This document shows positions 1-64,000 of a DNA stretch of 64,000 nucleotides, one piece after another. The DNA comes from a virus, in IMG/VR virus record IMGVR_UViG_3300029267_002897, positions 115,064 through 179,063 of that record; one strand, 5' to 3'. The notes beneath the pieces are model-generated. The model ran no database searches. It was not told where the DNA came from and saw only the letters and a list, made by a program, of their open reading frames with translations. Both the position numbers and the translations under genes were made by a program. The stretch's first letter is position 1. Each line of letters starts with the position of its first letter.

Positions 1-3000
1 CCCAGTATTCGTGCTGTAAAATGAAATCCCCGAATTCCCCGAACTGGCGTTATCCACCTGAGCGCCAAAAGTAGCGGCGTCTGTCGCGTGGGAAACATCA
101 ATCTGCGCGTACACTCCCTGGAACCCCGCAGAGATGTTTCCAATATAAAAATCAGAAGAGCCTCCATTTGCGTTGAACGCGATATCCCCACTGCCGAAAG
201 TGGCGAGAGTCGCAGCACCTTCTTTGATGGTGAATGTCTTGCCGCCTGCGGATGCGTTGTCAAATGTGACAACAGCATTGTCCACAGCACTGGCGGTGAT
301 ATTTCCCGACGTAGCAGTAGCAAACGCCAAGTTACCACCGGCAACCGACCATCCCGAATCCGCATCTGCGGTCATTGTGATTGCGCCGCCAGTCGCTGAT
401 GACCCAATAACTGCATCGATAAGGACGTTACCGCCGTTCACTCCACTGGTAGTCGTCGAGAGCGTAAGGTTCGCACCTGCAACGGTAACGTTGGATGCCG
501 CGGTAGAATCGAAACTAAAGTTGCCACTTGAAATGTTGACATCGAAAGACCCAGTAGCATCAAAATCAAAACCCCGAGAACCGGCGTTGAAGTCCAGACC
601 ACCGGCACCATCACTCGCGGTAAACGAGATAGCGACATCCGCCAAAGAAGAAGCGACATCGATTTTTCCCGCCGCGTCTACGTCAATACCGCCCGCCGTA
701 GCGTTCACATCGATGGCGTTCGTACCAGTTCCCGAAGACTCGATAGTCAGGACATAAGCCCCCGCACCAGAAACCGCCAGGTCCAGATTTGCACCCGCCG
801 CTTTCAGCCAGGAATTGTTGACGGAATCCAGGGTCACGCTCGCAGTGCCCGCAGCGTCGATGTCAAGACCATCGCCTGCGGTCTGCGGAGTCAGGTTATC
901 GCTTCCGTCCTTGTCCCACAGGCTCTCACCGCTGATAGCCGAATAGAGCTGCCCGAGAGCGTTGAAGATGGAGACCTCACCGAAGTCGGTCTCGAAGGTA
1001 TTCCATTCCGCGTTCGTACCGTCACTCAGAAGCACATAACCCTGCGCCCAACTGGAGCCGTTGTTGCCCGCGTCATAGAACTTGACCCCGCCGGAACCAG
1101 CCTGAACCAGCGTATCAGAAGTGGTGTACGTGGCTCCAATCGTCAAGGTCGAAACCTGAGCCGTGTGCTCACCAATACTGTAACTGAAGTCCGCACCAGT
1201 GACTGCGTTACCGCCAATCTTCACGTACCCCGTCGTGCCGGTCAGCGGGATTGTGTACGCATTCAAAGTGGCGTCGGCTGAGCCGCTGTTCTGCGCGTAG
1301 ATGTCGAGGATGACCGGGTTCGTGTTGTCCGTTCGGAGAACACCGAGGATGGAGTCACTCGCACCTTTGATATCAAATTGACCTTGGGCCGTAACATCGA
1401 AATGACTCCCGGCATTGACATCCACGATTCCCGACCCAGAAGTCAGAACCAGATTGTTTCCGGAACCGTTTGCCGACAATTGAATCTGGCCGTCCACGGT
1501 CTGGAAGTTGACAGCACCGGTGCCCGCCAAATACCCGTTGATGTTGCCCGAACCCACCGTATAGAAGTTAATGTGACCGAGAGCTGTGTCTGTATTGTTC
1601 AACGTGATGGAGCCATTACTCGTATCGATGGTTACGTTGCCGCCCGCATCGATGTCGATAGCGCCAGCCGAGTCGATGTCAATAATGCCACTGGTAGCTG
1701 TACCGAGAATTAAGTTAGCGCCGGTCACTTCAATCGTGCTCTGTGCATTCCCCAGAATCGTGAACGAATTCCCGCCGCTAGACGCACCAACCTGTACATT
1801 TTGGGTGCCGGGAGTACTCCCCAGGTAAATCCCACCCCCCGAACTCACATCGACATAAACGTCATCTGCATCCATATCGATTTTAGTACCTACTCCTGTG
1901 GGGGCAGTAACAAGAATGTTACCGCTTGTCGTCGTGGACAATGTAAGGTTAGCGCTGTCGACGGTAAAGTACGAAGCTCCCGCCGCATCGATGCTCACGG
2001 CCGTACCAGAAGTCGTATTACCAACGTTGATGCTTTGCGCAACGGCGTTATCGCCGATGTTGATAGTGGAAGCGGTGGAACGCACATTGACAGTAGGCGC
2101 GGTCAACTCGATGGTGCCGCTACCCGTAACCGTGAAGTCTTCTACGATGGCCGTCACGTCGAGGTCACTCGTGGTGTCTCCATCCGCGAACGTCCAATTG
2201 TCGGATGCCACACTCCCCGAGGGATAAATGACAATGGCCCCAATCCCAGCGTCCAACTGGAGAAGCCCATTAGCCCCGGAATCGTACGCATCCTGGAGGT
2301 CCCAGGCCTTGATGGCGACATCAGTTCCTGAAATCTCGAGGGTCACGTCATCGACGCTCACAGCAATGTCGTTGGCCTGGAAGTCGATACCTCCTCGCGC
2401 CTCAACAGTGCCGTCACCGATGTGGAAGGTGTCACCGTTTAACGTGAGACCCGTACCGGCCGTATAGGTCCCCGCACCCGAGAACTGTGCGAACTCGAGA
2501 GGAGTCGTGTCGACCGTGATGGTACCGCTCGTGATGAGCACCCAACCAGTATCGGCGAGGTTCGAACCTTCCCCTATGAAGGTGAAACAACCGTCATGCA
2601 CTTCTCCAGCCGGGGAGCCATCGAAGTCCGCGGTACGGGTCATCTTCCAGGGGGTGCCCGCATCACCTACCACGGTGAGTTCGTAGATGCCGTTGTCCGC
2701 GTCGGATGCGCCGCCACCCTCGTTCTTCACGAGAATGCGCTCACCCACCGCGAGGTCGGTAATCCCGTCAATCCCGACGCTGTTAATGGACCCGTTCGCA
2801 TCCGCCTCCAGGTACGCACCTACACCGGAACCTGTTTTAGTATTGGCTGGGAGAGCGGCGACTGTGGCAACCCGGCACGCCTCCTTGATGGTGAGACCCT
2901 GCGCAACGGAATCGACGTAATCTTTGCTCACGATGTCCAGGGCATTCGTGAACGTCTTGGCCGAGTCGTACTGCACGATGGACGTGAAATCGACACTGCC

Positions 3001-3531
3001 GTCCCGGAGGATGACATCCGCCGCCGCAATTCCACTATCGGCAACCTCACCTCCCGCAGTCATTTCCGCAAGGTTACCCGCCACGGCACCCGCCACCTTG
3101 TCAATCTTGGCTCCCGCGCCCCCAGCTGCACCATCCAGTTCAGTCTCGGTGTAGTACCGGTTGTCGAGCTGGCCGCCGTCCAACTCGGTCTCAGTGTAGT
3201 ACCGGTTGTCGAGCTGCCCCCCATCGAGTTCCGTCTTGGTGTAGTAGTCCGGCACAATGTTGTGCCACTTGCTATCCCCAGTCTGGTACTGAAGGATGTT
3301 CCCGTCCGCCAGCCCGGAGATGTTGGTATCCGTCAGCGCAGCGAGGGTGGAGCTACTCACACTGGAGTAAATTTCGTGCAGGATGCCGACGAGAGAAGTC
3401 TCGCTGGTGTCCCCAGCCAAATCGGTCCACTCGGAAGCATCGTTGGCGAGCGCGAAATTGCCCCCAAAGTTACTGCCAATGTACCCGTCTTTGAAACTGA
3501 AATCACCATCGGTTTGCCAATTGAACGCCAT
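1..3531 (-). CDS. Long tail-fibre-like virion protein, 3' end outside the window
   Basis: The frame from ATG 3531 stays open to base 1, so at least 1,177 residues are present and the C-terminus lies beyond the left edge. The start MAFNWQTDGDF has AAGGAG 9 bases upstream. Near residues 95-133 three tandem copies of a YYTETELDGGQLDNR-type unit occur. The rest is a monotonous beta-rich pattern of Asp, Gly, Ser, Thr and Asn (units such as GNLTLSTTTSGNI and SAGAIDIDAGGN), as in trimeric phage fibres. No catalytic motif was seen. A promoter-like site lies just upstream, separate from the preceding gene. Role inferred: host-recognition or fibre shaft. Dense ORFs on the opposite strand here are shadows. 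Confidence 0.8.
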   Translation of the reverse strand, partial: MAFNWQTDGDFSFKDGYIGSNFGGNFALANDASEWTDLAGDTSETSLVGILHEIYSSVSSSTLAALTDTNISGLADGNILQYQTGDSKWHNIVPDYYTKTELDGGQLDNRYYTETELDGGQLDNRYYTETELDGAAGGAGAKIDKVAGAVAGNLAEMTAGGEVADSGIAAADVILRDGSVDFTSIVQYDSAKTFTNALDIVSKDYVDSVAQGLTIKEACRVATVAALPANTKTGSGVGAYLEADANGSINSVGIDGITDLAVGERILVKNEGGGASDADNGIYELTVVGDAGTPWKMTRTADFDGSPAGEVHDGCFTFIGEGSNLADTGWVLITSGTITVDTTPLEFAQFSGAGTYTAGTGLTLNGDTFHIGDGTVEARGGIDFQANDIAVSVDDVTLEISGTDVAIKAWDLQDAYDSGANGLLQLDAGIGAIVIYPSGSVASDNWTFADGDTTSDLDVTAIVEDFTVTGSGTIELTAPTVNVRSTASTINIGDNAVAQSINVGNTTSGTAVSIDAAGASYFTVDSANLTLSTTTSGNILVTAPTGVGTKIDMDADDVYVDVSSGGGIYLGSTPGTQNVQVGASSGGNSFTILGNAQSTIEVTGANLILGTATSGIIDIDSAGAIDIDAGGNVTIDTSNGSITLNNTDTALGHINFYTVGSGNINGYLAGTGAVNFQTVDGQIQLSANGSGNNLVLTSGSGIVDVNAGSHFDVTAQGQFDIKGASDSILGVLRTDNTNPVILDIYAQNSGSADATLNAYTIPLTGTTGYVKIGGNAVTGADFSYSIGEHTAQVSTLTIGATYTTSDTLVQAGSGGVKFYDAGNNGSSWAQGYVLLSDGTNAEWNTFETDFGEVSIFNALGQLYSAISGESLWDKDGSDNLTPQTAGDGLDIDAAGTASVTLDSVNNSWLKAAGANLDLAVSGAGAYVLTIESSGTGTNAIDVNATAGGIDVDAAGKIDVASSLADVAISFTASDGAGGLDFNAGSRGFDFDATGSFDVNISSGNFSFDSTAASNVTVAGANLTLSTTTSGVNGGNVLIDAVIGSSATGGAITMTADADSGWSVAGGNLAFATATSGNITASAVDNAVVTFDNASAGGKTFTIKEGAATLATFGSGDIAFNANGGSSDFYIGNISAGFQGVYAQIDVSHATDAATFGAQVDNASSGNSGISFYSTNTG
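3133..3250 (-). repeat. 45-base direct repeats inside the fibre-like gene
   Basis: Nearly identical 45-base units encode YYTETELDGGQLDNR and its variant beginning YYTKTELDGG. There are two full copies and a partial third. They lie in frame in the fibre-like gene, so copy-number change would keep the frame. Confidence 0.75.
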
Positions 3532-3579
3532 TTCCCAAACTCCTTGTAGGCAAGGTACGTACCTTCAGGTTCCGAATGA

Positions 3580-3608
3580 AGTATAGGAGGGCTGTTTTAC
3601 AGCCACAA
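3580..3608 (-). promoter_or_regulatory. Sigma70-like promoter for the fibre-like gene
   Basis: On the minus strand TTGTGG (3608-3603) and TATACT (3585-3580) are separated by exactly 17 bases. It lies in the gap between the 3,631-5,148 gene and ATG 3531. A GGCTGT-AAA-ACAGCC hairpin overlaps the spacer, and a one-mismatch copy of the dispersed palindrome (3617-3629) sits just upstream. Confidence 0.5.
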
Positions 3609-3630
3609 GGCACGGAGTTACGCCGTAAAT

Positions 3631-5148
3631 TTAACGGTCCAGCGTGTAGAGTTCCGCCAGCAGGAGACGACAAGACCACCAGACGATACCATCCTGCACC
3701 CCCACCGAAATACCCAAGCGGTCCACAGAGACGATGTTGATGTCGACATCCCAATTGTCAATATGGCTGTTCGGGTCGCGCCCAACTATAGTGATGTTCT
3801 TTGAGATGAGGCGATAGTCATCGATTACAAAGTCGAGAGCGTACCCCGCTACCGCCGGAGTCAACGCGTCTTTTTCTTTGCCAACTAGATATCCTCTACC
3901 TATATATGCTCGTTCGGTCCCGAGCACGAGAGACACGAGAGCCGAACTTGTTTGCCGCCCGTAGTTCGTGAGATAGATGGGTGCCCCATCCGTATCCCGG
4001 GCATCTCCATAGAGGTGAATGTCCGTAATCTGGAGACTACCAGTAAGCGGAGGACCTCCCGCATCCCGGTAACCAGAAGCGTGTACCTTCGAGAAGTCCC
4101 AAAAAGTTCTGGCCCCTCGACCTGTGGCAGTCGAAAATTCTTGGTCTGCGACGCAGAAATCTCCGAATGCAAATGTGAACTTTTCTGCGGCGACAGCATT
4201 TAGGTGCCCTAGCTGGACCGCGGTAGGGCCGCCCTCTCCTCGAATGAATGGACTATCCCCGCCCCGAGCAAAATACTGCGGGTCGTTGACGTTGGAATTG
4301 ATGATATAGCCCGGGTCGTAAATGTTCCCGTATTGAAGTTCCTCGTGCCACTCCCCGCTCATGGGCATGAGCATCCATTGGGGCACACCTCCCTCGAGTC
4401 CGAGGTACATCACTCGGCAGACCGAACCGGGTTCCGTCGTCATGCATGTAGGTGCGCTATACGCCGTAAGGCGTCCCGCGATATGGATTACGCCGTCCAC
4501 CGTTGACACCAGGGCATACTTGTCTCCCGGGAGAACGCCGTGCGCAAACATGAAGGAATCGCCAGGAGTAGGCAGACTCGCCAGCGTCGGGAGGCTGAAT
4601 TGAACCTGTCCTGGTGCACCCGTCCCCGTTACGAACAGCGTGTACTTGTCCGCGACGGTAACGTTGTAGTTCGCAGCTCGGAAGGAGACCTTCCAGTTGA
4701 CACCGCCCGGACCCCCGCCACCGATGTTGGCTTCCACCCATGACATCCAAGCCAGCAGCTTTTCGCCCCACCCAAGTTCAGGGGTGCCCTGACTGTTGTC
4801 CTCGATGGTCTCGTTCATCGCGGGGGCACAGAGCCCGCTGACGGAGAACGCAATGCCGAAGAAAAGGAGTCGCACATCTTCTGTGGGCATTCCGGCATTT
4901 ACTGTCAGCTTGGCGATGTAACCCCCACGCACCTCTGCCGCTATCGTCGCAACTTGTGAAGTAGGATTTACTACCGGGACCGCGGACCCCGGAGGTTGAA
5001 TCACTTCCCAAAGATACGTGAGCCCCCCGTTCTCTGCCTCAAGAGAAACCGGGACCCCTGCGATACTCGTCGGCGCGATATCTCGGCGGGCTAACCCATA
5101 GGTGCCCGTGGTGAGCTGATTAATCCTGAATTCGGCAGCGTTGGCCAT
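3631..5148 (-). CDS. Virion protein, fibre or spike-like (505 aa)
   Basis: I do not recognise a family. The N-terminal 100 residues resemble an Ig/PKD-like beta-sandwich (LTYLWEVIQPPGSA, then a TSQVATIAAEV stretch). A Gly-rich linker at about 150 (ANIGGGGPGG) follows, then beta-rich sequence. Neither a transmembrane helix nor a catalytic motif was seen. It is 43 bases downstream of the 5,192 gene in the tail operon and precedes the fibre-like gene. Inferred role: baseplate-attached or fibre-associated virion protein. Confidence 0.6.
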   Translation of the reverse strand: MANAAEFRINQLTTGTYGLARRDIAPTSIAGVPVSLEAENGGLTYLWEVIQPPGSAVPVVNPTSQVATIAAEVRGGYIAKLTVNAGMPTEDVRLLFFGIAFSVSGLCAPAMNETIEDNSQGTPELGWGEKLLAWMSWVEANIGGGGPGGVNWKVSFRAANYNVTVADKYTLFVTGTGAPGQVQFSLPTLASLPTPGDSFMFAHGVLPGDKYALVSTVDGVIHIAGRLTAYSAPTCMTTEPGSVCRVMYLGLEGGVPQWMLMPMSGEWHEELQYGNIYDPGYIINSNVNDPQYFARGGDSPFIRGEGGPTAVQLGHLNAVAAEKFTFAFGDFCVADQEFSTATGRGARTFWDFSKVHASGYRDAGGPPLTGSLQITDIHLYGDARDTDGAPIYLTNYGRQTSSALVSLVLGTERAYIGRGYLVGKEKDALTPAVAGYALDFVIDDYRLISKNITIVGRDPNSHIDNWDVDINIVSVDRLGISVGVQDGIVWWSCRLLLAELYTLDR

Positions 5149-5191
5149 CTGCTTGTTCGCCTCCTGTACGTCTCTCTAATAATAGGAACAA

Positions 5192-6274
5192 TCAGGTGGC
5201 CTCAAACTCTTTGTTCAGTTCTATCTCCCAATCTTCCAACGCGTCCGTGTATGAGTACGTATCCTCTCCTGCTTCAGCTGTCTGTTCGGTCACTGGACCG
5301 TATGTCGGGGCAGACGCCGTACCTTGCGGAGTAGGGACAGTCCCTCCGGTCTGCTGCTCTCCACTCGGCTTCGTCATCTTGGGACGAATATTCTGGTAGG
5401 TGGTCTCCACCAATTGATAATCGGGAGGAAGAAACGTCCCGGCATTAGTGGTCGAAAGGTCCGTTGGCTGGGAAAGTCCCCCATAAACAAGGTGCACTTT
5501 TTTAACAAGCAGTTGAAACGAAAATGGAATCGCCATTTCCATCTCAGCGTTGAGCGAGAAGTTGAAATTCAACATCGCCCCGGACACAATCATGGAGTCA
5601 TAGCGGATGTAGAAGAGAAGCCCCCGTCGAGCAAGCTGCGTGCCCCGTGCGATATCCCGGAAAAGTCGGAACATCCGCATCGCCCAATCATCCTGGTAGG
5701 TGTTCATGAGCGTGCCACTAAAACTGAAGACCGGTGCCTGCTGCCCGAAGAAAAACGCTACGTAATTGTCCGAAAGGGTTTCAACAACCTGAAACTTCTC
5801 GTTGATGGGATGGTCCACCCGTTGCAGCAAGAAGTCGATGTACCCCATCCCTCCAACTTCTCGCCCGTTTCCGATGAGCTGCCGTGCAACGTCTTGGGTT
5901 TCTGCGTCAGCGAAGGAATTCAATATTTGTTTGTACTTTGCCTGTATCTGTCCCGGGTTCTTTCCGCGGATGCGCACATACATCCGAGCGAGCGAATCGA
6001 AGAACTCATGGGGCCGACCCTGGCGATGCCGCATGTACTTGGGGGTAGACGCAGGCCATGCCGCATACACTCCCTGTGCATTGGGGTCACGCCCTTGAAC
6101 CTTGTTAGCCCCCTGTCGATATTGCTGCTCGAGGAAGGGCTCCGCGCCTGCAAACTGGTTGCCGGAAAGAAGGCGCTGAAGATACGCCTCGTCCGTTGCT
6201 CCGCTATTTATCTGGTCGAGAACATCTGTGATTTCTCGAGAGAGCGGGACGATGGTTGTCGTTTTTTTCGGCAT
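5192..6274 (-). CDS. Tail or baseplate structural protein (360 aa)
   Basis: Order in the operon (after the tape-measure-like gene, before the fibre genes) suggests a baseplate or tail-end protein. The middle carries FSFSGTLMNTYQDDWAMRM and later LFYIRYDSMIVSGAMLNF and PFSFQLLVKKV, a pattern I associate with phage tail-end proteins that package a beta-barrel, but I cannot name a family. The C-terminal 60 residues are low complexity (Thr, Pro, Glu). Its ATG overlaps the upstream stop as TAATG. Confidence 0.55.
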   Translation of the reverse strand: MPKKTTTIVPLSREITDVLDQINSGATDEAYLQRLLSGNQFAGAEPFLEQQYRQGANKVQGRDPNAQGVYAAWPASTPKYMRHRQGRPHEFFDSLARMYVRIRGKNPGQIQAKYKQILNSFADAETQDVARQLIGNGREVGGMGYIDFLLQRVDHPINEKFQVVETLSDNYVAFFFGQQAPVFSFSGTLMNTYQDDWAMRMFRLFRDIARGTQLARRGLLFYIRYDSMIVSGAMLNFNFSLNAEMEMAIPFSFQLLVKKVHLVYGGLSQPTDLSTTNAGTFLPPDYQLVETTYQNIRPKMTKPSGEQQTGGTVPTPQGTASAPTYGPVTEQTAEAGEDTYSYTDALEDWEIELNKEFEAT

Positions 6275-6507
6275 TACTGCTCAACCCTGAACGGAGTGGT
6301 CACCGGGTACTCCTCAACCGTAATCGGTGAGGTCTCATTGACCAACAGGTATGCCCGCTCCACCAGCGGAGGAAGGATGACCGACGTCTCCTCTCCACCT
6401 AATGACGTGTTTCGGAGCAGCGAGTTATTGATGTACTTGACCCACGCTTCTCCTCGTGGAGGAAGGTCGGCTTTACGCGGTAAAGTCTTGAGCGGTTCGA
6501 TGGCCAT
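6274..6507 (-). CDS. Small tail-operon protein (77 aa)
   Basis: No recognised family. Contains PRKADLPPRGEAWVKYINNSLL, then a hydrophobic beta-like C-terminal half. It is coupled to the next gene through a TAATG junction and sits two bases after the tape-measure-like gene. The position suggests a small tail-completion or baseplate component (inference only). Confidence 0.5.
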   Translation of the reverse strand: MAIEPLKTLPRKADLPPRGEAWVKYINNSLLRNTSLGGEETSVILPPLVERAYLLVNETSPITVEEYPVTTPFRVEQ

Positions 6508-6509
6508 GT

Positions 6510-9500
6510 CTATGCCTGCTGTTTGTTACGGAGCCATGCTTCCATCCCGGCTTCCTTGAGTAGCATAGCACCCTCTTTGAAAGTTTGCGCCGTCTCTACA
6601 TTGAAATGCTTGAACACTTCTGCGAACTCACTCTCTGCGGCCCCGACCGCCTTCTTGGATTCGCGTAACTTGTCCGCCTCAGCGCCGGTAGCCTCGCGGA
6701 TAGTCTTCTCCTCTTCGGCAGCAACCGCACCTTCACCCATACGACTGAGAGCCCGCATCAAGCCAAGCCGTTCCTGCTCTCCTCCGCCTCGTGCAGCCTG
6801 GATGCGCTTGACGAGGGCTCCATGTCCCGCTGCGGTGAGCTTCTGTAAATCCGCTTCCCCCAGTTCCGTAAGACTCCCAATACGTCCGACCTCTACGCCC
6901 CCTCCCGTAATCCCCTGTATCTGCTCCATCCCGGCACGCATCTGCGTCATCGCAATCGCACCACGCTGTACATCCTGATACGCCAGAAGGCCCGCGGCCG
7001 CCGCTCTGCCGCCATAAGCCTGCATTCCCTCTTGCTGCATCATGGCCCCAAAACGCTCACGGATGTCTTCCGAAACTTGTTCGCCTCCCACGTATCCCCG
7101 CTGCACTTTTTGAAGCGCTCGCCGGTACTGAGCTCGCGCCTCGGGGGAATCTTTTAGTCCCTTTTCACGGTAGAACTCTTGACGCGACCGTTTCTCCAAA
7201 TCTCGTCGCTGTTCCGTCGTCATTTCGCCGCCGAACGCCAATGCCGACATCAACATGTCACTGCCGGTAGCACGTTTGGAAAATTCACGAAACGCCTCGG
7301 ATTCTCCCCCTTCTGGAATGCCCATGAGACCTTCGAACTTGCGCATACGTTCCTGCGCCCGTTCCATCTCACCCGCCGTAAGTGCATTGACCCGCGCCAT
7401 CTCGGAGCCGAGAACAGTCTCCTCCGTCCGAGCTAACGCCTCTTTCGCTGCGGCATCTCCCGTCTGGGAAGCAGTCCCCAAAGCCATCGCTATCATCTGG
7501 TCCTTAACTTCAGTGGGAAGCGTCTCAAACTCTTCCACAACTTCTTCTTCGCTCCGACCAGTTCGTGCCGCGATTTCCTTGACTATCTCGTTACGCATCC
7601 CTCCCGCAGTGATATGGGTCTGCCACGCATCAACAATCGAGGCCCCTTCTTTTGCTCGGGCAGCAATCCGAGCCCCGCTCCCTCCCACAACGTGGAACGC
7701 TTCTCCCGCAGAAAGTCCAAACGCTTTCTCAACTTGCTCGTAAATATTCCCGGCAGCCTTACCTGTCGTAGAAATACCCCGAGCTTTCCGGAACATCTGC
7801 CGCGTAGGCTCTTCTCGTTTACGCGCTTTTGCTGCGAGACCTTGGTAGCGCGCCGTCATCCCTTCTGCGCCCTCAATCCCAAGCGCGGTACCGATATCCT
7901 CCGCCATCGTCAGACCCGCACCTACACGATTCCAGATAAGGTCTTCAGAATCAAAACCCCCAATAGCTCCAACGATCCCCACAGGGGTAGCCCAGTCAAG
8001 AACTCCTCCTGCCAATGGGGCAAAGGCATCCATTGCGCGAGCCGCTCCGCCCTCCACGCCTCCCCCGCGCATCAGTTCTCCGTACACATCGCGTCCGAAT
8101 TGCCCGTAGTCGTAATGTTCCGCCCCCAGTCCACCGCCCCCACCTCCACGTTGGAACTGTCGTAGCGTAGCCCGTTCCTCCCATGTGCGCTGAGCACGTT
8201 GCTCTCGTCGCGTCCCTGCCACGAATTCTTCTGGGGTCCGGCGATACATCCGACCTTCTTCTCGCGCAGATTCACGGTCACGCCATTCGGTAAACGCGTC
8301 CCAAGCACGTCCGACAGGCGCAGTTACGCGTGTGAAAGAGCCCGTCATCCGGTCCTGCCACTGTTTCATTGTGACATCGGAAGGAAGGGCCGCTGCTGCC
8401 AACTGCCCGAAAACGCCTGGAGCCGCATCTCGAATTTGCTGGCGTTGGTCACGTGCAAGCTCTTCCTGGCGCCGCTCAATCATCTGGCGTTGGTTCCGCC
8501 AGTACACGGGGTCGCTAGCCTCAACCATCATCTGCTCGGCAATTTCCTGACCGAACATAGCTTGTGCCCCAACTGCGAATGCCCCAGCCCCCTGTAACCC
8601 CAACCGCTCTCCGGTAGCCTGCGCAGAACGAAAGCGCATCGCGTTCATCTGGAAAGGAGACATCGCAGCCGCGGCTTGCGACTGAATCATGCGCTGTTGC
8701 AGCGGGAACATTGCCAGAGCACCTACCCCACCCTGCTGAACCGCAGCTCCCATGTTCTGCACCGCGTTCATAATCATTCCCTGTGCACCACCCTGACCAC
8801 CCATCATCTGGTTGAGCGCACCGTAGTTGACGCCCCAGCCTCCAGGCCCGTACTGGCCCGCGCCCGCTCCGAAAAGCGGCATCGAGAGCATCGCAGCTTG
8901 AGCTTGCATATTGCGCTGTGCAATCCCCTGTACGCCGCCAAAAAGCGCCTGCTGCATCGGAGAGAAGGTGCCCCCGGCAACACCTTGTCGTGCCGCAGCC
9001 CCGGCAAACATGCCGTAATTCATTCCAACCGCAGGGGCGAGTCCCGCTTGCTGGAAGGTCATCGCCCCCGGCATTCCGTACTGCTGCTGAAGCCCTTGCA
9101 CAGAGGTCCCCGCAGCCCGAGAGAACATCCGCATGTTCATCGCGGCGTTCTCCATATCATTGACGTCGAATCCCAGCTGTCGGAGTTGTCCCATCTGGCG
9201 AACAACATTCACCACGTCGGGTTCTTGGGTCAGCTGCATGAAGCGGCTAACCACACGACTGACTCGGCGCAGGTTACTCTGAATTCCGGAGATACCCTGC
9301 TCCATGTCCATCAAACCCGCCTGACCCGACATCTGCGTGATGCGCATCAGGTCCTGGCGGTTGAACATATTGCCGGTCTCACGCTGGAATCCTTCGTCTC
9401 CCGCCATCCGCTGGATTCCGCCCGCCAATTGCTGCGCGGCCTCTGGGGCTAACCCACGCCCTAACGGATGGAGTTGTGGGCCAGAAACTACCCAATCACG

Positions 9501-10238
9501 CGACGAGGACTGCAACGCAGCTCCCATTTGGCGCTGCTCTATCTGCGGACGCATGGGCATCATGGCCATCTCACCCATGGCCGGGGCAGCTCCCGTCATC
9601 TGCGCAAGACCCGCACCCGCAACGGCCCCGATAGCCCGTCCCGCAGGCCCAAACCGACCACCCAACATTCCTCCTGCCAATGCACCGAGACCGATACCTG
9701 CACCTTGGCCCAGCGCCTGAGGCATCTGAGCCTGGAATGAGAATAACTGGTCAGCCCGCTGCTCCCGCTGCATCGCCTCTTGTTCCCACGCCGTACGGAA
9801 CATTGGCTGTGGAAGCCGCGGAGTGAAGGGCGTCTGCGCCATCGGCATGATAGGCATCGGAGCAATAGGCGCTATCGAAGGGGGAGGTGCAGGAGGACGG
9901 AACACTCCAGTCGAAGGTGGTGTCATCGTCAGCGGGGAAGGGAGCATTCCTCCTGCGTACTGTTGCGCCCCCGGCATCGTCCCGGCCATCATCGCTGCCT
10001 GATAGACGCCCATGGACTGCTGCTGCTGAATCTGGTGCAACTGTTGTTGGAACTGTTGCCCAAACGAAAACGCAGAGCCACCTCCCAACGCTACCGGGGT
10101 CGTATGTTGTGCTTCCGCAAGTTGCTGACTCGCTTGCTGGGAGAGTCGAGCCGCGATGTCCGAAGGGGTAGAAACCTGCGGCTGCTGTCCTGGCATCAAC
10201 CCGAGGTTCGCCTGCATAGGGTTGTAACCATTAGCCAT
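6510..10238 (-). CDS. Tape-measure-like protein (1,242 aa)
   Basis: It is the longest complete gene here and directly follows two chaperone-like ORFs, the usual place of the tail tape-measure gene. The first 400 residues are rich in Gln, Met, Ala, Gly and Pro. A glycine-zipper stretch near 175-210 (GIGLGALAGGMLGGRFG) could insert into a membrane. The C-terminal half is charged and helical, with coiled-coil-like segments (EEVVEEFETLPTEVKDQM and later). No lysozyme or peptidase motif was found. Internal virion protein is the alternative. Length would predict tail length if the tape-measure role is right. Confidence 0.65.
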   Translation of the reverse strand: MANGYNPMQANLGLMPGQQPQVSTPSDIAARLSQQASQQLAEAQHTTPVALGGGSAFSFGQQFQQQLHQIQQQQSMGVYQAAMMAGTMPGAQQYAGGMLPSPLTMTPPSTGVFRPPAPPPSIAPIAPMPIMPMAQTPFTPRLPQPMFRTAWEQEAMQREQRADQLFSFQAQMPQALGQGAGIGLGALAGGMLGGRFGPAGRAIGAVAGAGLAQMTGAAPAMGEMAMMPMRPQIEQRQMGAALQSSSRDWVVSGPQLHPLGRGLAPEAAQQLAGGIQRMAGDEGFQRETGNMFNRQDLMRITQMSGQAGLMDMEQGISGIQSNLRRVSRVVSRFMQLTQEPDVVNVVRQMGQLRQLGFDVNDMENAAMNMRMFSRAAGTSVQGLQQQYGMPGAMTFQQAGLAPAVGMNYGMFAGAAARQGVAGGTFSPMQQALFGGVQGIAQRNMQAQAAMLSMPLFGAGAGQYGPGGWGVNYGALNQMMGGQGGAQGMIMNAVQNMGAAVQQGGVGALAMFPLQQRMIQSQAAAAMSPFQMNAMRFRSAQATGERLGLQGAGAFAVGAQAMFGQEIAEQMMVEASDPVYWRNQRQMIERRQEELARDQRQQIRDAAPGVFGQLAAAALPSDVTMKQWQDRMTGSFTRVTAPVGRAWDAFTEWRDRESAREEGRMYRRTPEEFVAGTRREQRAQRTWEERATLRQFQRGGGGGGLGAEHYDYGQFGRDVYGELMRGGGVEGGAARAMDAFAPLAGGVLDWATPVGIVGAIGGFDSEDLIWNRVGAGLTMAEDIGTALGIEGAEGMTARYQGLAAKARKREEPTRQMFRKARGISTTGKAAGNIYEQVEKAFGLSAGEAFHVVGGSGARIAARAKEGASIVDAWQTHITAGGMRNEIVKEIAARTGRSEEEVVEEFETLPTEVKDQMIAMALGTASQTGDAAAKEALARTEETVLGSEMARVNALTAGEMERAQERMRKFEGLMGIPEGGESEAFREFSKRATGSDMLMSALAFGGEMTTEQRRDLEKRSRQEFYREKGLKDSPEARAQYRRALQKVQRGYVGGEQVSEDIRERFGAMMQQEGMQAYGGRAAAAGLLAYQDVQRGAIAMTQMRAGMEQIQGITGGGVEVGRIGSLTELGEADLQKLTAAGHGALVKRIQAARGGGEQERLGLMRALSRMGEGAVAAEEEKTIREATGAEADKLRESKKAVGAAESEFAEVFKHFNVETAQTFKEGAMLLKEAGMEAWLRNKQQA

Positions 10239-10621
10239 CAGCCTTCGTCCTCGTCGTCCTCATCATCTTCACCAGTAGGGATATCCTTGTCTTCAACCGT
10301 CATAGCCTCTAACCGCTTGAACATGCGTGCAATATTGATTGCCTCTGCGGCTTCCTCAGCACTACGACGTTCGCGTCGAGTGGTGTACTCGAAATTATAC
10401 CTGAACTGGTAAAGCTCTTCTTTGTAAGATTCTAAGAGGTCATCTATATCCTTACTCTTGAGTCCGGCGATGACTCCCAGCATCCGGACAAAGAGCGACA
10501 CGAGCGTGAACTTCTCGTTCCGCTCTCGGAGAATAGACTCCGCCAGAAGTTGTTCCTGAAACGAGCCGCCTTTAGGCAAGGGAGCATTATGCACGTAGGC
10601 ATACGCCCGCGTGTGCCCCAT
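10238..10621 (-). CDS. Tail-assembly-chaperone-like ORF, distal part (127 aa)
   Basis: Helical, with an acidic tail (TGEDDEDDEDEG). Contains RNEKFTLVSLFVRMLGVIAG and YKEELYQFRYNFEYTT. It ends exactly where the tape-measure-like gene starts. It has only a weak ribosome site (AGGA 15 bases from ATG), yet its frame can be entered from the upstream ORF by a -1 shift at a T-TTT-TAA site. This is the G/GT arrangement common in tailed phages, although that role rests on position. Confidence 0.5.
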   Translation of the reverse strand: MGHTRAYAYVHNAPLPKGGSFQEQLLAESILRERNEKFTLVSLFVRMLGVIAGLKSKDIDDLLESYKEELYQFRYNFEYTTRRERRSAEEAAEAINIARMFKRLEAMTVEDKDIPTGEDDEDDEDEG

Positions 10622-10629
10622 TGCCGAAT

Positions 10630-10636
10630 TTAAAAA
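10630..10636 (-). other. Candidate -1 ribosomal frameshift site
   Basis: At the end of the 217-residue ORF the codons are GAT TTT TAA. The base before TTT is T, so tRNA-Phe can slip back one base on an identical codon. The -1 frame (TTA AAT TCG GCA ATG) is open and runs into the 127-residue ORF. Efficiency and any downstream stimulatory structure are unknown. Confidence 0.45.
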
Positions 10637-11283
10637 TCCTGCGGGGCACCCTCCGCGAAGACAGCGCGAATCTTCTCGTCAAACTCAAAAACCAACGCCA
10701 TAAGTCGAGCCACAACCGTGTCGTTCAGCTTATCGACCATCTTCAAGCGCTGCTCGAACGCATTGTCAATCTCTTCATCGCTGGCTTCCATCGGGTCATC
10801 TACATGGGGATATTTGCGTTTCCCGACAGACACCAGAGACCCGACCATGTTGTAGCGACTAATGAAATCCTGGATAGATGCTGGAAGGTCTAACCGCTTG
10901 TTCTCCAGCTCCTGGTAAACCCGACGCGTATCTAGGTAGAGCCGCGTACGCAGTCGTACCGGAATACGGCCCATATAGACGGTCTCTTCGTGGTACCCGT
11001 CTACGGTGACACTCTCCTGAATTCGGAGCGCTTCATCCTTGGATACCCCGAGAGTTTCGAGATTCTCTCGATACCGCTTCGCCAGTTCTTGGGGACTCTT
11101 GGGTTTCGGGTTTTCGATGTCGTCAAGGGCATCATCTATCTCCGCCAGCGATTCCTCAATTTTCTCCGCCTGTCCCTCCTCCATCTCCGGAGCTTTCGGA
11201 GTTCGCGGCTCATTATTGGGGGGTCCAGAGAAGTCCGAATCATCCCCAATCCGGGGACGCCCATCCTCACTTGTTCCAGCCAT
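10630..11283 (-). CDS. Tail-assembly-chaperone-like ORF, proximal part (217 aa)
   Basis: The first 75 residues are acidic and disordered (Pro, Glu, Asp). From about 105 a compact helical domain follows (VRLRTRLYLDTRRVYQEL, DLPASIQDFISRYNMVG, DEEIDNAFEQRLKMVDKL), ending EFDEKIRAVFAEGAPQDF. First gene of the minus-strand tail operon, with AGGAGG upstream of ATG 11283. The stop TAA overlaps a slippery-like T run. Chaperone role is inferred from order and from the overlapping second ORF. Confidence 0.5.
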   Translation of the reverse strand: MAGTSEDGRPRIGDDSDFSGPPNNEPRTPKAPEMEEGQAEKIEESLAEIDDALDDIENPKPKSPQELAKRYRENLETLGVSKDEALRIQESVTVDGYHEETVYMGRIPVRLRTRLYLDTRRVYQELENKRLDLPASIQDFISRYNMVGSLVSVGKRKYPHVDDPMEASDEEIDNAFEQRLKMVDKLNDTVVARLMALVFEFDEKIRAVFAEGAPQDF

Positions 11284-11298
11284 TAGGTCCTCCTTGCG

Positions 11299-11336
11299 CG
11301 TTTACGGGACACTATACACAAAAAGGCTGGTATAAG
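11299..11336. promoter_or_regulatory. Divergent promoter region
   Basis: The gap between the leftward tail operon and the rightward glycosylase gene holds TGGTATAAG on the plus strand (11328-11336, an extended -10-like match) and TATAGT on the minus strand near 11312-11317. Convincing -35 boxes are lacking. Confidence 0.45.
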
Positions 11337-11365
11337 AAAGTCCACAACCGACCCGAGGGGTATCT

Positions 11366-11944
11366 ATGCGGTTTATCGAAAAGCTACGTAACTGTGATGC
11401 GTGTCTGGAGTTAGCAGCCACCCGGACCCAAGTAGTCCCGGGGGAAGGACCTATCCCATGCCCTATCGTTTTCCTCGGAGAAGCCCCTGGACGGCTAGAA
11501 GATGAGAAAGGGAGTCCCTTCTGTGGTGCCTCCGGGCAATTATTGCGTGCTGACGCCTACGTCGGTGGGCTCCGCGCCGGGGATTATCATATCCTCAACA
11601 TGCTGAAGTGTCGTCCCCCCGAGAATCGAGACCCCACGTTAGAGGAACTCAAGAATTGCCGCCCCTTCCTGCTACACCAACTGAAGGTCATCAAGCCAAA
11701 AGTCATCGTGTGCCTGGGGAAGTACGCACAGGCGTTCGCCTTGCATCAACCCCCCTACAAAATCGGCGTTACCAAGAACGCCGGAAGAGTCGTCAACTTC
11801 CGATGGGACTACGGACAGAAGAAAGACGTGGTAGCGCTACTCACGTTTCACCCTGCGTTTGTCATGCGCAACCGCGGTAATGAAATTGAAGACGCCTTCA
11901 TCTCGCACTTCCGGAAGGCCAAGAGATACGCCAGGAGATTGTAA
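11366..11944 (+). CDS. Family-4 uracil-DNA glycosylase (192 aa)
   Basis: Removes uracil from DNA. Motifs of the 4Fe-4S (type 4) UDG family are present: GEAPGRLEDEKGSPFCGASG near 34-54, NMLKCRPPENRDPT near 77-90, and the HPA motif (TFHPAFVMR) near 164. The cysteine set for the cluster is visible: C10, C13, and two more spaced 17 residues apart in KNCRPF and IVCLG. Length fits the family. First gene of the plus-strand block and 2 bases from the helicase gene, which suggests a shared repair or replication role. Confidence 0.85.
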   Translation: MRFIEKLRNCDACLELAATRTQVVPGEGPIPCPIVFLGEAPGRLEDEKGSPFCGASGQLLRADAYVGGLRAGDYHILNMLKCRPPENRDPTLEELKNCRPFLLHQLKVIKPKVIVCLGKYAQAFALHQPPYKIGVTKNAGRVVNFRWDYGQKKDVVALLTFHPAFVMRNRGNEIEDAFISHFRKAKRYARRL

Positions 11945-11946
11945 CC

Positions 11947-14163
11947 GTGTACTGCCCAGAATGTGAAATCATTCTGCCCTACGACAAAGCACCCGAAATA
12001 ACAGCGTGCACCGTCTGCGGGCAGCCTTTGCAGGCCACCGTGTCGGATGTCTTTGAGCACGGCAAATACGACCTCGCCAAAGAGAAACGCCCCACTCAAA
12101 TTAGAATGGCGCAAGACATAGAGGCGATTCTCACCACGAAGCGTAACCAAACACTTCTCGCTGAAGGAGGCACCGGAATCGGCAAAAGTTTTGCCTATTT
12201 GGTCCCTTCTCTCCTTCGTCTCCAAGGGCACCGAATAGTAATCTCGACGTCTACTAAGGGACTACAGCACCAGCTCTACTACAAGGACACGCATACTTTA
12301 CTGCGTAAAATGGGCCTGAGTCCTGCTACGGCACTTCTCTATAAAGGCGCAGACAATTACGCATGCTGGAAGTTAGCCAAGGAAGTCCCGGAAGAGGACA
12401 AGAAGGCGTTTGAGACCTTTATCGCCATCGCACGGGAAAAGCGTATTCCCGCCGATATCACTGACTGGGATGGAACGCGCCCCTGGTGGTGGCCGAAAGT
12501 TTCAGTCAAGAACTGCACAGGCTCTAATTGCCGATACTACGAGGATTGCCGACTCCACCCGGAGAAGGCACAGCTCCTTATCGTCAACCACTACCTACTC
12601 GCCATTGACCTCTCGAGAACCCCTGGATGGTTACTGGGGCACTACGACACACTCATCATCGACGAAGCGCACAAAGCGCCCACCGCTTTTCGGTCAGCGT
12701 TCACGAAGACCATGGGGCGTAAAGGTATCGAACGCGCTATCAAGAGTATCGAGAACAACGAGCTTCTTCAGGTTGCCATCGACGACGCAGACGTCATGTC
12801 TTCCCGAGAAGCGGTAAAGCGACTCAAGAAGCTCAAGAAGTTCTACGACACCGCGGAGAATCAGGCCGCCCAGTACCGCGACAACGATACCGGCATTATC
12901 AAGGACCGGAATCACGTGCATTCGCTGATGAACGCCATCTTGCTCCAAGCAAAGGACAACCTTAACAAGTTCATCGCCACTACGCGACAGCTACATCGTG
13001 TATACATCCTGAACGAGCAGTACGATGCGGTGATTCAAGACCCCGGAGAAGTTTACTACTGTCTTTCCGAACTGCGGCAAATCGTAAACGTTATACAAAA
13101 CATGGCGGAGTTCGCCATCGCCGCAGGACATCTGAAACCCAAAGACATGAATGAGATCGTTTCCGATAGCCGCCAGGAAAACGCATCTCTCCTGGACCAG
13201 CCGCAGGGGGCTTTAGTTTCCAACTATGTTCTCACAGTGGAAACCGGTAAATTCGTTTTGCAACCTATTGAGATTGGAACCTTGGTTGGGCCACAACTCG
13301 AAGCAGTTCACAAAAAAATCATCATGTCCGCGACCCTCGCGCTAGGAAAAGACTTCTCGTTCATCCGAGGAGAACTTGGGTTGCCGGAGGGTGAGGTAAC
13401 AGAACGCATATACGAGAGCCCCTTCGACTTGCACAGACAAGCAATGCTCTACATGCCTCGCCACATCCCACTTCCCGCGCAGATGAAGGCCGACCCCGAC
13501 ATCCGGGAGCAGTGGATTCGAAGTGTCACAGAAGAGATTGTCTTCCTGACGAATGTCACCAAAGGGGACGCTTTCGTACTCTTCACTGCGCGCAGCGACC
13601 TGGAGGAAGTGCTAGCTTTACGGCGTACAGACCCCCGCTTCGCACAACCAGACGTGCACCTCGTTGTTCAAGACGGAGACGCGTCCCACGCACTCGACCG
13701 CTACCGCGAAAACGACCACAGCGTCCTCTATGGCCTGAAGACCTTCTGGGAAGGCGTTGACGTAGTGGGAGAGAAGCTACGTCTCGTCATCATCCCGAAG
13801 TTCCCATTCCCACACGTCAACGACCCCGTAATCTCCTCTCTCAAGGAACGCGCAGGAGACAACTGGTTCACGGAAGTCTACATCCCACGAATGGTGTTCG
13901 ACCTGAAGCAAGGGGTTGGCAGGCTCATCCGCACCAAGAAAGATTTCGGGGTCGTGGCAATCCTCGACCCCCGTATCTGGACCGGAACTTCCAACGACTC
14001 TCGGCACCAGAAAATTATCGAACATATCTCTGCTATTTCGGACCCGACAAAACGAAAAAGTATGGGGTACGGAAAGAAGGCTGTCCTTGCCACCGGCTAC
14101 ACCCGACTCACTGACGACTTTACACGAGTACAAACCTTTGTTAAGACGGGTTTACGCTCATAA
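11947..14163 (+). CDS. DinG/XPD-type DNA helicase (738 aa)
   Basis: Superfamily 2 helicase, expected 5'-3'. A zinc ribbon (CPEC 3-6, CTVC 21-24) precedes Walker A EGGTGIGKS at 73-81. Four cysteines for a Fe-S cluster appear in and around NCTGSNCRYYEDCRLH. Walker B is IIDEAHKAP near 237, and motif VI is QGVGRLIRTKKDFG near 658. Start is GTG 11947, with AGGAGA upstream. It follows the uracil glycosylase by 2 bases. The N-terminal ribbon is an addition to the usual DinG core. Confidence 0.85.
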   Translation: MYCPECEIILPYDKAPEITACTVCGQPLQATVSDVFEHGKYDLAKEKRPTQIRMAQDIEAILTTKRNQTLLAEGGTGIGKSFAYLVPSLLRLQGHRIVISTSTKGLQHQLYYKDTHTLLRKMGLSPATALLYKGADNYACWKLAKEVPEEDKKAFETFIAIAREKRIPADITDWDGTRPWWWPKVSVKNCTGSNCRYYEDCRLHPEKAQLLIVNHYLLAIDLSRTPGWLLGHYDTLIIDEAHKAPTAFRSAFTKTMGRKGIERAIKSIENNELLQVAIDDADVMSSREAVKRLKKLKKFYDTAENQAAQYRDNDTGIIKDRNHVHSLMNAILLQAKDNLNKFIATTRQLHRVYILNEQYDAVIQDPGEVYYCLSELRQIVNVIQNMAEFAIAAGHLKPKDMNEIVSDSRQENASLLDQPQGALVSNYVLTVETGKFVLQPIEIGTLVGPQLEAVHKKIIMSATLALGKDFSFIRGELGLPEGEVTERIYESPFDLHRQAMLYMPRHIPLPAQMKADPDIREQWIRSVTEEIVFLTNVTKGDAFVLFTARSDLEEVLALRRTDPRFAQPDVHLVVQDGDASHALDRYRENDHSVLYGLKTFWEGVDVVGEKLRLVIIPKFPFPHVNDPVISSLKERAGDNWFTEVYIPRMVFDLKQGVGRLIRTKKDFGVVAILDPRIWTGTSNDSRHQKIIEHISAISDPTKRKSMGYGKKAVLATGYTRLTDDFTRVQTFVKTGLRS

Positions 14164-14189
14164 AGAAGCGTTTAGAGGAGGTTAGCATC

Positions 14190-14345
14190 ATGGCACGTCC
14201 ACTCGGTTCAAAAGTTGTTCCCTGCCCCAAGAAGCGCTGCAACGGAAAAATCGTTGCCAAGGTTGGAGACAAAGGCAAGTGCAAATACTGCGGGACCGAA
14301 CTCCGCATGACCAAGAAACTCCTTCGGGAGCTTGGCAAGCTGTAA
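14190..14345 (+). CDS. Small zinc-ribbon protein (51 aa)
   Basis: Basic protein with CPKKRC and CKYC knuckles, i.e. a four-cysteine zinc ribbon, then KKLLRELGKL. A strong AGAGGAGG lies before ATG 14190. It is between the helicase and a small unknown gene on the same strand. The size and charge suggest nucleic-acid binding (inference). Confidence 0.75.
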   Translation: MARPLGSKVVPCPKKRCNGKIVAKVGDKGKCKYCGTELRMTKKLLRELGKL

Positions 14346-14348
14346 GCC

Positions 14349-14732
14349 GTGCGTTTCCTAGTTGGCCTGGCAATCAAACAGGACGAACCGGTAACCGTCG
14401 CAGCGACGTGCTGGTACCAGCGCACTCGTCCTCACTTCAGCACCTACGCGATGACACTTTCTCACATGCGAGAGAAACTTCTCGCGCTGGTGCATACGGT
14501 GGGGCCAGACGTAGAAACCACCGTGGATGCGGCCCTCTTTCGAGTCGCAGAGAAACTCTACCTCAAAGAAAAGATTGCCAACCCTGACAACGGGGACCCT
14601 CCTATCCGGGTGTACGTTCCTCCTGGCTTCAAGGACTTCACGTTCAAGTATCCCCATGAGGTCAAACGTAATCACTGGCTCCTGACTGGCGCAAAACGCG
14701 CCCTTGCAGAATGGAACGAGATTCATGGCTGA
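14349..14732 (+). CDS. Hypothetical protein (127 aa)
   Basis: GTG start 3 bases after the zinc-ribbon stop. Mixed alpha/beta sequence with RVYVPPGFKDFTFKYPHEVK near 95-115. No family recognised. It overlaps the next gene by 8 bases (ATGGCTGA). Confidence 0.6.
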   Translation: MRFLVGLAIKQDEPVTVAATCWYQRTRPHFSTYAMTLSHMREKLLALVHTVGPDVETTVDAALFRVAEKLYLKEKIANPDNGDPPIRVYVPPGFKDFTFKYPHEVKRNHWLLTGAKRALAEWNEIHG

Positions 14733-14973
14733 CACACGCCCCGCAACCAAAGAAGAACTCGGCGCTCGGACCACAAGCGATACCTGCGTACGTTGTCGTC
14801 AAAAGCTCAAGCCAGGACACCGGGTTCATATGGTCTTCATCGTAGAGCGTCTCGGGCGTCACCCTATGAACCTCCAGGCTGTCGGGTCGTACCTCATGAA
14901 AGAGTTCGAGCTTGCCCATGACGACTGTACCGACCCCTACCTGCGAGAGGTCGTCAAGGGAGTTGGCGCATGA
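14725..14973 (+). CDS. Small cysteine-containing protein (82 aa)
   Basis: I start it at ATG 14725 rather than upstream to keep a short overlap. It carries CVRC (residues 20-23) and one later Cys in HDDCTDP, with a His nearby, which may bind a metal. Its stop overlaps the next ATG as ATGA. No family recognised. Confidence 0.6.
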   Translation: MADTRPATKEELGARTTSDTCVRCRQKLKPGHRVHMVFIVERLGRHPMNLQAVGSYLMKEFELAHDDCTDPYLREVVKGVGA

Positions 14974-15425
14974 CCAAAACCCCGGGTATCTTCAACCCCT
15001 TCGCCAAGAAGAAAAAGAAAAAGCCGAAATTCAAATCCGCCTTTGACGAAATCGATACTGAGTCGGGGCGCATCAATGAGCCAACCGCGCAGCTAGATGG
15101 CGAGACCTACGTCATCGAAATCAGAGGTATCAAGGACCCCAAAAAAATCGGTCCGCACCTCGTAGCGCTGCTTTACGCCGTTAACCGTGAACACCAGGAG
15201 GAACTCGAGAAAAACGGGGTTCGCATCTTTGCACCAAACGAGCCTGCCTCTCCTACCGCAGATGAATTAGTACTTAAACAGTCAAACGGAAGTGTCTGTG
15301 TTTACGTGGGAAATGACGATAAAAACGAAGAAGCTGTCTTCCGGAGAATCGGTTATGCCTTGACGAAACTCCCGATTACAGATTTATTATCTAAATACAA
15401 AACCCGCGTTTACAGGAGAGGGTAA
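14970..15425 (+). CDS. Hypothetical protein with Lys-rich N-terminus (151 aa)
   Basis: Starts MTKTPGIFNPFAKKKKKKPK, then an alpha/beta region. No recognised domain. The gene carries two one-mismatch copies of the dispersed palindrome (15172-15184 and 15301-15313). Confidence 0.6.
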   Translation: MTKTPGIFNPFAKKKKKKPKFKSAFDEIDTESGRINEPTAQLDGETYVIEIRGIKDPKKIGPHLVALLYAVNREHQEELEKNGVRIFAPNEPASPTADELVLKQSNGSVCVYVGNDDKNEEAVFRRIGYALTKLPITDLLSKYKTRVYRRG

Positions 15426-15426
15426 A

Positions 15427-15693
15427 ATGTCCGCCGAAAAAGCTTGTGGAAAATGCGCGCGATTCTGGCCGCTGGAAAAAGGCATCAAAGGCGGGAAGGT
15501 CATCAAGCTGACCCGCGCCTACTGCCTGGCGAAGACCATCTTCCCGGCCAATCGGGTGGGCAAACATGTCTATCCTCCGGGGGCCAAGGTAGAGCCTACC
15601 CCGCAAGCTCGGGTAATCCCGACCATCGTGCATAAGGACCAGGTGGTGCCCAACTGCCCGAACTTCCGGGCACTGAAAAAACAGGTGGCCTAA
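15427..15693 (+). CDS. Small cysteine protein (88 aa)
   Basis: CGKC near 7-10, a third Cys in RAYCLAK and a fourth in NCPNF suggest one zinc site. Basic middle. A GGAGAGG ribosome site precedes the start. No family recognised. Confidence 0.6.
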   Translation: MSAEKACGKCARFWPLEKGIKGGKVIKLTRAYCLAKTIFPANRVGKHVYPPGAKVEPTPQARVIPTIVHKDQVVPNCPNFRALKKQVA

Positions 15694-16059
15694 ATGTCCG
15701 AAGGTGAAAAGACCAAAACCCAAATGCCTGACGGCAAGGGGGGTTGGGTGGAAGTAGACGCTCTCAAGTTCGAGGGGCAGAAACAGGACCCCGAGAAAGC
15801 TCAGCAGGCAATGGCCGACGCACAGAAGAAGGACTTCTTCATCCGTGTTGGCCGTTGCACCGAGGCGCTCAACAAGTACCTCAAGATGTACGCCCGCGAC
15901 CACGGGCTGGAAATCGAGGAAGTAATCGCCGCCGTATACCTCGAGAACTGCAACAATCGGTACTACTTCCCGGAAGACAAGGGCGGCAAAGAAGGGTTCG
16001 ATGCAGTAACCCAAGAGGTCTGGAACTACTTCAAAGAAGCCGTGCAGAACGAATCCTGA
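15694..16059 (+). CDS. Hypothetical protein (121 aa)
   Basis: Immediately follows the previous stop (TAA ATG). N-terminal 30 residues are polar; the remainder is helical (GLEIEEVIAAVYLENC and AVTQEVWNYFKEAV). No family recognised. A TATAAT lies 10 bases after its stop and begins the next transcription unit. Confidence 0.6.
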   Translation: MSEGEKTKTQMPDGKGGWVEVDALKFEGQKQDPEKAQQAMADAQKKDFFIRVGRCTEALNKYLKMYARDHGLEIEEVIAAVYLENCNNRYYFPEDKGGKEGFDAVTQEVWNYFKEAVQNES

Positions 16060-16068
16060 TTCTTCCCC

Positions 16069-16074
16069 TATAAT
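16069..16074 (+). promoter_or_regulatory. -10 element upstream of the lytic lipoprotein
   Basis: CCCCTATAATTTC precedes the 16,146 gene by about 65 bases. The same context (CCTCTATAATTTC) recurs at 21,835. No clear -35. Confidence 0.4.
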
Positions 16075-16145
16075 TTCCGAAATCACCAAATACATCGAGC
16101 TGGGGGAAAAGTCGCTTGTGGGCTCGATGAAGGAGGTCAAATTGC

Positions 16146-16976
16146 ATGCGCACGACGATTCTATGTTTCATGGTCCTGGCTATTGGCTGTGCCAAACAAG
16201 CTCCCATCCAGACCGCGGCTGACGCAGAACCCAAACCAGTCACAGTTGTTGAACAGATGGTTCCCGTAGAGGAACCTTCCATCGAAGAAGAGCAATCCCT
16301 CGAAGTCGTGGAAATCACCACGCTTCCTCCTCCGCCGGAGGAAATATTCGACCCGGAAGATGTCGCGCTCGCCAAGCGGATATTCAAATGGAAGGTTAAA
16401 TACGACCACGGCATTTGGCACGAGTGCGGCGAGAGATACGCCAAGGAGGACATCAAACCGGCCGCACTGGAGTGGGCGGCAGCCATCAACGAAGCCGCAA
16501 GAAAAACCGAATACCAGTTGCGAAATGGCACCTACGTACGCGTCGACAAGCGCGAAGCCATTGGCATCATGATTTCCGAATCCCGCTTCGATAGATGTGC
16601 CATCGGTCCTAACCCCCGCACATTCGCGTACAAACGAAAAATCATCAAGCGTCCCCCGGCCTCCATCAGTCACTCCCTCGATGAAATCAAACAGATGGTG
16701 CAGCACCCCCAATTCGGAAAGCGCAAGGTCGACTTGGGGCCAGCCCAAATCGTGAAGTCCGTCTGGAAAATGTCATGGAAGGAAATCAAGGAGTTCCTTA
16801 CCCTCGTACCCGGAGTACAGAAAGTCTTCGATGAAATGGCCTATCGCGGCGAGTTCTACAACACTCGGCGGCCTTCCTTGTATTGGCCAGGTTCTCGCAG
16901 AAGTCCGTGGTACAAGAATCAAATCAGCAGGAAGGCTTCGATGGTCTTTCCAGGACTGCTGGAGCGTCCACTGTAA
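16146..16976 (+). CDS. Lipoprotein with lytic-transglycosylase-like domain (276 aa)
   Basis: The signal peptide MRTTILCFMVLAIGC ends in a lipobox, so Cys15 would be lipidated after signal peptidase II cleavage. An acidic Pro-rich linker reaches residue 75. The C-terminal half has the soluble-lytic-transglycosylase pattern: catalytic Glu in EAIGIMISESRFD, then CAIGP and VDLGPAQIV. Predicted to cleave peptidoglycan from a membrane anchor, so a lysis or exclusion role is plausible. AGGAGG precedes ATG. RNA-1 starts right after its stop. Confidence 0.7.
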   Translation: MRTTILCFMVLAIGCAKQAPIQTAADAEPKPVTVVEQMVPVEEPSIEEEQSLEVVEITTLPPPPEEIFDPEDVALAKRIFKWKVKYDHGIWHECGERYAKEDIKPAALEWAAAINEAARKTEYQLRNGTYVRVDKREAIGIMISESRFDRCAIGPNPRTFAYKRKIIKRPPASISHSLDEIKQMVQHPQFGKRKVDLGPAQIVKSVWKMSWKEIKEFLTLVPGVQKVFDEMAYRGEFYNTRRPSLYWPGSRRSPWYKNQISRKASMVFPGLLERPL

Positions 16977-16977
16977 A

Positions 16978-17432
16978 GCACTAGGAGCCGCAACAAGTAC
17001 CGTAGTAACTACGGTAGGGCACTTCGCGTCTTCGACGCAATCGATCCGACGGCCTGCCGAGGACCTGGTGCTCCGGCCGGAAAACCAGCTAGTGCAAAAA
17101 CCCCCCTCTCGTATTGGAGCCTATTTAACTCAGTAGGCACCTGGAGTAACTCCAGGAATCGGAGCCTGCGCTTAGCAGCGCTCCAGTTCGAGGCGTCCGG
17201 GCCGCGGCGGCCTGAGAAGATGAAGCATTCCAACTGCTTACAGCGTCGCTCCGCCGGGTAGCTCCCTCCTCTCAGCAATACGGGAACCATGACTCACTTG
17301 GAATTGCTAATTTTCCCGGAGTAACTCCGGGGCGGAGAAGTGTACTTCGTACAAAAGAAGCCGAGCGGTCTCTCTTCCTGTTCTACCCTCAGCAAGTGAG
17401 TACCGAGCCCGTGCAACGCGGGCTCTTTTTTT
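16978..17432 (+). ncRNA. Large structured RNA of unrecognised class (RNA-1)
   Basis: A 455-base gap between genes that is full of pairings. GCACTAG (16978-16984) pairs with CTAGTGC (17089-17095). CTGAGA (17212) pairs with TCTCAG (17270). ACTCACTTG (17291-17299) pairs with CAAGTGAGT near 17393-17401. Three hairpins share the same G-UAA-C triloop: 16998-17016, 17140-17156 and 17315-17331. Two others have a C-UUC-G triloop (17026-17038, 17341-17353). It starts one base after the lipoprotein stop and ends in a strong terminator. No match to tmRNA, RNase P or group I intron core motifs could be recognised by eye. Confidence 0.75.
17405..17432 (+). terminator. Intrinsic terminator of RNA-1
   Basis: GAGCCCG (17405-17411) pairs with CGGGCTC (17419-17425), followed by seven T (17426-17432). 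Confidence 0.85.
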
Positions 17433-17492
17433 GTTCTTCCGTCAGGCGTTAAAGTCTGTTAACGTTCGTAAACGCACCACAGGAGCTAAAGC

Positions 17493-17813
17493 ATGGACGA
17501 CGCATCTAATCTTTTCACCGAAGAAGGCAAGCTGATTGGGTATGTAGACACCCAAACAGGGGGCCTCCTGATTGCCGATGGCATCTGGGAAGACCAACTT
17601 CCCCGCGTTGACGAGAAGCGTATCTCCCTCGACTTCGCACTCCCCGAGTCGGGCAGCATCCCTGTGTACGGCGCACTCGTCGGAGGCAAGCGCGTTCTTC
17701 TCATCAATATCGACGACATCGAGCCGTTTGCACATACCGACGAGGTGGAAACCGAAGACGAGGTGGACCTGCCCGAACCCGAAAAAGAAGAGGGCGAAGA
17801 GGAACAGGAATGA
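17493..17813 (+). CDS. Hypothetical acidic-tailed protein (106 aa)
   Basis: Beta-rich N-terminal part (KLIGYVDTQTGGLLIADGIW) and a strongly acidic tail of Glu and Asp. AGGAGC precedes the ATG. The stop overlaps the start of the dNMP kinase gene (ATGA). No family recognised. Confidence 0.6.
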   Translation: MDDASNLFTEEGKLIGYVDTQTGGLLIADGIWEDQLPRVDEKRISLDFALPESGSIPVYGALVGGKRVLLINIDDIEPFAHTDEVETEDEVDLPEPEKEEGEEEQE

Positions 17814-18451
17814 TTGTCGGCATCACAGGCCAAATCAACTCCGGCAAAGACACCATCGCCGGTATTCTCCAGGAGAATTACAACGCGGTGAAAATGTCCT
17901 TCGCCGACCCTCTCAAGAGTTATATCCTGCAAATATTCCCTGAAACCGTTACTCAAGAAGCTCTATGGGGTCCAAGTGAAAAGCGTACTCCCGAAGTGCG
18001 TAAGCTCCTCCAAACCTTCGGAACCGAGGTCGCACGTGCTCACGACGAACAAGTCTGGGTGCGCCATACTTTACGGCGTATTTCCTGGTTCCGGCAGACG
18101 GGGAAAGATAGTCTCGGGCTCTTCGACACTACACACAGCAACCGCCCCATCGTCATTCCAGATGTTCGTTTTCTCAACGAAGCAGCCATGGTGACTGAGA
18201 TGTGCGGAGGTGAGTTAATTCGGCTCCTTCGTCCCTTGAGCTACGACCTCGTACAAGCCGAACTCGGAACACGGAATCATCCGAGCGAAACGGAGATGCA
18301 ACAAATACCCGACGCTTCACTGTTCGACACCATCATCAACGATGGTACCTTGAACGAACTGAAGACCAAAATCCATGACGTCATCCACCGAATCATTAAA
18401 GAGCCAGATAGAGACACCTTTCTCGCTGCCAGTAGACCCACTCCCCGGTGA
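17810..18451 (+). CDS. Deoxynucleoside monophosphate kinase (213 aa)
   Basis: P-loop kinase of the phage T4 gp1 type, expected to phosphorylate dNMPs for phage DNA synthesis. P-loop GQINSGKDT at 7-15. Other family features are LQTFGTEVAR, the VIPDVRFLNEA strand and RNHPSETEM. Length fits. Its 3' end overlaps the next ORF by about 77 bases if that ORF starts at 18375. Confidence 0.8.
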   Translation: MIVGITGQINSGKDTIAGILQENYNAVKMSFADPLKSYILQIFPETVTQEALWGPSEKRTPEVRKLLQTFGTEVARAHDEQVWVRHTLRRISWFRQTGKDSLGLFDTTHSNRPIVIPDVRFLNEAAMVTEMCGGELIRLLRPLSYDLVQAELGTRNHPSETEMQQIPDASLFDTIINDGTLNELKTKIHDVIHRIIKEPDRDTFLAASRPTPR

Positions 18452-18818
18452 AGTCTACACGCCGCCGAAAGGCGCGGTTCTCGGCTATTCCAACGTCATC
18501 TATCTCGTCAAAGGCGGGAGACGTATCGGCTCGACCATGGAGACCGGCAAAATAGAAAACGTCAGCCGTCGATGGCATCTCGGACGCACACACACGGTGG
18601 TCCCTTTGAAAGCCGAAGACGAGATAAACGTCCTCGCACTTCAGAAACCAATTCTCTCCATGGTCTACGCCGACTACTATGCATGGGTGCCGTACAAGTA
18701 TGGAGAAGAGGAAGTCCTGGCGGACGCCTCTTTTTTAGTTACAGACGTCGTACCAATGACTGAAATTCAAGGACAGCACATCTACGAAAGGGTGCTGCTT
18801 TACGCCAACAAGGAGTGA
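18375..18818 (+). CDS. Hypothetical protein (up to 147 aa)
   Basis: Beta-rich, with VIYLVKGGRRIGSTMETG and a C-terminal half rich in Tyr and Val. The ATG at 18375 gives an unusually long overlap with the kinase gene and has no good ribosome site, so the true start may be downstream. No family recognised. Confidence 0.5.
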   Translation: MTSSTESLKSQIETPFSLPVDPLPGEVYTPPKGAVLGYSNVIYLVKGGRRIGSTMETGKIENVSRRWHLGRTHTVVPLKAEDEINVLALQKPILSMVYADYYAWVPYKYGEEEVLADASFLVTDVVPMTEIQGQHIYERVLLYANKE

Positions 18819-18821
18819 CCG

Positions 18822-19577
18822 ATGAAGAAAGCGCCGCAGCCGCTTCCCATGATGCCGCCCCAAATGCCCTTCGGGGAGATGCCCCAGCGTCCCCCGATGC
18901 CGCCGGGAGAGCAACCTCCCGCGGACAAATCCCGGGCGAGATACAACCCCCTCCCGATGGGACCTCAAGGACTGAAGATTCTGCGGGGACTCTCTGATTG
19001 CGAATTGTCCGTCGAGGGCGGTCGATTAGGAGAACTCGTCGACAAGCTCCTCGCAATGCCCGAGGAAGACCTCGATGATGAAGTCTTCGAACTCGTAGGA
19101 AAGGCGACAGCTCGTAGCATGCGCGCCGATACCCTGTGTTCCCGGCATCTGGCAGTGCGCACAGCTGCTATCTTCGAGGAAGATGACGAGCTCCAAAAGG
19201 TCAACGCGGAACTGAAAGAAGCAAACGATACCGTGCAGCGCTTGCAGGTCGAGATTACGGAAGCCCTGCGGCGGGTGGGAGAACTCACCGCAGAGCGCTG
19301 GGGTCTCTCTGTAGAAAAGTTCGGACTTAATCCTGACCAACGCTCTTACCGTATCAACGAGGAGAAGGGCGTCGTAGAGCAAGTCGATTTCCGCTGCAAT
19401 GAGTGTAAAGCGCGTACAATTGTACGAAAGACTCGGCAGGAGATTGCCGAGAGACTGCTACGCATCGAAGGCAAAAAAAGGGAGGACTCCAATGACGGAA
19501 CAGGAGAAGCTGGAGAAGACTCTGGAAGCGAACCACAAGGCTCTGGAGAAGGTGGAGAAGCCGTGGTACCGGAGTAA
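18822..19577 (+). CDS. Pro-rich and coiled-coil protein (251 aa)
   Basis: The first 45 residues are Met- and Pro-rich. Residues 110-150 look like a coiled coil (ELQKVNAELKEANDTVQRL), then one CNEC knuckle (near 192) and a polar acidic tail. GGAG lies just upstream of the ATG. No family recognised. It overlaps the following membrane-protein gene by 86 bases. Confidence 0.6.
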   Translation: MKKAPQPLPMMPPQMPFGEMPQRPPMPPGEQPPADKSRARYNPLPMGPQGLKILRGLSDCELSVEGGRLGELVDKLLAMPEEDLDDEVFELVGKATARSMRADTLCSRHLAVRTAAIFEEDDELQKVNAELKEANDTVQRLQVEITEALRRVGELTAERWGLSVEKFGLNPDQRSYRINEEKGVVEQVDFRCNECKARTIVRKTRQEIAERLLRIEGKKREDSNDGTGEAGEDSGSEPQGSGEGGEAVVPE

Positions 19578-19818
19578 GAAGTTCATCGCTTTCATCATCG
19601 TCGAGGTCTTCATGTGCGCGATGGCCATCGTCGCGCTGTTCAAGCAGCCGGAACTAGGATGGCCGCTCGCAACCTTCATGGTAGGCATCGTCTTCGTGAT
19701 GGGGTTCTGCGCTGCCTGGTTCATCGGGTCGCAAGCGGCCGTCGACAAGTTCGTTCGGGGCGCAGCCTTCATGGGCAAGAGTTTGACTGCCAAGTTCTCT
19801 GGCAGCTCCGACGGCTAG
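19492..19818 (+). CDS. Two-helix membrane protein, holin-like (108 aa)
   Basis: I chose ATG 19492 because GGAGG is 6 bases upstream. A charged N-terminus (MTEQEKLEKTLEANHKALEK) precedes two transmembrane helices, at about 28-48 and 55-77, with a short Gly/Pro turn and a small polar tail. Size and topology fit a class II holin, and the lytic lipoprotein is on the same strand about 2.5 kb upstream. No holin family was recognised by sequence. Ends tail to tail with the next gene. Confidence 0.55.
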   Translation: MTEQEKLEKTLEANHKALEKVEKPWYRSKKFIAFIIVEVFMCAMAIVALFKQPELGWPLATFMVGIVFVMGFCAAWFIGSQAAVDKFVRGAAFMGKSLTAKFSGSSDG

Positions 19819-20486
19819 TCCTCGTCCAACACTCCTTTTCTCCTCAATTTGGTTTCCAGCTCTTTGAGTCGCTGCTCGAGTTTGGCCGTCTCCTTCATCG
19901 CCAGGACCGCATGGTTCATCATGTAGGTCGTGAGAACCGCGGCAAGGACCCGATAGCGTTGTTGGAGATTGGACACAAGTTTCCCCAAACCCGTCTCCAC
20001 CCCTATCTCAAGATTATCCGTAATTGCCTGCGCTAACGCATCCTTGAACATGTGCCCGCCCGCAGCGGTATTCCATTCCTCCTGTATGATGTCCATTATA
20101 GACTTACCCGAAGAGTACCCCATATTCCGAGTAGGGTCGTCTAAGACCTCTTTGACCGCTGAAATCATATCTCGAAGTAGGTACTGAAACGCAGTCTCCA
20201 ACTCCCCTTTCATCCCCGAAGATGCGGGGTCCGTCATAGATATTTTGAACGAGTCAAAACTAAGACCTTCGTTCAGCTCACGCCAGACTTCATAGAGCGC
20301 CGTGTGGTAGGGACACGCCGGAGTGTCAGGCGTAACTTTGAACCATTTCTTGTCCAGCTCCTCGTTGCCGCACCAGTAACGCATGCCGTTGGGCACTCCG
20401 GTAATGTCACTCTCTCGAATGTCATCCATGAAGTGGTCACAATCCGCGCATGTGTACGTCTGTATCTGGATAACCTGCTCATCCAT
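19815..20486 (-). CDS. Hypothetical protein with Cys-rich N-terminus (223 aa)
   Basis: Start ATG 20486 (MDEQVIQI) has AAGGAG upstream, and an upstream in-frame TTG is less likely. The N-terminal 60 residues carry CADCDHFM, then WCGN and CPYH, a possible zinc site. The rest is helical with a C-terminal coiled coil (KETAKLEQRLKELETKL). No family recognised. Confidence 0.6.
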   Translation of the reverse strand: MDEQVIQIQTYTCADCDHFMDDIRESDITGVPNGMRYWCGNEELDKKWFKVTPDTPACPYHTALYEVWRELNEGLSFDSFKISMTDPASSGMKGELETAFQYLLRDMISAVKEVLDDPTRNMGYSSGKSIMDIIQEEWNTAAGGHMFKDALAQAITDNLEIGVETGLGKLVSNLQQRYRVLAAVLTTYMMNHAVLAMKETAKLEQRLKELETKLRRKGVLDED

Positions 20487-20507
20487 GAAGTGCTCCTTGA
20501 AAAACAA

Positions 20508-20764
20508 AGCCCCCTCCCGAGGTCATCGCGGCCGACTTATTAACAGCGCTCGCTCGGAAGAGGGCACACACAGCTGCCAAACTATGTGAATTGGAATGCG
20601 GGCCTCTCACCCGCTCGGAGATTCTCTCCTCTCTAAGTCACGGACGCTGTTTCGCACTGTTCCTTGCCTCGTTGTGGCGTGAGGGCTTCTGGGTACCCAC
20701 CCTCGCTACGGTTAACGCCTTCACTCGTCAGGCTCATGCTGGTCACGTCTCCGTTCAGACCGCT
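20508..20764 (-). ncRNA. Structured segment just downstream of the tmRNA
   Basis: No gene fits here. On the minus strand, ACGGA near 20753 can pair with TCCGT near 20640. Inside, GGCGT..GAGGG..CCCTC..ACGCC forms a long hairpin (20664-20718). GGAGA-GAA-TCTCC and GCGGG..CCCGC hairpins follow. It may be processed from the Nudix-tmRNA transcript. Strand is uncertain because the pairings are nearly symmetric, and no RNA family was recognised. Confidence 0.4.
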
Positions 20765-21144
20765 GGGTGGAGGCGCTGGGAATCGAACCCAGGTCCGCCA
20801 ATGCGTCATGTACAACTCGTTACGTGCGTAGCCCGTTCTGCTCTCTAGCCTCCATCACGGAGCCCAACTCGGGCTAGATTGGACCTCTTAGATTTTCGTA
20901 CTGAGGTGGGCGAGGAACAACCTCTCAGCCTTATCCTGTTAAGATGATGCCCTTCCGAGTACACAGGCACTTCTCGGTTGGACATTCCCTCAAGCAGCCT
21001 TGGCGACCGGAGCCGCCTCGACCTTCGGGAAGAGTTCAACTACGTTGTCGGCAGTTGTGGTTGAGAGTCTTTTTAATCCGCTGGCTCACAAGCGGGGCAC
21101 GCATTGCACACTTCATTCATCAACGTCGAAACCAAGTCACCCCC
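20765..21144 (-). ncRNA. ssrA: Transfer-messenger RNA
   Basis: On the minus strand the 5' end reads GGGGGTGACTTGGTTTCGACG, the conserved tmRNA start, and the 3' end has GGTTCGATTCCC followed by CGCCTCCA. GGGGGTG pairs with CGCCTCC over 7 bp with two G-U pairs. The resume ORF (21052-20990) encodes a 20-residue tag ADNVVELFPKVEAAPVAKAA and TGA. CCA is not encoded (ACCC follows). It rescues stalled ribosomes with SmpB; no smpB was seen. It begins 1 base after the Nudix stop. Confidence 0.92.
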
Positions 21145-21145
21145 G

Positions 21146-21796
21146 TCATTCAGATATCAAAGAACCTATCCTGTTTTCCAAGGCTTCTTTAATCACATGG
21201 TAGGACCATTTCTCGAGATTATCCAGCTCTAAGAGCGCACCATTAAGTCGCTTCCACTCTAGCCACTCAACCTCATCATCGTTCGCCGAAATCTTGCTGG
21301 TGACATCGACTTGGATGACGAAGCCAAGATGTACGCGGTCCACTACCGTCTCATCGAGAGCGATAAGACCGTGGAGATGCATCTGCGGACCCGTCACCAT
21401 GAGAGGCGGGTCAAAGGAAAGCTCCTCATGCAGCTCCCGAAACGCAGCCAAGTAGAACGCGGCCTGGGGTCCAGCCCAGAAATCGCGCTCATTCATGTGT
21501 CCGCCGAATCCCACGGAAGCTTTACGCCGTAAGCGCTCCTCCCCAGACTTCTTGGACCGGAAGTACGTCGCCATCAGGTACCTGTCCGGGTCCCACAAGA
21601 GCAAGTACGGAATCGTCTGCAACCAGTTCTCATTCGTCTCTGCCCGCTCTCGGGACATGAAGACGATATTGTCGATGACCCGCTTGAACCCAGCAGCTTG
21701 CTGAGTGTCGCCAGTCCAGCGCATGAAGCCCGGAAATTGCCCAGGAAAGCACTGCTCAACGAGGGCTCTCGGCACTACGGCTACTTCTTCAGACAT
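21146..21796 (-). CDS. Nudix-type hydrolase (216 aa)
   Basis: Start MSEEVAVV at 21796 has GAGGAGG upstream. The fold signature is GFGGHMNE followed, after an insertion, by AAFRELHEELSFD, i.e. the REUXEE part of the Nudix box with wider spacing, as in GGH-N-type Nudix phosphoesterases. Substrate unknown (nucleoside diphosphate derivative expected). A one-mismatch palindrome lies inside (21521-21533). The tmRNA starts 1 base after its stop. Confidence 0.65.
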   Translation of the reverse strand: MSEEVAVVPRALVEQCFPGQFPGFMRWTGDTQQAAGFKRVIDNIVFMSRERAETNENWLQTIPYLLLWDPDRYLMATYFRSKKSGEERLRRKASVGFGGHMNERDFWAGPQAAFYLAAFRELHEELSFDPPLMVTGPQMHLHGLIALDETVVDRVHLGFVIQVDVTSKISANDDEVEWLEWKRLNGALLELDNLEKWSYHVIKEALENRIGSLISE

Positions 21797-21834
21797 TGAA
21801 ATTCCTCCTCTAGCTTCCTTTACCAAATCACCTC

Positions 21835-21840
21835 TATAAT
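21835..21840 (+). promoter_or_regulatory. -10 element for the HELKH membrane protein
   Basis: CCTCTATAATTTC in the divergent gap between the Nudix gene and ATG 21859, with CGGAGG as the ribosome site. No clear -35. The same CC-TATAATTTC context occurs at 16,069. Confidence 0.45.
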
Positions 21841-21858
21841 TTCTATCGGAGGTGCTAC

Positions 21859-22395
21859 ATGAGCGACGCGAAAGAACTTTTCGAACAGTTGGAGCGCGAG
21901 GCTGTTGCCAAGTACGGAATCCGAATCCGTACAAAGAGAGACAACCTCTGGCTATGGAAAACCATCCACTATATTCTCCTGGTCTTGTCTTTCGGCCAGA
22001 TGAAGACATTTCTCACAGGATTTGTCACTACGTTAGGTAGAGACATCTACTGGCCATTGGGGTGGTCGAGAAAGCACATCAGCAAAGAAGACTACATTAC
22101 GTTACGCCACGAGCTGAAACACGTCTACCGCTTCCTCCAGTTCGGTCTTGGATGCGCTATCCTGGGGATTATCGTATTCGGTTTTCTGTACCTGTTTGTG
22201 CCGCTCCCAGTCTTGTTTGCCTGGTTCCGGTACTTCTTCGAGCGCGAAGCCTATCTAGAGTCTTACCACGCAGCAAAAGAAGTTGGGCTTCAACCCAACA
22301 TCATGACATTTGTCGACTTGCTGAGCGGACCGAAATACCTATGGACGTGGGTTCTGAGAGGTCAAGTGAAGAAATGGTTCTTGAAGAACGTCTAG
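21859..22395 (+). CDS. Membrane protein with HExxH motif (178 aa)
   Basis: Contains RHELKHVYRF near 83-92, a zinc-protease HExxH, followed by a transmembrane segment (LGCAILGIIVFGFLYLFV, about 99-116) and FEREAYLESYHAAKE near 132-146, whose Glu could be a third ligand. An N-terminal hydrophobic stretch (IHYILLVLSF) may also contact membrane. Likely a membrane metallopeptidase, with substrate unknown. It is transcribed opposite to its neighbours from its own -10 element and converges with the 22,392 gene (4-base overlap). Confidence 0.6.
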   Translation: MSDAKELFEQLEREAVAKYGIRIRTKRDNLWLWKTIHYILLVLSFGQMKTFLTGFVTTLGRDIYWPLGWSRKHISKEDYITLRHELKHVYRFLQFGLGCAILGIIVFGFLYLFVPLPVLFAWFRYFFEREAYLESYHAAKEVGLQPNIMTFVDLLSGPKYLWTWVLRGQVKKWFLKNV

Positions 22396-22727
22396 GCTTC
22401 CCACGGGATGCCCGTAGCTTGCTCCAGGGACTTGGCTCCCGCTTCTTCTCCGGCCTGACGCCCGAAATACTTCCCAAGTAAGCCACCCCCGAGGGCTCCC
22501 GCGGCAGGCAGCAACATCCCCTTCCCGAACGCTTTGCGTCCGAGCATCCCCAGACCCCCTCCGGCCAAAGCTCCCAGCCCGGTACCCCCCAGTTCTCCGC
22601 GACGCACGATATTGCGGTATTCGGACAAGACAGGATGTTCTCCCGGCTCTGGCTCCGCAGAAAGATACTCCTGCGCCCGTTTCTCCAAATCCGCAAGTCC
22701 AGCAGCAATTATTTCAGCTCTAGTCAT
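22392..22727 (-). CDS. Glycine-zipper protein (111 aa)
   Basis: The first 18 residues (MTRAEIIAAGLADLEKRA) resemble the peptide repeated in other proteins here. Residues 47-85 are a Gly-Ala zipper (GTGLGALAGGGLGMLG). Could insert in membrane or pack in the virion. A TATACT lies 21 bases upstream (22753-22748). No family recognised. Confidence 0.55.
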   Translation of the reverse strand: MTRAEIIAAGLADLEKRAQEYLSAEPEPGEHPVLSEYRNIVRRGELGGTGLGALAGGGLGMLGRKAFGKGMLLPAAGALGGGLLGKYFGRQAGEEAGAKSLEQATGIPWEA

Positions 22728-22747
22728 CGTCGGCCTCCCGAAGAGAA

Positions 22748-22753
22748 GTATAG
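22748..22753 (-). promoter_or_regulatory. -10 element upstream of the glycine-zipper gene
   Basis: TATACT on the minus strand in GGCTATACTTCTC, 21 bases before ATG 22727. No clear -35. Confidence 0.35.
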
Positions 22754-22755
22754 CC

Positions 22756-22870
22756 TATTCCCGCTTTTTCATCTCCTTCGGGTAGCATACTACACACGCC
22801 GGAGTCTCCTTGGCAATCTCTTTGCGCTCCCGGTCGGTTTTCTTGTCGATTACGACACGATAGTCGGGGA
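22756..22870 (-). other. Open frame without a start codon
   Basis: After the 22,850 gene, the -1 frame stays open to TAG at 22756-22758 and reads like protein (VVIDKKTDRERKEIAKE, then PACVVCYPKEM). There is no ATG, GTG or TTG in that frame. It overlaps the end of the upstream gene at a CCCC run. Confidence 0.35.
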
Positions 22871-23194
22871 CGAGTAGTCTCGACTCTCCAGGATTTGATA
22901 AACCTCGGCAAAAGCCGCAGCGATACATTCGTCACTCTCCTTTGCATCTGAGTCACTGTTGAGGTGGTTATAGTGGCCAAGCGCCTGGTCCTCGAAACCA
23001 TTAACCATGTCGGAAAACGTACAGTTCTTGCACGCACAAGAGGAGCTACTGTCCCAATCGAGGTCCGTCACATCTCCCGAATCGTATCCTTCATCTACGA
23101 CTTCCGCAGTTCCAATTACGGTAATGTAGAACGGCCCGAAGCTACCGCATTGAGGGCACCGCAGGTTATCCAGCTGGTTCTGGTTCCTCCTCAT
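22850..23194 (-). CDS. Zinc-ribbon protein (114 aa)
   Basis: CPQCG (13-17) and CACKNC (about 53-58) form a four-cysteine ribbon, with an acidic middle. The start has GGAGAGAAGG upstream and overlaps the 3' end of the upstream gene. No known family. See the startless open frame after it. Confidence 0.6.
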   Translation of the reverse strand: MRRNQNQLDNLRCPQCGSFGPFYITVIGTAEVVDEGYDSGDVTDLDWDSSSSCACKNCTFSDMVNGFEDQALGHYNHLNSDSDAKESDECIAAAFAEVYQILESRDYSSPTIVS

Positions 23195-23543
23195 CCTTCT
23201 CTCCTATGGCACTCTCGATTTTGGCCTTGAGCTCGTCAGCTTGTTCCTTGGTCAACCGGATAGCTTCCAGGTATCCGTCCGGCAATTCGAGCTTCCCTTT
23301 GTTCTCCCCGAAAACTTTGTCTTCGATGTCGCATAGCCGGGAGTAAATAACGTCGAAGAACTTGACCATCTCGTTTATTACCGCGTCGTTGAGCGCCTTG
23401 AGCTGCATGTTGGTGATGGCCTGCTGCTGAATCATCTCCAGCAACTGCGGGATGGTCACCTGGAGGCCTTCGACTGCCTGCGCCGCTTTCGACAACTCAT
23501 TCCGCGTGAGCTTCAGGGGCTTCTTCTTTTTCTTTCCCGCCAT
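23166..23543 (-). CDS. Lys-rich then helical protein (125 aa)
   Basis: N-terminus MAGKKKKKPLKL, then helices with coiled-coil character (IPQLLEMIQQQAITNMQ) and an acidic end. The alternative start at 23591 has a better ribosome site (GGAGG) but would overlap the upstream gene by 79 bases. No family recognised. Confidence 0.55.
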   Translation of the reverse strand: MAGKKKKKPLKLTRNELSKAAQAVEGLQVTIPQLLEMIQQQAITNMQLKALNDAVINEMVKFFDVIYSRLCDIEDKVFGENKGKLELPDGYLEAIRLTKEQADELKAKIESAIGEKDEEEPEPAG

Positions 23544-23995
23544 AGCTCGTCGAACACGTCTTCCGGACTTTTTTCCTCCGTCTCGAGGCATGTCTTTCCC
23601 TCCGTGAGCGCCTTCACCGCCTGTAATGAACTAATCAACGCAGTTGTCGGGTCCACGCCCGCAATCGCGGCACGGCTCGAAACTACATGTTCGAACTCTG
23701 GCTCGACGTACAGGGCTATCCGCAATTCCTCCCCGACCGTCTCGATATCTGCCAGCGCGTCGTACTTGTCAACAATGTCTTCCAATTCTTGCGCGATGTA
23801 CGGCGCTGTCACAGAGTTGGGTGCGGGGTTAATGGTGAACACTATTTGCGCTTTAGAGCGATTGACCGGAGTACGTGTATCCCACTCCATCACCCCCGGA
23901 AACTTCTCTTCGAGGAACCCCATCATCTCCAGCACGAGGGTCGCCATCTTGTGAGCGCGGGTAGGGAGCATCCCATAGAATTGGTCTATCGGCAT
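23513..23995 (-). CDS. Hypothetical protein (160 aa)
   Basis: Start MPIDQFYG at 23995 has GGAGGAG 8 bases upstream. Alpha/beta sequence with PYIAQELEDIVDKYDALADI. No family recognised. It begins 2 bases after the preceding stop. Confidence 0.6.
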   Translation of the reverse strand: MPIDQFYGMLPTRAHKMATLVLEMMGFLEEKFPGVMEWDTRTPVNRSKAQIVFTINPAPNSVTAPYIAQELEDIVDKYDALADIETVGEELRIALYVEPEFEHVVSSRAAIAGVDPTTALISSLQAVKALTEGKTCLETEEKSPEDVFDELWRERKRRSP

Positions 23996-23997
23996 GG

Positions 23998-24513
23998 CTA
24001 CCACTCCTCCGCGTTATACGAGTACGAGTAGTCTTCGAACTCCGCGTCGATGACGTTATTCCGCTCTCGCCACTTCCGCGACAGTTGGGAAAAGTGCTTA
24101 GTAAGATACTGACGCTGAGCCGACCAGAATGTCGATTCATCCGATGCATCCGAGCGAGCCCGAAAAAGCATCGAACAGACCGTCTGGTGCTGCTGGCAGC
24201 TGCGCATGGCCGCCGACAACTTGACGTCCAATCGAAACCGGAAGTGCGGGTCTTTGGCCCCTTTACGGGGGTCGAACCGTCCTGCGGAACGGCCTCGGAC
24301 CTTGAGGCCGTAGTCCAACCCGATGTCACGGCAGCCGGGGAAGATGACCTTCCACATCATCTCCTTGGACGGAACCGTGAGGTAGATACGGAAGATTCCG
24401 TTGCCCTCCACGAGAGGGAAGAAATCTCCGAACACTTTGTCGTCGATGTAGTCGATGAGGGCAATGCAGCCAGCTGCCTCTCGCCCTATCGTCCTCGTCT
24501 TTGTCGATGCCAT
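23998..24513 (-). CDS. Hypothetical protein (171 aa)
   Basis: Starts MASTKTRTIGREAAGCIALI with AGGAGG upstream and a TTGGTACAAG element 25 bases further up, so it likely heads an operon. Basic, with several Cys and aromatic residues and an acidic end (FEDYSYSYNAEEW). No family recognised. Confidence 0.6.
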   Translation of the reverse strand: MASTKTRTIGREAAGCIALIDYIDDKVFGDFFPLVEGNGIFRIYLTVPSKEMMWKVIFPGCRDIGLDYGLKVRGRSAGRFDPRKGAKDPHFRFRLDVKLSAAMRSCQQHQTVCSMLFRARSDASDESTFWSAQRQYLTKHFSQLSRKWRERNNVIDAEFEDYSYSYNAEEW

Positions 24514-24537
24514 GGTAAAACCTCCTGTCGTTGGAGA

Positions 24538-24547
24538 CTTGTACCAA
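24538..24547 (-). promoter_or_regulatory. TTGGTACAAG element (operon head)
   Basis: Extended -10-like TGGTACAAG 25 bases upstream of ATG 24513. No terminator is visible before it. Confidence 0.4.
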
Positions 24548-24549
24548 GC

Positions 24550-24831
24550 CTACCCCTGATGTTTGCGCGCTGCGGACAACACGTCGATACGCGCGAGCGC
24601 CGAGATGAGATTCGTCCAGACGACAAAGAGTTGTGATATCTTGTCCTCCGGGTCCTCTATCTCTTCAATAACAAAAAGAATATCGTCTATTAGCTCGGGA
24701 ACACGGAGCGTACGTGCAGCTTCTGGCTCGTGCTCAACGTACAGCTCTGCCTTGTTCTTGACGAAATCCAGGATGAAAGCCGGAATGTGTTCGAACTCGA
24801 CTTTCGTCACTCCTTCAAAGGGGCTAGGCAT
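24550..24831 (-). CDS. Hypothetical helical protein (93 aa)
   Basis: Amphipathic helices (HIPAFILDFVKNKAELYV, ELIDDILFVIEEIEDPED). No ribosome site is obvious before ATG 24831. No family recognised. Confidence 0.55.
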   Translation of the reverse strand: MPSPFEGVTKVEFEHIPAFILDFVKNKAELYVEHEPEAARTLRVPELIDDILFVIEEIEDPEDKISQLFVVWTNLISALARIDVLSAARKHQG

Positions 24832-24935
24832 AAACGGACGTTAACAGAAGACAGACGACCGCGCCAGATGAAATCCTATGTGCCCAGGTTTCATTGCCGA
24901 ACCGGCAGCGGCCGAGGAGGTGTGACGTTTACGAG

Positions 24936-24948
24936 TTTACGGAGTAAA
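24936..24948. repeat. TTTACNNNGTAAA palindrome (perfect)
   Basis: TTTAC GGA GTAAA in the 126-base gap upstream of the 24,831 gene, just after the end of the metallopeptidase-domain gene. Confidence 0.7.
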
Positions 24949-24957
24949 GGGAGAATG

Positions 24958-27003
24958 TCAACCGTATTGTGACATTACAGCATCAAGTTCTTTCTGCTTT
25001 TGAATCTCATTCATCATCTGCGCCACTGCTTGAGCCAGGGAAAGAGCGTACGTGCCGCCTGCGGCGGTTATCCGAGCGGTTTCCTTACCCGGGATGTCAT
25101 ATCCGGTTTCCCGCAAAAGCTGACGCCCACGACGACTCGCACGAATCTCTTCCAAGAGCGTCGCTAACCCGGTACCCGCGGTAATGCCGAGCCCCGTGAC
25201 TTTCACCGGGAAAGAACCAGCGTGATGTCCTGCAAATGCCAAGACCGGTCCCACTTTGCCTCCGACGAAACGTCCAGTGCCCCCTCCCAGTGCCCGCACG
25301 GCTTTGCCCCCGACATTTGTACCAGGAAGAGAGTGTCCCACCTCATGTGCGATGACGGATGGGTCACGTCCTGGGTCCGAGTAGATGGCCTGCATACCTT
25401 TGGGAACATGATAGTGGTGACCCTTACCGTATATCTTACGTCCTAGCCATGTACTGTCTTGTTCCGCGGGACCCGTGGTGATTCCAAAAATCCCCCGGTC
25501 TTCATCTCGCACCATGTAGTTCGCGGGGTCTTCTCCGGCGGTCTCGACCAAGCGTTGAACGAGTGCATCTCGCAGTTCAGCAGTTTCCGTCTCCGGATTC
25601 CCTTTCCCCGCAATCCAATTGAGGGGAGCGTTAACTACCTTCCCGATTCCCCGCTCTGTTTTTTCCGGGTCATAAGTACTGGAAGTATCCGCCAGACGAA
25701 GCACCGCGTCCGCAATCTTTTCCGCATCCAGCGGTCCAATCTGCGTCGGCCGGTTCTTCCTCTGTGCGTCGGCTCCCTGGATAGCAGCCTGTGCTTGTTC
25801 CGGGTCCGGAGGCTCAGGAGCAGGCATCGGTTCCATGGTCGGCTGTTGCGTAGCAAGCTGGTCCTGCATCTGCTTGTTCTGGACCGCCTGCTGCCGCTCC
25901 TCCATCTGCTGTACTTGTTGCTCTACCTTGAGCTGGTGAAGCTCCTCCTTATGGCGCATATCCTGCTCGTGCGACTCCTCGGACTGACGCGCCTTCATCA
26001 TCTGAATTTCGTTGACAAGCCCGCCACCCATCTCGTCACCTTGACCATGCTTACGAAGTAGGTCCTCAAAGAACGAGAGTTTAGTGCGAATAAAGGGGGC
26101 TGACTTCTTTTTGTCCTCCTCAGGAGCCTTGGGACCCATCAACGTAGAACCAATTGAAAGCGTTTTTTTCACTGCTCTCGGCTTAGCCAGAGGTTTCACC
26201 GCCCGAAAAATTCGCGGAAGCTGAACTGCCTTCTTCTCTTCCAGACGCTTTTCCATCTCATCCAACGCTGTGTAGTAACGCGGGTGCTCCTCCAAGTGGT
26301 CCTTGGCTATTTCCTTGGACTTCTGCGAATCAGGAGTATGCTCTTTTTCGACTTCAATCCCCATCTGCAACTGGTGCTTGTTATACTTTGAGTCCGGTTT
26401 TCCCGCAGCAAGACCTCCGGGGATCACGCCCTTGGCCCACTTGGCGAGCGCACCCGCCTTCTCCTGATCCCCACCTTCCACAACGTCCTCCGGAGGCTTC
26501 CCTGTCACCTGTTGCGCCGCCAGTTGATAAATCAACTCTTCAGCCGCATGCGGACTCACCCCTCGAGCCTCTGCCCACTGGTGAAGCTCGTAGTCCTCCG
26601 GATTAGGATTGGTGCGCAGAAACTCGGCTACCTCTTCAATAGTCACCGGATTCCCAGCAGCCTCTTCCGCCTCTTCCTCTTCTTCCGTTAGCCCATGTTT
26701 GATGAGAAGTTGGTCGAACAACGTAACACCACCTATCTTGGCTACCTCGTAGCGGTCCCGATACGGATTCGGGAGTTCACCTACCATCGGAATCATCTCC
26801 TCCATGGTAGTCCCGTGCTCCGTGACATTCTCTGTCGGAAAGTTGTGCGTGTTATCGAAGCGCACACCCTCCGGACCGGAGTTGACATCAATGACATTCA
26901 TGTCGTTGGCGGTACCGTCCGCACCGTCATTGACGTCGGGCTCGTTCTTCCCGTTGAACCGGAAAGGAATGGAGGACGTATTCTTGCCGGGACTCGCTCG
27001 CAT
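24958..27003 (-). CDS. Virion-type protein with zinc-metallopeptidase-like domain (681 aa)
   Basis: Start MRASPGKN at 27003 follows the upstream stop by 1 base. Acidic N-terminal half, a Gln/Met-rich coiled coil near 350-395, then LDAEKIADAVLRLA, a form of the peptide shared by several proteins here. The C-terminal part has VIAHEVGHSL (HExxH) and later LLEEIRASRRGRQLL, the spacing of neutral zinc metallopeptidases of the Zn_peptidase_2 type. Possibly virion-borne, processing other proteins; that is inference. Alternatives: inactive structural remnant. Confidence 0.6.
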   Translation of the reverse strand: MRASPGKNTSSIPFRFNGKNEPDVNDGADGTANDMNVIDVNSGPEGVRFDNTHNFPTENVTEHGTTMEEMIPMVGELPNPYRDRYEVAKIGGVTLFDQLLIKHGLTEEEEEAEEAAGNPVTIEEVAEFLRTNPNPEDYELHQWAEARGVSPHAAEELIYQLAAQQVTGKPPEDVVEGGDQEKAGALAKWAKGVIPGGLAAGKPDSKYNKHQLQMGIEVEKEHTPDSQKSKEIAKDHLEEHPRYYTALDEMEKRLEEKKAVQLPRIFRAVKPLAKPRAVKKTLSIGSTLMGPKAPEEDKKKSAPFIRTKLSFFEDLLRKHGQGDEMGGGLVNEIQMMKARQSEESHEQDMRHKEELHQLKVEQQVQQMEERQQAVQNKQMQDQLATQQPTMEPMPAPEPPDPEQAQAAIQGADAQRKNRPTQIGPLDAEKIADAVLRLADTSSTYDPEKTERGIGKVVNAPLNWIAGKGNPETETAELRDALVQRLVETAGEDPANYMVRDEDRGIFGITTGPAEQDSTWLGRKIYGKGHHYHVPKGMQAIYSDPGRDPSVIAHEVGHSLPGTNVGGKAVRALGGGTGRFVGGKVGPVLAFAGHHAGSFPVKVTGLGITAGTGLATLLEEIRASRRGRQLLRETGYDIPGKETARITAAGGTYALSLAQAVAQMMNEIQKQKELDAVMSQYG

Positions 27004-27004
27004 A

Positions 27005-27877
27005 TCAACACTCTCGATTGAAGAAACGAAGGACAGAGGCCTTCTTTGGGCCACCTGTGTTCTGCGCCATCTGCTTGGTCGGCGCAGTCTTGGGCGGCAT
27101 ATTCTGCTGGTTCTGCGCCTTCGCCGTCGCCGCAGAGAGAAGGGTCGCGCCTGTTGGGTCATTCATGCCGAGGCCCCCGCTGGTGCCCGATTCTGCGCCG
27201 GACTGGAGCGCTGCGGTCTTCGCCAGGACCCGGAACGCAATCCGCTCTGCCCCGAGCTTCTCCTTGCGGATGTTCTCCTTGGAAGTAGGAGACTCCCCTT
27301 CCCGCTTCTTGAAGCGTTCCTTGAGACCCGGGAACTTGCTGTAAACTTTACTCCGTACAGTTTCTCGCTGCGCCGGAGTGCCGAATTGGGAAACTCGGGA
27401 TAAGGCGTTCTCCCCATGGGTCTTATCCGGGATGGGATACTTCTTCTGCTTGGGCAATGCGAATTGCTTCTTGCTGAGGTCGTCCCGGGCTTCCGTGGAG
27501 AGCACAGCCGCCGCGATTTCTTTTGCCGTTTTCATCCCTTCACCCTGCGCCTTTGCTGCGTAAGACTCCCGCGCCTGTCTTCGCATCGCATCTACTGCGA
27601 GTCCCGTACCTAAACCTGTGAGCGCACCAAGAACGCTACCCTTGAAACCCCTTCCCAGGATACCGAGGTGCGTCTTTTTCGGCAATCCGACAGTGACCGC
27701 TTTCAGCTTGTTGAGAAGACCCTGAGTCTGCCCCCACCGAGGACGTAAAACATCCCAGTACGCTTTACCCATCATCCTACCGCCAGTAGCAGCGCCACCT
27801 AGCGCCGGGAGGGTACGAGCATAGAAGTCTTCCGCCTGGTAGAGCGGAAGCTCCGTCTCTGGGTCAACTCGAGGCAC
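27005..27877 (-). CDS. Probable virion-associated protein (290 aa)
   Basis: A Gly-zipper near 79-95 (FKGSVLGALTGLGTGLAVD), then MKTAKEIAAAVLSTEARDD (form of the shared peptide). A small module FALPKQKKYPIPD..HGENALSRVSQFGTPAQRETVRSKVY follows, resembling a conserved phage motif (FALP.R.YPI.D..HARNAL). Then KLGAERIAFRVLAKTA, and a Gln/Pro-rich tail. Overlaps the 27,877 gene start by 1 base. Role unknown. Confidence 0.55.
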   Translation of the reverse strand: MPRVDPETELPLYQAEDFYARTLPALGGAATGGRMMGKAYWDVLRPRWGQTQGLLNKLKAVTVGLPKKTHLGILGRGFKGSVLGALTGLGTGLAVDAMRRQARESYAAKAQGEGMKTAKEIAAAVLSTEARDDLSKKQFALPKQKKYPIPDKTHGENALSRVSQFGTPAQRETVRSKVYSKFPGLKERFKKREGESPTSKENIRKEKLGAERIAFRVLAKTAALQSGAESGTSGGLGMNDPTGATLLSAATAKAQNQQNMPPKTAPTKQMAQNTGGPKKASVLRFFNREC

Positions 27878-28428
27878 TACTCAATGCCCATCTGCTTTTT
27901 GATAGAACGCTGGCGAGCACGGTCAATAGCGGTACCGACACCGTAACCGCCCCCAGCACCCAAGAGGGCACCCGCAATGCCCATGGGGGTATTACCTCTG
28001 CTCGCAAGAGAGGCGAGAATTGCGCCCAACTGTGCACCGATGATGGAACCGCCAATACGTCCACCGATGGTGATGGGGGCCTTCCCCTCTTCCTCCGCCA
28101 CCTTCACGAGCACCGCATGGGCAATTTGTTCCGCGGTTTTCATGTCCCGAGGAATTCCGAGAGGACCCTTACCCTTCCCCCGAGCTTTCCCCTGACCCTT
28201 CCCTTTGCTCTTGATTTTCTTACCCGGAGTGGCGCAACTACCCGTCGCCACCTTCACGAGCACCGCATGGGCGATTTGTTCTGCTGATTTGCGCATCTTC
28301 TTTTCCTCCGGTAGCTTTTTAATATTCGGGGTATGGTCCGCCCAACGCTTGGCAGTCCCCTTGGGAACTTCCCCCCGCTCCTCCGCAGCGAACATCCATC
28401 GCTGCTGCGCTTTGCTCTTGAATGGCAT
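27877..28428 (-). CDS. Phage protein with two AEQIAHAVL peptides (183 aa)
   Basis: N-terminus MPFKSKAQQRWMFAAEERGE resembles the KSKAQQR-type module of small phage proteins. Two near-identical peptides follow, KSAEQIAHAVLVKVA (47-61) and KTAEQIAHAVLVKVA (97-111), with a Lys/Gly-rich linker between. The end is a Gly-zipper (ITIGGRIGGSIIGAQLGAIL). The DNA of the two peptides is duplicated too. Heads a set of proteins sharing the peptide. Confidence 0.6.
   Translation of the reverse strand: MPFKSKAQQRWMFAAEERGEVPKGTAKRWADHTPNIKKLPEEKKMRKSAEQIAHAVLVKVATGSCATPGKKIKSKGKGQGKARGKGKGPLGIPRDMKTAEQIAHAVLVKVAEEEGKAPITIGGRIGGSIIGAQLGAILASLASRGNTPMGIAGALLGAGGGYGVGTAIDRARQRSIKKQMGIE
28097..28280 (-). repeat. 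34-base direct repeat pair
   Basis: 28097-28130 and 28247-28280 are identical but for one base. They encode the two copies of AEQIAHAVLVKVA and imply a recent internal duplication. Confidence 0.75.
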
Positions 28429-28661
28429 TACCGCATCTCCCGGTACGACCTTTCGAACGGTTCCTGTCCCGGACAGGATATCAAGAACTTCGAGTCCTTC
28501 GAAGTCTTTTCCACTAATTTTACGTCACAATGCGGATACCGTAGGCGCACATACTTTTCGGCTTCTGGCATACAACTACAGAGCGTCGTTGCCCAAAAAA
28601 AGAGAAACGCGATGGCGACAATAAACGCCAACACGCTCAAAACACGAATGAGCCGTTGCAT
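28428..28661 (-). CDS. Small membrane protein (77 aa)
   Basis: One N-terminal transmembrane helix (VLSVLAFIVAIAFLFFWATTL) followed by a Cys-containing extracytoplasmic part. No lipobox. AGGAG upstream. Its stop abuts the next ATG. A small lysis or exclusion protein is possible. Confidence 0.55.
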   Translation of the reverse strand: MQRLIRVLSVLAFIVAIAFLFFWATTLCSCMPEAEKYVRLRYPHCDVKLVEKTSKDSKFLISCPGQEPFERSYREMR

Positions 28662-28686
28662 ATCACAACTCCTTTGTAGGAGGTTA

Positions 28687-29037
28687 CTAGTAACTCGCCC
28701 ACTTGGCGTGACCGAGCTTGACCAGCTCCTCGTTAAGATTTACGAGCTCGCCGGTCTTTTCAGGGATGAAGATATCCGCCAGGTAACGACCGTACTTACC
28801 GGTCTTGTCCTTGTACGTCTTCACCACCACGTACTCGCCTTCCATGTTGGCGAGCCGCTCGATGACGTACTCCTTGGCAACGAGTCCCTGTTCTCGTTCT
28901 TCCCCCCGCACTTCCCAGGCATCGATGTTGGCCAGCCGGAAACGAACTTCCCAGGTATGGCTGAACCCCAGGTCAAGCGCGATGTCCAACGTGTCCGCAT
29001 CCACAACCTTGATGACTTTGCCTCGGTATTCGTACAT
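28687..29037 (-). CDS. Staphylococcal-nuclease-like protein (116 aa)
   Basis: SNase fold pattern: VVDADTLDI (metal-binding Asp), RFRLANIDAWEVRGEE (catalytic Arg and Glu region), AKEYVIERL, and KYGRYLADIF (second catalytic Arg). Domain is full length. No signal peptide. Start is at ATG 29037, overlapping the upstream stop as TGATG. Expected to cut nucleic acid; target unknown. Confidence 0.75.
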   Translation of the reverse strand: MYEYRGKVIKVVDADTLDIALDLGFSHTWEVRFRLANIDAWEVRGEEREQGLVAKEYVIERLANMEGEYVVVKTYKDKTGKYGRYLADIFIPEKTGELVNLNEELVKLGHAKWASY

Positions 29038-29591
29038 CACATAGCCTCAATGAGTGCAGTAGGTGGGGGAGCCTTCTTCCCGTAATGGTGCAGGTAGTCT
29101 TGCAAGTCTTTCGGTGAAACATTGGCGGGTGCCCAGTGGTCCACCGCAGGAGCCCCTGACTTCTTCAGGACCTTCGCCACGTACTCACTACAGAAGAGAC
29201 GGTTGTGGGCATGAATGGGATTTTTGAGCTTCCAGCCAACAAGCGCTAAGAGCAGGCGTACAAAACCAAAAATAAGACCTATCCAATCGTACTTCTTGTA
29301 GAGGTCATTCTTGCAACTGCGTAGACCTTTCCAGAGGTCTACATCGGGCAACTCATAACACTCCACGTAGTCCACCCGTTTCAGGTGCTTGACCGGAAGA
29401 GTGGGCTGCACGCCCTTCTCCTGAATGTCCACCGCGCGCCAGTCCTGCCAGTCACTGGACTTGTAGACGATGAAGGCATGATTGACTTGCTCGTCCTTGG
29501 GTGTCTTCGAATGCTCATACAGGGCTTTACGGAGTAATTTTCCGTAGAAGGCGTTCGAAGCGGAAAGAGCGATAAGAACTTTTCCAGACAT
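29037..29591 (-). CDS. NlpC/P60-like cysteine peptidase (184 aa)
   Basis: Circularly permuted papain-fold signature (YiiX/LRAT type): VNHAFIVYKS with the His near 38 and LFCSEYVAKVLKKSGA with the Cys near 133. A hydrophobic stretch near 104-120 (WIGLIFGFVRLLLALVG) may pack the core. Predicted peptidoglycan or acyl peptidase, so a lysis role is plausible. It lies between fibre genes and the nuclease. A one-mismatch palindrome (29526-29538) is inside. Confidence 0.65.
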   Translation of the reverse strand: MSGKVLIALSASNAFYGKLLRKALYEHSKTPKDEQVNHAFIVYKSSDWQDWRAVDIQEKGVQPTLPVKHLKRVDYVECYELPDVDLWKGLRSCKNDLYKKYDWIGLIFGFVRLLLALVGWKLKNPIHAHNRLFCSEYVAKVLKKSGAPAVDHWAPANVSPKDLQDYLHHYGKKAPPPTALIEAM

Positions 29592-29592
29592 G

Positions 29593-30213
29593 TTACTGGT
29601 TGCACGCCATCAAGGACACCGCACAGTCCCGAACTTGGAAATCGGTGGCTCCATTGAGGAATCCTTGCAACACAAACCGGTCTGGTCCAGGGGGTTGATT
29701 CTGATTAGCCCAAAACGATACGATTTGCCACGTCCCTCCAGTATCCGGGATATCGATGTCTGCCGCAGTACAAACCGCGCCGTCACTTTGACGAATAACT
29801 CGAAGTTTCGCGCCAGCGCCGTTCGTCTTAACATCCACACTAAATCGTCCCCATGCCTTAGTGACGTCCGGAAGGAAAAAACTTATGTTTGTAACGGCCC
29901 CACCCGCCTCTTCCCATTCTGAAGGATTAGTAATACTTTTAGGGTCACTCCCCACCACTTTCGACGACGCCTTAAAGACGAATATGTAGGGGGGCGTAGC
30001 TTGGTGTGCCGCCACTACGCCGTCTAACGTCAACTGGTCTTCGGTGGAGAGGACATCATCAAACCAAAGGTCACAAACATCTCCCTTTACGAACACATAC
30101 CCAAACGTTATGGCTATTGAACTGGCCTCAATCTCATTTTTGAGAGATGTGGGATTCACTTTTTGGTTTGGGAAGTCCCCCGAAACCGAATACGAGTACT
30201 TAGTGGCGGCCAT
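29593..30213 (-). CDS. Fibre-associated virion protein (206 aa)
   Basis: N-terminal LWFDDVLSTEDQLTLDGVVAAHQ is of a type seen in phage tail or head-fibre proteins. C-terminal beta-rich part (GTWQIVSFWANQNQPPGPD) looks like a carbohydrate-binding sandwich. It follows the tail-fibre gene, and the next is a peptidase. No catalytic motif. Confidence 0.55.
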   Translation of the reverse strand: MAATKYSYSVSGDFPNQKVNPTSLKNEIEASSIAITFGYVFVKGDVCDLWFDDVLSTEDQLTLDGVVAAHQATPPYIFVFKASSKVVGSDPKSITNPSEWEEAGGAVTNISFFLPDVTKAWGRFSVDVKTNGAGAKLRVIRQSDGAVCTAADIDIPDTGGTWQIVSFWANQNQPPGPDRFVLQGFLNGATDFQVRDCAVSLMACNQ

Positions 30214-30214
30214 A

Positions 30215-32023
30215 TTACTCCTCCACCTTCATGAGTACGATGCGTTTACGCCGAATGTACGCAGTATTCCCGCCATTCTGACTAAAAATATCAAAGTCAA
30301 AATTATGAGAACCTGCAACTGTATTATTCAGAAAATAAACCCCCGCAAAGGTCTGCCACTCATTGTTTTCCAGGTCTTCAGGTTCGTGCGCTACTTGGGA
30401 TATGACCGTTGTGTCGTCGAGTTCGAGTTTCGCGTGCACTTTATCGGTACCGTTACCGGATACAATCTCAGAAGAAAACCAAAGCACGTACTTGGCAACT
30501 TCGAGTGTGGGAGAAAAACGCCACGCTAGTACCCAAGACCCTGACGTAGTGCTATCTTGCGTATCTTCTGACCCTTGAATAACTGTCGGCGGTCCGCTGC
30601 TCCCCCCGCCTACCGCACTGACAGGAACTTTTCTTTTTGCGCCATCTGACGCCCGCTCCATCAAAAGCACGTCGGTCCCTCCAGGAGCGGCTTCATTTAT
30701 AAGACCTGTAACATCCCCGACACGTGCCATGGCCATGTACTGGAGATGGTCGTCATCATTAAGACCAGAAAGATTACCGTGGTCATTGACGCTACCGGTA
30801 CTCGCCGCAGTGAACGTACGGTGATCTACGTAGTCAGCACTAAGACTCGACACCGTGCGCGCCTTGACCGAATTGGTGTATGTCGCCTTTGTCTGAAAGA
30901 TGATAGTACCTAGAGGGGTTATCTCTACCGTCGGAAAACCGCCCAATACCAAATTAGACAATTCTACCGAAGCACCCACGCGCGCTTGTGGCAAATTCCC
31001 GTATTCGTTCTGCCCCTGAATAGCGATAACAGGGCGAGCAGCGTCATTGGTAGCAAACAAATGTGCCAGCACGTAGTCACCATCAGTGACTTGCGTCTGC
31101 TGCCACGAACCTCCGGTGAACTGGTTGTACGCTAATCGATTCGCCGGATTTCCTAGATACTGTCTTACGGGAAAGTTCGTTGCCGTGAACTGCCTCCAAA
31201 CCGGAGTAGCCCCGTCCTTGTAATAAACAGGTATCTGCGCAGGAGCTGTGTCCGCTGCTATATCAAACGTGAGGTCCTCATCCCGGATTACCCCCGCCGT
31301 GTATCCCGCCTGCGCGTGAGTATCGAGTGACCCGTCTTGGTCCGTTAGCAGTCCATCAATCGCCAATCCTGTTATCCAGGCCGTACCTCTAACCAGGTGC
31401 AAGAGTGCGTGCGTCTGCCCGTCCATGGTGCAACCATGGCGCTCATCCGCGAAATAGATTTGCTTGGAGTTAGACGCGTCCCAGTAAACGATTGCCACTA
31501 ATGCTTTTTCGTAAAGCAGATTGATGTCGAAAGTCGTGGTTTCAGTGAGTGTGTCCCCATCAAAATAGAGGTAATGCAGCCCCTCGTCTATAGAGATCAC
31601 CTTCGTCTGCGAGGAAGACTTTACGTGCTTTACACCGGAAATGTAATAGCTGAACTCACTCACCGCGGGTTCGATGGTAAACGTGCGACTCCCGTCAACG
31701 AAGGAAATCACACTATCGTCACGTGTAGGAAATCCCGTGGGCTCACTCATATCCGCAAACTGCGTGAGGTCGAGTAAATCCCCTATCGGGTGCTTGTGTG
31801 GCCCAGCCTCCTGGACGATAGGAACTAGGTCACCTTCGTCATCTTTGATGATGATATGCCCCGCATCGATGAGCGCTTGAAGGTCACGTGACGATTGAAC
31901 CTCGTCCTCCGTGAACTCATCCATGAGGTCAAAGTCCACAGTAGGATGCGGGAAGGACCGCGCTCCCAGGTCATCAACTATCACAGGGTCGAGGGTGCCA
32001 GTCGTTGTGAGGTAGAGACCCAT
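30215..32023 (-). CDS. Tail fibre protein (602 aa)
   Basis: Has the hallmark DHGNLSGLNDDDHLQY near 412-427, common in phage tail fibres, then an Ala/Gly region and a beta-rich tip (TLEVAKYVLWFSSEIVSGN). N-terminal 80 residues may be the attachment domain (HKHPIGDLLDLTQ). Beginning of its message comes from the 32,655 gene, whose stop it overlaps. Confidence 0.75.
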   Translation of the reverse strand: MGLYLTTTGTLDPVIVDDLGARSFPHPTVDFDLMDEFTEDEVQSSRDLQALIDAGHIIIKDDEGDLVPIVQEAGPHKHPIGDLLDLTQFADMSEPTGFPTRDDSVISFVDGSRTFTIEPAVSEFSYYISGVKHVKSSSQTKVISIDEGLHYLYFDGDTLTETTTFDINLLYEKALVAIVYWDASNSKQIYFADERHGCTMDGQTHALLHLVRGTAWITGLAIDGLLTDQDGSLDTHAQAGYTAGVIRDEDLTFDIAADTAPAQIPVYYKDGATPVWRQFTATNFPVRQYLGNPANRLAYNQFTGGSWQQTQVTDGDYVLAHLFATNDAARPVIAIQGQNEYGNLPQARVGASVELSNLVLGGFPTVEITPLGTIIFQTKATYTNSVKARTVSSLSADYVDHRTFTAASTGSVNDHGNLSGLNDDDHLQYMAMARVGDVTGLINEAAPGGTDVLLMERASDGAKRKVPVSAVGGGSSGPPTVIQGSEDTQDSTTSGSWVLAWRFSPTLEVAKYVLWFSSEIVSGNGTDKVHAKLELDDTTVISQVAHEPEDLENNEWQTFAGVYFLNNTVAGSHNFDFDIFSQNGGNTAYIRRKRIVLMKVEE

Positions 32024-32655
32024 TATCGCCTCCTCAAGATAATCGTACCGCTGGGCGCAGAAATAGCCGTCCCGTTACAGTAGAACTGGAGCTCGTCCCC
32101 CGCGTCAACGTCCACGGCAATCGTATCGTCATACGCCTTGTCCGCACCCCCGGAAGACAGCGACGCAATCACCGTTGCGCTGTTGTTCTTTCGAATCTCC
32201 AACGTCCAGGTTTCAGCTCCGGTGGTCGCTAGGCTAATAGCAACAATCCTGGCGTCGAACGCCATGACGTAGCCCGCCAAATTTGTTGGGACCCCTCCCG
32301 GCCCCCGCAAATACACGTCGGTGATGTCAGCGCCCTGACGCCCAGCCGCCAAAGCAAAAACGTCAAGCGTGTACCCGGCCACAATGTTTTCGAGCGCGTC
32401 TTTTACGCTCTGCCCGGGAACACTGGAGTCGTTAATAATTTTGCTGGCCGGACCATTGAAGGCCGTATAGAGGATGCGCCCTTCTATCTGGTGCCAGTCG
32501 AGTTGGGGCTTGATGCGGTCGTACTGCGAGTCCATCATCTCCTGGACTTCAGTCTCTCCCGGGGCAACCGGCATCGTCAACCGCCCCTCTGTAGGGTACG
32601 GGTCCTGGATAACAATGACTCCCCCGCTGATGTTTTCTACCGAAACCGTGTACAC
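32023..32655 (-). CDS. Fibre-operon protein (210 aa)
   Basis: GTG start at 32655 with GGAG 7 bases upstream, inside a one-mismatch palindrome. Starts MYTVSVENISGG, then a Gly- and Ala-rich end with beta character (AETWTLEIRKNNSATVIASL). First gene of the fibre operon. Probably a fibre-attachment or fibre-like protein. Confidence 0.55.
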   Translation of the reverse strand: MYTVSVENISGGVIVIQDPYPTEGRLTMPVAPGETEVQEMMDSQYDRIKPQLDWHQIEGRILYTAFNGPASKIINDSSVPGQSVKDALENIVAGYTLDVFALAAGRQGADITDVYLRGPGGVPTNLAGYVMAFDARIVAISLATTGAETWTLEIRKNNSATVIASLSSGGADKAYDDTIAVDVDAGDELQFYCNGTAISAPSGTIILRRR

Positions 32656-32698
32656 ACCATTACTCCGTAAATGTAGTTACCGCGTGAACATCAGGTAA

Positions 32699-32727
32699 AG
32701 TATAGGCGGATGTTCTCGGACCAAAAA
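32699..32727 (-). promoter_or_regulatory. Sigma70-like promoter for the fibre operon
   Basis: TTTTTG (32727-32722) and TATACT (32704-32699) 17 bases apart. The -35 lies in the T run of the RNA-2 terminator, so the RNA end and the promoter overlap. Confidence 0.4.
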
Positions 32728-33113
32728 GAAAGGACGAGCTGCCAGCGTATCAGGCTGGGGCTCGTCCTCGTTCACGTTGGGTTTATGCCCGTGGTCGTCA
32801 CAGTCCCCGAAGGGCGCTGCCACTCAACTTGTGCACGGGAATCGGCTCAACCATAGTCCTGCGAACCGACTGCCAGCCCCACGTCGGCATAATTTAGCCC
32901 GGGACATTCTGGCAGCAGGCTTCCCGTAGAAACGCTGCGACCCTTAACATTAATTGGTTGTGAAACTTGTGAGTTTCAGTCAGGCAATTTGGGTCCCTCC
33001 TTTCACTCATGGGTCTACAACCGTCTGTGTTGGGACTGTCCCGACAGTCCCCGTAGCTGCCGCCGAAGCGGCACATGCATAGTGCGGCGTGAAAACATAG
33101 ACACGCCGCATGA
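32722..33113 (-). ncRNA. Large structured RNA of unrecognised class (RNA-2)
   Basis: About 390 bases with no plausible gene. An extended -10-like TGGTACAAA (33119-33129) would start it near 33113, and a 9-bp hairpin (33083-33110) opens it. Others: GGGACTG/CAGTCCC (33032-33051), GAAACT/AGTTTC (32962-32977), and TGCCGC-TTCG-GCGGCA (33058-33073) and CCC-TTCG-GGG (32805-32814), both C(UUCG)G only on the minus strand. Long-range helices: 32909-32915 with 32870-32876, 32788-32793 with 32834-32839, 32864-32869 with 32842-32847, 32939-32943 with 32991-32995. Ends in a terminator. Class unknown. Confidence 0.72.
32723..32767 (-). terminator. Intrinsic terminator of RNA-2
   Basis: Minus strand GGACGAGC (32767-32760) pairs with GCTCGTCC (32739-32732), with an internal CCAGC/GCTGG, then TTTCTTTTT. 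Confidence 0.75.
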
Positions 33114-33118
33114 CACAT

Positions 33119-33129
33119 CTTTGTACCAC
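33119..33129 (-). promoter_or_regulatory. TGGTACAAA element before RNA-2
   Basis: GTGGTACAAAG on the minus strand, one variant of the TTGGTATCAG family, 6-9 bases before the first hairpin of RNA-2. Confidence 0.45.
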
Positions 33130-33131
33130 AG

Positions 33132-33491
33132 CTAGTGAATATTTTTCAAACCAGATTGCGCAGTGGCAACATGAATCTCATCCTGGTCGGGAACCTTCTC
33201 CATACACTCGAGATGGAAGAGGACATCCTCGGCAACATCATCCGCAAACGCTTCGAGGTCCACAGAGTCCCCCAAGTATTCCTGTGCCACCGCGGCAATG
33301 GAATCGACCAGGATTTGGACAAGCTCATTCGGAGCAAGCTGGGGATAGGGCTTCATCCCGGGTGCAACGAGACGTCGCCCTTGTATCTGCAACGAGACCG
33401 GCTCATCCGCGTCCAGGTCTACGTCTCTCGTCAACCTCTCCGTAATCACTACGGTGATGTGCCGCCCTATGTTTTTGGTCTCATCACTCAT
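33132..33491 (-). CDS. Hypothetical acidic protein (119 aa)
   Basis: Beta N-terminus (HITVVITERLTRDVDL) and helical middle (ELVQILVDSIAAVAQEYL). Acidic overall. Overlaps the upstream zinc-ribbon gene by 8 bases. No family recognised. Confidence 0.55.
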   Translation of the reverse strand: MSDETKNIGRHITVVITERLTRDVDLDADEPVSLQIQGRRLVAPGMKPYPQLAPNELVQILVDSIAAVAQEYLGDSVDLEAFADDVAEDVLFHLECMEKVPDQDEIHVATAQSGLKNIH

Positions 33492-33726
33492 CGGGTTCCT
33501 TCGTCATTTCCCCGGTGAAAGCATCCCAGCATGCGTTGCAATCCGGACATATCCAGTAACACGTTCCGTCGTAAATGTTCGGGTCTTCGAGCGCGATTAC
33601 CCGAGTACCGTACCTCTTGGTGCCTTTCCATGGTGCGCCACACGCCGGGCAGTATTCAATGTCCTCGATACGAAACCGCGGCGCGTACTCAGGATAACCA
33701 ATGTCCTCTAAGAACTGAATAGTCAT
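33484..33726 (-). CDS. Zinc-ribbon protein (80 aa)
   Basis: CPACG and CPDCNACWD knuckles form a ribbon. I start it at ATG 33726 (MTIQFLEDIG) because the GTG at 33771 overlaps the upstream gene by 83 bases. No family recognised. Confidence 0.55.
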   Translation of the reverse strand: MTIQFLEDIGYPEYAPRFRIEDIEYCPACGAPWKGTKRYGTRVIALEDPNIYDGTCYWICPDCNACWDAFTGEMTKEPDE

Positions 33727-34174
33727 TCTTTCCAAGAACGTCCGCAATGTAGCATCTGTCAAAACTCTCACCTACTTTCTCGCCCAAGAAAATGTGCGCA
33801 TGCGTAGGCACCACCGTCTCGTTAAGCGCAAAGCTGATGCCATCCTGCGTCGGACGGAAAAGTCCCAACCCCTGAGTTCCACGGTTCGTATCATCGGATT
33901 TTTCAATCAGGCCCCAGTGTACCAGGTAAATCCCGTCCGTCGCATTCTTATTACCGCCCTGAATGATTTCGTTCGTCGCGTAAAAGCGGCGCTCCTCTCG
34001 GAACTTGCTAACGAGCATCACCAGGAACTTCGCCATGTCCTTGTTGAGCTTCCGTTTGTACATCTTCACCTTGCGGGTGCAGATTGGGCAGTCTGCCCCG
34101 TCATGCTTCTTTTCGAACAACTCGTCCCTCAGGTGCTTTACCACCAAATCGATAATGTCCTGCGTCAGGCGCAT
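33689..34174 (-). CDS. Phage protein with CPIC module (161 aa)
   Basis: CPICTRKVKMYKRKLNKDMAKFL near 29-51 is a conserved phage module with one zinc-knuckle half. C-terminal region HAHIFLGEKVGESFDRCYIAD could supply more ligands. AGGTG upstream. Function unknown. Confidence 0.6.
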   Translation of the reverse strand: MRLTQDIIDLVVKHLRDELFEKKHDGADCPICTRKVKMYKRKLNKDMAKFLVMLVSKFREERRFYATNEIIQGGNKNATDGIYLVHWGLIEKSDDTNRGTQGLGLFRPTQDGISFALNETVVPTHAHIFLGEKVGESFDRCYIADVLGKNDYSVLRGHWLS

Positions 34175-34215
34175 GACACACCTCCACTGTGCTTAATGTC
34201 GTATGGGAAAAGGAA

Positions 34216-34338
34216 CTAGAAGTAGACTAGGCCACAAACAATGAGCCCCACTGCCAGGGACAGCAGCGGGACGGCAACGGCAAGCTCGACCAAGGTCAAT
34301 TTCCTGTCCGTTTCCATCGCTACGCGAATGCTGTTCAT
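34216..34338 (-). CDS. Small membrane protein (40 aa)
   Basis: MNSIRVAMETDRKLTLVELA then a hydrophobic helix (about 19-39) to the end. AGGAGGG at good distance from ATG 34338. It sits between a zinc-module gene and a methyltransferase gene. Confidence 0.65.
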   Translation of the reverse strand: MNSIRVAMETDRKLTLVELAVAVPLLSLAVGLIVCGLVYF

Positions 34339-34366
34339 GTCCTTCCCTCCTGTCCTCAATGATAGC

Positions 34367-35059
34367 TCAATCGCTCGAGTCTACAAACCGCCCATTCTCC
34401 TGCAACAGGCGCAGGTTCTTCGCAATCTGGTCCCACTTCTCGATGCGCGCCTTAACGAAATCAACAAAGTTCTCGCAGCGCTCCCGCGCCCAGGAGTCTA
34501 CCCAAGCTGCCTCTTCGTACTTGGCCTCCAACGTGTCCATCTCCGGCACGTTCAAATCGCTGATGGTGTCCCAGATGTCGTTCCACACAACGTCGGGACA
34601 CTCCTCGGGTTCGTAAAGGAATGCGTCCGCGTGCACGATGCGAAACCGCTTCGGGTATCTGCGGCAGTAGGTCGGGGCTACAAGGTCGATGATTTCCTGC
34701 TGCTTCTCCACGACCGTGACTCGACACACCTCCTCCTGCTCCATGAGCGGGTCGATGCACATCCCAAGTCCGAGCCCGTTTATCAGCACGTCTCCCCACG
34801 CGCTGAGCACAAAATCCACGTGGTCACGGCGCTCCGAGAGCGTATCCGACATCATGACGACGGGTGTCTCGTCCTGCCGCCAAAGCCGAGTATACGTCCC
34901 CGGTATCATCCCCATCTCCGGGGTATCATGCAGGTGCTGCTTGAGGTTGTACGTCACCGCATCCATCTCGTTGACTTCGAACTGGTCGATGGTATATTTG
35001 CCGACCCTTCCCGCCGGGAGACGCACCGAAGGAATCACGTCCGTGATTTTCACCTTCAT
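34367..35059 (-). CDS. SAM-dependent methyltransferase-like protein (230 aa)
   Basis: Class I Rossmann methyltransferase pattern: motif I VLINGLGLGMCID near 89-101, an acidic residue at the end of the second strand in VTVVEKQQEIID, then RIVHADAFLYEP and a fourth-strand VVWNDIWD. Start MKVKITDV at 35059 has AGGAGAGG upstream. Target unknown (small molecule, protein or polyamine-type also possible). Confidence 0.6.
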   Translation of the reverse strand: MKVKITDVIPSVRLPAGRVGKYTIDQFEVNEMDAVTYNLKQHLHDTPEMGMIPGTYTRLWRQDETPVVMMSDTLSERRDHVDFVLSAWGDVLINGLGLGMCIDPLMEQEEVCRVTVVEKQQEIIDLVAPTYCRRYPKRFRIVHADAFLYEPEECPDVVWNDIWDTISDLNVPEMDTLEAKYEEAAWVDSWARERCENFVDFVKARIEKWDQIAKNLRLLQENGRFVDSSD

Positions 35060-35199
35060 ACGCCTCTCCTGTATCCTCGCACTCGAACTCTCCTGCCACC
35101 TTGGGAACGTGTATAGGTCTTCACGCGATGGGCGGTAGGAGAGTTTCGAGTGTCCTTCCCAAAGAACAAGCCCCAGAGCCATTTGAATATTGTAGTCAT
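35056..35199 (-). CDS. Small hydrophobic-basic protein (47 aa)
   Basis: MTTIFKWLWGLFFGKDT followed by an Arg-rich tail (GGRRVRVRGYRRGV). Supported by an ATGA overlap with the methyltransferase start. May bind membrane or nucleic acid. Confidence 0.5.
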   Translation of the reverse strand: MTTIFKWLWGLFFGKDTRNSPTAHRVKTYTRSQGGRRVRVRGYRRGV

Positions 35200-35203
35200 G
35201 GGA

Positions 35204-35503
35204 TTACTTCTTACTGTAATCACGGTCGAACACCGTGGTCTGTTCTGCCGTGAGCGGCACAGGCCGGATGTTCCCGTCCTCTGCAATCTCCAATATGAGA
35301 CCAGTAGTGGACGTCTCTTCCGACCCTATCAAATCGATTTCATGCTTCCCCACTTTCGGACCACCCTCAACACGGTCAAAACGGTCAATACTTTCCATCA
35401 CCTGGTTGACGTCCGCAAAGTTGTGACAGTAGTGGAGGTCATCGAATTCTCCCGTAATCAACAGGTACTTGAACTTCTTCTTTTTCTTCCTTGCTACGGC
35501 CAT
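35204..35503 (-). CDS. Hypothetical protein with Lys-rich N-terminus (99 aa)
   Basis: MAVARKKKKKFKYLLIT, then an alpha/beta region with DRVEGGPKVGKHEIDLI. GGAGG upstream. First gene after a terminator. No family recognised. Confidence 0.55.
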   Translation of the reverse strand: MAVARKKKKKFKYLLITGEFDDLHYCHNFADVNQVMESIDRFDRVEGGPKVGKHEIDLIGSEETSTTGLILEIAEDGNIRPVPLTAEQTTVFDRDYSKK

Positions 35504-35518
35504 CTCTTTCCTCCGATG

Positions 35519-35546
35519 AAAAAAGAGGGCCGCAGTCTGCCCTCTT
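35519..35546 (-). terminator. Intrinsic terminator after the AcrVA2-like gene
   Basis: Minus strand AGAGGGC / GCCCTCT (35546-35540 with 35530-35524), then a T6 run. It ends the 35,550 transcript and precedes the 35,503 gene. Confidence 0.75.
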
Positions 35547-35549
35547 TGC

Positions 35550-36914
35550 TTATGTGAGCTTGTGAGTCTTCTGGGTTACCGGTGCGTCCTCCGGGCCACG
35601 CCAGAACGGACGCTTGCGCTTGTAGATACGCTTCGTCCGTCCCTCGCCGACCCAGTAGTGCTGCCAGTGACCAGCAACATAAGTACGCACCTTCTGCTTT
35701 CCTTTTACCCCAGAACCCTCACTCTTTGCGGCCTCGGCCTCCTTGCGGTTCACCACTACAGAGCCTCCGAGCAGCAGCCGGTCTTTACCGCGTAAACTTC
35801 GAGACCGCTCGAACAGCCGCGCACGCTTCTTCCCCTTGGGGGCCTTCATCGCACGTTGCCGGAGCTTGTCGTACTCCGGGTTGGAGTTGAACCCGTGCAC
35901 CTCGGCGTCCGGGTGGGACGCATAGAGCACCACGTTCATGACGTACCGGAACGACTCCAGCAGCGGCTCCCGCATCATCTTGAAAATCTTGGCTACTTCG
36001 CTGGCGGGGTCTACCCGATTGAGGACTTCGCAAATGGAACCGTCAGGACCGACGACTTCCCGCTTCGCCTCCTCGATTTGGGACATGCCCACCTTGGTCG
36101 AGAAATCAATGCACTCTTCGACGGTGCTCCCCGGATGGAAGTAGATGGTCCAGTGGTAGAGCGCGTCGTCGAACTTGTGTTTGGAGTTCTCGTTGGGTTT
36201 TCCCGTGAGGATGACCCGCCACACCCGCGGCTTGGTGTACTCGTCCTCTACCAGATAAATGCCCTCGACGTCGTGCCAGCCCGTCTGGTCATTGAAGACC
36301 TTGAACGGCTCCTTCGTAGGAAGAACGATGTAGATGCTCGGATAAGGAAGGCGAAGGAACTCTTCCGGCATCTTCCGAAGCTCGGTATTGCGCAACTCCC
36401 ACTCGAGGCCTGGAGAAACGAAGTACATCTTCTCCCCGCACATCTTGTAAACCTTCATGGCGTGACGAACGATGAACTCCGTGTTGCAATGCTCCGAACT
36501 CCAATCAAGCGACTCCTTGAACTTCGTATACTCGTAGTCGCAGAGCGCGTGGTAGCGCTTGTCCACCGCGAGCAGTGCATAGCTCGGATGCTCATACGTC
36601 TCGATGAGGTAGTCCGAAACTACCTGGAACACCGCGAGCAGAACCTGCATTGCCTGGTGCAGCTTCGTCGGCCCCAGCAAATCGTAAATCTCGTCGAGGT
36701 CCTTCTCGGCGTGCTTGGCCAGGAAAGACGCTTGTTCCACGCGCAGCTCATCCAGGTATGGCTGGACGCGCTGGAGATAGTTGTTCATGGCAATGGAGAA
36801 GTTCTTCGGAACATCAACGTCCAGCGCACCCCGTGCCTCATCCCACCAGGCACGGAGCTTCTCGTACTCCCCACCTGAACGCGCGAGGCTCTTGTCGGGG
36901 TGATAGTCTGTCAT
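35550..36914 (-). CDS. AcrVA2-like protein (454 aa)
   Basis: The C-terminal part has YVAGHWQHYWVGEGRTKR near 417-434, similar to the GHWHGYWQGTG motif I recall of AcrVA2, an anti-Cas12a protein that lowers Cas12a mRNA. The middle has LPYPSIYIVLP and DVEGIYLVEDE, fitting the same family. The rest is unusual: a 120-residue N-terminal helical region and a basic, Pro-rich C-terminal tail. AcrVA2-like proteins are widespread and need not be anti-CRISPR. Perfect palindrome inside at 35784-35796. Confidence 0.55.
   Translation of the reverse strand: MTDYHPDKSLARSGGEYEKLRAWWDEARGALDVDVPKNFSIAMNNYLQRVQPYLDELRVEQASFLAKHAEKDLDEIYDLLGPTKLHQAMQVLLAVFQVVSDYLIETYEHPSYALLAVDKRYHALCDYEYTKFKESLDWSSEHCNTEFIVRHAMKVYKMCGEKMYFVSPGLEWELRNTELRKMPEEFLRLPYPSIYIVLPTKEPFKVFNDQTGWHDVEGIYLVEDEYTKPRVWRVILTGKPNENSKHKFDDALYHWTIYFHPGSTVEECIDFSTKVGMSQIEEAKREVVGPDGSICEVLNRVDPASEVAKIFKMMREPLLESFRYVMNVVLYASHPDAEVHGFNSNPEYDKLRQRAMKAPKGKKRARLFERSRSLRGKDRLLLGGSVVVNRKEAEAAKSEGSGVKGKQKVRTYVAGHWQHYWVGEGRTKRIYKRKRPFWRGPEDAPVTQKTHKLT
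35784..35796. repeat. TTTACNNNGTAAA palindrome (perfect)
   Basis: TTTAC CGC GTAAA within the coding region of the AcrVA2-like gene. Confidence 0.7.
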
Positions 36915-37198
36915 CCTCCTAATCCTTTCATTTTTCCTGCCAGAATCGAGAGGCGCAAGCGCAGCATCTCGTTCTCCTGCATGATGTCCACGTTGTTCTT
37001 GTTCAGGACCTCGGCGAGCTCCCCCAGCTCCGAGTCTGGATGCGCTTCGAGCGCGATGTTGATTTCCTCCAACCGGTCCGAGAGCGCGATAACTGCTTCC
37101 GCCAGGAGCATCACAGTCTCTAACGGAGGCGGCCCGTGCAGCGTTATCCGCATCAGGTCGTCAGCGAGTGCGCGGGCGTGTCTGACGTTTACAGCCAT
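36911..37198 (-). CDS. Hypothetical helical protein (95 aa)
   Basis: Start MAVNVRHARALADDL at 37198. Two or three helices with acidic and hydrophobic patches (NKNNVDIMQENEMLRLRL is coiled-coil like). Overlaps the AcrVA2-like start (ATGA). No family recognised. Confidence 0.55.
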   Translation of the reverse strand: MAVNVRHARALADDLMRITLHGPPPLETVMLLAEAVIALSDRLEEINIALEAHPDSELGELAEVLNKNNVDIMQENEMLRLRLSILAGKMKGLGG

Positions 37199-37380
37199 CC
37201 TTGTTTCTCCGCCCACCAATCGGTGATGATGAGCACCCCGTCGGTGCCGGGTTTGTAAACCTCGCTCTCGTCAGTAACCTGGCTCTTCGGTATCCACTGC
37301 GGCTCATCGAAGTCCGAGGCTTCCACCAGGATGGCTTTATCGCTCTCTCGAATACACTTGGCGTCGTGGATGTCCATCAT
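37189..37380 (-). CDS. Small conserved-type phage protein (63 aa)
   Basis: Beta-rich AILVEASDFDEPQWIPKSQV and a C-terminal WWAEKQGWL. This 'WIPKSQ ... SEV' pattern occurs in small phage proteins. GGAGAG upstream. Function unknown. Confidence 0.6.
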   Translation of the reverse strand: MMDIHDAKCIRESDKAILVEASDFDEPQWIPKSQVTDESEVYKPGTDGVLIITDWWAEKQGWL

Positions 37381-37417
37381 CTCTCCTCTATGCGACTTAC
37401 TAATTCTCTAACAGCGT

Positions 37418-37588
37418 CTATTCATCTTGGTCGGGTCGGACATCATCGTGCCCCATTATCCAGCGAATGGTCGCATCGATGCCATCTTCGTACGACATCC
37501 CCGGGTAGTGGCTTCCCTCGTCCTGACCTTCATTGGCCCAGTTGTGGAGTTCATCGATTTCTTTCTGCGTACGCTTGATTGTTAGCAT
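37418..37588 (-). CDS. Small hypothetical protein (56 aa)
   Basis: MLTIKRTQKEIDELHNWANE, then SYEDGIDATIRWIMGHDD. Overlaps the 37,551 gene by 38 bases. No family recognised. Confidence 0.55.
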   Translation of the reverse strand: MLTIKRTQKEIDELHNWANEGQDEGSHYPGMSYEDGIDATIRWIMGHDDVRPDQDE

Positions 37589-37976
37589 CTCTCACTTTCC
37601 TCGCTTTGTCCGCCAGCATCATGGCGAAGTTTGCTACGTCACAGCACTCGCTGATTTCTGCGTTGAAGTCCCCGGGCACGCGCGCCCGTTCTTCCTGGAG
37701 CTCCTCAACCTCTTCTCGTAAACGACCCAGCAGATAGCCAGGAGTACAATCATCCCAGCCACCCCGGTGGTCGTATTTGCGGAGCTTCTTCTCCATCTCT
37801 CGAACGAACCAGGCGACGGGCTCCCGAACAAGGATGGCGTTCCCTTCATCCACTTTCCGTTGGATTTCAAGGACGAGAGACCGGTGCTGACGGTTGTTGC
37901 GAAACATGTCGACCGTGAGGTACAGCACGACAAGGAAGAAGAGTATGACGGCTGCGTACAGAATTACGTCTCCCAT
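37551..37976 (-). CDS. Membrane-anchored MazG-like protein (141 aa)
   Basis: One N-terminal transmembrane helix (VILYAAVILFFLVVLYL). The rest has the MazG-like all-alpha NTP pyrophosphohydrolase signs: GRLREEVEELQEE (ExxE) and EISECCDVANFAMMLADKAR (ExxD), giving the Mg-binding acids. It may hydrolyse nucleotides near the membrane. A membrane anchor is unusual for this fold. Confidence 0.6.
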   Translation of the reverse strand: MGDVILYAAVILFFLVVLYLTVDMFRNNRQHRSLVLEIQRKVDEGNAILVREPVAWFVREMEKKLRKYDHRGGWDDCTPGYLLGRLREEVEELQEERARVPGDFNAEISECCDVANFAMMLADKARKVRDANNQAYAERNR

Positions 37977-37977
37977 C

Positions 37978-38382
37978 TCATGTTCCTTCCATTATTTCTT
38001 CCCATGTCGTGGCCCTCCCAGCCAACAAACAAGTTCCAGTCTCCAACTGTAGGTGCGCACACCCAGAGCCATATTTGCCATAGGCTCCGCGACCTTCTCC
38101 CTCTACCATGCTGCATCCCGGACATAGCTCATACTCGCGGTGCACGCCGCACCACCAGACTCCCGGAATAACTCGATTCTGGTCCACTATGTGGTGGGGG
38201 GCATAACACGCAGGCGTGCACAAATACTTAGGATGCCATTCTAACTCAAAAGGTCCTGACGCTACAGGAGTTGCTCCCTCAGCATTGTGCCGTCTCTTCA
38301 AAGCCGATAAAACCGCCCAGGCTATCGCACCTCCCACAAAGAACCCCCCTACAAGGCCGAAGAGCCCAGATATCCATTCCAT
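37978..38382 (-). CDS. Membrane protein with Cys-rich domain (134 aa)
   Basis: Gly-rich transmembrane helix near 6-28 (GLFGLVGGFFVGGAIAWAVL). The C-terminal part carries LCTPAC, WCGVH, CPGC and C..HLQLETGTC, likely a zinc domain. Function unknown. Confidence 0.55.
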   Translation of the reverse strand: MEWISGLFGLVGGFFVGGAIAWAVLSALKRRHNAEGATPVASGPFELEWHPKYLCTPACYAPHHIVDQNRVIPGVWWCGVHREYELCPGCSMVEGEGRGAYGKYGSGCAHLQLETGTCLLAGRATTWEEIMEGT

Positions 38383-38385
38383 GGC

Positions 38386-38667
38386 TCATCCTCTCTGCAC
38401 CACGTGGCGCTCCTTCCAGCCCGGGATGCCTATCTCGGAAAGCTCATCCATCACGTTCTCGATGTCCGCGCGGAGGAGCAACATCTTCTCCAGCACCTTA
38501 CAGATAGCTTCGTGTTTGTCTTTGCCCGTCTGTTCGATTCTAAACTGAACGTCGCTCAGCTGCGTTTCGATGCGTGCCGTCCACCGCGCCAGCGACGACT
38601 CCTGGGCAACTGTTATCTGGTAGGTGTTGAAGAGGGTGATGATTTGTTCTCGTTTGAAATCGGCCAT
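38386..38667 (-). CDS. Hypothetical helical protein (93 aa)
   Basis: Start MADFKREQIITLF at 38667. Three helices with coiled-coil character (VLEKMLLLRADIENVMDEL). Overlaps the upstream gene by 55 bases. No family recognised. Confidence 0.5.
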   Translation of the reverse strand: MADFKREQIITLFNTYQITVAQESSLARWTARIETQLSDVQFRIEQTGKDKHEAICKVLEKMLLLRADIENVMDELSEIGIPGWKERHVVQRG

Positions 38668-38903
38668 TTCCTCTCCCGTGGCGCAAAGACGATGCGTAGG
38701 CACAGCGTGTGGTCTCCATCTTCTTCGAAACGAATCGGATTACCCTCTGCGTCGTACTCAGCAACGCGCAGGGGTCGTTCTTCACTCGACCCGAAGCTAA
38801 TAACCCCGAGCTTACGCACCTTCGCAGCCATGAACTCCAGATGCTTTGCACACAGGTCCGCATCGGAGAAAGAGCACGCGTCAAATTTTTCGTTGTCGAA
38901 CAT
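38613..38903 (-). CDS. Hypothetical protein (96 aa)
   Basis: Starts MFDNEKFDACSFSDAD. Beta-rich middle (GVISFGSSEERPLRVAEYDAEG). Overlaps the 38,903 gene stop. No family recognised. Confidence 0.5.
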   Translation of the reverse strand: MFDNEKFDACSFSDADLCAKHLEFMAAKVRKLGVISFGSSEERPLRVAEYDAEGNPIRFEEDGDHTLCLRIVFAPRERKWPISNENKSSPSSTPTR

Positions 38904-39883
38904 TACCCCTCCAGGTCTTTAGGCATAATCGCCGATGGGCCGGTGAAGAACTCCTTCGGCCACACTTGCATGGCCGCTTTTCGCGTACGCTGGTACCTGC
39001 CGTTCTTGATGTCATCGTCCCAGCGCCCGTACGAGCTTGTACCAAGGGCGTGAATCAATTCCTTGGCGAACTTCCGTACGGTGTAAAAGTCCTTCGGCCG
39101 ACCACCAGCATCCACGACCTTGCATAGGACCTTGAGGGCCGCGCCCGGAGCGTTGACTGTGTTGGACCAGAACATCGCATCGGCGAGGTCCATCTCCTTG
39201 CAGTCCCACGGGAGACTCTCGGGATGAGTCATATGGAACTCCGGGTCGTAGAGCACATCCATGATGCGATAGCGCTTGTGCGTGGTCTTCTTGCAGAACC
39301 GTAGATTCGTGCGCTCTGCGCGCTTGATGAAGTGCTCCTTGCCGAAGGCAATCTGCGCTTCGAAAGTCTTATGGTCACTGAACGCTTCGTGGAAGAGCTT
39401 GATGACTTCCTCGGCGATGGCCCGGTCGTTGCCCTTGAGCGGCATCACCCCGTCACGAGAACCAGTGAGGCGGTCGCGGATGCCCTTCCCGTCCACAATG
39501 TCACCGTTGCCGGTGTAACGAAGAGTCGCATCTTCGGCCAGGTACCAGCCAAAGTCGTAGAGGCGGTCGAAGATACGCAAGAGCGTGATGGAGTCATACG
39601 CCAGCAGACGCATGCGGTTGAGGAGCTTCCACAGCGGCCCCTGGTCGTTGTTGATTTTCTCGTCGTCGAGATACCGGGGGTAAACGGCGATGGCCTGGTG
39701 GAGACCGGCTGTCATTCCCGTCCCGTCGAAGTTCATGACGGTGCCGAACTTACCGCCCGACTCAACTTCTGCGGTCAGCCACGACGCACGGTCCAGGTGC
39801 GAACTCTCAAAATTGACCGGTTGCTGGGCAACCTTGCCGACAATCTTGAGCCCCGCGTATTTCTTGAATTTGATGCGTTTCAT
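38903..39883 (-). CDS. Hypothetical enzyme-like protein (326 aa)
   Basis: Start MKRIKFKKYAG at 39883. N-terminal half has VESGGKFGTVMNFDGTGMTAG, LHQAIAVYP and GPLWKLLNRM, which recalls lysozyme- or glycosidase-like substrate-binding folds but is not diagnostic. Later HPESLPWDCKEMDLADAMFW. No known family; could be a virion or lysis protein. Confidence 0.45.
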   Translation of the reverse strand: MKRIKFKKYAGLKIVGKVAQQPVNFESSHLDRASWLTAEVESGGKFGTVMNFDGTGMTAGLHQAIAVYPRYLDDEKINNDQGPLWKLLNRMRLLAYDSITLLRIFDRLYDFGWYLAEDATLRYTGNGDIVDGKGIRDRLTGSRDGVMPLKGNDRAIAEEVIKLFHEAFSDHKTFEAQIAFGKEHFIKRAERTNLRFCKKTTHKRYRIMDVLYDPEFHMTHPESLPWDCKEMDLADAMFWSNTVNAPGAALKVLCKVVDAGGRPKDFYTVRKFAKELIHALGTSSYGRWDDDIKNGRYQRTRKAAMQVWPKEFFTGPSAIMPKDLEG

Positions 39884-40104
39884 TTCTTCGCCTTCTTCTG
39901 ACACGTCTTACAGCGGCCAATCTTTTCGGGGGCTACCGCCCAACTACCGTCATTCGGATACAGCGCTTGTTTTCCGCAAAGGGACGTCGCAGACAGAACC
40001 GGAGAGAAAAAACGAAGATTGACCCCGATGACTTCGAAGCCATGCGCTGCAACCTTCTTTTTCTTGCCCGGGGAACGCCGCACAAACCAATGTATTTCAG
40101 TCAT
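39880..40104 (-). CDS. Small zinc-type protein (74 aa)
   Basis: Basic, with LCGKQALYP and CKTCQKKAKK; three Cys may coordinate zinc. Overlaps the 39,883 start. No family recognised. Confidence 0.5.
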   Translation of the reverse strand: MTEIHWFVRRSPGKKKKVAAHGFEVIGVNLRFFSPVLSATSLCGKQALYPNDGSWAVAPEKIGRCKTCQKKAKK

Positions 40105-40741
40105 TGAGTAGCTCCGGGGAGTTGATGTCCGCAGCTACCATGATGTTGTGCTGCGTACTCTCTGACATCCCGGGGTTATTGAACATGAGGACAACGTGGG
40201 CAAGCTTATGGAGCGCAAGAGACGTAGTGATATCGGGCTTGTCCTGCGACCACTCAATTTCACACCAGTTACCTTTTTGGGTACCTCGAGCCCGCTTCTC
40301 CATGCCGTTCCACTTCCAGAGGACCTTCCCAGGAGCTCTGAGCGTGATGAAGGTAAACGGGATGGTACCGAGTTTTGTCTTAGTGTGCAGCTCCCGTATA
40401 GCATCGGTAATCGCGGTAAACGGTTCATTGATGAGGAACCACTTGGCCCAAGCTCTCATCTCCGAGGTGGCAACCATTCCGTAGCAGATCGCCACATCGT
40501 AGTCACAGGAGATGACGCTGTTGCGCACCTTTTGCCGCGCCCGATACTGCACCAAAAATCCCGCAACACAAATACCGGAGAGCACCACCCCCACTACCGA
40601 AGCCAAAACCAATGCCGCCGGGGGCGCATCCACTCCCAGCACCAAAGCCAGCGCCACGATGATGCCCACGATGGCGGGGGCGATGAACCACGTCAGCATG
40701 GATTTGGTTACGGCGGGGTACCGTTCGTCGAGGATGGACAT
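40097..40741 (-). CDS. Membrane protein with HKLAH motif (214 aa)
   Basis: Two transmembrane helices in the N-terminal 70 residues (IAPAIVGIIVALALVLG, LVLASVVGVVLSGICVAG). C-terminal end has LALHKLAHVVLMFNNPGMSE and TQHNIMVAADI. HKLAH lies where HExxH occurs in zincins, but the Glu is replaced by Lys. This may be an inactive relative of a membrane protease, or chance. Confidence 0.5.
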   Translation of the reverse strand: MSILDERYPAVTKSMLTWFIAPAIVGIIVALALVLGVDAPPAALVLASVVGVVLSGICVAGFLVQYRARQKVRNSVISCDYDVAICYGMVATSEMRAWAKWFLINEPFTAITDAIRELHTKTKLGTIPFTFITLRAPGKVLWKWNGMEKRARGTQKGNWCEIEWSQDKPDITTSLALHKLAHVVLMFNNPGMSESTQHNIMVAADINSPELLND

Positions 40742-40953
40742 GCTTTATCTCCTAGCTTTTCGAGGCATTTGACCATGATAGCGCGCCAATAGTTATCCTC
40801 AAGCATTTTGGCGTCTTCCGGTTTCAACCCCATTATCTCCTCTATGTTCTTTACCTGTTGGGATACGGTCTCCTCTATAGTGTTGATAAACTGCGCTTCC
40901 GCGTCCCGCAGAACGCCGATGACTTCCGTAGCGATATCCTGACTAGACGCCAT
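40708..40953 (-). CDS. Small helical protein (81 aa)
   Basis: Start MASSQDIATEVIGVL at 40953 with GGAGG upstream. Acidic helices. Overlaps the start of the 40,741 gene by 34 bases. No family recognised. Confidence 0.5.
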   Translation of the reverse strand: MASSQDIATEVIGVLRDAEAQFINTIEETVSQQVKNIEEIMGLKPEDAKMLEDNYWRAIMVKCLEKLGDKACPSSTNGTPP

Positions 40954-41405
40954 TACAATTCCTCCAATTTGAAACCACGAGGAATGACCGGGTTGAACCG
41001 AGGGCGATGGATATACAACAGTCCCACACGGTGAATCCACGCCTTTCCGTCTTCCCCTTGTTTGACCGTGAAGTCGTAGTCCCGAAGAAGCTGGTCTCTC
41101 CGCTGTGCCAAATCCCGAAGACCGGGACGAATAAGACCTCGGTAATACGACACAGGAATGTTCTCAATCACAACGGTCGTCACCGGGTCGTCCTGACTTC
41201 CTTGAACCATGAATTCATAACACCCCTTCTCCGTGATGTAACTGTTTACAAGGACGTAGAAGTGGTGACTGACCTGGGTTCTGCCCCGCACATGGTTGAA
41301 CGTGACCGCATTACGCACACGCATCTCGTAGACCAGTCGTGACCGCTCCTCTGACAGACGACGGGCTAACGAGCGTTTTCTTTTCGTCTGGCTGCGTCGC
41401 CCCAT
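40953..41405 (-). CDS. Hypothetical basic protein (150 aa)
   Basis: Arg-rich start MGRRSQTKRKRSLARRL. Beta-rich middle (VSHHFYVLVNSYITEKGCYEF). A perfect palindrome (41408-41420) sits 2 bases before its ATG and holds the GGGG ribosome site. Its stop abuts the next ATG. Confidence 0.5.
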   Translation of the reverse strand: MGRRSQTKRKRSLARRLSEERSRLVYEMRVRNAVTFNHVRGRTQVSHHFYVLVNSYITEKGCYEFMVQGSQDDPVTTVVIENIPVSYYRGLIRPGLRDLAQRRDQLLRDYDFTVKQGEDGKAWIHRVGLLYIHRPRFNPVIPRGFKLEEL

Positions 41406-41407
41406 TG

Positions 41408-41420
41408 TTTACCCCGTAAA
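41408..41420. repeat. TTTACNNNGTAAA palindrome (perfect)
   Basis: TTTAC CCC GTAAA in the 15-base gap between the 41,405 and 41,885 genes, overlapping the ribosome site. Confidence 0.75.
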
Positions 41421-41885
41421 TCAGTGCTTGGTAATGAACTCCAGCACCTCAGTGAGAATTGCGCGGCGGCCGACAGACGTAGGAGCCTGCCAGTACGCGT
41501 CCCGAATAGGCTGAAGCCGTTCGTACATCGGGTTCTGCCGCTGGGCTTTTTTCAGCTTACGCTCTTTGTCCATTTCCCCGAGAGCGCCCACATCCGCAGT
41601 GTGCCAGCGCGTAACGGCATCCTCGTCCATGCTGCGACCGAGAAACTCCCAACCACCAACCCCGAAAGCCGTGGATTTCTTCTCGCACATCTCACCAGCG
41701 TACATGCCGCCGATGACGTCTTTCCCGCGCTTGGACTTGGTGCCGAGAGGGCGACTGAATATCAACCGCTGCTCGTACTCCTCATCATCTGTGAAGTAGT
41801 AGAGATGCCCGAGCTTCCTCTCATCCAACAGAAACCGGCGTCCAGCGTAGACCACCTGGACCTCGGTCCTCTTCTCTTCAGCCAT
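41421..41885 (-). CDS. Hypothetical protein (154 aa)
   Basis: Beta-rich N-terminus with DERKLGHLYYFTDDEEYEQRL. Then a Lys-rich linker. No recognised domain. Overlaps the 42,276 gene stop by 8 bases. Confidence 0.5.
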   Translation of the reverse strand: MAEEKRTEVQVVYAGRRFLLDERKLGHLYYFTDDEEYEQRLIFSRPLGTKSKRGKDVIGGMYAGEMCEKKSTAFGVGGWEFLGRSMDEDAVTRWHTADVGALGEMDKERKLKKAQRQNPMYERLQPIRDAYWQAPTSVGRRAILTEVLEFITKH

Positions 41886-42276
41886 CTTTCACTCCAAAAT
41901 TTCTCCGGGCCATTGCAACTGCCCGGGTCTGTGCTGCCTCCCCTTCTATGCGTCCTCTCTCATAAATGCGCCTGAGCTCCGGGTCTGTAACAAGTGCTCC
42001 GTCTTTCGTTGCAACCCCGGACTTGAATCCTTCGAGAAACACTAGATAGCGCTGACGCATACGTTCTGCCTTCATGGGCTCGTCCTTATCTCGCTCCAGG
42101 TCCTGGAGCAACAAACTCCTGCACCTACTACATTCGACTTCGGCAACACTCCTTTTCTCTAGCGCCAGCTCCTTGGACTTAGCCATCCCGCAGCAAGAAA
42201 TTCTCCCTCCGTACCAGCAAGCGTGGACCTTCCCTGTTTTCGGATGAATGATGACGTAGACCATCTCGTCGGACAT
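41878..42276 (-). CDS. Hypothetical zinc-type protein (132 aa)
   Basis: CWYGG, CCGM and CSRCR suggest a zinc site in the first 55 residues. The rest is helical and Arg-rich. GGAGGG ribosome site. It is the first gene after a terminator/TTGGTATCAG module. No family recognised. Confidence 0.5.
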   Translation of the reverse strand: MSDEMVYVIIHPKTGKVHACWYGGRISCCGMAKSKELALEKRSVAEVECSRCRSLLLQDLERDKDEPMKAERMRQRYLVFLEGFKSGVATKDGALVTDPELRRIYERGRIEGEAAQTRAVAMARRNFGVKDG

Positions 42277-42297
42277 GGACTCCCTCCTACTAGGACT

Positions 42298-42307
42298 CTG
42301 ATACCAA
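42298..42307 (-). promoter_or_regulatory. TTGGTATCAG element (operon head)
   Basis: TTGGTATCAGAG on the minus strand, directly after the terminator of the upstream operon and 21 bases before ATG 42276. Confidence 0.45.
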
Positions 42308-42336
42308 AAAAGAACGCCTCATGGGCGAGCGTTCTT
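42305..42336 (-). terminator. Intrinsic terminator after the ribbon-helix-helix gene
   Basis: Minus strand AAGAACGC / GCGTTCTT stem (42336-42329 with 42317-42310), then a T run that flows into TTGGTATCAG. Confidence 0.75.
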
Positions 42337-42702
42337 TTATCGCTTGGAAATCTTCGCTCGGATGAGCTGGAGTTGACGTTCCGACGGGAGCTTCTTGTTC
42401 AGAAGCTTGTTTTTCTGGATATGAGTGTTGACGGCTTTCCGAATGAACTCCCCCACCGTCTTCGAACCGTCCACGGCGGTGAGCACGAGCAGCGCATCAA
42501 ACTCTTCCGCGGCAATGTGCATGGAGAGCTTTGCCGTTGCACGACTGATGTCCCCACCTTTGATGCCACTCGTGTAGGAGATGTTCTGGATGGACATCCC
42601 CGAATCACGTTTTCGGATGAGTTCCATCACTTGTTTGTCGGTGAAGAGGGGTTCTTCAGGCGCAGTGAACACCGGAAACTTCTGCAATTTTGGTTTGGCC
42701 AT
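42337..42702 (-). CDS. Ribbon-helix-helix-like regulator (121 aa)
   Basis: C-terminal EFDALLVLTAVDGSKTVGEFIRKAVNTHI matches the RHH pattern of hydrophobics and Ser/Thr cap, so a dimeric DNA-binding protein is likely. N-terminal 45 residues are an extra region. The 60 bases upstream hold a 16-bp perfect palindrome and TGTGTACACA, good candidates for its own operators. It is followed by a terminator. Target unknown. Confidence 0.55.
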   Translation of the reverse strand: MAKPKLQKFPVFTAPEEPLFTDKQVMELIRKRDSGMSIQNISYTSGIKGGDISRATAKLSMHIAAEEFDALLVLTAVDGSKTVGEFIRKAVNTHIQKNKLLNKKLPSERQLQLIRAKISKR

Positions 42703-42712
42703 GTGTCCTCCT

Positions 42713-42743
42713 GTTTGTAGCTACAAACGTTTGTGTGTACACA
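42713..42743. promoter_or_regulatory. Operator-like palindromes before the RHH gene
   Basis: GTTTGTAGCTACAAAC (42713-42728) is a perfect 16-bp palindrome, followed by TGTGTACACA (42734-42743), both in the gap between ATG 42702 and a TTGGTATCAG element (42748-42757). Autoregulation by the RHH protein is likely but not shown. Confidence 0.55.
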
Positions 42744-42747
42744 TAGC

Positions 42748-42757
42748 CTGATACCAA
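42748..42757 (-). promoter_or_regulatory. TTGGTATCAG element (operon head)
   Basis: CTTGGTATCAGGCTATG on the minus strand after the 42,761 stop, with no terminator before it; it heads the RHH gene. Confidence 0.45.
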
Positions 42758-42760
42758 GTT

Positions 42761-42922
42761 TCAGCCGTATTCTTCCCACTCGTTATCGCAGTCGCGGCAC
42801 ATGTAGATTACGCCGTGCAGCGTCTCTTCAATGGACACGACATTGGTGCTGTCGCAACGGGGACACTCAACGGAGTCTATGACCCCCCAGGAATCTTCTT
42901 CGTCTTCGTAAAGTAGCGGCAT
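42761..42922 (-). CDS. Zinc-ribbon protein (53 aa)
   Basis: CPRCD and CRDCD knuckles; acidic N-terminus (MPLLYEDEEDSWGV). Too short for most ORF finders. No strong ribosome site visible (GGAG at 9 bases). It runs from ATG 42922. Confidence 0.6.
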   Translation of the reverse strand: MPLLYEDEEDSWGVIDSVECPRCDSTNVVSIEETLHGVIYMCRDCDNEWEEYG

Positions 42923-42923
42923 C

Positions 42924-43223
42924 TTACCACTCCAGGATTACGTCCACGTTTTCGTATCCCATCTTCTTGAGTCCTTCGAAGATGAAGCGTTTGAAGTTGG
43001 GGCAGCTCGGGTCCAACTCTTCGATGAGCACATACCAGCCGAGCCCTCCCCGCTCGTCCAACGTAGCCTTGCACTCGGTACAATGCAAGTCCCCCCAGTT
43101 GATGGCCTCCTTCCCGAATTCTTCCTTGCGGGTAAGCGCCTCCGCAATGAGTTCTTCTACCGCATCTTCCAGCTTCTTCAGCTCCCCCAACTCCAACTTC
43201 AGAATCAGACGTACCTTAGCCAT
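42924..43223 (-). CDS. Hypothetical zinc-knuckle protein (99 aa)
   Basis: Helical N-terminus (ELGELKKLEDAVEELIAEAL), then CTEC and one later Cys in DPSCPNF. I start at ATG 43223. No family recognised. Confidence 0.5.
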   Translation of the reverse strand: MAKVRLILKLELGELKKLEDAVEELIAEALTRKEEFGKEAINWGDLHCTECKATLDERGGLGWYVLIEELDPSCPNFKRFIFEGLKKMGYENVDVILEW

Positions 43224-43524
43224 AGCAATCATCCACCTCCCCCGAGGACAGAGCGTCCAGGATGTCGTGTGTGTAGTTCAACTCGCGCTGGAGTTCGAGG
43301 ATTGCTCGCCGCTCTTCCTCCACTTTGTTCATGTCTATCCCAAAGTAGTCCGCGAAGAGCTGTTCCGGCCGACGAGAATCGGGGAGCCACTCACCTCCAT
43401 AGGACTTTTCGTCGTACGCACAGATTTCCAATCCGTGCTCCCCGAGCCAATCGTAGAAGTCTGTGAGGATGCGGGACTCTTCTCGGTTAGCTGTGATTTT
43501 GTCACACTCCGGCGTGTCAATCAT
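43216..43524 (-). CDS. Hypothetical protein (102 aa)
   Basis: Start MIDTPECDKIT at 43524 with GAGGGAGG upstream. Helical end (EEERRAILELQRELNYTHDIL). Overlaps both neighbours. No family recognised. Confidence 0.5.
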   Translation of the reverse strand: MIDTPECDKITANREESRILTDFYDWLGEHGLEICAYDEKSYGGEWLPDSRRPEQLFADYFGIDMNKVEEERRAILELQRELNYTHDILDALSSGEVDDCYG

Positions 43525-43844
43525 CGTTCTTCCTCCCTCAGAAGCACCTTCACCTCCGGGCTGTCTTTCTTCTCTCGACTCTCGAGATGCTCGTACACTC
43601 TTCGCGCCCGACTCTCTTCCTGGAGGTTCACCTTTACGTTGTAACGCCGGTAGAACGCAAAGTCGTTGCGGCTGGCATGCCATTCCCGCCAGAGTCCGTA
43701 CTCTTCGGGGTAGACGGCAGACATCCGCATCTGGTTCTCGCCGTCGGCTTTGTTGAACAACCGGTAAAGATGGGCACGGAAGAAGGTACCGTCACACTGC
43801 ATGGCGAGGAAGAGGTCTCTAGCTAGTTCCTCTTTTCTTGTCAT
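43521..43844 (-). CDS. Hypothetical charged protein (107 aa)
   Basis: ATG 43844 (MTRKEELARDLFL) fits the GAGG ribosome site. Aromatic middle (FFRAHLYRLF, YGLWREWHASRNDFAFYRRY). A one-mismatch palindrome (43633-43645) is inside. No family recognised. Confidence 0.5.
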   Translation of the reverse strand: MTRKEELARDLFLAMQCDGTFFRAHLYRLFNKADGENQMRMSAVYPEEYGLWREWHASRNDFAFYRRYNVKVNLQEESRARRVYEHLESREKKDSPEVKVLLREEER

Positions 43845-43846
43845 AT

Positions 43847-44296
43847 TCATTCCTCGTATCGCATCAAATCCTCCATCGCCAACTCATAGCGATGTATCAG
43901 CCCCTTCTCTTCGGGAGCCAATCCCGCCATCCGCACTGGATTCATGTTGTGGCGGAGGTCCGCCATCTTCACTGTTCGCGCCAGGTTGTTAGGTGCGAGA
44001 CGCGCAATGTGCTCTCGGTACGTGGGACGGTCGGGAGTTCCTGCGGGCTCACGGGAGAGCAGTCCAAGAGCCTTGGACTGTTCTTCGTCCAGGTCCAGGA
44101 GCTTCGTTACTTCCTCCAACGCGAACGGCGTGTCCTCGATTACGTCGTGCAAGACCGCTACGACCATGGCGTCCTCATCAGGAAAGACCGAGAGCATCAC
44201 CGAGAGCGGGTGAAGGATATAGGGCTGGCCACCCTTGTCGACTTGTTTCTCGTGCGCTCGAGTAGCGAACACGATTGCTTCATCTAATTGACTCAT
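43847..44296 (-). CDS. Small HD hydrolase, alarmone-type (149 aa)
   Basis: RelA/SpoT-type HD domain only: ATRAHEKQVDKGGQPYILHP near 12-31, MVVAVLHDVIEDT (HD with ED) near 44-56, and ARTVKMADLRHNM near 107-119. Length fits the stand-alone small alarmone hydrolase (Mesh1/SAH-like), so it may remove (p)ppGpp. No synthetase domain. Overlaps the 44,293 gene by 4 bases. Confidence 0.7.
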   Translation of the reverse strand: MSQLDEAIVFATRAHEKQVDKGGQPYILHPLSVMLSVFPDEDAMVVAVLHDVIEDTPFALEEVTKLLDLDEEQSKALGLLSREPAGTPDRPTYREHIARLAPNNLARTVKMADLRHNMNPVRMAGLAPEEKGLIHRYELAMEDLMRYEE

Positions 44297-44556
44297 CTGC
44301 CTAGTCTCACTTTCTGGTCGTCTTTACGGTGGCCCGCGAAGTACCGCTTGGCGAACTCCGCCTCCACGAGCGATTCGGAGGGTTGGATGATGATACGGTT
44401 ACCGTCCCAGTCAATACCGCGGCCGATACTGTTGATTCCGATGTTGGAGTTGTTGGAGAGACGTCCCGTCATGGCGCTGATTTGCACTTCGAACTCGGGA
44501 CGACAACCTTGGTGGTAGAGCGCATCGATTTCGGCTTTGAGTTCAGCGAGGGTCAT
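44293..44556 (-). CDS. Hypothetical protein (87 aa)
   Basis: TGATG overlap with the 44,556 gene. Starts MTLAELKAEIDALYHQG, then Asn/Gly-rich and beta-like middle. No family recognised. Confidence 0.5.
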   Translation of the reverse strand: MTLAELKAEIDALYHQGCRPEFEVQISAMTGRLSNNSNIGINSIGRGIDWDGNRIIIQPSESLVEAEFAKRYFAGHRKDDQKVRLGR

Positions 44557-45002
44557 CACTCACTCCAATAGCTAGCGAGCATCCACTTGGGCTCTTTCCA
44601 CTCCACCCCGATAATCTCGCAGAACTTCTTGAGCTGCTCCTTCTGCTCCTCCGTGACTTCCAGGTCCTTCGGCCTTATCTCTGTCGGATACCCGCGCCGC
44701 GCAGTGAAGTGCTTCGCGGTAAGCGTAATGTAGTACATCATGCAGGCGCTGCTCCCATGGTAGTCCACTTCACAGCCAGTCGCCTTTATGGCGTTGCACT
44801 TCTCCTCCCAGCACTTGCTGTACAGCGCCTCATTCCCTTCGTAGGGAACATCCGGTTCGTCGACTCCGAGCTTGTGAGCTACGTAGTCTTCTACGTAGAC
44901 ATCGTTCTCCTCGTCCACGAAATCATCCCAAGGGAAGCAGACATCTTCCTCGTCGCCTAGCTCGATGCCGAAATAGAGAATTCCATTTGTTGAGACGCCC
45001 AT
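44556..45002 (-). CDS. Hypothetical protein (148 aa)
   Basis: MGVSTNGILYFGIELGDEED and FPWDDFVDEEND at the start; later Cys-rich and aromatic. 5' leader holds a perfect palindrome followed by GGAGG. Its head is a terminator/TTGGTATCAG module. No known function. Confidence 0.55.
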   Translation of the reverse strand: MGVSTNGILYFGIELGDEEDVCFPWDDFVDEENDVYVEDYVAHKLGVDEPDVPYEGNEALYSKCWEEKCNAIKATGCEVDYHGSSACMMYYITLTAKHFTARRGYPTEIRPKDLEVTEEQKEQLKKFCEIIGVEWKEPKWMLASYWSE

Positions 45003-45012
45003 ACGCTCCTCC

Positions 45013-45025
45013 TTTACGCAGTAAA
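45013..45025. repeat. TTTACNNNGTAAA palindrome (perfect)
   Basis: TTTAC GCA GTAAA between a TTGGTATCAG element (45039-45048) and the GGAGG of the 45,002 gene, so in its leader. Confidence 0.75.
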
Positions 45026-45038
45026 ACTTTCACATGCC

Positions 45039-45048
45039 CTGATACCAA
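45039..45048 (-). promoter_or_regulatory. TTGGTATCAG element (operon head)
   Basis: TTGGTATCAGGGCATG right after the terminator hairpin (45052-45080), about 37 bases before ATG 45002. Confidence 0.45.
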
Positions 45049-45080
45049 AAAAGAGAACCACTCGCGCGTTGCGGTTCTCT
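45047..45080 (-). terminator. Intrinsic terminator after the 45,084 gene
   Basis: Minus strand AGAGAACC / GGTTCTCT (45080-45073 with 45059-45052), then T6. Confidence 0.8.
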
Positions 45081-45083
45081 TCT

Positions 45084-45338
45084 CTACTTCCACTTCTTGG
45101 TGCCGAAGGATATGTAAATGGTTGTACGAGGGTCGTTATACACGACATTATTCACATAGAAAAAATCCTCCCTCGCCATTATTCGAATGGCAGGAACAAG
45201 TAAGTCATCCACTACACGTCTCGGCACGTTGTCCAGTTCTACGACCCAAGCAGTATCGTACTGCTCACCTCCCATCCGAAAGTTGTATTCGACGCCCTTC
45301 TCCTCTAGATAAGTTTCAAGATGGTCCCAGAAAGGCAT
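45084..45338 (-). CDS. YLEEKG-family protein (84 aa)
   Basis: LETYLEEKGVEYNF near 7-20 then a beta/helix pattern (PRRVVDDLLVPAIRIMARED). Paralogue of the genes at 50,380, 55,602, 57,011, 57,391 and 57,701. Followed by a terminator. Overlaps the 45,338 gene start. Confidence 0.55.
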   Translation of the reverse strand: MPFWDHLETYLEEKGVEYNFRMGGEQYDTAWVVELDNVPRRVVDDLLVPAIRIMAREDFFYVNNVVYNDPRTTIYISFGTKKWK

Positions 45339-45865
45339 CAGAACTTGATATTCAGCCCCATCTTCTGCATGGCAAGCAACGCTTCTGCGTTGCCCATGGC
45401 ATCATCGACGGGGTTGTGAGTGTGCGCGGTCTTGCGGAGCTTCTTCTTCCACTCGCTATTCTTCCCGGCGTGCATCTTCATCCCGCAGTAAAGGTCACCG
45501 ATGCGACGAGCCGAGAAGCCGAAAGGGTTCGCACCTACAAACCTCCAAAAATAGTAGTTAATAAACTGCCAATCGAATGCAGGGTTATCCGAAATAAATG
45601 TGAGTTTTCCCTTGCGAACAGACTCCAGCCACGCAGCGAACGCATGCATTGCGATATCCGGAGGTTGAAAAGAAGCGTGCTGTCCGCGGGTGACTCCACT
45701 AATCTCTAAAGCTGCCGGGTCCCAACCACTATCGGGAAGCGGAGCAGTCTCTCCGTAGAACGTGTCTTGTAGCAATGGCTTCACCACGACAGCGCCGAAG
45801 CAAACCATGGAGTAAATGCCCGGACAAGGGCCGTCAGCTTCAACGTCGACTACGATGTACGTCAT
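45338..45865 (-). CDS. DEDD-type exonuclease-like protein (175 aa)
   Basis: VVDVEADGP near 5-13 (first acids), SDNPAFDWQFI near 92-102, HTHNPVDDAMGNAEAL near 147-162 carry the usual 3'-5' exonuclease acids (DEDD, RNase H fold). Probably a nucleic-acid 3' exonuclease. Overlaps neighbours at both ends. Confidence 0.65.
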   Translation of the reverse strand: MTYIVVDVEADGPCPGIYSMVCFGAVVVKPLLQDTFYGETAPLPDSGWDPAALEISGVTRGQHASFQPPDIAMHAFAAWLESVRKGKLTFISDNPAFDWQFINYYFWRFVGANPFGFSARRIGDLYCGMKMHAGKNSEWKKKLRKTAHTHNPVDDAMGNAEALLAMQKMGLNIKF

Positions 45866-46226
45866 TCGGCAACTCCTCGATGTCGATGGGCTCCGTCTCG
45901 AACATGATGGACGTGTGCTTCACCTGAGCCGTCCACTGGAACTCCTTGTCAGTGACACGCAAGGTTTCGATTTCGGCTTTTCCATCCCACGGCAATAGCT
46001 CTTCCCTCTTGGGCACACCATCTTCGGGAAACTCCTCCACAAGATGGAACGTCGGCGTGTAGTCGAAGTCCTCCATGCAGTACACTCCGAGCTTCTTTAC
46101 CGCCGTCTGCATCTTGCGAATCTTCTTGGCCAACTCGTCGCTGACTTCGATGCTCGCAAACTCAGGAGCGAAGTCGTGGGCGTACTCCGCGTTGGCATGT
46201 ACCTGGACGATGAATTTCTTGGTCAC
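45840..46226 (-). CDS. Hypothetical protein (128 aa)
   Basis: Beta/alpha (KFIVQVHANAEYAHDFA) and a basic end. No recognised domain. Overlaps both neighbours. Confidence 0.5.
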   Translation of the reverse strand: MTKKFIVQVHANAEYAHDFAPEFASIEVSDELAKKIRKMQTAVKKLGVYCMEDFDYTPTFHLVEEFPEDGVPKREELLPWDGKAEIETLRVTDKEFQWTAQVKHTSIMFETEPIDIEELPNDVHRSRR

Positions 46227-46441
46227 TTGGGTACCTCCTCATCATCTTGACGCACCCACGGAGCCAGCACATCCGCTACTTTGATATTCGCCACGAGGTG
46301 GTCTTCTTCTATCCAGAGAGACAAGACTGGTTTGCAGCGGCGCAGTTCCGCCATCACAGCAATCATATCTTCCTTGAGCAGAGGCCTCCCACCCTCTCCC
46401 TCCATGTAAACATTGAGGGTTTTCGTTTTCGCTTTGGCCAT
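46223..46441 (-). CDS. Hypothetical protein (72 aa)
   Basis: MAKAKTKTLNVYMEGEGGRP then SLWIEEDHLVANIKVADVLA. No family recognised. Confidence 0.5.
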   Translation of the reverse strand: MAKAKTKTLNVYMEGEGGRPLLKEDMIAVMAELRRCKPVLSLWIEEDHLVANIKVADVLAPWVRQDDEEVPK

Positions 46442-46665
46442 TACTTGCCCTCCACTATCTTCTTGAGCGCATCCATGTGCGCTGAACGATTGACACAGAG
46501 CGGCTTAGCCAAGAACTGCTCTCGTGCGTAAGCACACTCATTGTCGTTCTCCATGACCGCGAACTTGCAATTCGAACTCTGTCCGAGGCAGAAAGCGTAG
46601 AACTCAACATGATTTTCTTCTCGATACTTTTCAATCCCAGGACGCAATGGAATTACTTCTGCCAT
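46441..46665 (-). CDS. Hypothetical protein (74 aa)
   Basis: Start MAEVIPLRPGIEKYR at 46665, overlapping the upstream stop as TGATG. Several Cys (FCLGQSSNCKFAV and CVNRSAHMD). No family recognised. Confidence 0.5.
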   Translation of the reverse strand: MAEVIPLRPGIEKYREENHVEFYAFCLGQSSNCKFAVMENDNECAYAREQFLAKPLCVNRSAHMDALKKIVEGK

Positions 46666-46889
46666 CACACTCCCTCCGGCTCAGCGCCTGCTGCCATGCG
46701 TAAAATCGCCCCCATGACTAATTCCGGGTCATCGCGCCACTCCTCACAGTCCCACACCCCCAACTCATTCCCGTCCGGGTCGTGTATATGCACGTCCGCT
46801 CCAGCTTGAAAGTTGAGGCCCCCGCTAGTAATGACATTGCCGTTGTCCAACACTAAGCGCACACCTTCCTCGGTTATTGCGGTCTTCAC
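46665..46889 (-). CDS. Hypothetical protein (74 aa)
   Basis: Beta-rich (VRLVLDNGNVITSGGLNFQAG) with HIHDPDGNELGVWD. Compact and conserved-looking, but no family named. Confidence 0.5.
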   Translation of the reverse strand: MKTAITEEGVRLVLDNGNVITSGGLNFQAGADVHIHDPDGNELGVWDCEEWRDDPELVMGAILRMAAGAEPEGV

Positions 46890-46903
46890 GATTGTTTCTC
46901 CTG

Positions 46904-47125
46904 TCAGTATGGATACCGCCCACGCCGAATACGCCGCCGCTGGCTATTTTCCTCGAGTTCCTGCGTACTCAAGCAACGCAGACAACTGCCGCAAGAGACA
47001 GGATTCTCAGTGCGGATGACCGGCTGTTTAGCTGTGGCCCCGGCTCCGCACAACGGATAGTCCCCATCACGCAGTTCATGAACACATCCGGGCCAGCCAG
47101 AGAGGCTCACGTAAAAGCCGCGCAT
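46904..47125 (-). CDS. Small Cys/His protein (73 aa)
   Basis: ATG 47125 with GGAG upstream. Starts MRGFYVSLSGWPGCVHEL, then CGAG and CGSCLRC. The stop of the upstream gene lies 2 bases earlier. A zinc-type protein is likely. Confidence 0.55.
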   Translation of the reverse strand: MRGFYVSLSGWPGCVHELRDGDYPLCGAGATAKQPVIRTENPVSCGSCLRCLSTQELEENSQRRRIRRGRYPY

Positions 47126-47126
47126 C

Positions 47127-47519
47127 TCACCACTCCATTTTGAATCCATCCTTGACGTTAGCGACCGTGTAGAACTCATCACACTTCCGGCAGCGGACAA
47201 TAATGGGCTCTTTGGTACGTGCCAACCCCTCAACCATCCGGGTAAAGAGGTCCGGGAATTCCTTTACCAGGTTGAGCTTGCAGTGCGGACAACGAATGCT
47301 CTTGAGCACCTTGGATTTGCCGCAGAAGATATAGTGGCCCGTGTTAAGAGCTCGCTTGAGGAAATCACTCTCTTCGTAAACCAGATGCGCAGCAAAACGG
47401 TCCGCATTCTTCTTCGTGATTTTCTTGACAGTAGGAGCTTCGTGTTCCTCGCAGATGAGAGGAGGGTCTTGGCCGCCAGTGTCTTTGATTTTAGGTTGTA
47501 ACCAGAGTAGGTACTTCAT
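47127..47519 (-). CDS. Zinc-ribbon protein (130 aa)
   Basis: Start MKYLLWLQPK at 47519 with GGGGAGAG upstream. CPHC and CRKC knuckles near 80 and 113. No family recognised. Confidence 0.55.
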   Translation of the reverse strand: MKYLLWLQPKIKDTGGQDPPLICEEHEAPTVKKITKKNADRFAAHLVYEESDFLKRALNTGHYIFCGKSKVLKSIRCPHCKLNLVKEFPDLFTRMVEGLARTKEPIIVRCRKCDEFYTVANVKDGFKMEW

Positions 47520-47749
47520 CTCTCCCCACAAATCTCGAAGCACGCCCGATGGCGCGCAGCGTGATACTTATTGTCCTTGATTACCGTACGCAGAGGCCCC
47601 AAAAGCCTACAGTTGAACACGCGGTCTGTCCCCTGCCAGGCGTCCAGCAGCATGGGGCACGGGTAGTTGTGCCGGTCCTGCGTTGCACAATACGGCGTAA
47701 TGAGGGAATTCTCGACCAGCTCGGTTCGGATTGCGTCCTTGAGCGCCAT
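47516..47749 (-). CDS. Hypothetical Cys-containing protein (77 aa)
   Basis: Start MALKDAIRTEL at 47749. Several Cys and His (CATQDRHNYPC). No family recognised. Confidence 0.5.
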   Translation of the reverse strand: MALKDAIRTELVENSLITPYCATQDRHNYPCPMLLDAWQGTDRVFNCRLLGPLRTVIKDNKYHAARHRACFEICGER

Positions 47750-47976
47750 CACTCCTCCTTGTAGTCAATGAACACATCAACCTTGGACGGGAACTCGTTC
47801 TTCTTCCCGTGAGAGACGACCTTCCGGATGTCCATCTTACCCAGGGTTTCCTTCTGCTTCACCGTGAGCTTTCCCTTGTTGACCGCCTCCGCCAGGATGT
47901 TCCGGTACTCGGCCCCCGAAAGCTCGAAACGAATCGCCACGACCTCTCCGTCTTTTACCGTTTCTATGATGTGCAT
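47749..47976 (-). CDS. Hypothetical protein (75 aa)
   Basis: Start MHIIETVKDGEVV at 47976 with AGGAG upstream. Beta/alpha pattern. No family recognised. Confidence 0.5.
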   Translation of the reverse strand: MHIIETVKDGEVVAIRFELSGAEYRNILAEAVNKGKLTVKQKETLGKMDIRKVVSHGKKNEFPSKVDVFIDYKEE

Positions 47977-48467
47977 TTGCGCTCCTGTATTAGCCCTCGA
48001 GATGGGGACTGTTGCTGCTTCAACTTCTTCGTATTCCCTGGCAACTGGCAGCCCGGGTAAGGGCACGCTTCTCCATTAGGAAAACGCCGACACATCAATG
48101 GGCGGTGCTCGTAGATAGTACAAAGCTTTGTCTTTTGGTCCCAATGCTTACACGTATAGTGGTGCGCCTTAGCTTTAGTCCTCTTCCGCGGGCGGCAGGG
48201 CTCAAAATGATGTTCTCCGAGGTACACGAGCATCGGGTAGAGGAGGTAAATTTCAGGGTCCACCGCAATATGTTCCTCGTTATAGTTGCGAGGTAACCCG
48301 AACCCTTTGTCCTCCGGGATAGTTCCACGCTTCTGTAGAACGGGAAACCCGGTGCCATTACGAGACCCAACAAGCCATGCTCGGTACTGTTCTTCGAGTT
48401 GTTCCGGAGAATAAGGAAGAATGAAGCGTTTGCAACAGGCTCCCCCGCACCCTTTTGGTTTAGACAT
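47964..48467 (-). CDS. YkgJ-type Cys-cluster protein (167 aa)
   Basis: GCGGACCKRF near 7-16, YTCKHWDQKTKLCTIYEHRPLMCRRFP near 104-130 and later ACPYPGC have the spacing of zinc/iron-binding YkgJ-like proteins. Function of that family is unclear. Overlaps the 47,976 gene by 13 bases. Confidence 0.6.
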   Translation of the reverse strand: MSKPKGCGGACCKRFILPYSPEQLEEQYRAWLVGSRNGTGFPVLQKRGTIPEDKGFGLPRNYNEEHIAVDPEIYLLYPMLVYLGEHHFEPCRPRKRTKAKAHHYTCKHWDQKTKLCTIYEHRPLMCRRFPNGEACPYPGCQLPGNTKKLKQQQSPSRGLIQERKCTS

Positions 48468-48476
48468 CCTGGCCTC

Positions 48477-49022
48477 CTACGGCGAGTCCACGACCACGTA
48501 CTTGAAGCGTCCGTATGCATGCAACTTCACGATGAAGTCTGCCAACACTTGCTCTGCGGTGAAGTCTGGACTCAACGAAATACCCACAGCTACTACGTCT
48601 TTCCAATCGAGAAGCTTGCGCCAATCCTTGTTGGTTTCTTCCACGTCTCCCCATCCGGTGTAGATGTCCGGAAACCGAACATTTGTGCGCTGATCGCAAC
48701 GCCCAAAAGCAAGACTCCCCGGGTGCACCCAGAGATACTCCCGGGAACGGCAGTGCGGAACAAAGTTGACCCACGTGCCGCAATTCAGTTGCAGTTCGCT
48801 GCACGTGTCAATGTTCGCCACGTCTGAGTGAAAGTCGACGTTAATGAGACGCCGGAAATCAAACTGTCGAAGATGTGATAATAACTTCTCGTGGTCAAAG
48901 ACAACCTTGAACGGCAGCTCACGCCCACAAATCTCATCAATCAAATAATCAAGGTCATCTACCGCACGCGCATGCGACTGCTCATTCCAATAGTCCAAGT
49001 CGATACTCAGATATGTTTTCAT
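48477..49022 (-). CDS. UPF0489-like protein (181 aa)
   Basis: Start MKTYLSIDLDYWNEQ at 49022. LSIDLDYWN near 4-12 and LINVDFHSDV near 59-68 fit the Asp pairs of the arginase/UPF0489-like fold, a metal-binding hydrolase. Substrate unknown. A palindrome variant (TTTACGGCGTATG) precedes it. Confidence 0.5.
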   Translation of the reverse strand: MKTYLSIDLDYWNEQSHARAVDDLDYLIDEICGRELPFKVVFDHEKLLSHLRQFDFRRLINVDFHSDVANIDTCSELQLNCGTWVNFVPHCRSREYLWVHPGSLAFGRCDQRTNVRFPDIYTGWGDVEETNKDWRKLLDWKDVVAVGISLSPDFTAEQVLADFIVKLHAYGRFKYVVVDSP

Positions 49023-49112
49023 GGCTGACTTTCTTTTACGGCGTATGGGGCTAGGTGCCGGAGGGATAGAAAACTTTTGCTTAACGGTACCACCCTGACG
49101 CATCATCTCGGC

Positions 49113-49382
49113 TTAATGGACCGGGTAATTCTCGGCATGTGCTTTCTCCCGTCTTCGGTCGTCGCGTCCTTGTCTGTAAACGAGCCAACGATTTGTGAGA
49201 TAGCACGTCGTAGCTACCAACGCACCAAGCCACCAGGGCAACTCCGTCCAATGTGTCTGTACGTACTCGAGGTAACCCTCGAGACCGTACCAGTCCTGGA
49301 ATCCCATAGAGAACCCCAGCGCACAGACAACACCGAGAATGAAGTGACCTTCTCGTATTCTCTGTCCTCTTGTAGAAAGCAT
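49113..49382 (-). CDS. Small membrane protein (89 aa)
   Basis: Start MLSTRGQRIREGH at 49382 with AGGAGG upstream. Two transmembrane helices (FILGVVCALGFSMGF, LPWWLGALVATTCYL). Charged C-terminus. Headed by a terminator/TTGGTACAAG module. Function unknown. Confidence 0.6.
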   Translation of the reverse strand: MLSTRGQRIREGHFILGVVCALGFSMGFQDWYGLEGYLEYVQTHWTELPWWLGALVATTCYLTNRWLVYRQGRDDRRREKAHAENYPVH

Positions 49383-49405
49383 GCACTCCTCCTTTCTTGC
49401 CGATT

Positions 49406-49415
49406 CTTGTACCAA
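49406..49415 (-). promoter_or_regulatory. TTGGTACAAG element (operon head)
   Basis: TTGTTGGTACAAGAATC after the terminator, 24 bases before ATG 49382. Confidence 0.45.
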
Positions 49416-49451
49416 CAAAAAAAGAGAACTACTTGCGCATTGCAGTTCTCT
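49416..49451 (-). terminator. Intrinsic terminator after the 49,464 gene
   Basis: Minus strand AGAGAACT / AGTTCTCT (49451-49444 with 49430-49423), then T7. Confidence 0.8.
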
Positions 49452-49463
49452 TTACGTGGTAAA
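49451..49463. repeat. TTTACNNNGTAAA palindrome (perfect)
   Basis: TTTAC GTG GTAAA right after the stop of the 49,464 gene and overlapping the first base of the terminator stem. Confidence 0.75.
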
Positions 49464-49817
49464 CTACCGCGACCGAACCACGTGCCGAAGAGCGTTATAT
49501 ACCTGGGTCACAAATTCCGGGGCTTCCCCATCCATCTCGAACCAGAAATCCGCAGTAGTCATCGCTCCCAACATGTGGGCACGTCCGCTAGTCACTGGCT
49601 CGCCGATACGTCTCTGCGCCCCATGATGACTAGTTTGAAACTCAATCCAACGTCGACCGTCAAATGCGTGCACCCGCTGGGTAGTCTTGTCGAGAAAACA
49701 ATCCCCCTCTTGTGCGGGCGACGGATACCCATGCCGCTGAACACACCGGGCAGGGAGCCAATTCACTTTTTCGAAGTCAATCGGCTTTTCTGGGACATTA
49801 CCGTGGAAGAATCCCAT
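49464..49817 (-). CDS. Hypothetical protein (117 aa)
   Basis: MGFFHGNVPEKPIDFEKVNW; alpha/beta with several Arg and His. Followed by a terminator. No family recognised. Confidence 0.5.
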   Translation of the reverse strand: MGFFHGNVPEKPIDFEKVNWLPARCVQRHGYPSPAQEGDCFLDKTTQRVHAFDGRRWIEFQTSHHGAQRRIGEPVTSGRAHMLGAMTTADFWFEMDGEAPEFVTQVYNALRHVVRSR

Positions 49818-49820
49818 CGC

Positions 49821-50060
49821 TCACTCCTTGAAGAACTTGTTACGCGCTCGCATTCCGGCCACGAAAGCTTCTCCGAACGCCTCTCGTATCTCACGCCGAC
49901 CGTGCGTAGCGTACTTGCTGCGGGGTACCTGAGTACCCAGCGCACCGGAGTTCCATCCCGCACGTCGAGCAGCTTGAAGGTCACCCTCGGCGACAGGGCA
50001 ATGCGTCTCTGCGCGCCAGTCATTACCGAGAACTGTCGAAGGAACAATTGCGGTTCTCAT
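49821..50060 (-). CDS. Hypothetical basic protein (79 aa)
   Basis: Starts MRTAIVPSTVLGNDWRAETH; Arg-rich end (RREIREAFGEAFVAGMRARN). No family recognised. Confidence 0.45.
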   Translation of the reverse strand: MRTAIVPSTVLGNDWRAETHCPVAEGDLQAARRAGWNSGALGTQVPRSKYATHGRREIREAFGEAFVAGMRARNKFFKE

Positions 50061-50380
50061 CGTCCATCCTTTACTTTCAGTTCAACAGCTACTTTGCACA
50101 CGCGGAGTTCCCGTTCACAACGCCGGAATGCGTCGTGCCATTTCTTGCCTTCATCGTCGAGCTCATCAACCCACTCGTACATGTCAGTAAGCGCTCCGAG
50201 ACAGTGAGTGTCCTCCCCCGTGCTGACGTAGTTGTCGATTTCTTCTTCACAAGAGAGCTGCCAGTCAGGTGCGGGGCAAACCGGCGGTTGCTTCACCGTG
50301 CGAGGGTACCACAGGATTAGTACCATGCAGCTCGCTCCCAGAAAAACAGCAAGCAGATACCCTATGACATTGCTTCGCAT
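50057..50380 (-). CDS. Membrane-anchored small protein (107 aa)
   Basis: N-terminal hydrophobic helix (VIGYLLAVFLGASCMVLILW) then a Cys-containing soluble part (CPAPDWQLSCEEEID). Could be periplasmic. Overlaps the 50,380 gene start. Spanin-like role possible, not shown. Confidence 0.5.
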   Translation of the reverse strand: MRSNVIGYLLAVFLGASCMVLILWYPRTVKQPPVCPAPDWQLSCEEEIDNYVSTGEDTHCLGALTDMYEWVDELDDEGKKWHDAFRRCERELRVCKVAVELKVKDGR

Positions 50381-50715
50381 TACAGGTCCTCCTTTCGGAC
50401 TACTTCGCTCACCTCGTGGATATCAATGCCTCCCGGGTAACTATTCCCGAAATGCAGCTCCATATTGGCGTAAGCGTCCGATTCCATGTTCAGCACCCGC
50501 GGCACGCCCACCCACACGTAGCGGAACATCTGGCGGTATTTCCAAGCAAGGCGAGTGACTTCGGGTAACAAGAGTTCGTAGAAGATGGCCTTCTGTACAG
50601 CCTGGAGCTTGATAACTCCTCCAGTGCCGCCACCCAGGTAATAACTCGACCCCAGCTCCATCCCCTTCTCTTCGAGGTACCCGCGCACCGCAGCGAAAAA
50701 GGTATGATGGGTCAT
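50380..50715 (-). CDS. YLEEKG-family protein (111 aa)
   Basis: VRGYLEEKGMELGSSYYLGG near 10-29, then LLLPEVTRLAWKYRQM. Paralogue of 45,084, 55,602 and the 57 kb cluster. Function unknown. Confidence 0.55.
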   Translation of the reverse strand: MTHHTFFAAVRGYLEEKGMELGSSYYLGGGTGGVIKLQAVQKAIFYELLLPEVTRLAWKYRQMFRYVWVGVPRVLNMESDAYANMELHFGNSYPGGIDIHEVSEVVRKEDL

Positions 50716-51023
50716 CAGGCCCTCCTGAACCCTATCTTCTCCAGCTGCTTCCGGGTCACATAGTCCCAGCCCAGAATGAGCCTGAATTTCCCGGCCGCTT
50801 TGGCGAAGTCGTCAGTGAAGAACTCCATGCCGGTGTCATCCATGCCCCAAACGAAAACGCCGTGACCTTTGTTCGTTGTGCCCCGGTGGAAGAGCGTGAC
50901 TCGCACCGTAGCCCCGGGCCAGTTGGGATACCAGTCCTCATTGGTGCGACAGAGAATATCGATGCGTTGGTCCGTTTGGTCGAGGAGGGGGAGGGTTTTT
51001 CGGCGTCCAGTATCGTCAGGCAT
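50715..51023 (-). CDS. Hypothetical protein (102 aa)
   Basis: Start MPDDTGRRKTLPLL at 51023 with GGAGGA upstream. WPGATVRVTLFHRGTTNKGHG then a Phe-rich helix. No family recognised. Confidence 0.5.
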   Translation of the reverse strand: MPDDTGRRKTLPLLDQTDQRIDILCRTNEDWYPNWPGATVRVTLFHRGTTNKGHGVFVWGMDDTGMEFFTDDFAKAAGKFRLILGWDYVTRKQLEKIGFRRA

Positions 51024-51324
51024 CTTCAGGTCCTCCCGACCAGCCGCAATCGCAAACAGTCGGGAGGGGCTCTGCTCCCATCCTGCGGTTACAATTGGGA
51101 CAGTACCCGGCCTCTCGAGCCTCTTCCCGTCGAGTAATCTCCGCCAACACCGGGTCGGCTGCACAATCAGCACAGAGCCCTTCGGACTCGAAATCCAACG
51201 CAAACTTCGTGGCCAAGGCATGATGCACCGTATCGTCCAGATACCGGTCACCTAGCTGTTCCTTCGTTGCAGCCGCGCACAGCGCCACTAAGTGTCCGTC
51301 TACGACTCGCAGCCGAATAGCCAT
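51016..51324 (-). CDS. Zinc-type protein (102 aa)
   Basis: Start MAIRLRVVDGHLVAL at 51324 with GGAGG upstream. CADC near 53, CPNC near 78 and CDCGW near 94 form a Cys-rich end. No family recognised. Confidence 0.5.
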   Translation of the reverse strand: MAIRLRVVDGHLVALCAAATKEQLGDRYLDDTVHHALATKFALDFESEGLCADCAADPVLAEITRREEAREAGYCPNCNRRMGAEPLPTVCDCGWSGGPEDA

Positions 51325-51325
51325 A

Positions 51326-51550
51326 CTACACCTCCTTGAGCCGCATGACTCCTTCGTCGTCGGCCACCATGAAGCCATCCTCTGCTTCGAGCATCTCCCA
51401 CTCTTTCCCGGGCTCGAGGATGGCCACACCGCGCTCGGATTTACGGTGCCGCTGGATTTGCCTCGCCGCGGCGTCCCGGCACTCTTCTTCACTGCCTTCG
51501 TGAAGGTAGACCGGCATGCCGCAGTAAGCATGTAAAACTAGTTTGTGCAT
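51326..51550 (-). CDS. Small hypothetical protein (74 aa)
   Basis: Start MHKLVLHAYCGMPV at 51550 with GGAGAA upstream, in a 27-base divergent gap. Beta-rich. No family recognised. Confidence 0.5.
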   Translation of the reverse strand: MHKLVLHAYCGMPVYLHEGSEEECRDAAARQIQRHRKSERGVAILEPGKEWEMLEAEDGFMVADDEGVMRLKEV

Positions 51551-51571
51551 TGTAAAATCTTCTCCTATATT
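51543..51571 (+). promoter_or_regulatory. Sigma70-like promoter giving a leaderless start
   Basis: TTGTGC (51543-51548), 17 bases, TATATT (51566-51571). The A of ATG 51578 is 7 bases after the -10, the usual start distance, so the mRNA would begin at the start codon. Confidence 0.5.
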
Positions 51572-51577
51572 TACCAC

Positions 51578-52333
51578 ATGGTACGTTTAGATTCTGGTTC
51601 TGCTGCCAACCGCCGCGCCTTGGTACAGAAGTACCGAGATGCAGGATGGGACCCCCAATCCGCCGCGACTTACGCACAAAACGCCCAACAGAAACTTTTC
51701 CGAGAGCAAATGCAACCGGGGGGAAAGGGAGTGTACGGAATGCGGGGGGCGATAGAGGCGTTTAAAGCTCCTTCCGCTACTCCACAAATTCCTACACCAA
51801 CCGGACGGCCATCCCCACAACAACTAACCCCCGAGCTACAAGCCGCCACCCTGGCCTACGCCAGCGGGAAACGTCGAGGAACAATAACCATGAAGAAGAC
51901 CGCCGAAGAAATCGCTAATGCTGTACTCCGTAAAGTTGCAGCCGCGGACTCCGAAGGGCACCTCCGCAAAATCGGCGTGAGCGCCGGGTTTCTTGCCCGG
52001 ATGGCGACCAAACTACAAAAACCCGTGAGCACCGCAGTTCGGGGGGTCGGTCGGGGGGCTAAAACAGTTGCGCGGGGAGTGGGGGGCACCGCAATGCCCA
52101 TGGGTCCCGGCCTCGGGGGCTCTAACCCAGCAGACATCATGCGGGGGGTCACAAACCCCATGCGCGGCATCCCCTCAAGAACACCAGGACCTCGGGTGAT
52201 GGGACAAGCCACAGGTCCAGTAGGTCCCCGACAACCCATGCAGCCCGGACAGGGTATTTTCAGCTCTAACCCCGCAGAAATGATGTCCGGTATGACCAAC
52301 CCCGCGTTGGACCGCTTCATGGGGCGCGGCTAA
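51578..52333 (+). CDS. Virion-type protein with AEEIANAVL peptide (251 aa)
   Basis: The only plus-strand gene in the small-gene block; ATG 51578 has no ribosome site but sits at the expected transcription start. Residues 107-121 (KKTAEEIANAVLRKVA) match the peptide in proteins near 22-28 kb, and flanking regions are Gly/Pro/Met-rich, as in virion-type proteins. A one-mismatch palindrome (51922-51934) overlaps the DNA for that peptide. Converges with 52,336. Confidence 0.6.
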   Translation: MVRLDSGSAANRRALVQKYRDAGWDPQSAATYAQNAQQKLFREQMQPGGKGVYGMRGAIEAFKAPSATPQIPTPTGRPSPQQLTPELQAATLAYASGKRRGTITMKKTAEEIANAVLRKVAAADSEGHLRKIGVSAGFLARMATKLQKPVSTAVRGVGRGAKTVARGVGGTAMPMGPGLGGSNPADIMRGVTNPMRGIPSRTPGPRVMGQATGPVGPRQPMQPGQGIFSSNPAEMMSGMTNPALDRFMGRG

Positions 52334-52335
52334 AT

Positions 52336-52587
52336 TTAGGTTTCCTCTTCCCAATCCTCGGGATGAGGGTAATTCGAAGTCGTCTCCGTGGCGTCGTCCA
52401 CTTTCTCACACCAACACTCGCCCCGCTCCCAGAACTCCGTATCCTCGGTGAAGTCCTCGGCCTCCGTGTGCTCGTACATCACTCGAGCTATCTCGGACCA
52501 GCGTTCTTCGGGCACGTTATCAGGAACCTCAATGATGCTCGTGTGCTCCATGCGCGTAAGCGCCCCCAAATTGACTCTGAGTTTCAT
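52336..52587 (-). CDS. Small acidic protein (83 aa)
   Basis: MKLRVNLGALTRMEHTSIIE, then an acidic end (YPHPEDWEEET). No family recognised. Confidence 0.5.
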   Translation of the reverse strand: MKLRVNLGALTRMEHTSIIEVPDNVPEERWSEIARVMYEHTEAEDFTEDTEFWERGECWCEKVDDATETTSNYPHPEDWEEET

Positions 52588-52811
52588 CGCATCCTCTCCA
52601 CGAGTTTGATTTCGCCGTCAAGTGCGCGCTCCATCTGGCGAACGGTCACGAGCTGGTCCAGGATGACGTTCTTGTACGAGCCCAGGTCTCGGAGCAGAAC
52701 CCGCAGAGTCCCGTGCCGCTTCATCCCGTACCGGTCGGCCGGTTTCATGGCCTTGGAGTCCTTGAGCATCTGGTCGAGACGCGCAAGGAGGTCTTTGCTT
52801 TCGTCACTCAT
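52584..52811 (-). CDS. Small helical protein (75 aa)
   Basis: MSDESKDLLARLDQML then Arg/Lys-rich helices. No family recognised. Confidence 0.5.
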   Translation of the reverse strand: MSDESKDLLARLDQMLKDSKAMKPADRYGMKRHGTLRVLLRDLGSYKNVILDQLVTVRQMERALDGEIKLVERMR

Positions 52812-53076
52812 CCGTTCCTCCCAGTAAAGTTTTGCGCGCAGTCTCGGTCAACAGCCGACACATATCCGCGTAAGTCTCCGCTACATAGAGACGCCCCATA
52901 GCCGTATCCACCCAACAATCATTGGGAGCCGCGGTACGCGGAGGAGAAACAATATAGTCCGGAATATGAACAACCTCTCGTACCTCAGCTACCGCTATCA
53001 ATCTCGGCTCCAAGACCGCGTTGAAGTCGTAAGCGTCCCGCGCCTCTACCTCTACGAACCCTGCAAACGCGAACAT
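52804..53076 (-). CDS. Hypothetical protein (90 aa)
   Basis: MFAFAGFVEVEARDAYDF, with GAGGTGG upstream. Later CWVDTAMGRLYVAETYADM. No family recognised. Confidence 0.5.
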   Translation of the reverse strand: MFAFAGFVEVEARDAYDFNAVLEPRLIAVAEVREVVHIPDYIVSPPRTAAPNDCWVDTAMGRLYVAETYADMCRLLTETARKTLLGGTDE

Positions 53077-53288
53077 CTGTCCACCTCGCTAGTAGGAACC
53101 CAATGCACCCGCGTTCCCGGCGGCAAGTGTTGGTGGCAGCTTGAACAAAATGCAAACTGTGAGAGTGGTCCCGGGCCTACTGCCAACTCCTCCCGAGGGT
53201 CCGTCGAGTACTGGTGCTCCTGCACGCAAGAATCACATACGAGAGTCGTCTCCTGAAAGGGGTCTTCAACTGCGATTTGTCTCTTCAT
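53052..53288 (-). CDS. Zinc-type protein (78 aa)
   Basis: CDSC near 18 and CSSCHQH near 48 suggest a zinc knuckle. Overlaps the 53,076 start by 25 bases. No family recognised. Confidence 0.5.
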   Translation of the reverse strand: MKRQIAVEDPFQETTLVCDSCVQEHQYSTDPREELAVGPGPLSQFAFCSSCHQHLPPGTRVHWVPTSEVDRCSRLQGS

Positions 53289-53514
53289 CTGTTCCTCCTA
53301 TCTTCGCACCGCCGCTCTTGCACAGTGCCTTGGCAAAAGCGAAGCGCTCAGTCTTGCGCTTTGTGTCAAACACGAAGTCTCCGTTTCGGCTCTTATACCA
53401 CTCGACATAGCATCCTGAGCACCAGGTGAGACTGGCCGTCCGGTCACAGTGCTCACCGCAGAACGGGCAAAGCATGTGGAAGGGGTAGAGGAACTCCGTG
53501 GCTTTCTTTTTCAC
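53266..53514 (-). CDS. Zinc-ribbon protein (82 aa)
   Basis: CPFCGEHC (16-23) and CSGC (32-35) with basic tail (DTKRKTERFAFAKALC). No family recognised. Confidence 0.55.
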   Translation of the reverse strand: MKKKATEFLYPFHMLCPFCGEHCDRTASLTWCSGCYVEWYKSRNGDFVFDTKRKTERFAFAKALCKSGGAKIGGTDEETNRS

Positions 53515-53744
53515 GCCTTCACCGGGTTCTTCGAGGTCATGATAACGAACTTGGCGTAGCGCTCCAGACGTTCGTCGATGACACCCTGGAGAAAAGCACG
53601 TAGACCTTCGACGAGTTCCTCGTCGTGCTCGATTAATTTACCGCGCACGTAAATCTCATCTTTTGGCCCGAGCTGTACAAGCGGCTCCTTCCCGTCCTCG
53701 TAGTCGGGAATGTGGAAGAAAATGCAATTCTCATTCTCACTCAT
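53511..53744 (-). CDS. Hypothetical protein (77 aa)
   Basis: Beta-rich then helical (EELVEGLRAFLQGVIDERL). No family recognised. Confidence 0.5.
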   Translation of the reverse strand: MSENENCIFFHIPDYEDGKEPLVQLGPKDEIYVRGKLIEHDEELVEGLRAFLQGVIDERLERYAKFVIMTSKNPVKA

Positions 53745-53965
53745 CTGTTCCCTGCTCCCTCCTCATCCCTCACGTCTTCGTAACACCTAATCATCCGGTG
53801 GTGTTTCTTCACCGCAGCGAGTCCCGCCTTGTAAAACTTCCGAACAATGTGACGTAGCTCGTTGTCCTCTACTCCAGAAAGAGGGGGGCCATTACTTGTT
53901 GAATTTACTGCTGCCAGCCATCCGCTCCACGCAGCCTTTTTTCTCTGCTTTCTAGAGTTGGGCAT
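53741..53965 (-). CDS. Small basic protein (74 aa)
   Basis: Start MPNSRKQRKKAAWSGW at 53965; one central helix (NELRHIVRKFYKAGLAAVKK). No family recognised. Confidence 0.5.
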   Translation of the reverse strand: MPNSRKQRKKAAWSGWLAAVNSTSNGPPLSGVEDNELRHIVRKFYKAGLAAVKKHHRMIRCYEDVRDEEGAGNR

Positions 53966-54378
53966 CACTTCCTCTCGTAGGGCACCCCCACCACGAGCCC
54001 GATGGACTCCAACAGCTTCTGCAACTCCGGATTGCGACCGCCCCAGTTCAGATAGGCGTAAGTCCCTTTCGGGAGGTTGTGCTGGTTGGCCTTGATGTAC
54101 GCGTTGGCCGCTTCCTCAGTGAAGAAGATGGTTCCGTGGTGCGGTACCGGGCAGTAATGGTCTTGGTGTCCCGACTCCTGGTAGTTGAAGCGTAAGTCAT
54201 AGTAGTACGGCGTAGCCGTCGCACGGTTGTCTTGCGTGTTCACCGCCGTCAGGAACTCCTTCAACCACGCCCTCGGGGACAACTCCTCCGGGTCAGTACA
54301 GCACGAAAACGCTTCCTCATCGTCGTCGTGCAGCTCCCCGCAAGCAGGGCACACATATTTCTGGACACATTGGACCAT
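53965..54378 (-). CDS. Zinc-ribbon-type protein (137 aa)
   Basis: CPACGELHDD near 10-19, CC near 26, then YNW-type aromatic end (YAYLNWGGRNPELQKLL). No family recognised. Confidence 0.5.
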   Translation of the reverse strand: MVQCVQKYVCPACGELHDDDEEAFSCCTDPEELSPRAWLKEFLTAVNTQDNRATATPYYYDLRFNYQESGHQDHYCPVPHHGTIFFTEEAANAYIKANQHNLPKGTYAYLNWGGRNPELQKLLESIGLVVGVPYERK

Positions 54379-54381
54379 GGG

Positions 54382-54594
54382 TTATTCCTCCTCACTCTCG
54401 AAGTCATCGAAGAACTCCGTGCCGTCCCAGTGCGGGTCTTTCTCCGGGTCCAAGACAGTTTCTGTCGTGCAGCTCGAGCAGTACGCGAGGCCAGATTCCG
54501 CTTCCCGTGCGAGGTCCTCGAGTTCATACTCTTCGGGATGGGTGAGGTCCGGGTCAGACCAGATGACGATAGTTGTTTTGTTGAGCTTGCGCAT
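54382..54594 (-). CDS. Small phage protein, conserved type (70 aa)
   Basis: Start MRKLNKTTIVIWSDPDL at 54594; LEDLAREAESGLAYCSSC and a DPHWDGTEFF end resemble a small protein seen in other phages. Function unknown. Confidence 0.55.
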   Translation of the reverse strand: MRKLNKTTIVIWSDPDLTHPEEYELEDLAREAESGLAYCSSCTTETVLDPEKDPHWDGTEFFDDFESEEE

Positions 54595-54845
54595 CACTCC
54601 TCCTCAAACTCGTAGTCGAGCACTTCTTCTTTTGTGAGTTCTTCGCGCCAACGCTCACTGCGACTCTCTTTTCCCGCCAATATAGCCAGCTGGTTCCCGG
54701 CCAGGATGAATCCGAAGAGGCTACCCAAGAACGCCCACAGGCACGCGCGCACACCTAGCGCAAGCCACACGAAGAGCGCTGCGGTCATCCAACCGAACAG
54801 CAACCCCTCAACGGCGAAGAATGTGTATCTCCAGAAACGGGGCAT
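54594..54845 (-). CDS. Small two-helix membrane protein (83 aa)
   Basis: Two transmembrane helices (LLFGWMTAALFVWLALGVR, LWAFLGSLFGFILAG) and an acidic C-terminal tail. TGATG overlap with the next gene. Function unknown. Confidence 0.6.
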   Translation of the reverse strand: MPRFWRYTFFAVEGLLFGWMTAALFVWLALGVRACLWAFLGSLFGFILAGNQLAILAGKESRSERWREELTKEEVLDYEFEEE

Positions 54846-54846
54846 C

Positions 54847-55128
54847 TCAGTAATCCTCCCGATGTTTGTTTATCCACTGGAAGATATTCTTCCCGAAAAA
54901 AGCTATCATCAAGACTTCGTACGCGTAGTGCTCTTCGTCCTTGGTGCTACCGCCCTCGACAATAGTGTCGATGTGCTGCTGCGCAAAATCGCGGAGAGAG
55001 TTAATGTCCTGGTGCTCATCGGGGAGCATCTTGGGTGCAGCGCAGCAAAGTTCTGCGTCAATCTTGGTATCCCAAACTTTTCGGCAGCACTCACAGCGAT
55101 AACGCGTTATGGTTACTTCTTCAACCAT
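54847..55128 (-). CDS. Zinc-type protein (93 aa)
   Basis: YRCECCRKVWDTKIDAELCCA near 9-29 gives at least four Cys. Helical end. No family recognised. Confidence 0.5.
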   Translation of the reverse strand: MVEEVTITRYRCECCRKVWDTKIDAELCCAAPKMLPDEHQDINSLRDFAQQHIDTIVEGGSTKDEEHYAYEVLMIAFFGKNIFQWINKHREDY

Positions 55129-55321
55129 TGAGGTACTCCTCGACTACTTTCCAACCGGTTTTAACGTAGTCCTGCACGAGTTTCCGTACCCGGCGGTCAA
55201 TGGCCACGCTAATATCTCCGCCTGCTACGCCCACAAGAGCCTCATCCGGGATTGTTAACTCCCGCTCCATACGATACGGGTAACCTGGAACATCCAGCTC
55301 CAGCCACGCAATAATTTTCAT
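55121..55321 (-). CDS. Small hypothetical protein (66 aa)
   Basis: Start MKIIAWLELDVPGYP at 55321, TGATG overlap. Helical end (RRVRKLVQDYVKTGWKV). No family recognised. Confidence 0.5.
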   Translation of the reverse strand: MKIIAWLELDVPGYPYRMERELTIPDEALVGVAGGDISVAIDRRVRKLVQDYVKTGWKVVEEYLNG

Positions 55322-55542
55322 CACACTCCCCACACCTCTGCGAGTTCTACGCCGTAAAACTCACGGAACTCGCGGCTGAAGATTTCTGCATGTTTCTCAT
55401 CGCTGGTGCTCCGGCATTGGAAGCACGCCAAAACCGGTTTACCGTTCAGAGTGATTCCCTGAACAGATTTGAGCAGCTTCTCGATTATGCGGGTACCGCA
55501 GACGGCACACACCCCGCTCTTCTTTTTGATTTTACGGCCGAT
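55321..55542 (-). CDS. Zinc-ribbon protein with no canonical start (73 aa)
   Basis: The ORF IGRKIKKKSGVCAVCGTRII has CAVC and CFQC knuckles, clearly protein-like. AGGAGG is 6 bases before ATC 55542, but no ATG, GTG or TTG occurs in that frame there; the next possible start (GTG in SGVCAVC) cuts into the first knuckle. Either AUC is used, or a base change or sequencing error removed an ATG. Ends by TGATG overlap with the next gene. Confidence 0.5.
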   Translation of the reverse strand: MGRKIKKKSGVCAVCGTRIIEKLLKSVQGITLNGKPVLACFQCRSTSDEKHAEIFSREFREFYGVELAEVWGV

Positions 55543-55564
55543 AGCACACCTCCTTGTTTGCGCT

Positions 55565-55574
55565 CTGATACCAA
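55565..55574 (-). promoter_or_regulatory. TTGGTATCAG element (operon head)
   Basis: TTGGTATCAGAGCG right after the terminator, followed by AGGAGG of the 55,542 gene. Confidence 0.45.
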
Positions 55575-55600
55575 AAAGAACGCGCGAAGGTGGCGTTCTT
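55573..55600 (-). terminator. Intrinsic terminator after the 55,602 gene
   Basis: Minus strand AAGAACGC / GCGTTCTT (55600-55593 with 55583-55576), then T5. Confidence 0.75.
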
Positions 55601-55601
55601 G

Positions 55602-55937
55602 TTAGTAAAAGTATTCGGCCGTGCAGACGAGCGGCGGACCAAGGGAACACTTTCCAACAGTTTCGTACTTCTGAGTTAAGTGCCGGAACTCCGCCACAAC
55701 AAGCTTGGCTAACGCACGAGGAAGAGAATAGAACGTGAAAGTGAACGCAAGCCTCCCCTCTTTACTGGACGCAGAAATCCGGAATTCACAGTCCCGCAAC
55801 AACATCTTCTCTTCCAGGTACATGCGCAGTTCCCCCAGAAATCGATTGATGCGTTCAACTCGTACGTAGCCAAGATGGAGCCCCGCCGTTGCTATCGCCT
55901 GTGCCTTGCGGGCATCCCAATCAGTCCACTCTATCAC
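55602..55937 (-). CDS. YLEEKG-family-like protein (111 aa)
   Basis: GELRMYLEEKMLLRDCEFRI near 34-53, then LAKLVVAEFRHLTQKYETVG. The G after EEK is replaced by M. Paralogue of the group at 45 and 57 kb. Followed by a terminator. Confidence 0.5.
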   Translation of the reverse strand: MIEWTDWDARKAQAIATAGLHLGYVRVERINRFLGELRMYLEEKMLLRDCEFRISASSKEGRLAFTFTFYSLPRALAKLVVAEFRHLTQKYETVGKCSLGPPLVCTAEYFY

Positions 55938-56464
55938 CTCAACCTCGCCATCAGAGCGTAGAGCACTTTGCGCGCTTGCTTCGCTCCGTTCAAGGCCGTG
56001 TGGGGCATGGGCTCTCGGGGGATGAGCAATCGGTCAGCAATCTTGCTGGACCCAATAGGTGCCCCGTGGAACGCCCACGCCAACGCACCGACGTCCATGT
56101 AGCGATAGCCGAAGGGCCAATTGGTTTCGTCATGGAGATTGGCTTTCAGAAAGTTGATGTCGAAATGAACGTTCCAGCCTCCAAGGTGGAGGGACTTCCC
56201 GTGGATGCCCAGCTCCCGGCACCACTGAACGAAGTTGTGCGCCATCGTCTGTGGCGAGGGCTTGTCGGGGTCGGTGATGTCCTGCATCGCGAAGCCGTTG
56301 TACTCAAGGGCTTCCGCATTGATGTGCTCCTCCGTGCGAAACTCTTCCGGGACACAAGCCTCCTGGTAGAACTCCGCGGAGCCTTCGAAGAGCACTGCGC
56401 CGATGCTGAGGAGTTGGTGTTGGCCCGGGACGAGCCCAGAGGTTTCTACATCGAAGATAATCAT
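55934..56464 (-). CDS. DnaQ-like DEDDh exonuclease (176 aa)
   Basis: IIFDVETSGLVPG near 2-14 (D-x-E), GGWNVHFDINFL near 92-103, and HTALNGAKQARKVLYAL near 154-170 (H-x4-D position has Asn-Gly). A 3'-5' exonuclease, second such gene here after 45,338. Overlaps the 56,461 gene stop. Confidence 0.7.
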   Translation of the reverse strand: MIIFDVETSGLVPGQHQLLSIGAVLFEGSAEFYQEACVPEEFRTEEHINAEALEYNGFAMQDITDPDKPSPQTMAHNFVQWCRELGIHGKSLHLGGWNVHFDINFLKANLHDETNWPFGYRYMDVGALAWAFHGAPIGSSKIADRLLIPREPMPHTALNGAKQARKVLYALMARLR

Positions 56465-57009
56465 TCTTCCTCCTTGAACCAGATGATGTCCGGCTCCTGC
56501 TCCACGAGTGATTCATCCATGGAGCCCATGGTTATGGTAACCCGAGTGACGAAGAGCCCGGGGTCGGTTTCGTACGCGTCGTTGAATCCCAAACGTATCC
56601 ACGACGCACAGCGCTTTTGGTAGTCATGCAGAACGTCAACGAGACCCGGGTAGATAATCTCGAGAAGCACCTCTGCGGGCAAGTCCCAAATGACCATGTG
56701 TGCTGTCCACATGGAATGCGCGTAGCAGTAATAGTCCACGCACTTCTCGTCGAGGAGAACCATCATCGAGTTCAAACAACCGCAGATACCCGAGACCGTG
56801 AGCACCCCCCGAGCAATCGTTTCTTCGCGCTTTGTCCAGTCTGGAACGATGTGCGCACGGCAGTAGCTGTAATGCAATTCCTTACGCTCATCAACAAACC
56901 CCGGGTACGCATTAATGTGGTCTTCCACGCGATTCCAAAACTTGAAATATGACTCAGCAATGGGGGCCGGGAGGAACACCGCCTCGTTGTTGTTCGTCGG
57001 CGGGACCAT
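56461..57009 (-). CDS. Hypothetical protein (182 aa)
   Basis: I start at MVPPTNNNEAV, ATG 57009, which has GGAGG 8 bases upstream and follows the previous stop by 1 base. Several Cys and aromatic residues (YSYCRAHIVPDW). No family recognised. Confidence 0.5.
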   Translation of the reverse strand: MVPPTNNNEAVFLPAPIAESYFKFWNRVEDHINAYPGFVDERKELHYSYCRAHIVPDWTKREETIARGVLTVSGICGCLNSMMVLLDEKCVDYYCYAHSMWTAHMVIWDLPAEVLLEIIYPGLVDVLHDYQKRCASWIRLGFNDAYETDPGLFVTRVTITMGSMDESLVEQEPDIIWFKEEE

Positions 57010-57010
57010 T

Positions 57011-57400
57011 CTATCCGCCTCCGGGATTGTTTTCGCCAGGTTGTTGATGAACATCTGCGTTTGCAGAATCGTCATGTCGTCGTTCGATTTCGAAGACATA
57101 AGACACAATGCTTTCTGTAGGCTGCGTTACGTCGAACCGCGCACACGGCCTTTTGCCCAGGAACTTGCACTCCATCCCTCGGTCAGACGCCAGCTGTCGA
57201 AACCAAGGAATAACGAGCGCCAGCGCCTCGGGAGGAGGGTCGAGCACGCGTACTTTGGCCCCGACCCACGAAACGTTCTGTCCAATCGGTCCGACGAACC
57301 GCGGAATGCCGATTGGTTCGACCACGTACTCGAGACCCTTCTCTTCAAGGTACCGAGCTATTTCTTCTGTGAGTCCGGTGTTGATAAGTCTTAGTGACAT
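57011..57400 (-). CDS. YLEEKG-family protein (129 aa)
   Basis: IARYLEEKGLEYVVEPIG near 14-31, later WFRQLASDRGMECKFLG. First of three adjacent paralogues. C-terminus is low complexity. Function unknown. Confidence 0.6.
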   Translation of the reverse strand: MSLRLINTGLTEEIARYLEEKGLEYVVEPIGIPRFVGPIGQNVSWVGAKVRVLDPPPEALALVIPWFRQLASDRGMECKFLGKRPCARFDVTQPTESIVSYVFEIERRHDDSANADVHQQPGENNPGGG

Positions 57401-57723
57401 GGCTCACCCTGTCTATCCAACCAGAGGAATCGCACCACAAGGGCTAGGCGGCGTGTTCCCCGGTATAGTACGTCTCGGCGATGCGCCAGAATCTTGAACG
57501 TCCATCCCTGCTCCCCCGCCAACCACTCGAAGTAGTCAATGAGCACTTCTGCCATCGCGCCCAGCGGCCGAGCGACGTAAACGTCCACCCCCCAAGCGTC
57601 CCCCGTCAGGTCTTCGTTGTAAACTGCGGGCACGTACGTTGCTCCCAACCGCTCGAACCACGCCTCAACGCCTTTCTCATTGACGTAGGCCGCTAGCATT
57701 CTAAGAGAATCGGTAGACTTCAT
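57391..57723 (-). CDS. YLEEKG-family protein (110 aa)
   Basis: LAAYVNEKGVEAWFERLG near 9-26, WFEWLAGEQGW-type motif (DYFEWLAGEQGWTFKILA) near 62-79. Overlaps the 57,400 gene by 10 bases. Confidence 0.6.
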   Translation of the reverse strand: MKSTDSLRMLAAYVNEKGVEAWFERLGATYVPAVYNEDLTGDAWGVDVYVARPLGAMAEVLIDYFEWLAGEQGWTFKILAHRRDVLYRGTRRLALVVRFLWLDRQGEPCH

Positions 57724-58078
57724 TGCGTTGTTCCTCGGGAGTTACCCACAGCAGTTCGACTTCGAGGACGGTGTGGTCCCAGTCCGAGACGGTACGTTTT
57801 AGGTCCCCGCAGTAGATGTCTTTCATCCGAACACGCCTACGCCCGATTAAATGCATCTCCCAACTCTGACGCTGACACAGCCAGCGAAAGTGGTCGAGGA
57901 TGACTTCCTCCATCTTCCCGAGCGGCTGCTCTATCTCGATGTGAAGACCGCAGTTTCTGAACTGTATACGCTCGTCCCTTAATAGCTTAACCGTGGGACC
58001 AATCTCCCGTGTCCACGCCGTAACACCCTTCTCGGTAAGATAGTCCTCCACAAGTCGGCGGGGTTCGTCATTTATCAC
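57701..58078 (-). CDS. YLEEKG-family protein (125 aa)
   Basis: VEDYLTEKGVTAWTREIG near 10-27, HFRWLCQRQSWEMHLIGRR near 62-80. Third of three adjacent paralogues. Overlaps its neighbours. Confidence 0.6.
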   Translation of the reverse strand: MINDEPRRLVEDYLTEKGVTAWTREIGPTVKLLRDERIQFRNCGLHIEIEQPLGKMEEVILDHFRWLCQRQSWEMHLIGRRRVRMKDIYCGDLKRTVSDWDHTVLEVELLWVTPEEQRNEVYRFS

Positions 58079-58680
58079 GGCAAATCCTCGTCACACGCCT
58101 TGCTCTCCACGGTCCACACATGCCCTTTCTCAGAGGCCTGGAGATACGCATCCGACTGCGCGATAGAGTCCGTACGCCCTTTGTCATCTCGCACCGGTTC
58201 TCCATCCGTCTCGAACATACGGAAACGTTGGCCCGTGACAATCTCCGAAACGTGCACGCCGTACCATCCCATCGGTCCGCGCTCTTCCCCGGGAGGGGTA
58301 GTGTAGATTTGAAAGCGGCGTGTTTGGTGCGGAGCCATCTTGATGCCCAACGATTTGAGCACGCGGTTAGCTACGAGCGCTTCTTCCCGGTACATCTCCT
58401 TCGATGTGAGCGCATCGGCCAGCTGTGACATGCGCACGTCCCGATGAAGCGCCATCACCGTCTCATCTGTCACGTTCATCTCCGTCTTCTTCGACGGAAT
58501 GAGATGGTAGAGTGAGTGGATGTTCACAATGATGTGCGGCGCGTTATCGTCGTCAAACACCAAACGCATAAGCGGACGACGGCTCCCCGGGATACACACT
58601 TTAACCTCAGCAATATCGGACTCGATGACCCCCTCCTGCAACAGCTCCACATCCTCCGACGTCCTCAGTTCAATCTCCAT
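58075..58680 (-). CDS. Hypothetical protein (201 aa)
   Basis: Start MEIELRTSEDVELL at 58680, TGATG overlap. Beta-rich with HIIVNIHSLYHLIP, then helical. No family recognised. Confidence 0.5.
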   Translation of the reverse strand: MEIELRTSEDVELLQEGVIESDIAEVKVCIPGSRRPLMRLVFDDDNAPHIIVNIHSLYHLIPSKKTEMNVTDETVMALHRDVRMSQLADALTSKEMYREEALVANRVLKSLGIKMAPHQTRRFQIYTTPPGEERGPMGWYGVHVSEIVTGQRFRMFETDGEPVRDDKGRTDSIAQSDAYLQASEKGHVWTVESKACDEDLP

Positions 58681-59243
58681 CACACACCTACTTTCTCGTA
58701 TTGAGGATTTCTCATCTTCTTGTCGTAGGACACCTGGCCCATCGGCATCCCATTGGAGAGTATCCGAACCAACGTGAACGCACCTACTTTGGATACATCA
58801 AACTCATTGGACTTCTCGGAGCCTATAGGCATGAAGGCTTGGGCCAACCCTTTGGGTATTTCAGCGATGAAGATATAGTTCCCTTCCATCCGGGGATGGT
58901 CCCACGGATAGATTTTCAACTCATGCTTGTCTGCTATCCCTTCGAGTGCAGTCTCCAAGAGGTCATGCACCATGTCCTGGTCAAACTCATCAACCCGGAA
59001 GAACACCAGGTCTTCATCCCGATACTCCCGCGTTGTCCACCACATGACGGCGTAGGTATCGAGCCCCCGCTCCTGGAGACACGTAACCAACTCGTTCACT
59101 GCATCGATAGCAACCCGGAACTTTTGCCGGTGCACATCGTGAGCAGCTCGGTCAGCGGTGTAGTCCACATTGTGCATAAAGTCTTTTCGCTTCTTATCCA
59201 CCTTAGCGAGCATTCGGTCTATTTCGTCGTAGTCGTCAGCCAT
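58680..59243 (-). CDS. Hypothetical protein, perhaps YLEEKG-related (187 aa)
   Basis: ATG 59243 has GGGAGG 9 bases upstream. VTCLQERGLDTYAVMWWT and LLETALEGIADKHELKIY weakly match the YLEEKG pattern. Other parts unmatched. Confidence 0.45.
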   Translation of the reverse strand: MADDYDEIDRMLAKVDKKRKDFMHNVDYTADRAAHDVHRQKFRVAIDAVNELVTCLQERGLDTYAVMWWTTREYRDEDLVFFRVDEFDQDMVHDLLETALEGIADKHELKIYPWDHPRMEGNYIFIAEIPKGLAQAFMPIGSEKSNEFDVSKVGAFTLVRILSNGMPMGQVSYDKKMRNPQYEKVGV

Positions 59244-59889
59244 CTTTTTCATCCTCCCGGCGCAGCCGCCGGAATAAATCATCCACTTCATGCGGTGCGC
59301 GCATGCCCGCGCTGCGCATCATTCGTGCCAGCTCCGTCACATACTCCGGTACAATCTTGCGTTTACCCCCACACGCCCCATGCCCCGCGAGAAATAAGGA
59401 CGGCTTTACCGCAGGCATCATTTGCAGCAACATTATGAGGTTGTTGAGGTCCGATTCCGGAAGAGCAATGCTCAGAATCGCACAACGTAACGGCTCGGTG
59501 ATAGCGCTGTCCACCATCCCGTTCCACTCCGGGTTCTGTAACACTCCGGCAGAGGGATGCGTTCGAAACCAACCACACACTCGGTGAATAGTTACGCCGT
59601 GCTTTGCGCCACATTCCATGGCATATGGAAAGAGAATCTCCTTTACGAAAGTTTTCGGCACATCGTGTATCTCGATAATGATGCTCTGCTCCAACGCCGC
59701 AAAGGGGAGAGTAACCGTCCTCCACCCGTCAGTAGCGAGCACTAACCAAGGGTCCAGCCCAACAGCGTGCTGCTCTACGTACCCCCAAAGGTCATCCACG
59801 CACAGAGCAACCCGGATGAGAAACGAATCCTCTCGCGGGTCGAAATACACAGTGGCGTCACTGTCCGCGCCGATCCTATCCACGCGCAT
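59236..59889 (-). CDS. Hypothetical protein (217 aa)
   Basis: Beta-rich N-terminal part, VKEILFPYAMECGAKHGVTI in the middle, and a helical Arg-rich end. Possibly a diverged relative of the YLEEKG group. No family recognised. Confidence 0.45.
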   Translation of the reverse strand: MRVDRIGADSDATVYFDPREDSFLIRVALCVDDLWGYVEQHAVGLDPWLVLATDGWRTVTLPFAALEQSIIIEIHDVPKTFVKEILFPYAMECGAKHGVTIHRVCGWFRTHPSAGVLQNPEWNGMVDSAITEPLRCAILSIALPESDLNNLIMLLQMMPAVKPSLFLAGHGACGGKRKIVPEYVTELARMMRSAGMRAPHEVDDLFRRLRREDEKDG

Positions 59890-61783
59890 CTTTCTTCGCC
59901 TTTCTCATCGCCTTCTCCACCTTACGGCGTAAAGTAGCGTTGTAGTTGCGATGGGGCAACTGACGAAGGTCGTAGATGCCCTGCTCGAGTAGCTTGTCGC
60001 AGAGCACCGCGGCCCTACGCTGAATGTTGTTCCAATCCCGACCCATGCACGTCTGCATGATTGTGGCCTTGTCCTTGTCGGACATGTGAGGACGATAAAG
60101 ACGACGAATCACGTCGTCCTCTTCATCCTTATATCTCATACCACGCAGCGTGCCTTTCTCACGGTGGGCATCAATCCGTTCCTGCGGGTTGACACGCTCG
60201 TTCTTCACGCGTTTGCGGAGCTGATTGAACTGTGCGCGCGTCAAGCTCTTGTGAGCCTTGAGCCAACTGTCCAAAGCCGGGAGAGAGCGCAGCGGGCTTT
60301 TCGTATCGCTGTAGAGGATGTGATACGGGTAGTACCAACGTCCTGTCTCGATGTGGACGTGCACTCCTTTAGCTGGGATGGGGTTGTCGGTGACGACATC
60401 GCCGTCATCTCCCACGTGCTTGCAACCTACCTTCGGGGAAACGAGCCAGGGGACACGAAACAGAACGCGTGTGCGCAGCCGGATAGCGTAGATGTCGAAG
60501 ACTTCTCCCTCCGCTTCAGCGATGGGAGGACTGGGCATGTAGACCTCTTTGGGCGCAGGCTTGGTGCGGGGCATGCTGATGGTCTTGGTGCCGCCGCTCT
60601 TGCGCACCTTCTCCATGCGCCGGGTCCACGCCAATCGCTTGGGGAGAACATTGGCCGGGAAGAAGAGGAAGTGGTCGTAGGTCCGGGTTCCAGGCCAATG
60701 CTCCTCGATGAATTCAGCGTACTCCCCGTAAGCACCGGGAGGAAGCTTCAACTCAGGGTAGCGAGACTCGAAGTGGTGCACGAACTCTGCTGCGTGATTA
60801 CCGACCAGCTCCAGGCTGCTGCGCTCTCCGAGCTGGCGCACCAGCTTCTCGTACAAGTCCGCTCCGGCTCGAGTTCTGAAGGTCGAGTAGCGCGCCATGT
60901 TGACCACACGCATCTGCCGCTCCGGATACACCACGTCATCGAGCCGAAGGCCCGTCTCTCCCTGTTCGTCCCGGGGGAGGTGCCGCATGACCATCAACTC
61001 CCGGAGCTCAGGGCCGACCTTGCTGGCAGCGAAGAGCCGCTCCGACAACTTGTCCACCCGAGGAGCCGTCGCCGTGTAACTGCGCATCTTGCGGTACTTG
61101 CCGATACGAAAGAAGCTGAACTCGTGGCGATGCTCCTTCTTCACCCGGTGATAGAACTGCTGCCGTAGGAGAGGGGTAGCTTTCGTACAGGCTCCCAGCG
61201 TGCGCATGAAGACAGAACTGAAGGCTTTCCACAACTCCTCATCCCTACGGGCATTAGCCTGAAGCTTAGCGAGAAGAGACTCCTCGTATTCTGTGAGCGG
61301 AGGCACTCCCGTCCAGTCGACCGCTGTTTGGTGTTCATCCGGCTCCCAAGAAGTAGAGAAGCCGTGTACGAATTTACGGTGTAAAAGCTCGTGCAGGAGA
61401 GGAGACCTACGCTTGATGATGTCCGCCATTCCCCAGAAGACATAGGCCAGTGCTTCGTAGCCCGGACCAGCGTGCATGTAGAAGGGGAAGAGCCTGGCCA
61501 TGGAAGGCCAATGCAGAAGGACCGCCTGTTCCTGGTCCTCACGGAGCATGTTCGGATATTGCCACTGGCCGATGATGAGATAGCCGTGCGCTGACAGCGC
61601 GTCGAACAACCGGCCCTCGGGTACCTGCTCTATGGTCGGGGCGTACTGCTTCTTCCTCCTGTAGCGCGTCATTGTGTTCAGAATCTCTGTGGCGGCCGAC
61701 CTGACGAGCGGCTTCCAGTTGCTGAGGACCAGCTCGTCCAGGGTATTCGGAGCTAGCCGTAATTTTACCGTAACATTGTGCAT
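59876..61783 (-). CDS. Large hypothetical protein with Myb/SANT-like C-terminus (635 aa)
   Basis: ATG 61783 (MHNVTVKLRLAPN) has GAGGGTGG upstream. Mostly helical and basic. The C-terminal part DDVIRRLYRPHMSDKDKATI..CMGRDWNNIQRRAAVL resembles a Myb/SANT-type helix set, so DNA binding is plausible. No enzyme motif was seen. Contains a perfect palindrome (61374-61386) and a one-mismatch copy (59931-59943). Head of the whole leftward small-gene block. Confidence 0.5.
   Translation of the reverse strand: MHNVTVKLRLAPNTLDELVLSNWKPLVRSAATEILNTMTRYRRKKQYAPTIEQVPEGRLFDALSAHGYLIIGQWQYPNMLREDQEQAVLLHWPSMARLFPFYMHAGPGYEALAYVFWGMADIIKRRSPLLHELLHRKFVHGFSTSWEPDEHQTAVDWTGVPPLTEYEESLLAKLQANARRDEELWKAFSSVFMRTLGACTKATPLLRQQFYHRVKKEHRHEFSFFRIGKYRKMRSYTATAPRVDKLSERLFAASKVGPELRELMVMRHLPRDEQGETGLRLDDVVYPERQMRVVNMARYSTFRTRAGADLYEKLVRQLGERSSLELVGNHAAEFVHHFESRYPELKLPPGAYGEYAEFIEEHWPGTRTYDHFLFFPANVLPKRLAWTRRMEKVRKSGGTKTISMPRTKPAPKEVYMPSPPIAEAEGEVFDIYAIRLRTRVLFRVPWLVSPKVGCKHVGDDGDVVTDNPIPAKGVHVHIETGRWYYPYHILYSDTKSPLRSLPALDSWLKAHKSLTRAQFNQLRKRVKNERVNPQERIDAHREKGTLRGMRYKDEEDDVIRRLYRPHMSDKDKATIMQTCMGRDWNNIQRRAAVLCDKLLEQGIYDLRQLPHRNYNATLRRKVEKAMRKAKKDARG
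61374..61386. repeat. TTTACNNNGTAAA palindrome (perfect)
   Basis: TTTAC GGT GTAAA within the 59,876-61,783 gene. Confidence 0.7.
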
Positions 61784-61843
61784 CGCCACCCTCACTTGTT
61801 GCACCGAAACCCGATGCGGAACGTCCGAAACCACTACTCTCAA

Positions 61844-62906
61844 GGTCTGCGTAAACGTAAGTGCCCAGTACTATACTCCATTTACTAAGAACATACAAGG
61901 TCCGAAATCTCACCGTAGAGGCGGCAACTGCGGTGCAACGCATCGTCACCGGCCCATCGGCCAATGTTCTCGGCACCTTAGAGCCTCACCGAGAAGAAAA
62001 CGTATGAGGTATGCTGCTTGAACAGTTTCCTCAATCATTGCTGTAACTTATACCCTAACAGCACCGGCCTTTCGACCAGGTATATCGTGCCCTTGCATTA
62101 AATACGAACTATATATCTCAAAACGGCTAACCGCAGGTTTTCATTGAGCTTCTCTACATTCCGTAGATGAAGATGGAGTCTAATCAAGGGTCTTTAGCCC
62201 CCCTCTTGCACCCAAAAAACCACCTACTCTTCACACCCCGATTCAATACTTACATCGCATGCCCGATCCTTACATATACCCACATGAGCAATTACGGCTA
62301 ATTACGGTCCACGAAATAAAACAAATTTCACTTGCACAGGTGTCCTATTATATTATTTATCTTAATAAGAATAGTAGGTTTAAGGAAGGGTAGGAAACTT
62401 ATACAAGCCCGATACTCTTCTAAACCTTTTAAACTATTGAACAATAAAATATAGTCAACCAATCCAAAACTGCAAACTTCCACACTCTATTTCAACCCCT
62501 TTTATACCACCTCTAACCCCTGTTAGGGGTGTTTAACCGGCCGCCGAAAACGTCCGGGCGTTCTCCCAACTACCCCTACTTTCTCAGGTTTCCAGATACC
62601 CGCAAGGTTACGCACCCTTAACCCTATCAAGACCCCAACTACCTGTATACTTTACGTTTTACGCCGTCAAACCCCTTTTTACAGACTACTCTTTCGCCCT
62701 CTATTCTACCTAGACTATCGCACTTCGTTTACAACCGAAATAAAGTCGATAGGTTCCAGGGCCGGTGCCGTAGAAGACCCGAGTTTGTCGCAATTGTTAT
62801 CCGCGTAATAACACCTCTGCTCCAAACCCGAACCTTTACGGCACCTTTCCCTGCACCCCCCTCTTATTTAAGTACTCCCCTACCAGAATTGTAACTTTAC
62901 AGTATA
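61844..62906. other. AT-rich gap with no gene
   Basis: About 1 kb without a credible ORF. The plus strand is rich in C, T and A and poor in G. Seen inside: an AT-rich block (62343-62390), AATTACGG twice (62290-62307), a small hairpin ACCCC-TGTTA-GGGGT (about 62515-62531), and a one-mismatch dispersed palindrome (62658-62670). A regulatory or replication-origin role is only a guess. Confidence 0.4.
61870..61898 (-). promoter_or_regulatory. Sigma70-like promoter for the leftward block
   Basis: TTGTAT (61898-61893), 17 bases, TATAGT (61875-61870), about 87 bases before ATG 61783. Confidence 0.5.
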
Positions 62907-63455
62907 TCAATCCAGATTGAATACATTCTCCCACGTCCTCCCACTTATTTGCTCCTCCAGAGAGTCGAACTCATGGCCCTCGGCCCGCTTGTAGGCCCTG
63001 GCAGAGTACTCCCCGAGCAGCCCCTCCTTCACGGCCAGCTCCCTGAGCATCCCGCAACCCCGGTCCTCCAGCTTGCAGTGGCAGACCCCCGTCCGAAGAA
63101 TGTGCACCGCGTCGCCCAGATTCAGCTTCGGAACCGAACGACTGAGCAGCGACTCCACGACGCATGGAGCCTTGAAGGCGAGAGTGATGCGGGGGCGTAG
63201 TGACCGGTAGTCGGGCAGGAAGTGTACGCCGTAATCGAACCAGGGCTCTACCACAGAGAGACAATTGCCGCAGTGCTCCACGAGCCCCACACACCCGGAG
63301 GTCTCCCAGGCGCGCGACCATCGGACACAGATGTTCCCTTCCAAGCCGCCGAGGCACAGGAACGCCGTGCTCTCGATGCGACAGAATTCATCTCGTAGTC
63401 CCCCGAGAAACTTGCGGGCGTAGTGGTTGGCGGCGACATCCGAGCGGAGCGTCAT
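62907..63455 (-). CDS. Cys-rich hypothetical protein (182 aa)
   Basis: Start MTLRSDVAANHYARKFL at 63455, an ATGA overlap with the upstream gene. Many Cys (FLCLGGLEGNICV, SGCVGLVEHCGNCL, CHCKLEDRGCG), likely metal or disulfide. No family recognised. As a result of the duplication described below, the upstream frame now runs into it. Confidence 0.55.
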   Translation of the reverse strand: MTLRSDVAANHYARKFLGGLRDEFCRIESTAFLCLGGLEGNICVRWSRAWETSGCVGLVEHCGNCLSVVEPWFDYGVHFLPDYRSLRPRITLAFKAPCVVESLLSRSVPKLNLGDAVHILRTGVCHCKLEDRGCGMLRELAVKEGLLGEYSARAYKRAEGHEFDSLEEQISGRTWENVFNLD

Positions 63456-64000
63456 CGGGGGAGTTCCTCGCCGCCGGAAACCTTGCGGTACACCTGACGC
63501 CAGGTTTCGTCCAAGACGCGCCGGTAGATGTTCTTGGTGGGGCGGTTCTTGACTTCGGCGTCCCAGCGGCTGATGACCCACGCCATGAGGTCGTCGTCGG
63601 CTTCTGCACTGAGCAACGAGTCCACGTTGTCGCTGACGGCATCGGCGAGGGAGTGCATCGGCGAGGGAGTTGGCGGCGAGCTCCATGGCCTCGAAGCGTT
63701 GGCGCAGCTTGGCGACCTTGCGCACGATGGCGTTGTCGTGGGACGCTAGTTCCCCGTCCGCGGCGAATCCGCAGGCAGTGAGCGCGCCGCTGACGATACG
63801 GAGTTCCTCCTCGAGCTGGAGCACGCGGTCCTTGGCCCCGTCGGTGTTGGGATGGTGGTACTCGGCCAGTTCGTCGGAGAACGTGACCCACTCCGCTACG
63901 CCGTCGGTGCGGTGGTCCCCGTCATGGCCGCGGTCCAGGCAGCACCGGCCACCGTCCTTGTGTTTCTTGCGGGGCAGGAACGCCAGGCAGCGTGGTTTCT
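63452..64000 (-). pseudogene. Gene split by a 16-bp duplication, 5' end outside the window
   Basis: Read from 64000 leftwards, one frame starts KPRCLAFLPRKKHKDGG, with RCCLDRGHDGDHRTDG and later LQLEEELRIVSGAL, up to LAANSLADA. There a tandem duplication of ACTCCCTCGCCGATGC shifts the frame. The original continuation (VSDNVDSLLSAEADDD .. VSGGEELPR) is now in another frame and ends at TGA 63452. If one unit is removed, one ORF results. The frame with both copies reads instead through R/P-rich sequence into the 62,907 gene. May be a genuine variant or an assembly artefact. Confidence 0.6.
63639..63670 (-). repeat. Perfect 16-bp tandem duplication
   Basis: GCATCGGCGAGGGAGT repeated twice on the plus strand (63639-63654 and 63655-63670). 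It lies inside a coding frame and changes it by one base. Confidence 0.9.

Follow-up and report, generated by a model that had tools for sequence, protein, structure and literature searches.

Between the genes ORF119 and ORF210 of a 179-kb virus record lies a gap of 476 nt, and this locus raises the question of whether the gap holds a gene for a structured RNA or only the folded end of a neighbouring message. The window analysed here is the stretch of 64 kb that spans bases 115064-179063 of that record. In the gap, a structured non-coding RNA of ~390 nt had been proposed on the minus strand (RNA-2, a segment of 392 nt at 32722-33113), and it was evaluated by fold, coding and strand tests. We consider that RNA-2 probably exists as an RNA gene. 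The evidence from the gap, the coding signal, the strand asymmetry, the promoter and the terminator supports a non-coding, independently transcribed and structured RNA read from the minus strand.

Coding signal and search for relatives

The gap is bounded, on the minus strand, by ORF119 (33132-33491), an unknown protein with no Pfam or PHROG relative, and by the tail-like gene ORF210 (32023-32655). When scored against the codon usage of the phage itself, the ORFs over the RNA-2 segment are near zero or negative, with the best reaching +4.2 in total. A 74-aa minus-strand ORF in the gap obtains -25, versus +21 for ORF119 and +29 for ORF210. This is in agreement with the preliminary description, according to which no gene fits this region.

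The same description had recognised no known family and had proposed an Rfam search together with a homologue search and covariance analysis. No family of Rfam 15 was matched at the gathering thresholds, and a search of 601 bases with permissive filters at E<=10 returned nothing beyond partial matches at chance level (E 2 and 7.7), so that the statement on families stands within Rfam 15. The homologue search was also run and gave no homologue in phage, plasmid, IMG/VR or GTDB sequences. By blastn at E<=1, the segment is unmatched in a set of 50,697 phage records and in another of 72,556 from plasmids. Three different 15-16-mers, scanned as patterns against IMG/VR, hit 37, 8 and 9 loci; at none of these could the similarity be convincingly extended past the seed, and the best (L046) is located within a coding ORF. 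A 19-mer was found in none of the GTDB genomes. A covariance model built from the single sequence of the core finds no sequence but itself in the 179-kb record, and has no match in the relative contig described below nor among 56 other loci.

The only other RNA found in the window by ARAGORN and Rfam is a tmRNA (20766-21144, minus strand). The presence of two unrelated large RNAs, which had been regarded as unusual, is less odd than it seemed because the one that is recognisable is an ordinary tmRNA. Its tag, ADNVVELFPKVEAAPVAKAA, is unusually long, and blastn among phage records gave no relative. Directly after the tmRNA, the segment 20508-20765 (minus strand) is purine-rich, RNA-like and apparently non-coding, with a fold z of -1.7 and no Rfam match at E<=5.

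Predicted fold and sense strand

On the minus strand, RNA-2 is predicted to open with three hairpins, of 9 bp (hairpin 1, 33083-33110), of 6 bp with a C(UUCG)G loop (hairpin 2, 33058-33073) and of 8 bp (hairpin 3, 33032-33051). These are followed by a long arm with internal loops (GGUUGU...ACAACC, 32956-33022) and by a multibranch core (32779-32943), where a GGGU/ACCC helix closes four branches. The predicted 3' end is an intrinsic terminator (32722-32769), made of a 15-bp stem (10+5, 32769-32730) and the U tract UUUCUUUUU. The MFE fold contains at least ten stems, which confirms the earlier count of at least nine helices, as the stem and the U tract confirm the terminator.

The whole segment (32722-33113) reaches an MFE of -159.8 kcal/mol on the minus strand (z -4.29, with 0/100 shuffles as low), and a fold z of -3.38 is obtained for the plus strand. 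Hairpins 1 to 3 and the terminator do not by themselves fix the sense, because they are stable on either strand. The core test was performed on 32775-33031 alone (257 nt), leaving these elements out, and here the fold z is -2.4 for the minus strand versus +0.2 for the plus strand. The ensemble diversity of the minus strand is 22.6, versus 61+-20 in shuffles (1/120 as low), while the plus strand is ordinary, with 48/120 shuffles as low. The tmRNA, used as a positive control of similar size from the same phage, gave a weaker signal than the RNA-2 core (9/120 sense, 62/120 antisense). Among other 257-nt segments of the window, 7/420 are as well defined as the core and 4/420 are also as stable, which puts the empirical p between 0.01 and 0.02 and is supportive, not decisive.

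In this 257-nt middle part, the centroid is identical to the MFE structure. Nonetheless, the fold of the core is a prediction and not a fact, because a rival 12-bp long-range pairing (UUAUGCC-ga-CGUGG / CCACGGGCAUAA) would cost only 2.9 kcal/mol. According to PMC8250186, structure predicted from a single sequence alone is not accepted evidence of functional structure.

It had been proposed that two C(UUCG)G hairpins form only on the minus strand and that this fixes the sense of the RNA. The hairpin at 33073-33058 is indeed clean, and is confined to the minus strand. The second is weaker: CCC-UUCG-GGG near 32814-32805 is able to form C(UUCG)G, and the MFE fold favours a register shifted by one. 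The minus sense itself is retained from the core fold and the promoter, the UUCG loops alone arguing weakly for it.

Promoter type and relative contig

Just upstream of the segment lies TGGTACAAA (33120-33128, minus strand), an extended -10 promoter element of the phage type TGGTAYAAR, with an optional -35-like TTGAAA at 33144-33149 (minus strand, 18-nt spacing). Hairpin 1 begins 10 nt past TGGTACAAA. A promoter placed so that the transcript starts at the 9-bp hairpin had been described before, and it agrees with this spacing and with the support that the motif type receives elsewhere in the genome. In the window there are 6 copies of TGGTACAAR versus 0.6 expected, and the 179-kb record (G000) contains 14 of TGGTAYAAR. 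The sites include 11328 (plus strand), 24546, 33128, 49414 and 62509 (all minus strand) in the window, and about 7138 and 8004 (minus strand) and 61995 (plus strand) in G000. With RNA-2 excluded, a Shine-Dalgarno sequence and an ATG follow within about 30 nt at 5/13 sites, as counted by reading their contexts, versus 2.6% of random positions (binomial p about 1e-5). Three of these five are found directly behind an intrinsic terminator (about 7138, 8004 and 164477 of G000, all on the minus strand). Given this enrichment and the sites behind terminators, TGGTAYAAR appears to be a genuine class of promoter in this phage, with the form of an extended -10 box. All five supported sites read TGGTAYAAG and the RNA-2 site ends in A, not G, and several other occurrences sit within genes. 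From the computational point of view, RNA-2 carries what an autonomous gene would have, namely its own promoter (TGGTACAAA, not TGGTAYAAG) and an intrinsic terminator.

A TGGTATAAA box at 62509 (minus strand) is located behind a terminator-like hairpin, in a stretch of about 1 kb without convincing genes and partly A+T-rich (61844-62906). It is possible that this stretch is a further RNA or a replication origin.

Protein-guided searches of IMG/VR and GTDB gave a single relative, contig IMGVR_UViG_3300014914_000004 (L002-L004). The proteins that flank the gap are 64% (ORF161), 44% (ORF95) and 66% (ORF210) identical to those of the record. ORF119 and RNA-2 are absent from L002, which is syntenic on both sides, and only about 120 nt separate ORF95 from ORF210 in it. 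These consist of a terminator (about 7270-7318) at the same place as that of RNA-2, followed by a GCCTATACTTT box and a TTTACGGAGTAAT element, both of which precede ORF210 in the record as well. In the window, the promoter-like GCCTATACTTT is at 32697-32707 (minus strand), and its conserved counterpart is at 7326-7336 of L002. ORF210 thus seems to be served by a promoter of its own, located past the terminator of RNA-2. RNA-2 is dispensable for the common gene plan, because the relative lacks it together with ORF119. Judged from this comparison, ORF119 and RNA-2 would form an accessory, moron-like block of about 0.7 kb, situated before an old terminator, or a block lost from the relative.

This block is flanked by an 18-nt inverted repeat (83%, 32719-32736 / 33463-33480), possibly by chance. 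The repeat was rejected as transposon ends, given that one of its arms coincides with the terminator tail, which L002 shares. The relative contig is apparently QMZE01000001.1 (L084), binned in a MAG labelled Archaeoglobales. This is likely a misbinning, because bacterial-type signals and a tmRNA are present in the phage of the window.

A dispersed 13-bp palindrome, TTTACNNNGTAAA, has 23 sites in the window at <=1 mismatch versus 0.9 expected, for example at 6472, 12297, 24936, 35784, 41408, 45013, 49451 and 61373, and at 32659-32671 before ORF210. Exact TTTACGSNGTAAA has 18 strand-wise matches in the 179-kb record, versus 0 for the reversed control, and 2 in the relative. The palindrome has the look of an operator/stoperator- or centromere-like site that a phage DNA-binding protein would bind.

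Alternative readings and known systems

The first alternative is that the segment is a cis-acting 3' UTR, the structured tail of the ORF119 operon, where the hairpins protect the mRNA, the terminator ends the operon and TGGTACAAA is incidental. The arrangement of the genes is compatible with it: ORF119 and the end of ORF95 overlap, as genes of a single operon may do, the stop codon of ORF119 is only 18 nt ahead of the proposed start of RNA-2, and in L002 a terminator closes the upstream operon at this position. In that relative, however, a bare terminator suffices. A stand-alone RNA is favoured over the 3' UTR because the promoter type has independent support in this genome and because the multibranched core goes far beyond the needs of a protective hairpin. 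We regard the 3' UTR as unlikely, while still a reading to be taken seriously.

Chance folding, in which the gap would be intergenic DNA with no function, possibly left over from an insertion, that carries a few strong inverted repeats as well as the terminator of the operon, is quite unlikely. It would fit with the lack of a homologue in the searches and in the nearest relative, with the strong hairpins being stable on both strands and with the four other segments that are equally extreme in both fold measures. Against it, a promoter, a start-proximal hairpin, a strand-specific core and a terminator coincide in a single gap.

A cis-acting leader, in which RNA-2 is a put-like or riboswitch-like antiterminator or attenuator controlling how much transcription runs past the terminator into the ORF210 tail genes, would have the classic order of promoter, structured leader, terminator and gene, with the start codon of ORF210 about 70 nt past the terminator. 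The terminator arms, however, pair with upstream RNA-2 no better than chance (shuffle fractions 0.21 and 0.23), and ORF210 has, past the terminator, a promoter-like box of its own that is conserved, and does without a leader in L002. Attenuation of ORF210 by RNA-2 is unsupported, with an antiterminator pairing p of about 0.2 for either arm, and the leader is decidedly improbable. A base-pairing RNA, antisense or sponge, directed at phage or host messages would suit the size and the terminator but is highly improbable, given that complementarity within the 64-kb window extends over 12 nt at most, as the null expectation predicts, and that little of RNA-2 is predicted to be unpaired; antisense control of phage genes is unsupported at this chance level of complementarity.

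The favoured reading is that of a stand-alone structured RNA gene, accessory together with ORF119. Transcription would start from TGGTACAAA, the extended -10 promoter of phage type located where ORF119 ends, and would stop at the intrinsic terminator ahead of ORF210. The gene may have arrived, or have been kept, as one block with ORF119. We infer that the RNA is produced during infection and that it acts in trans. Its hairpins and folded core would be offered to a protein as a decoy or a scaffold, rather than pairing with phage mRNA, and the protein partner may belong to the host, to a defence system or to the phage, ORF119 being one candidate. Taken as a whole, this explanation has about an even chance of being correct. 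Given the RNA, protein binding in trans is a tentative proposal, somewhat doubtful, based on the exclusion of other roles and not on a recognised motif. The large structured minus-strand RNA of the preliminary description is therefore upheld as an observation, through the fold, the gap and the signals; its interpretation is supported in part, computationally. RNA-2 is a concrete transcript to seek, and the in-genome motif TGGTAYAAR makes its expression testable. If it is real, it would be an accessory RNA gene that the phage has acquired near its tail genes.

Several known systems resemble RNA-2 in part. Membership of the tmRNA, GOLLD/ROOL/OLE and HEARO/guide RNA families was rejected, their models being unmatched. 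The tmRNA (RF00023) is of similar length and lies on the minus strand of the same window, and RNA-2 differs from it in that no tag reading frame and no tRNA-like domain were detected and the tmRNA model was unmatched. HEARO and the IscB- and TnpB-associated guide RNAs are, like RNA-2, multi-hairpin RNAs with a length of a few hundred nt, located next to a gene; there was no HEARO match at E<=10, and the neighbours of RNA-2 have no such nuclease domains. Leaders of the put/nut antitermination, riboswitch and attenuator types are likewise structured from the start of the transcript and followed by a terminator, but RNA-2 is much longer, its antiterminator pairing is not above chance and a promoter-like box precedes the gene downstream.

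The large ornate RNAs GOLLD, ROOL and OLE (PMC12286853) share with RNA-2 a large size, many helices and a non-coding nature. RNA-2 is shorter than any of them, and none of their models matched at E<=10. Sizes are ~600 nt for OLE, ~600 nt for ROOL and ~800 nt for GOLLD, and GOLLD and ROOL are known from phages. That RNA-2 is the first member of a new class of large, independently transcribed phage RNAs, a folded protein-binding machine or decoy acting for instance against host defence and carried in a mobile cassette with ORF119, is speculative and rather unlikely. To our knowledge, few large structured phage RNAs have been described, most of them found only through many relatives, and comparative pipelines overlook orphans that, like RNA-2, carry a promoter and a terminator of their own.
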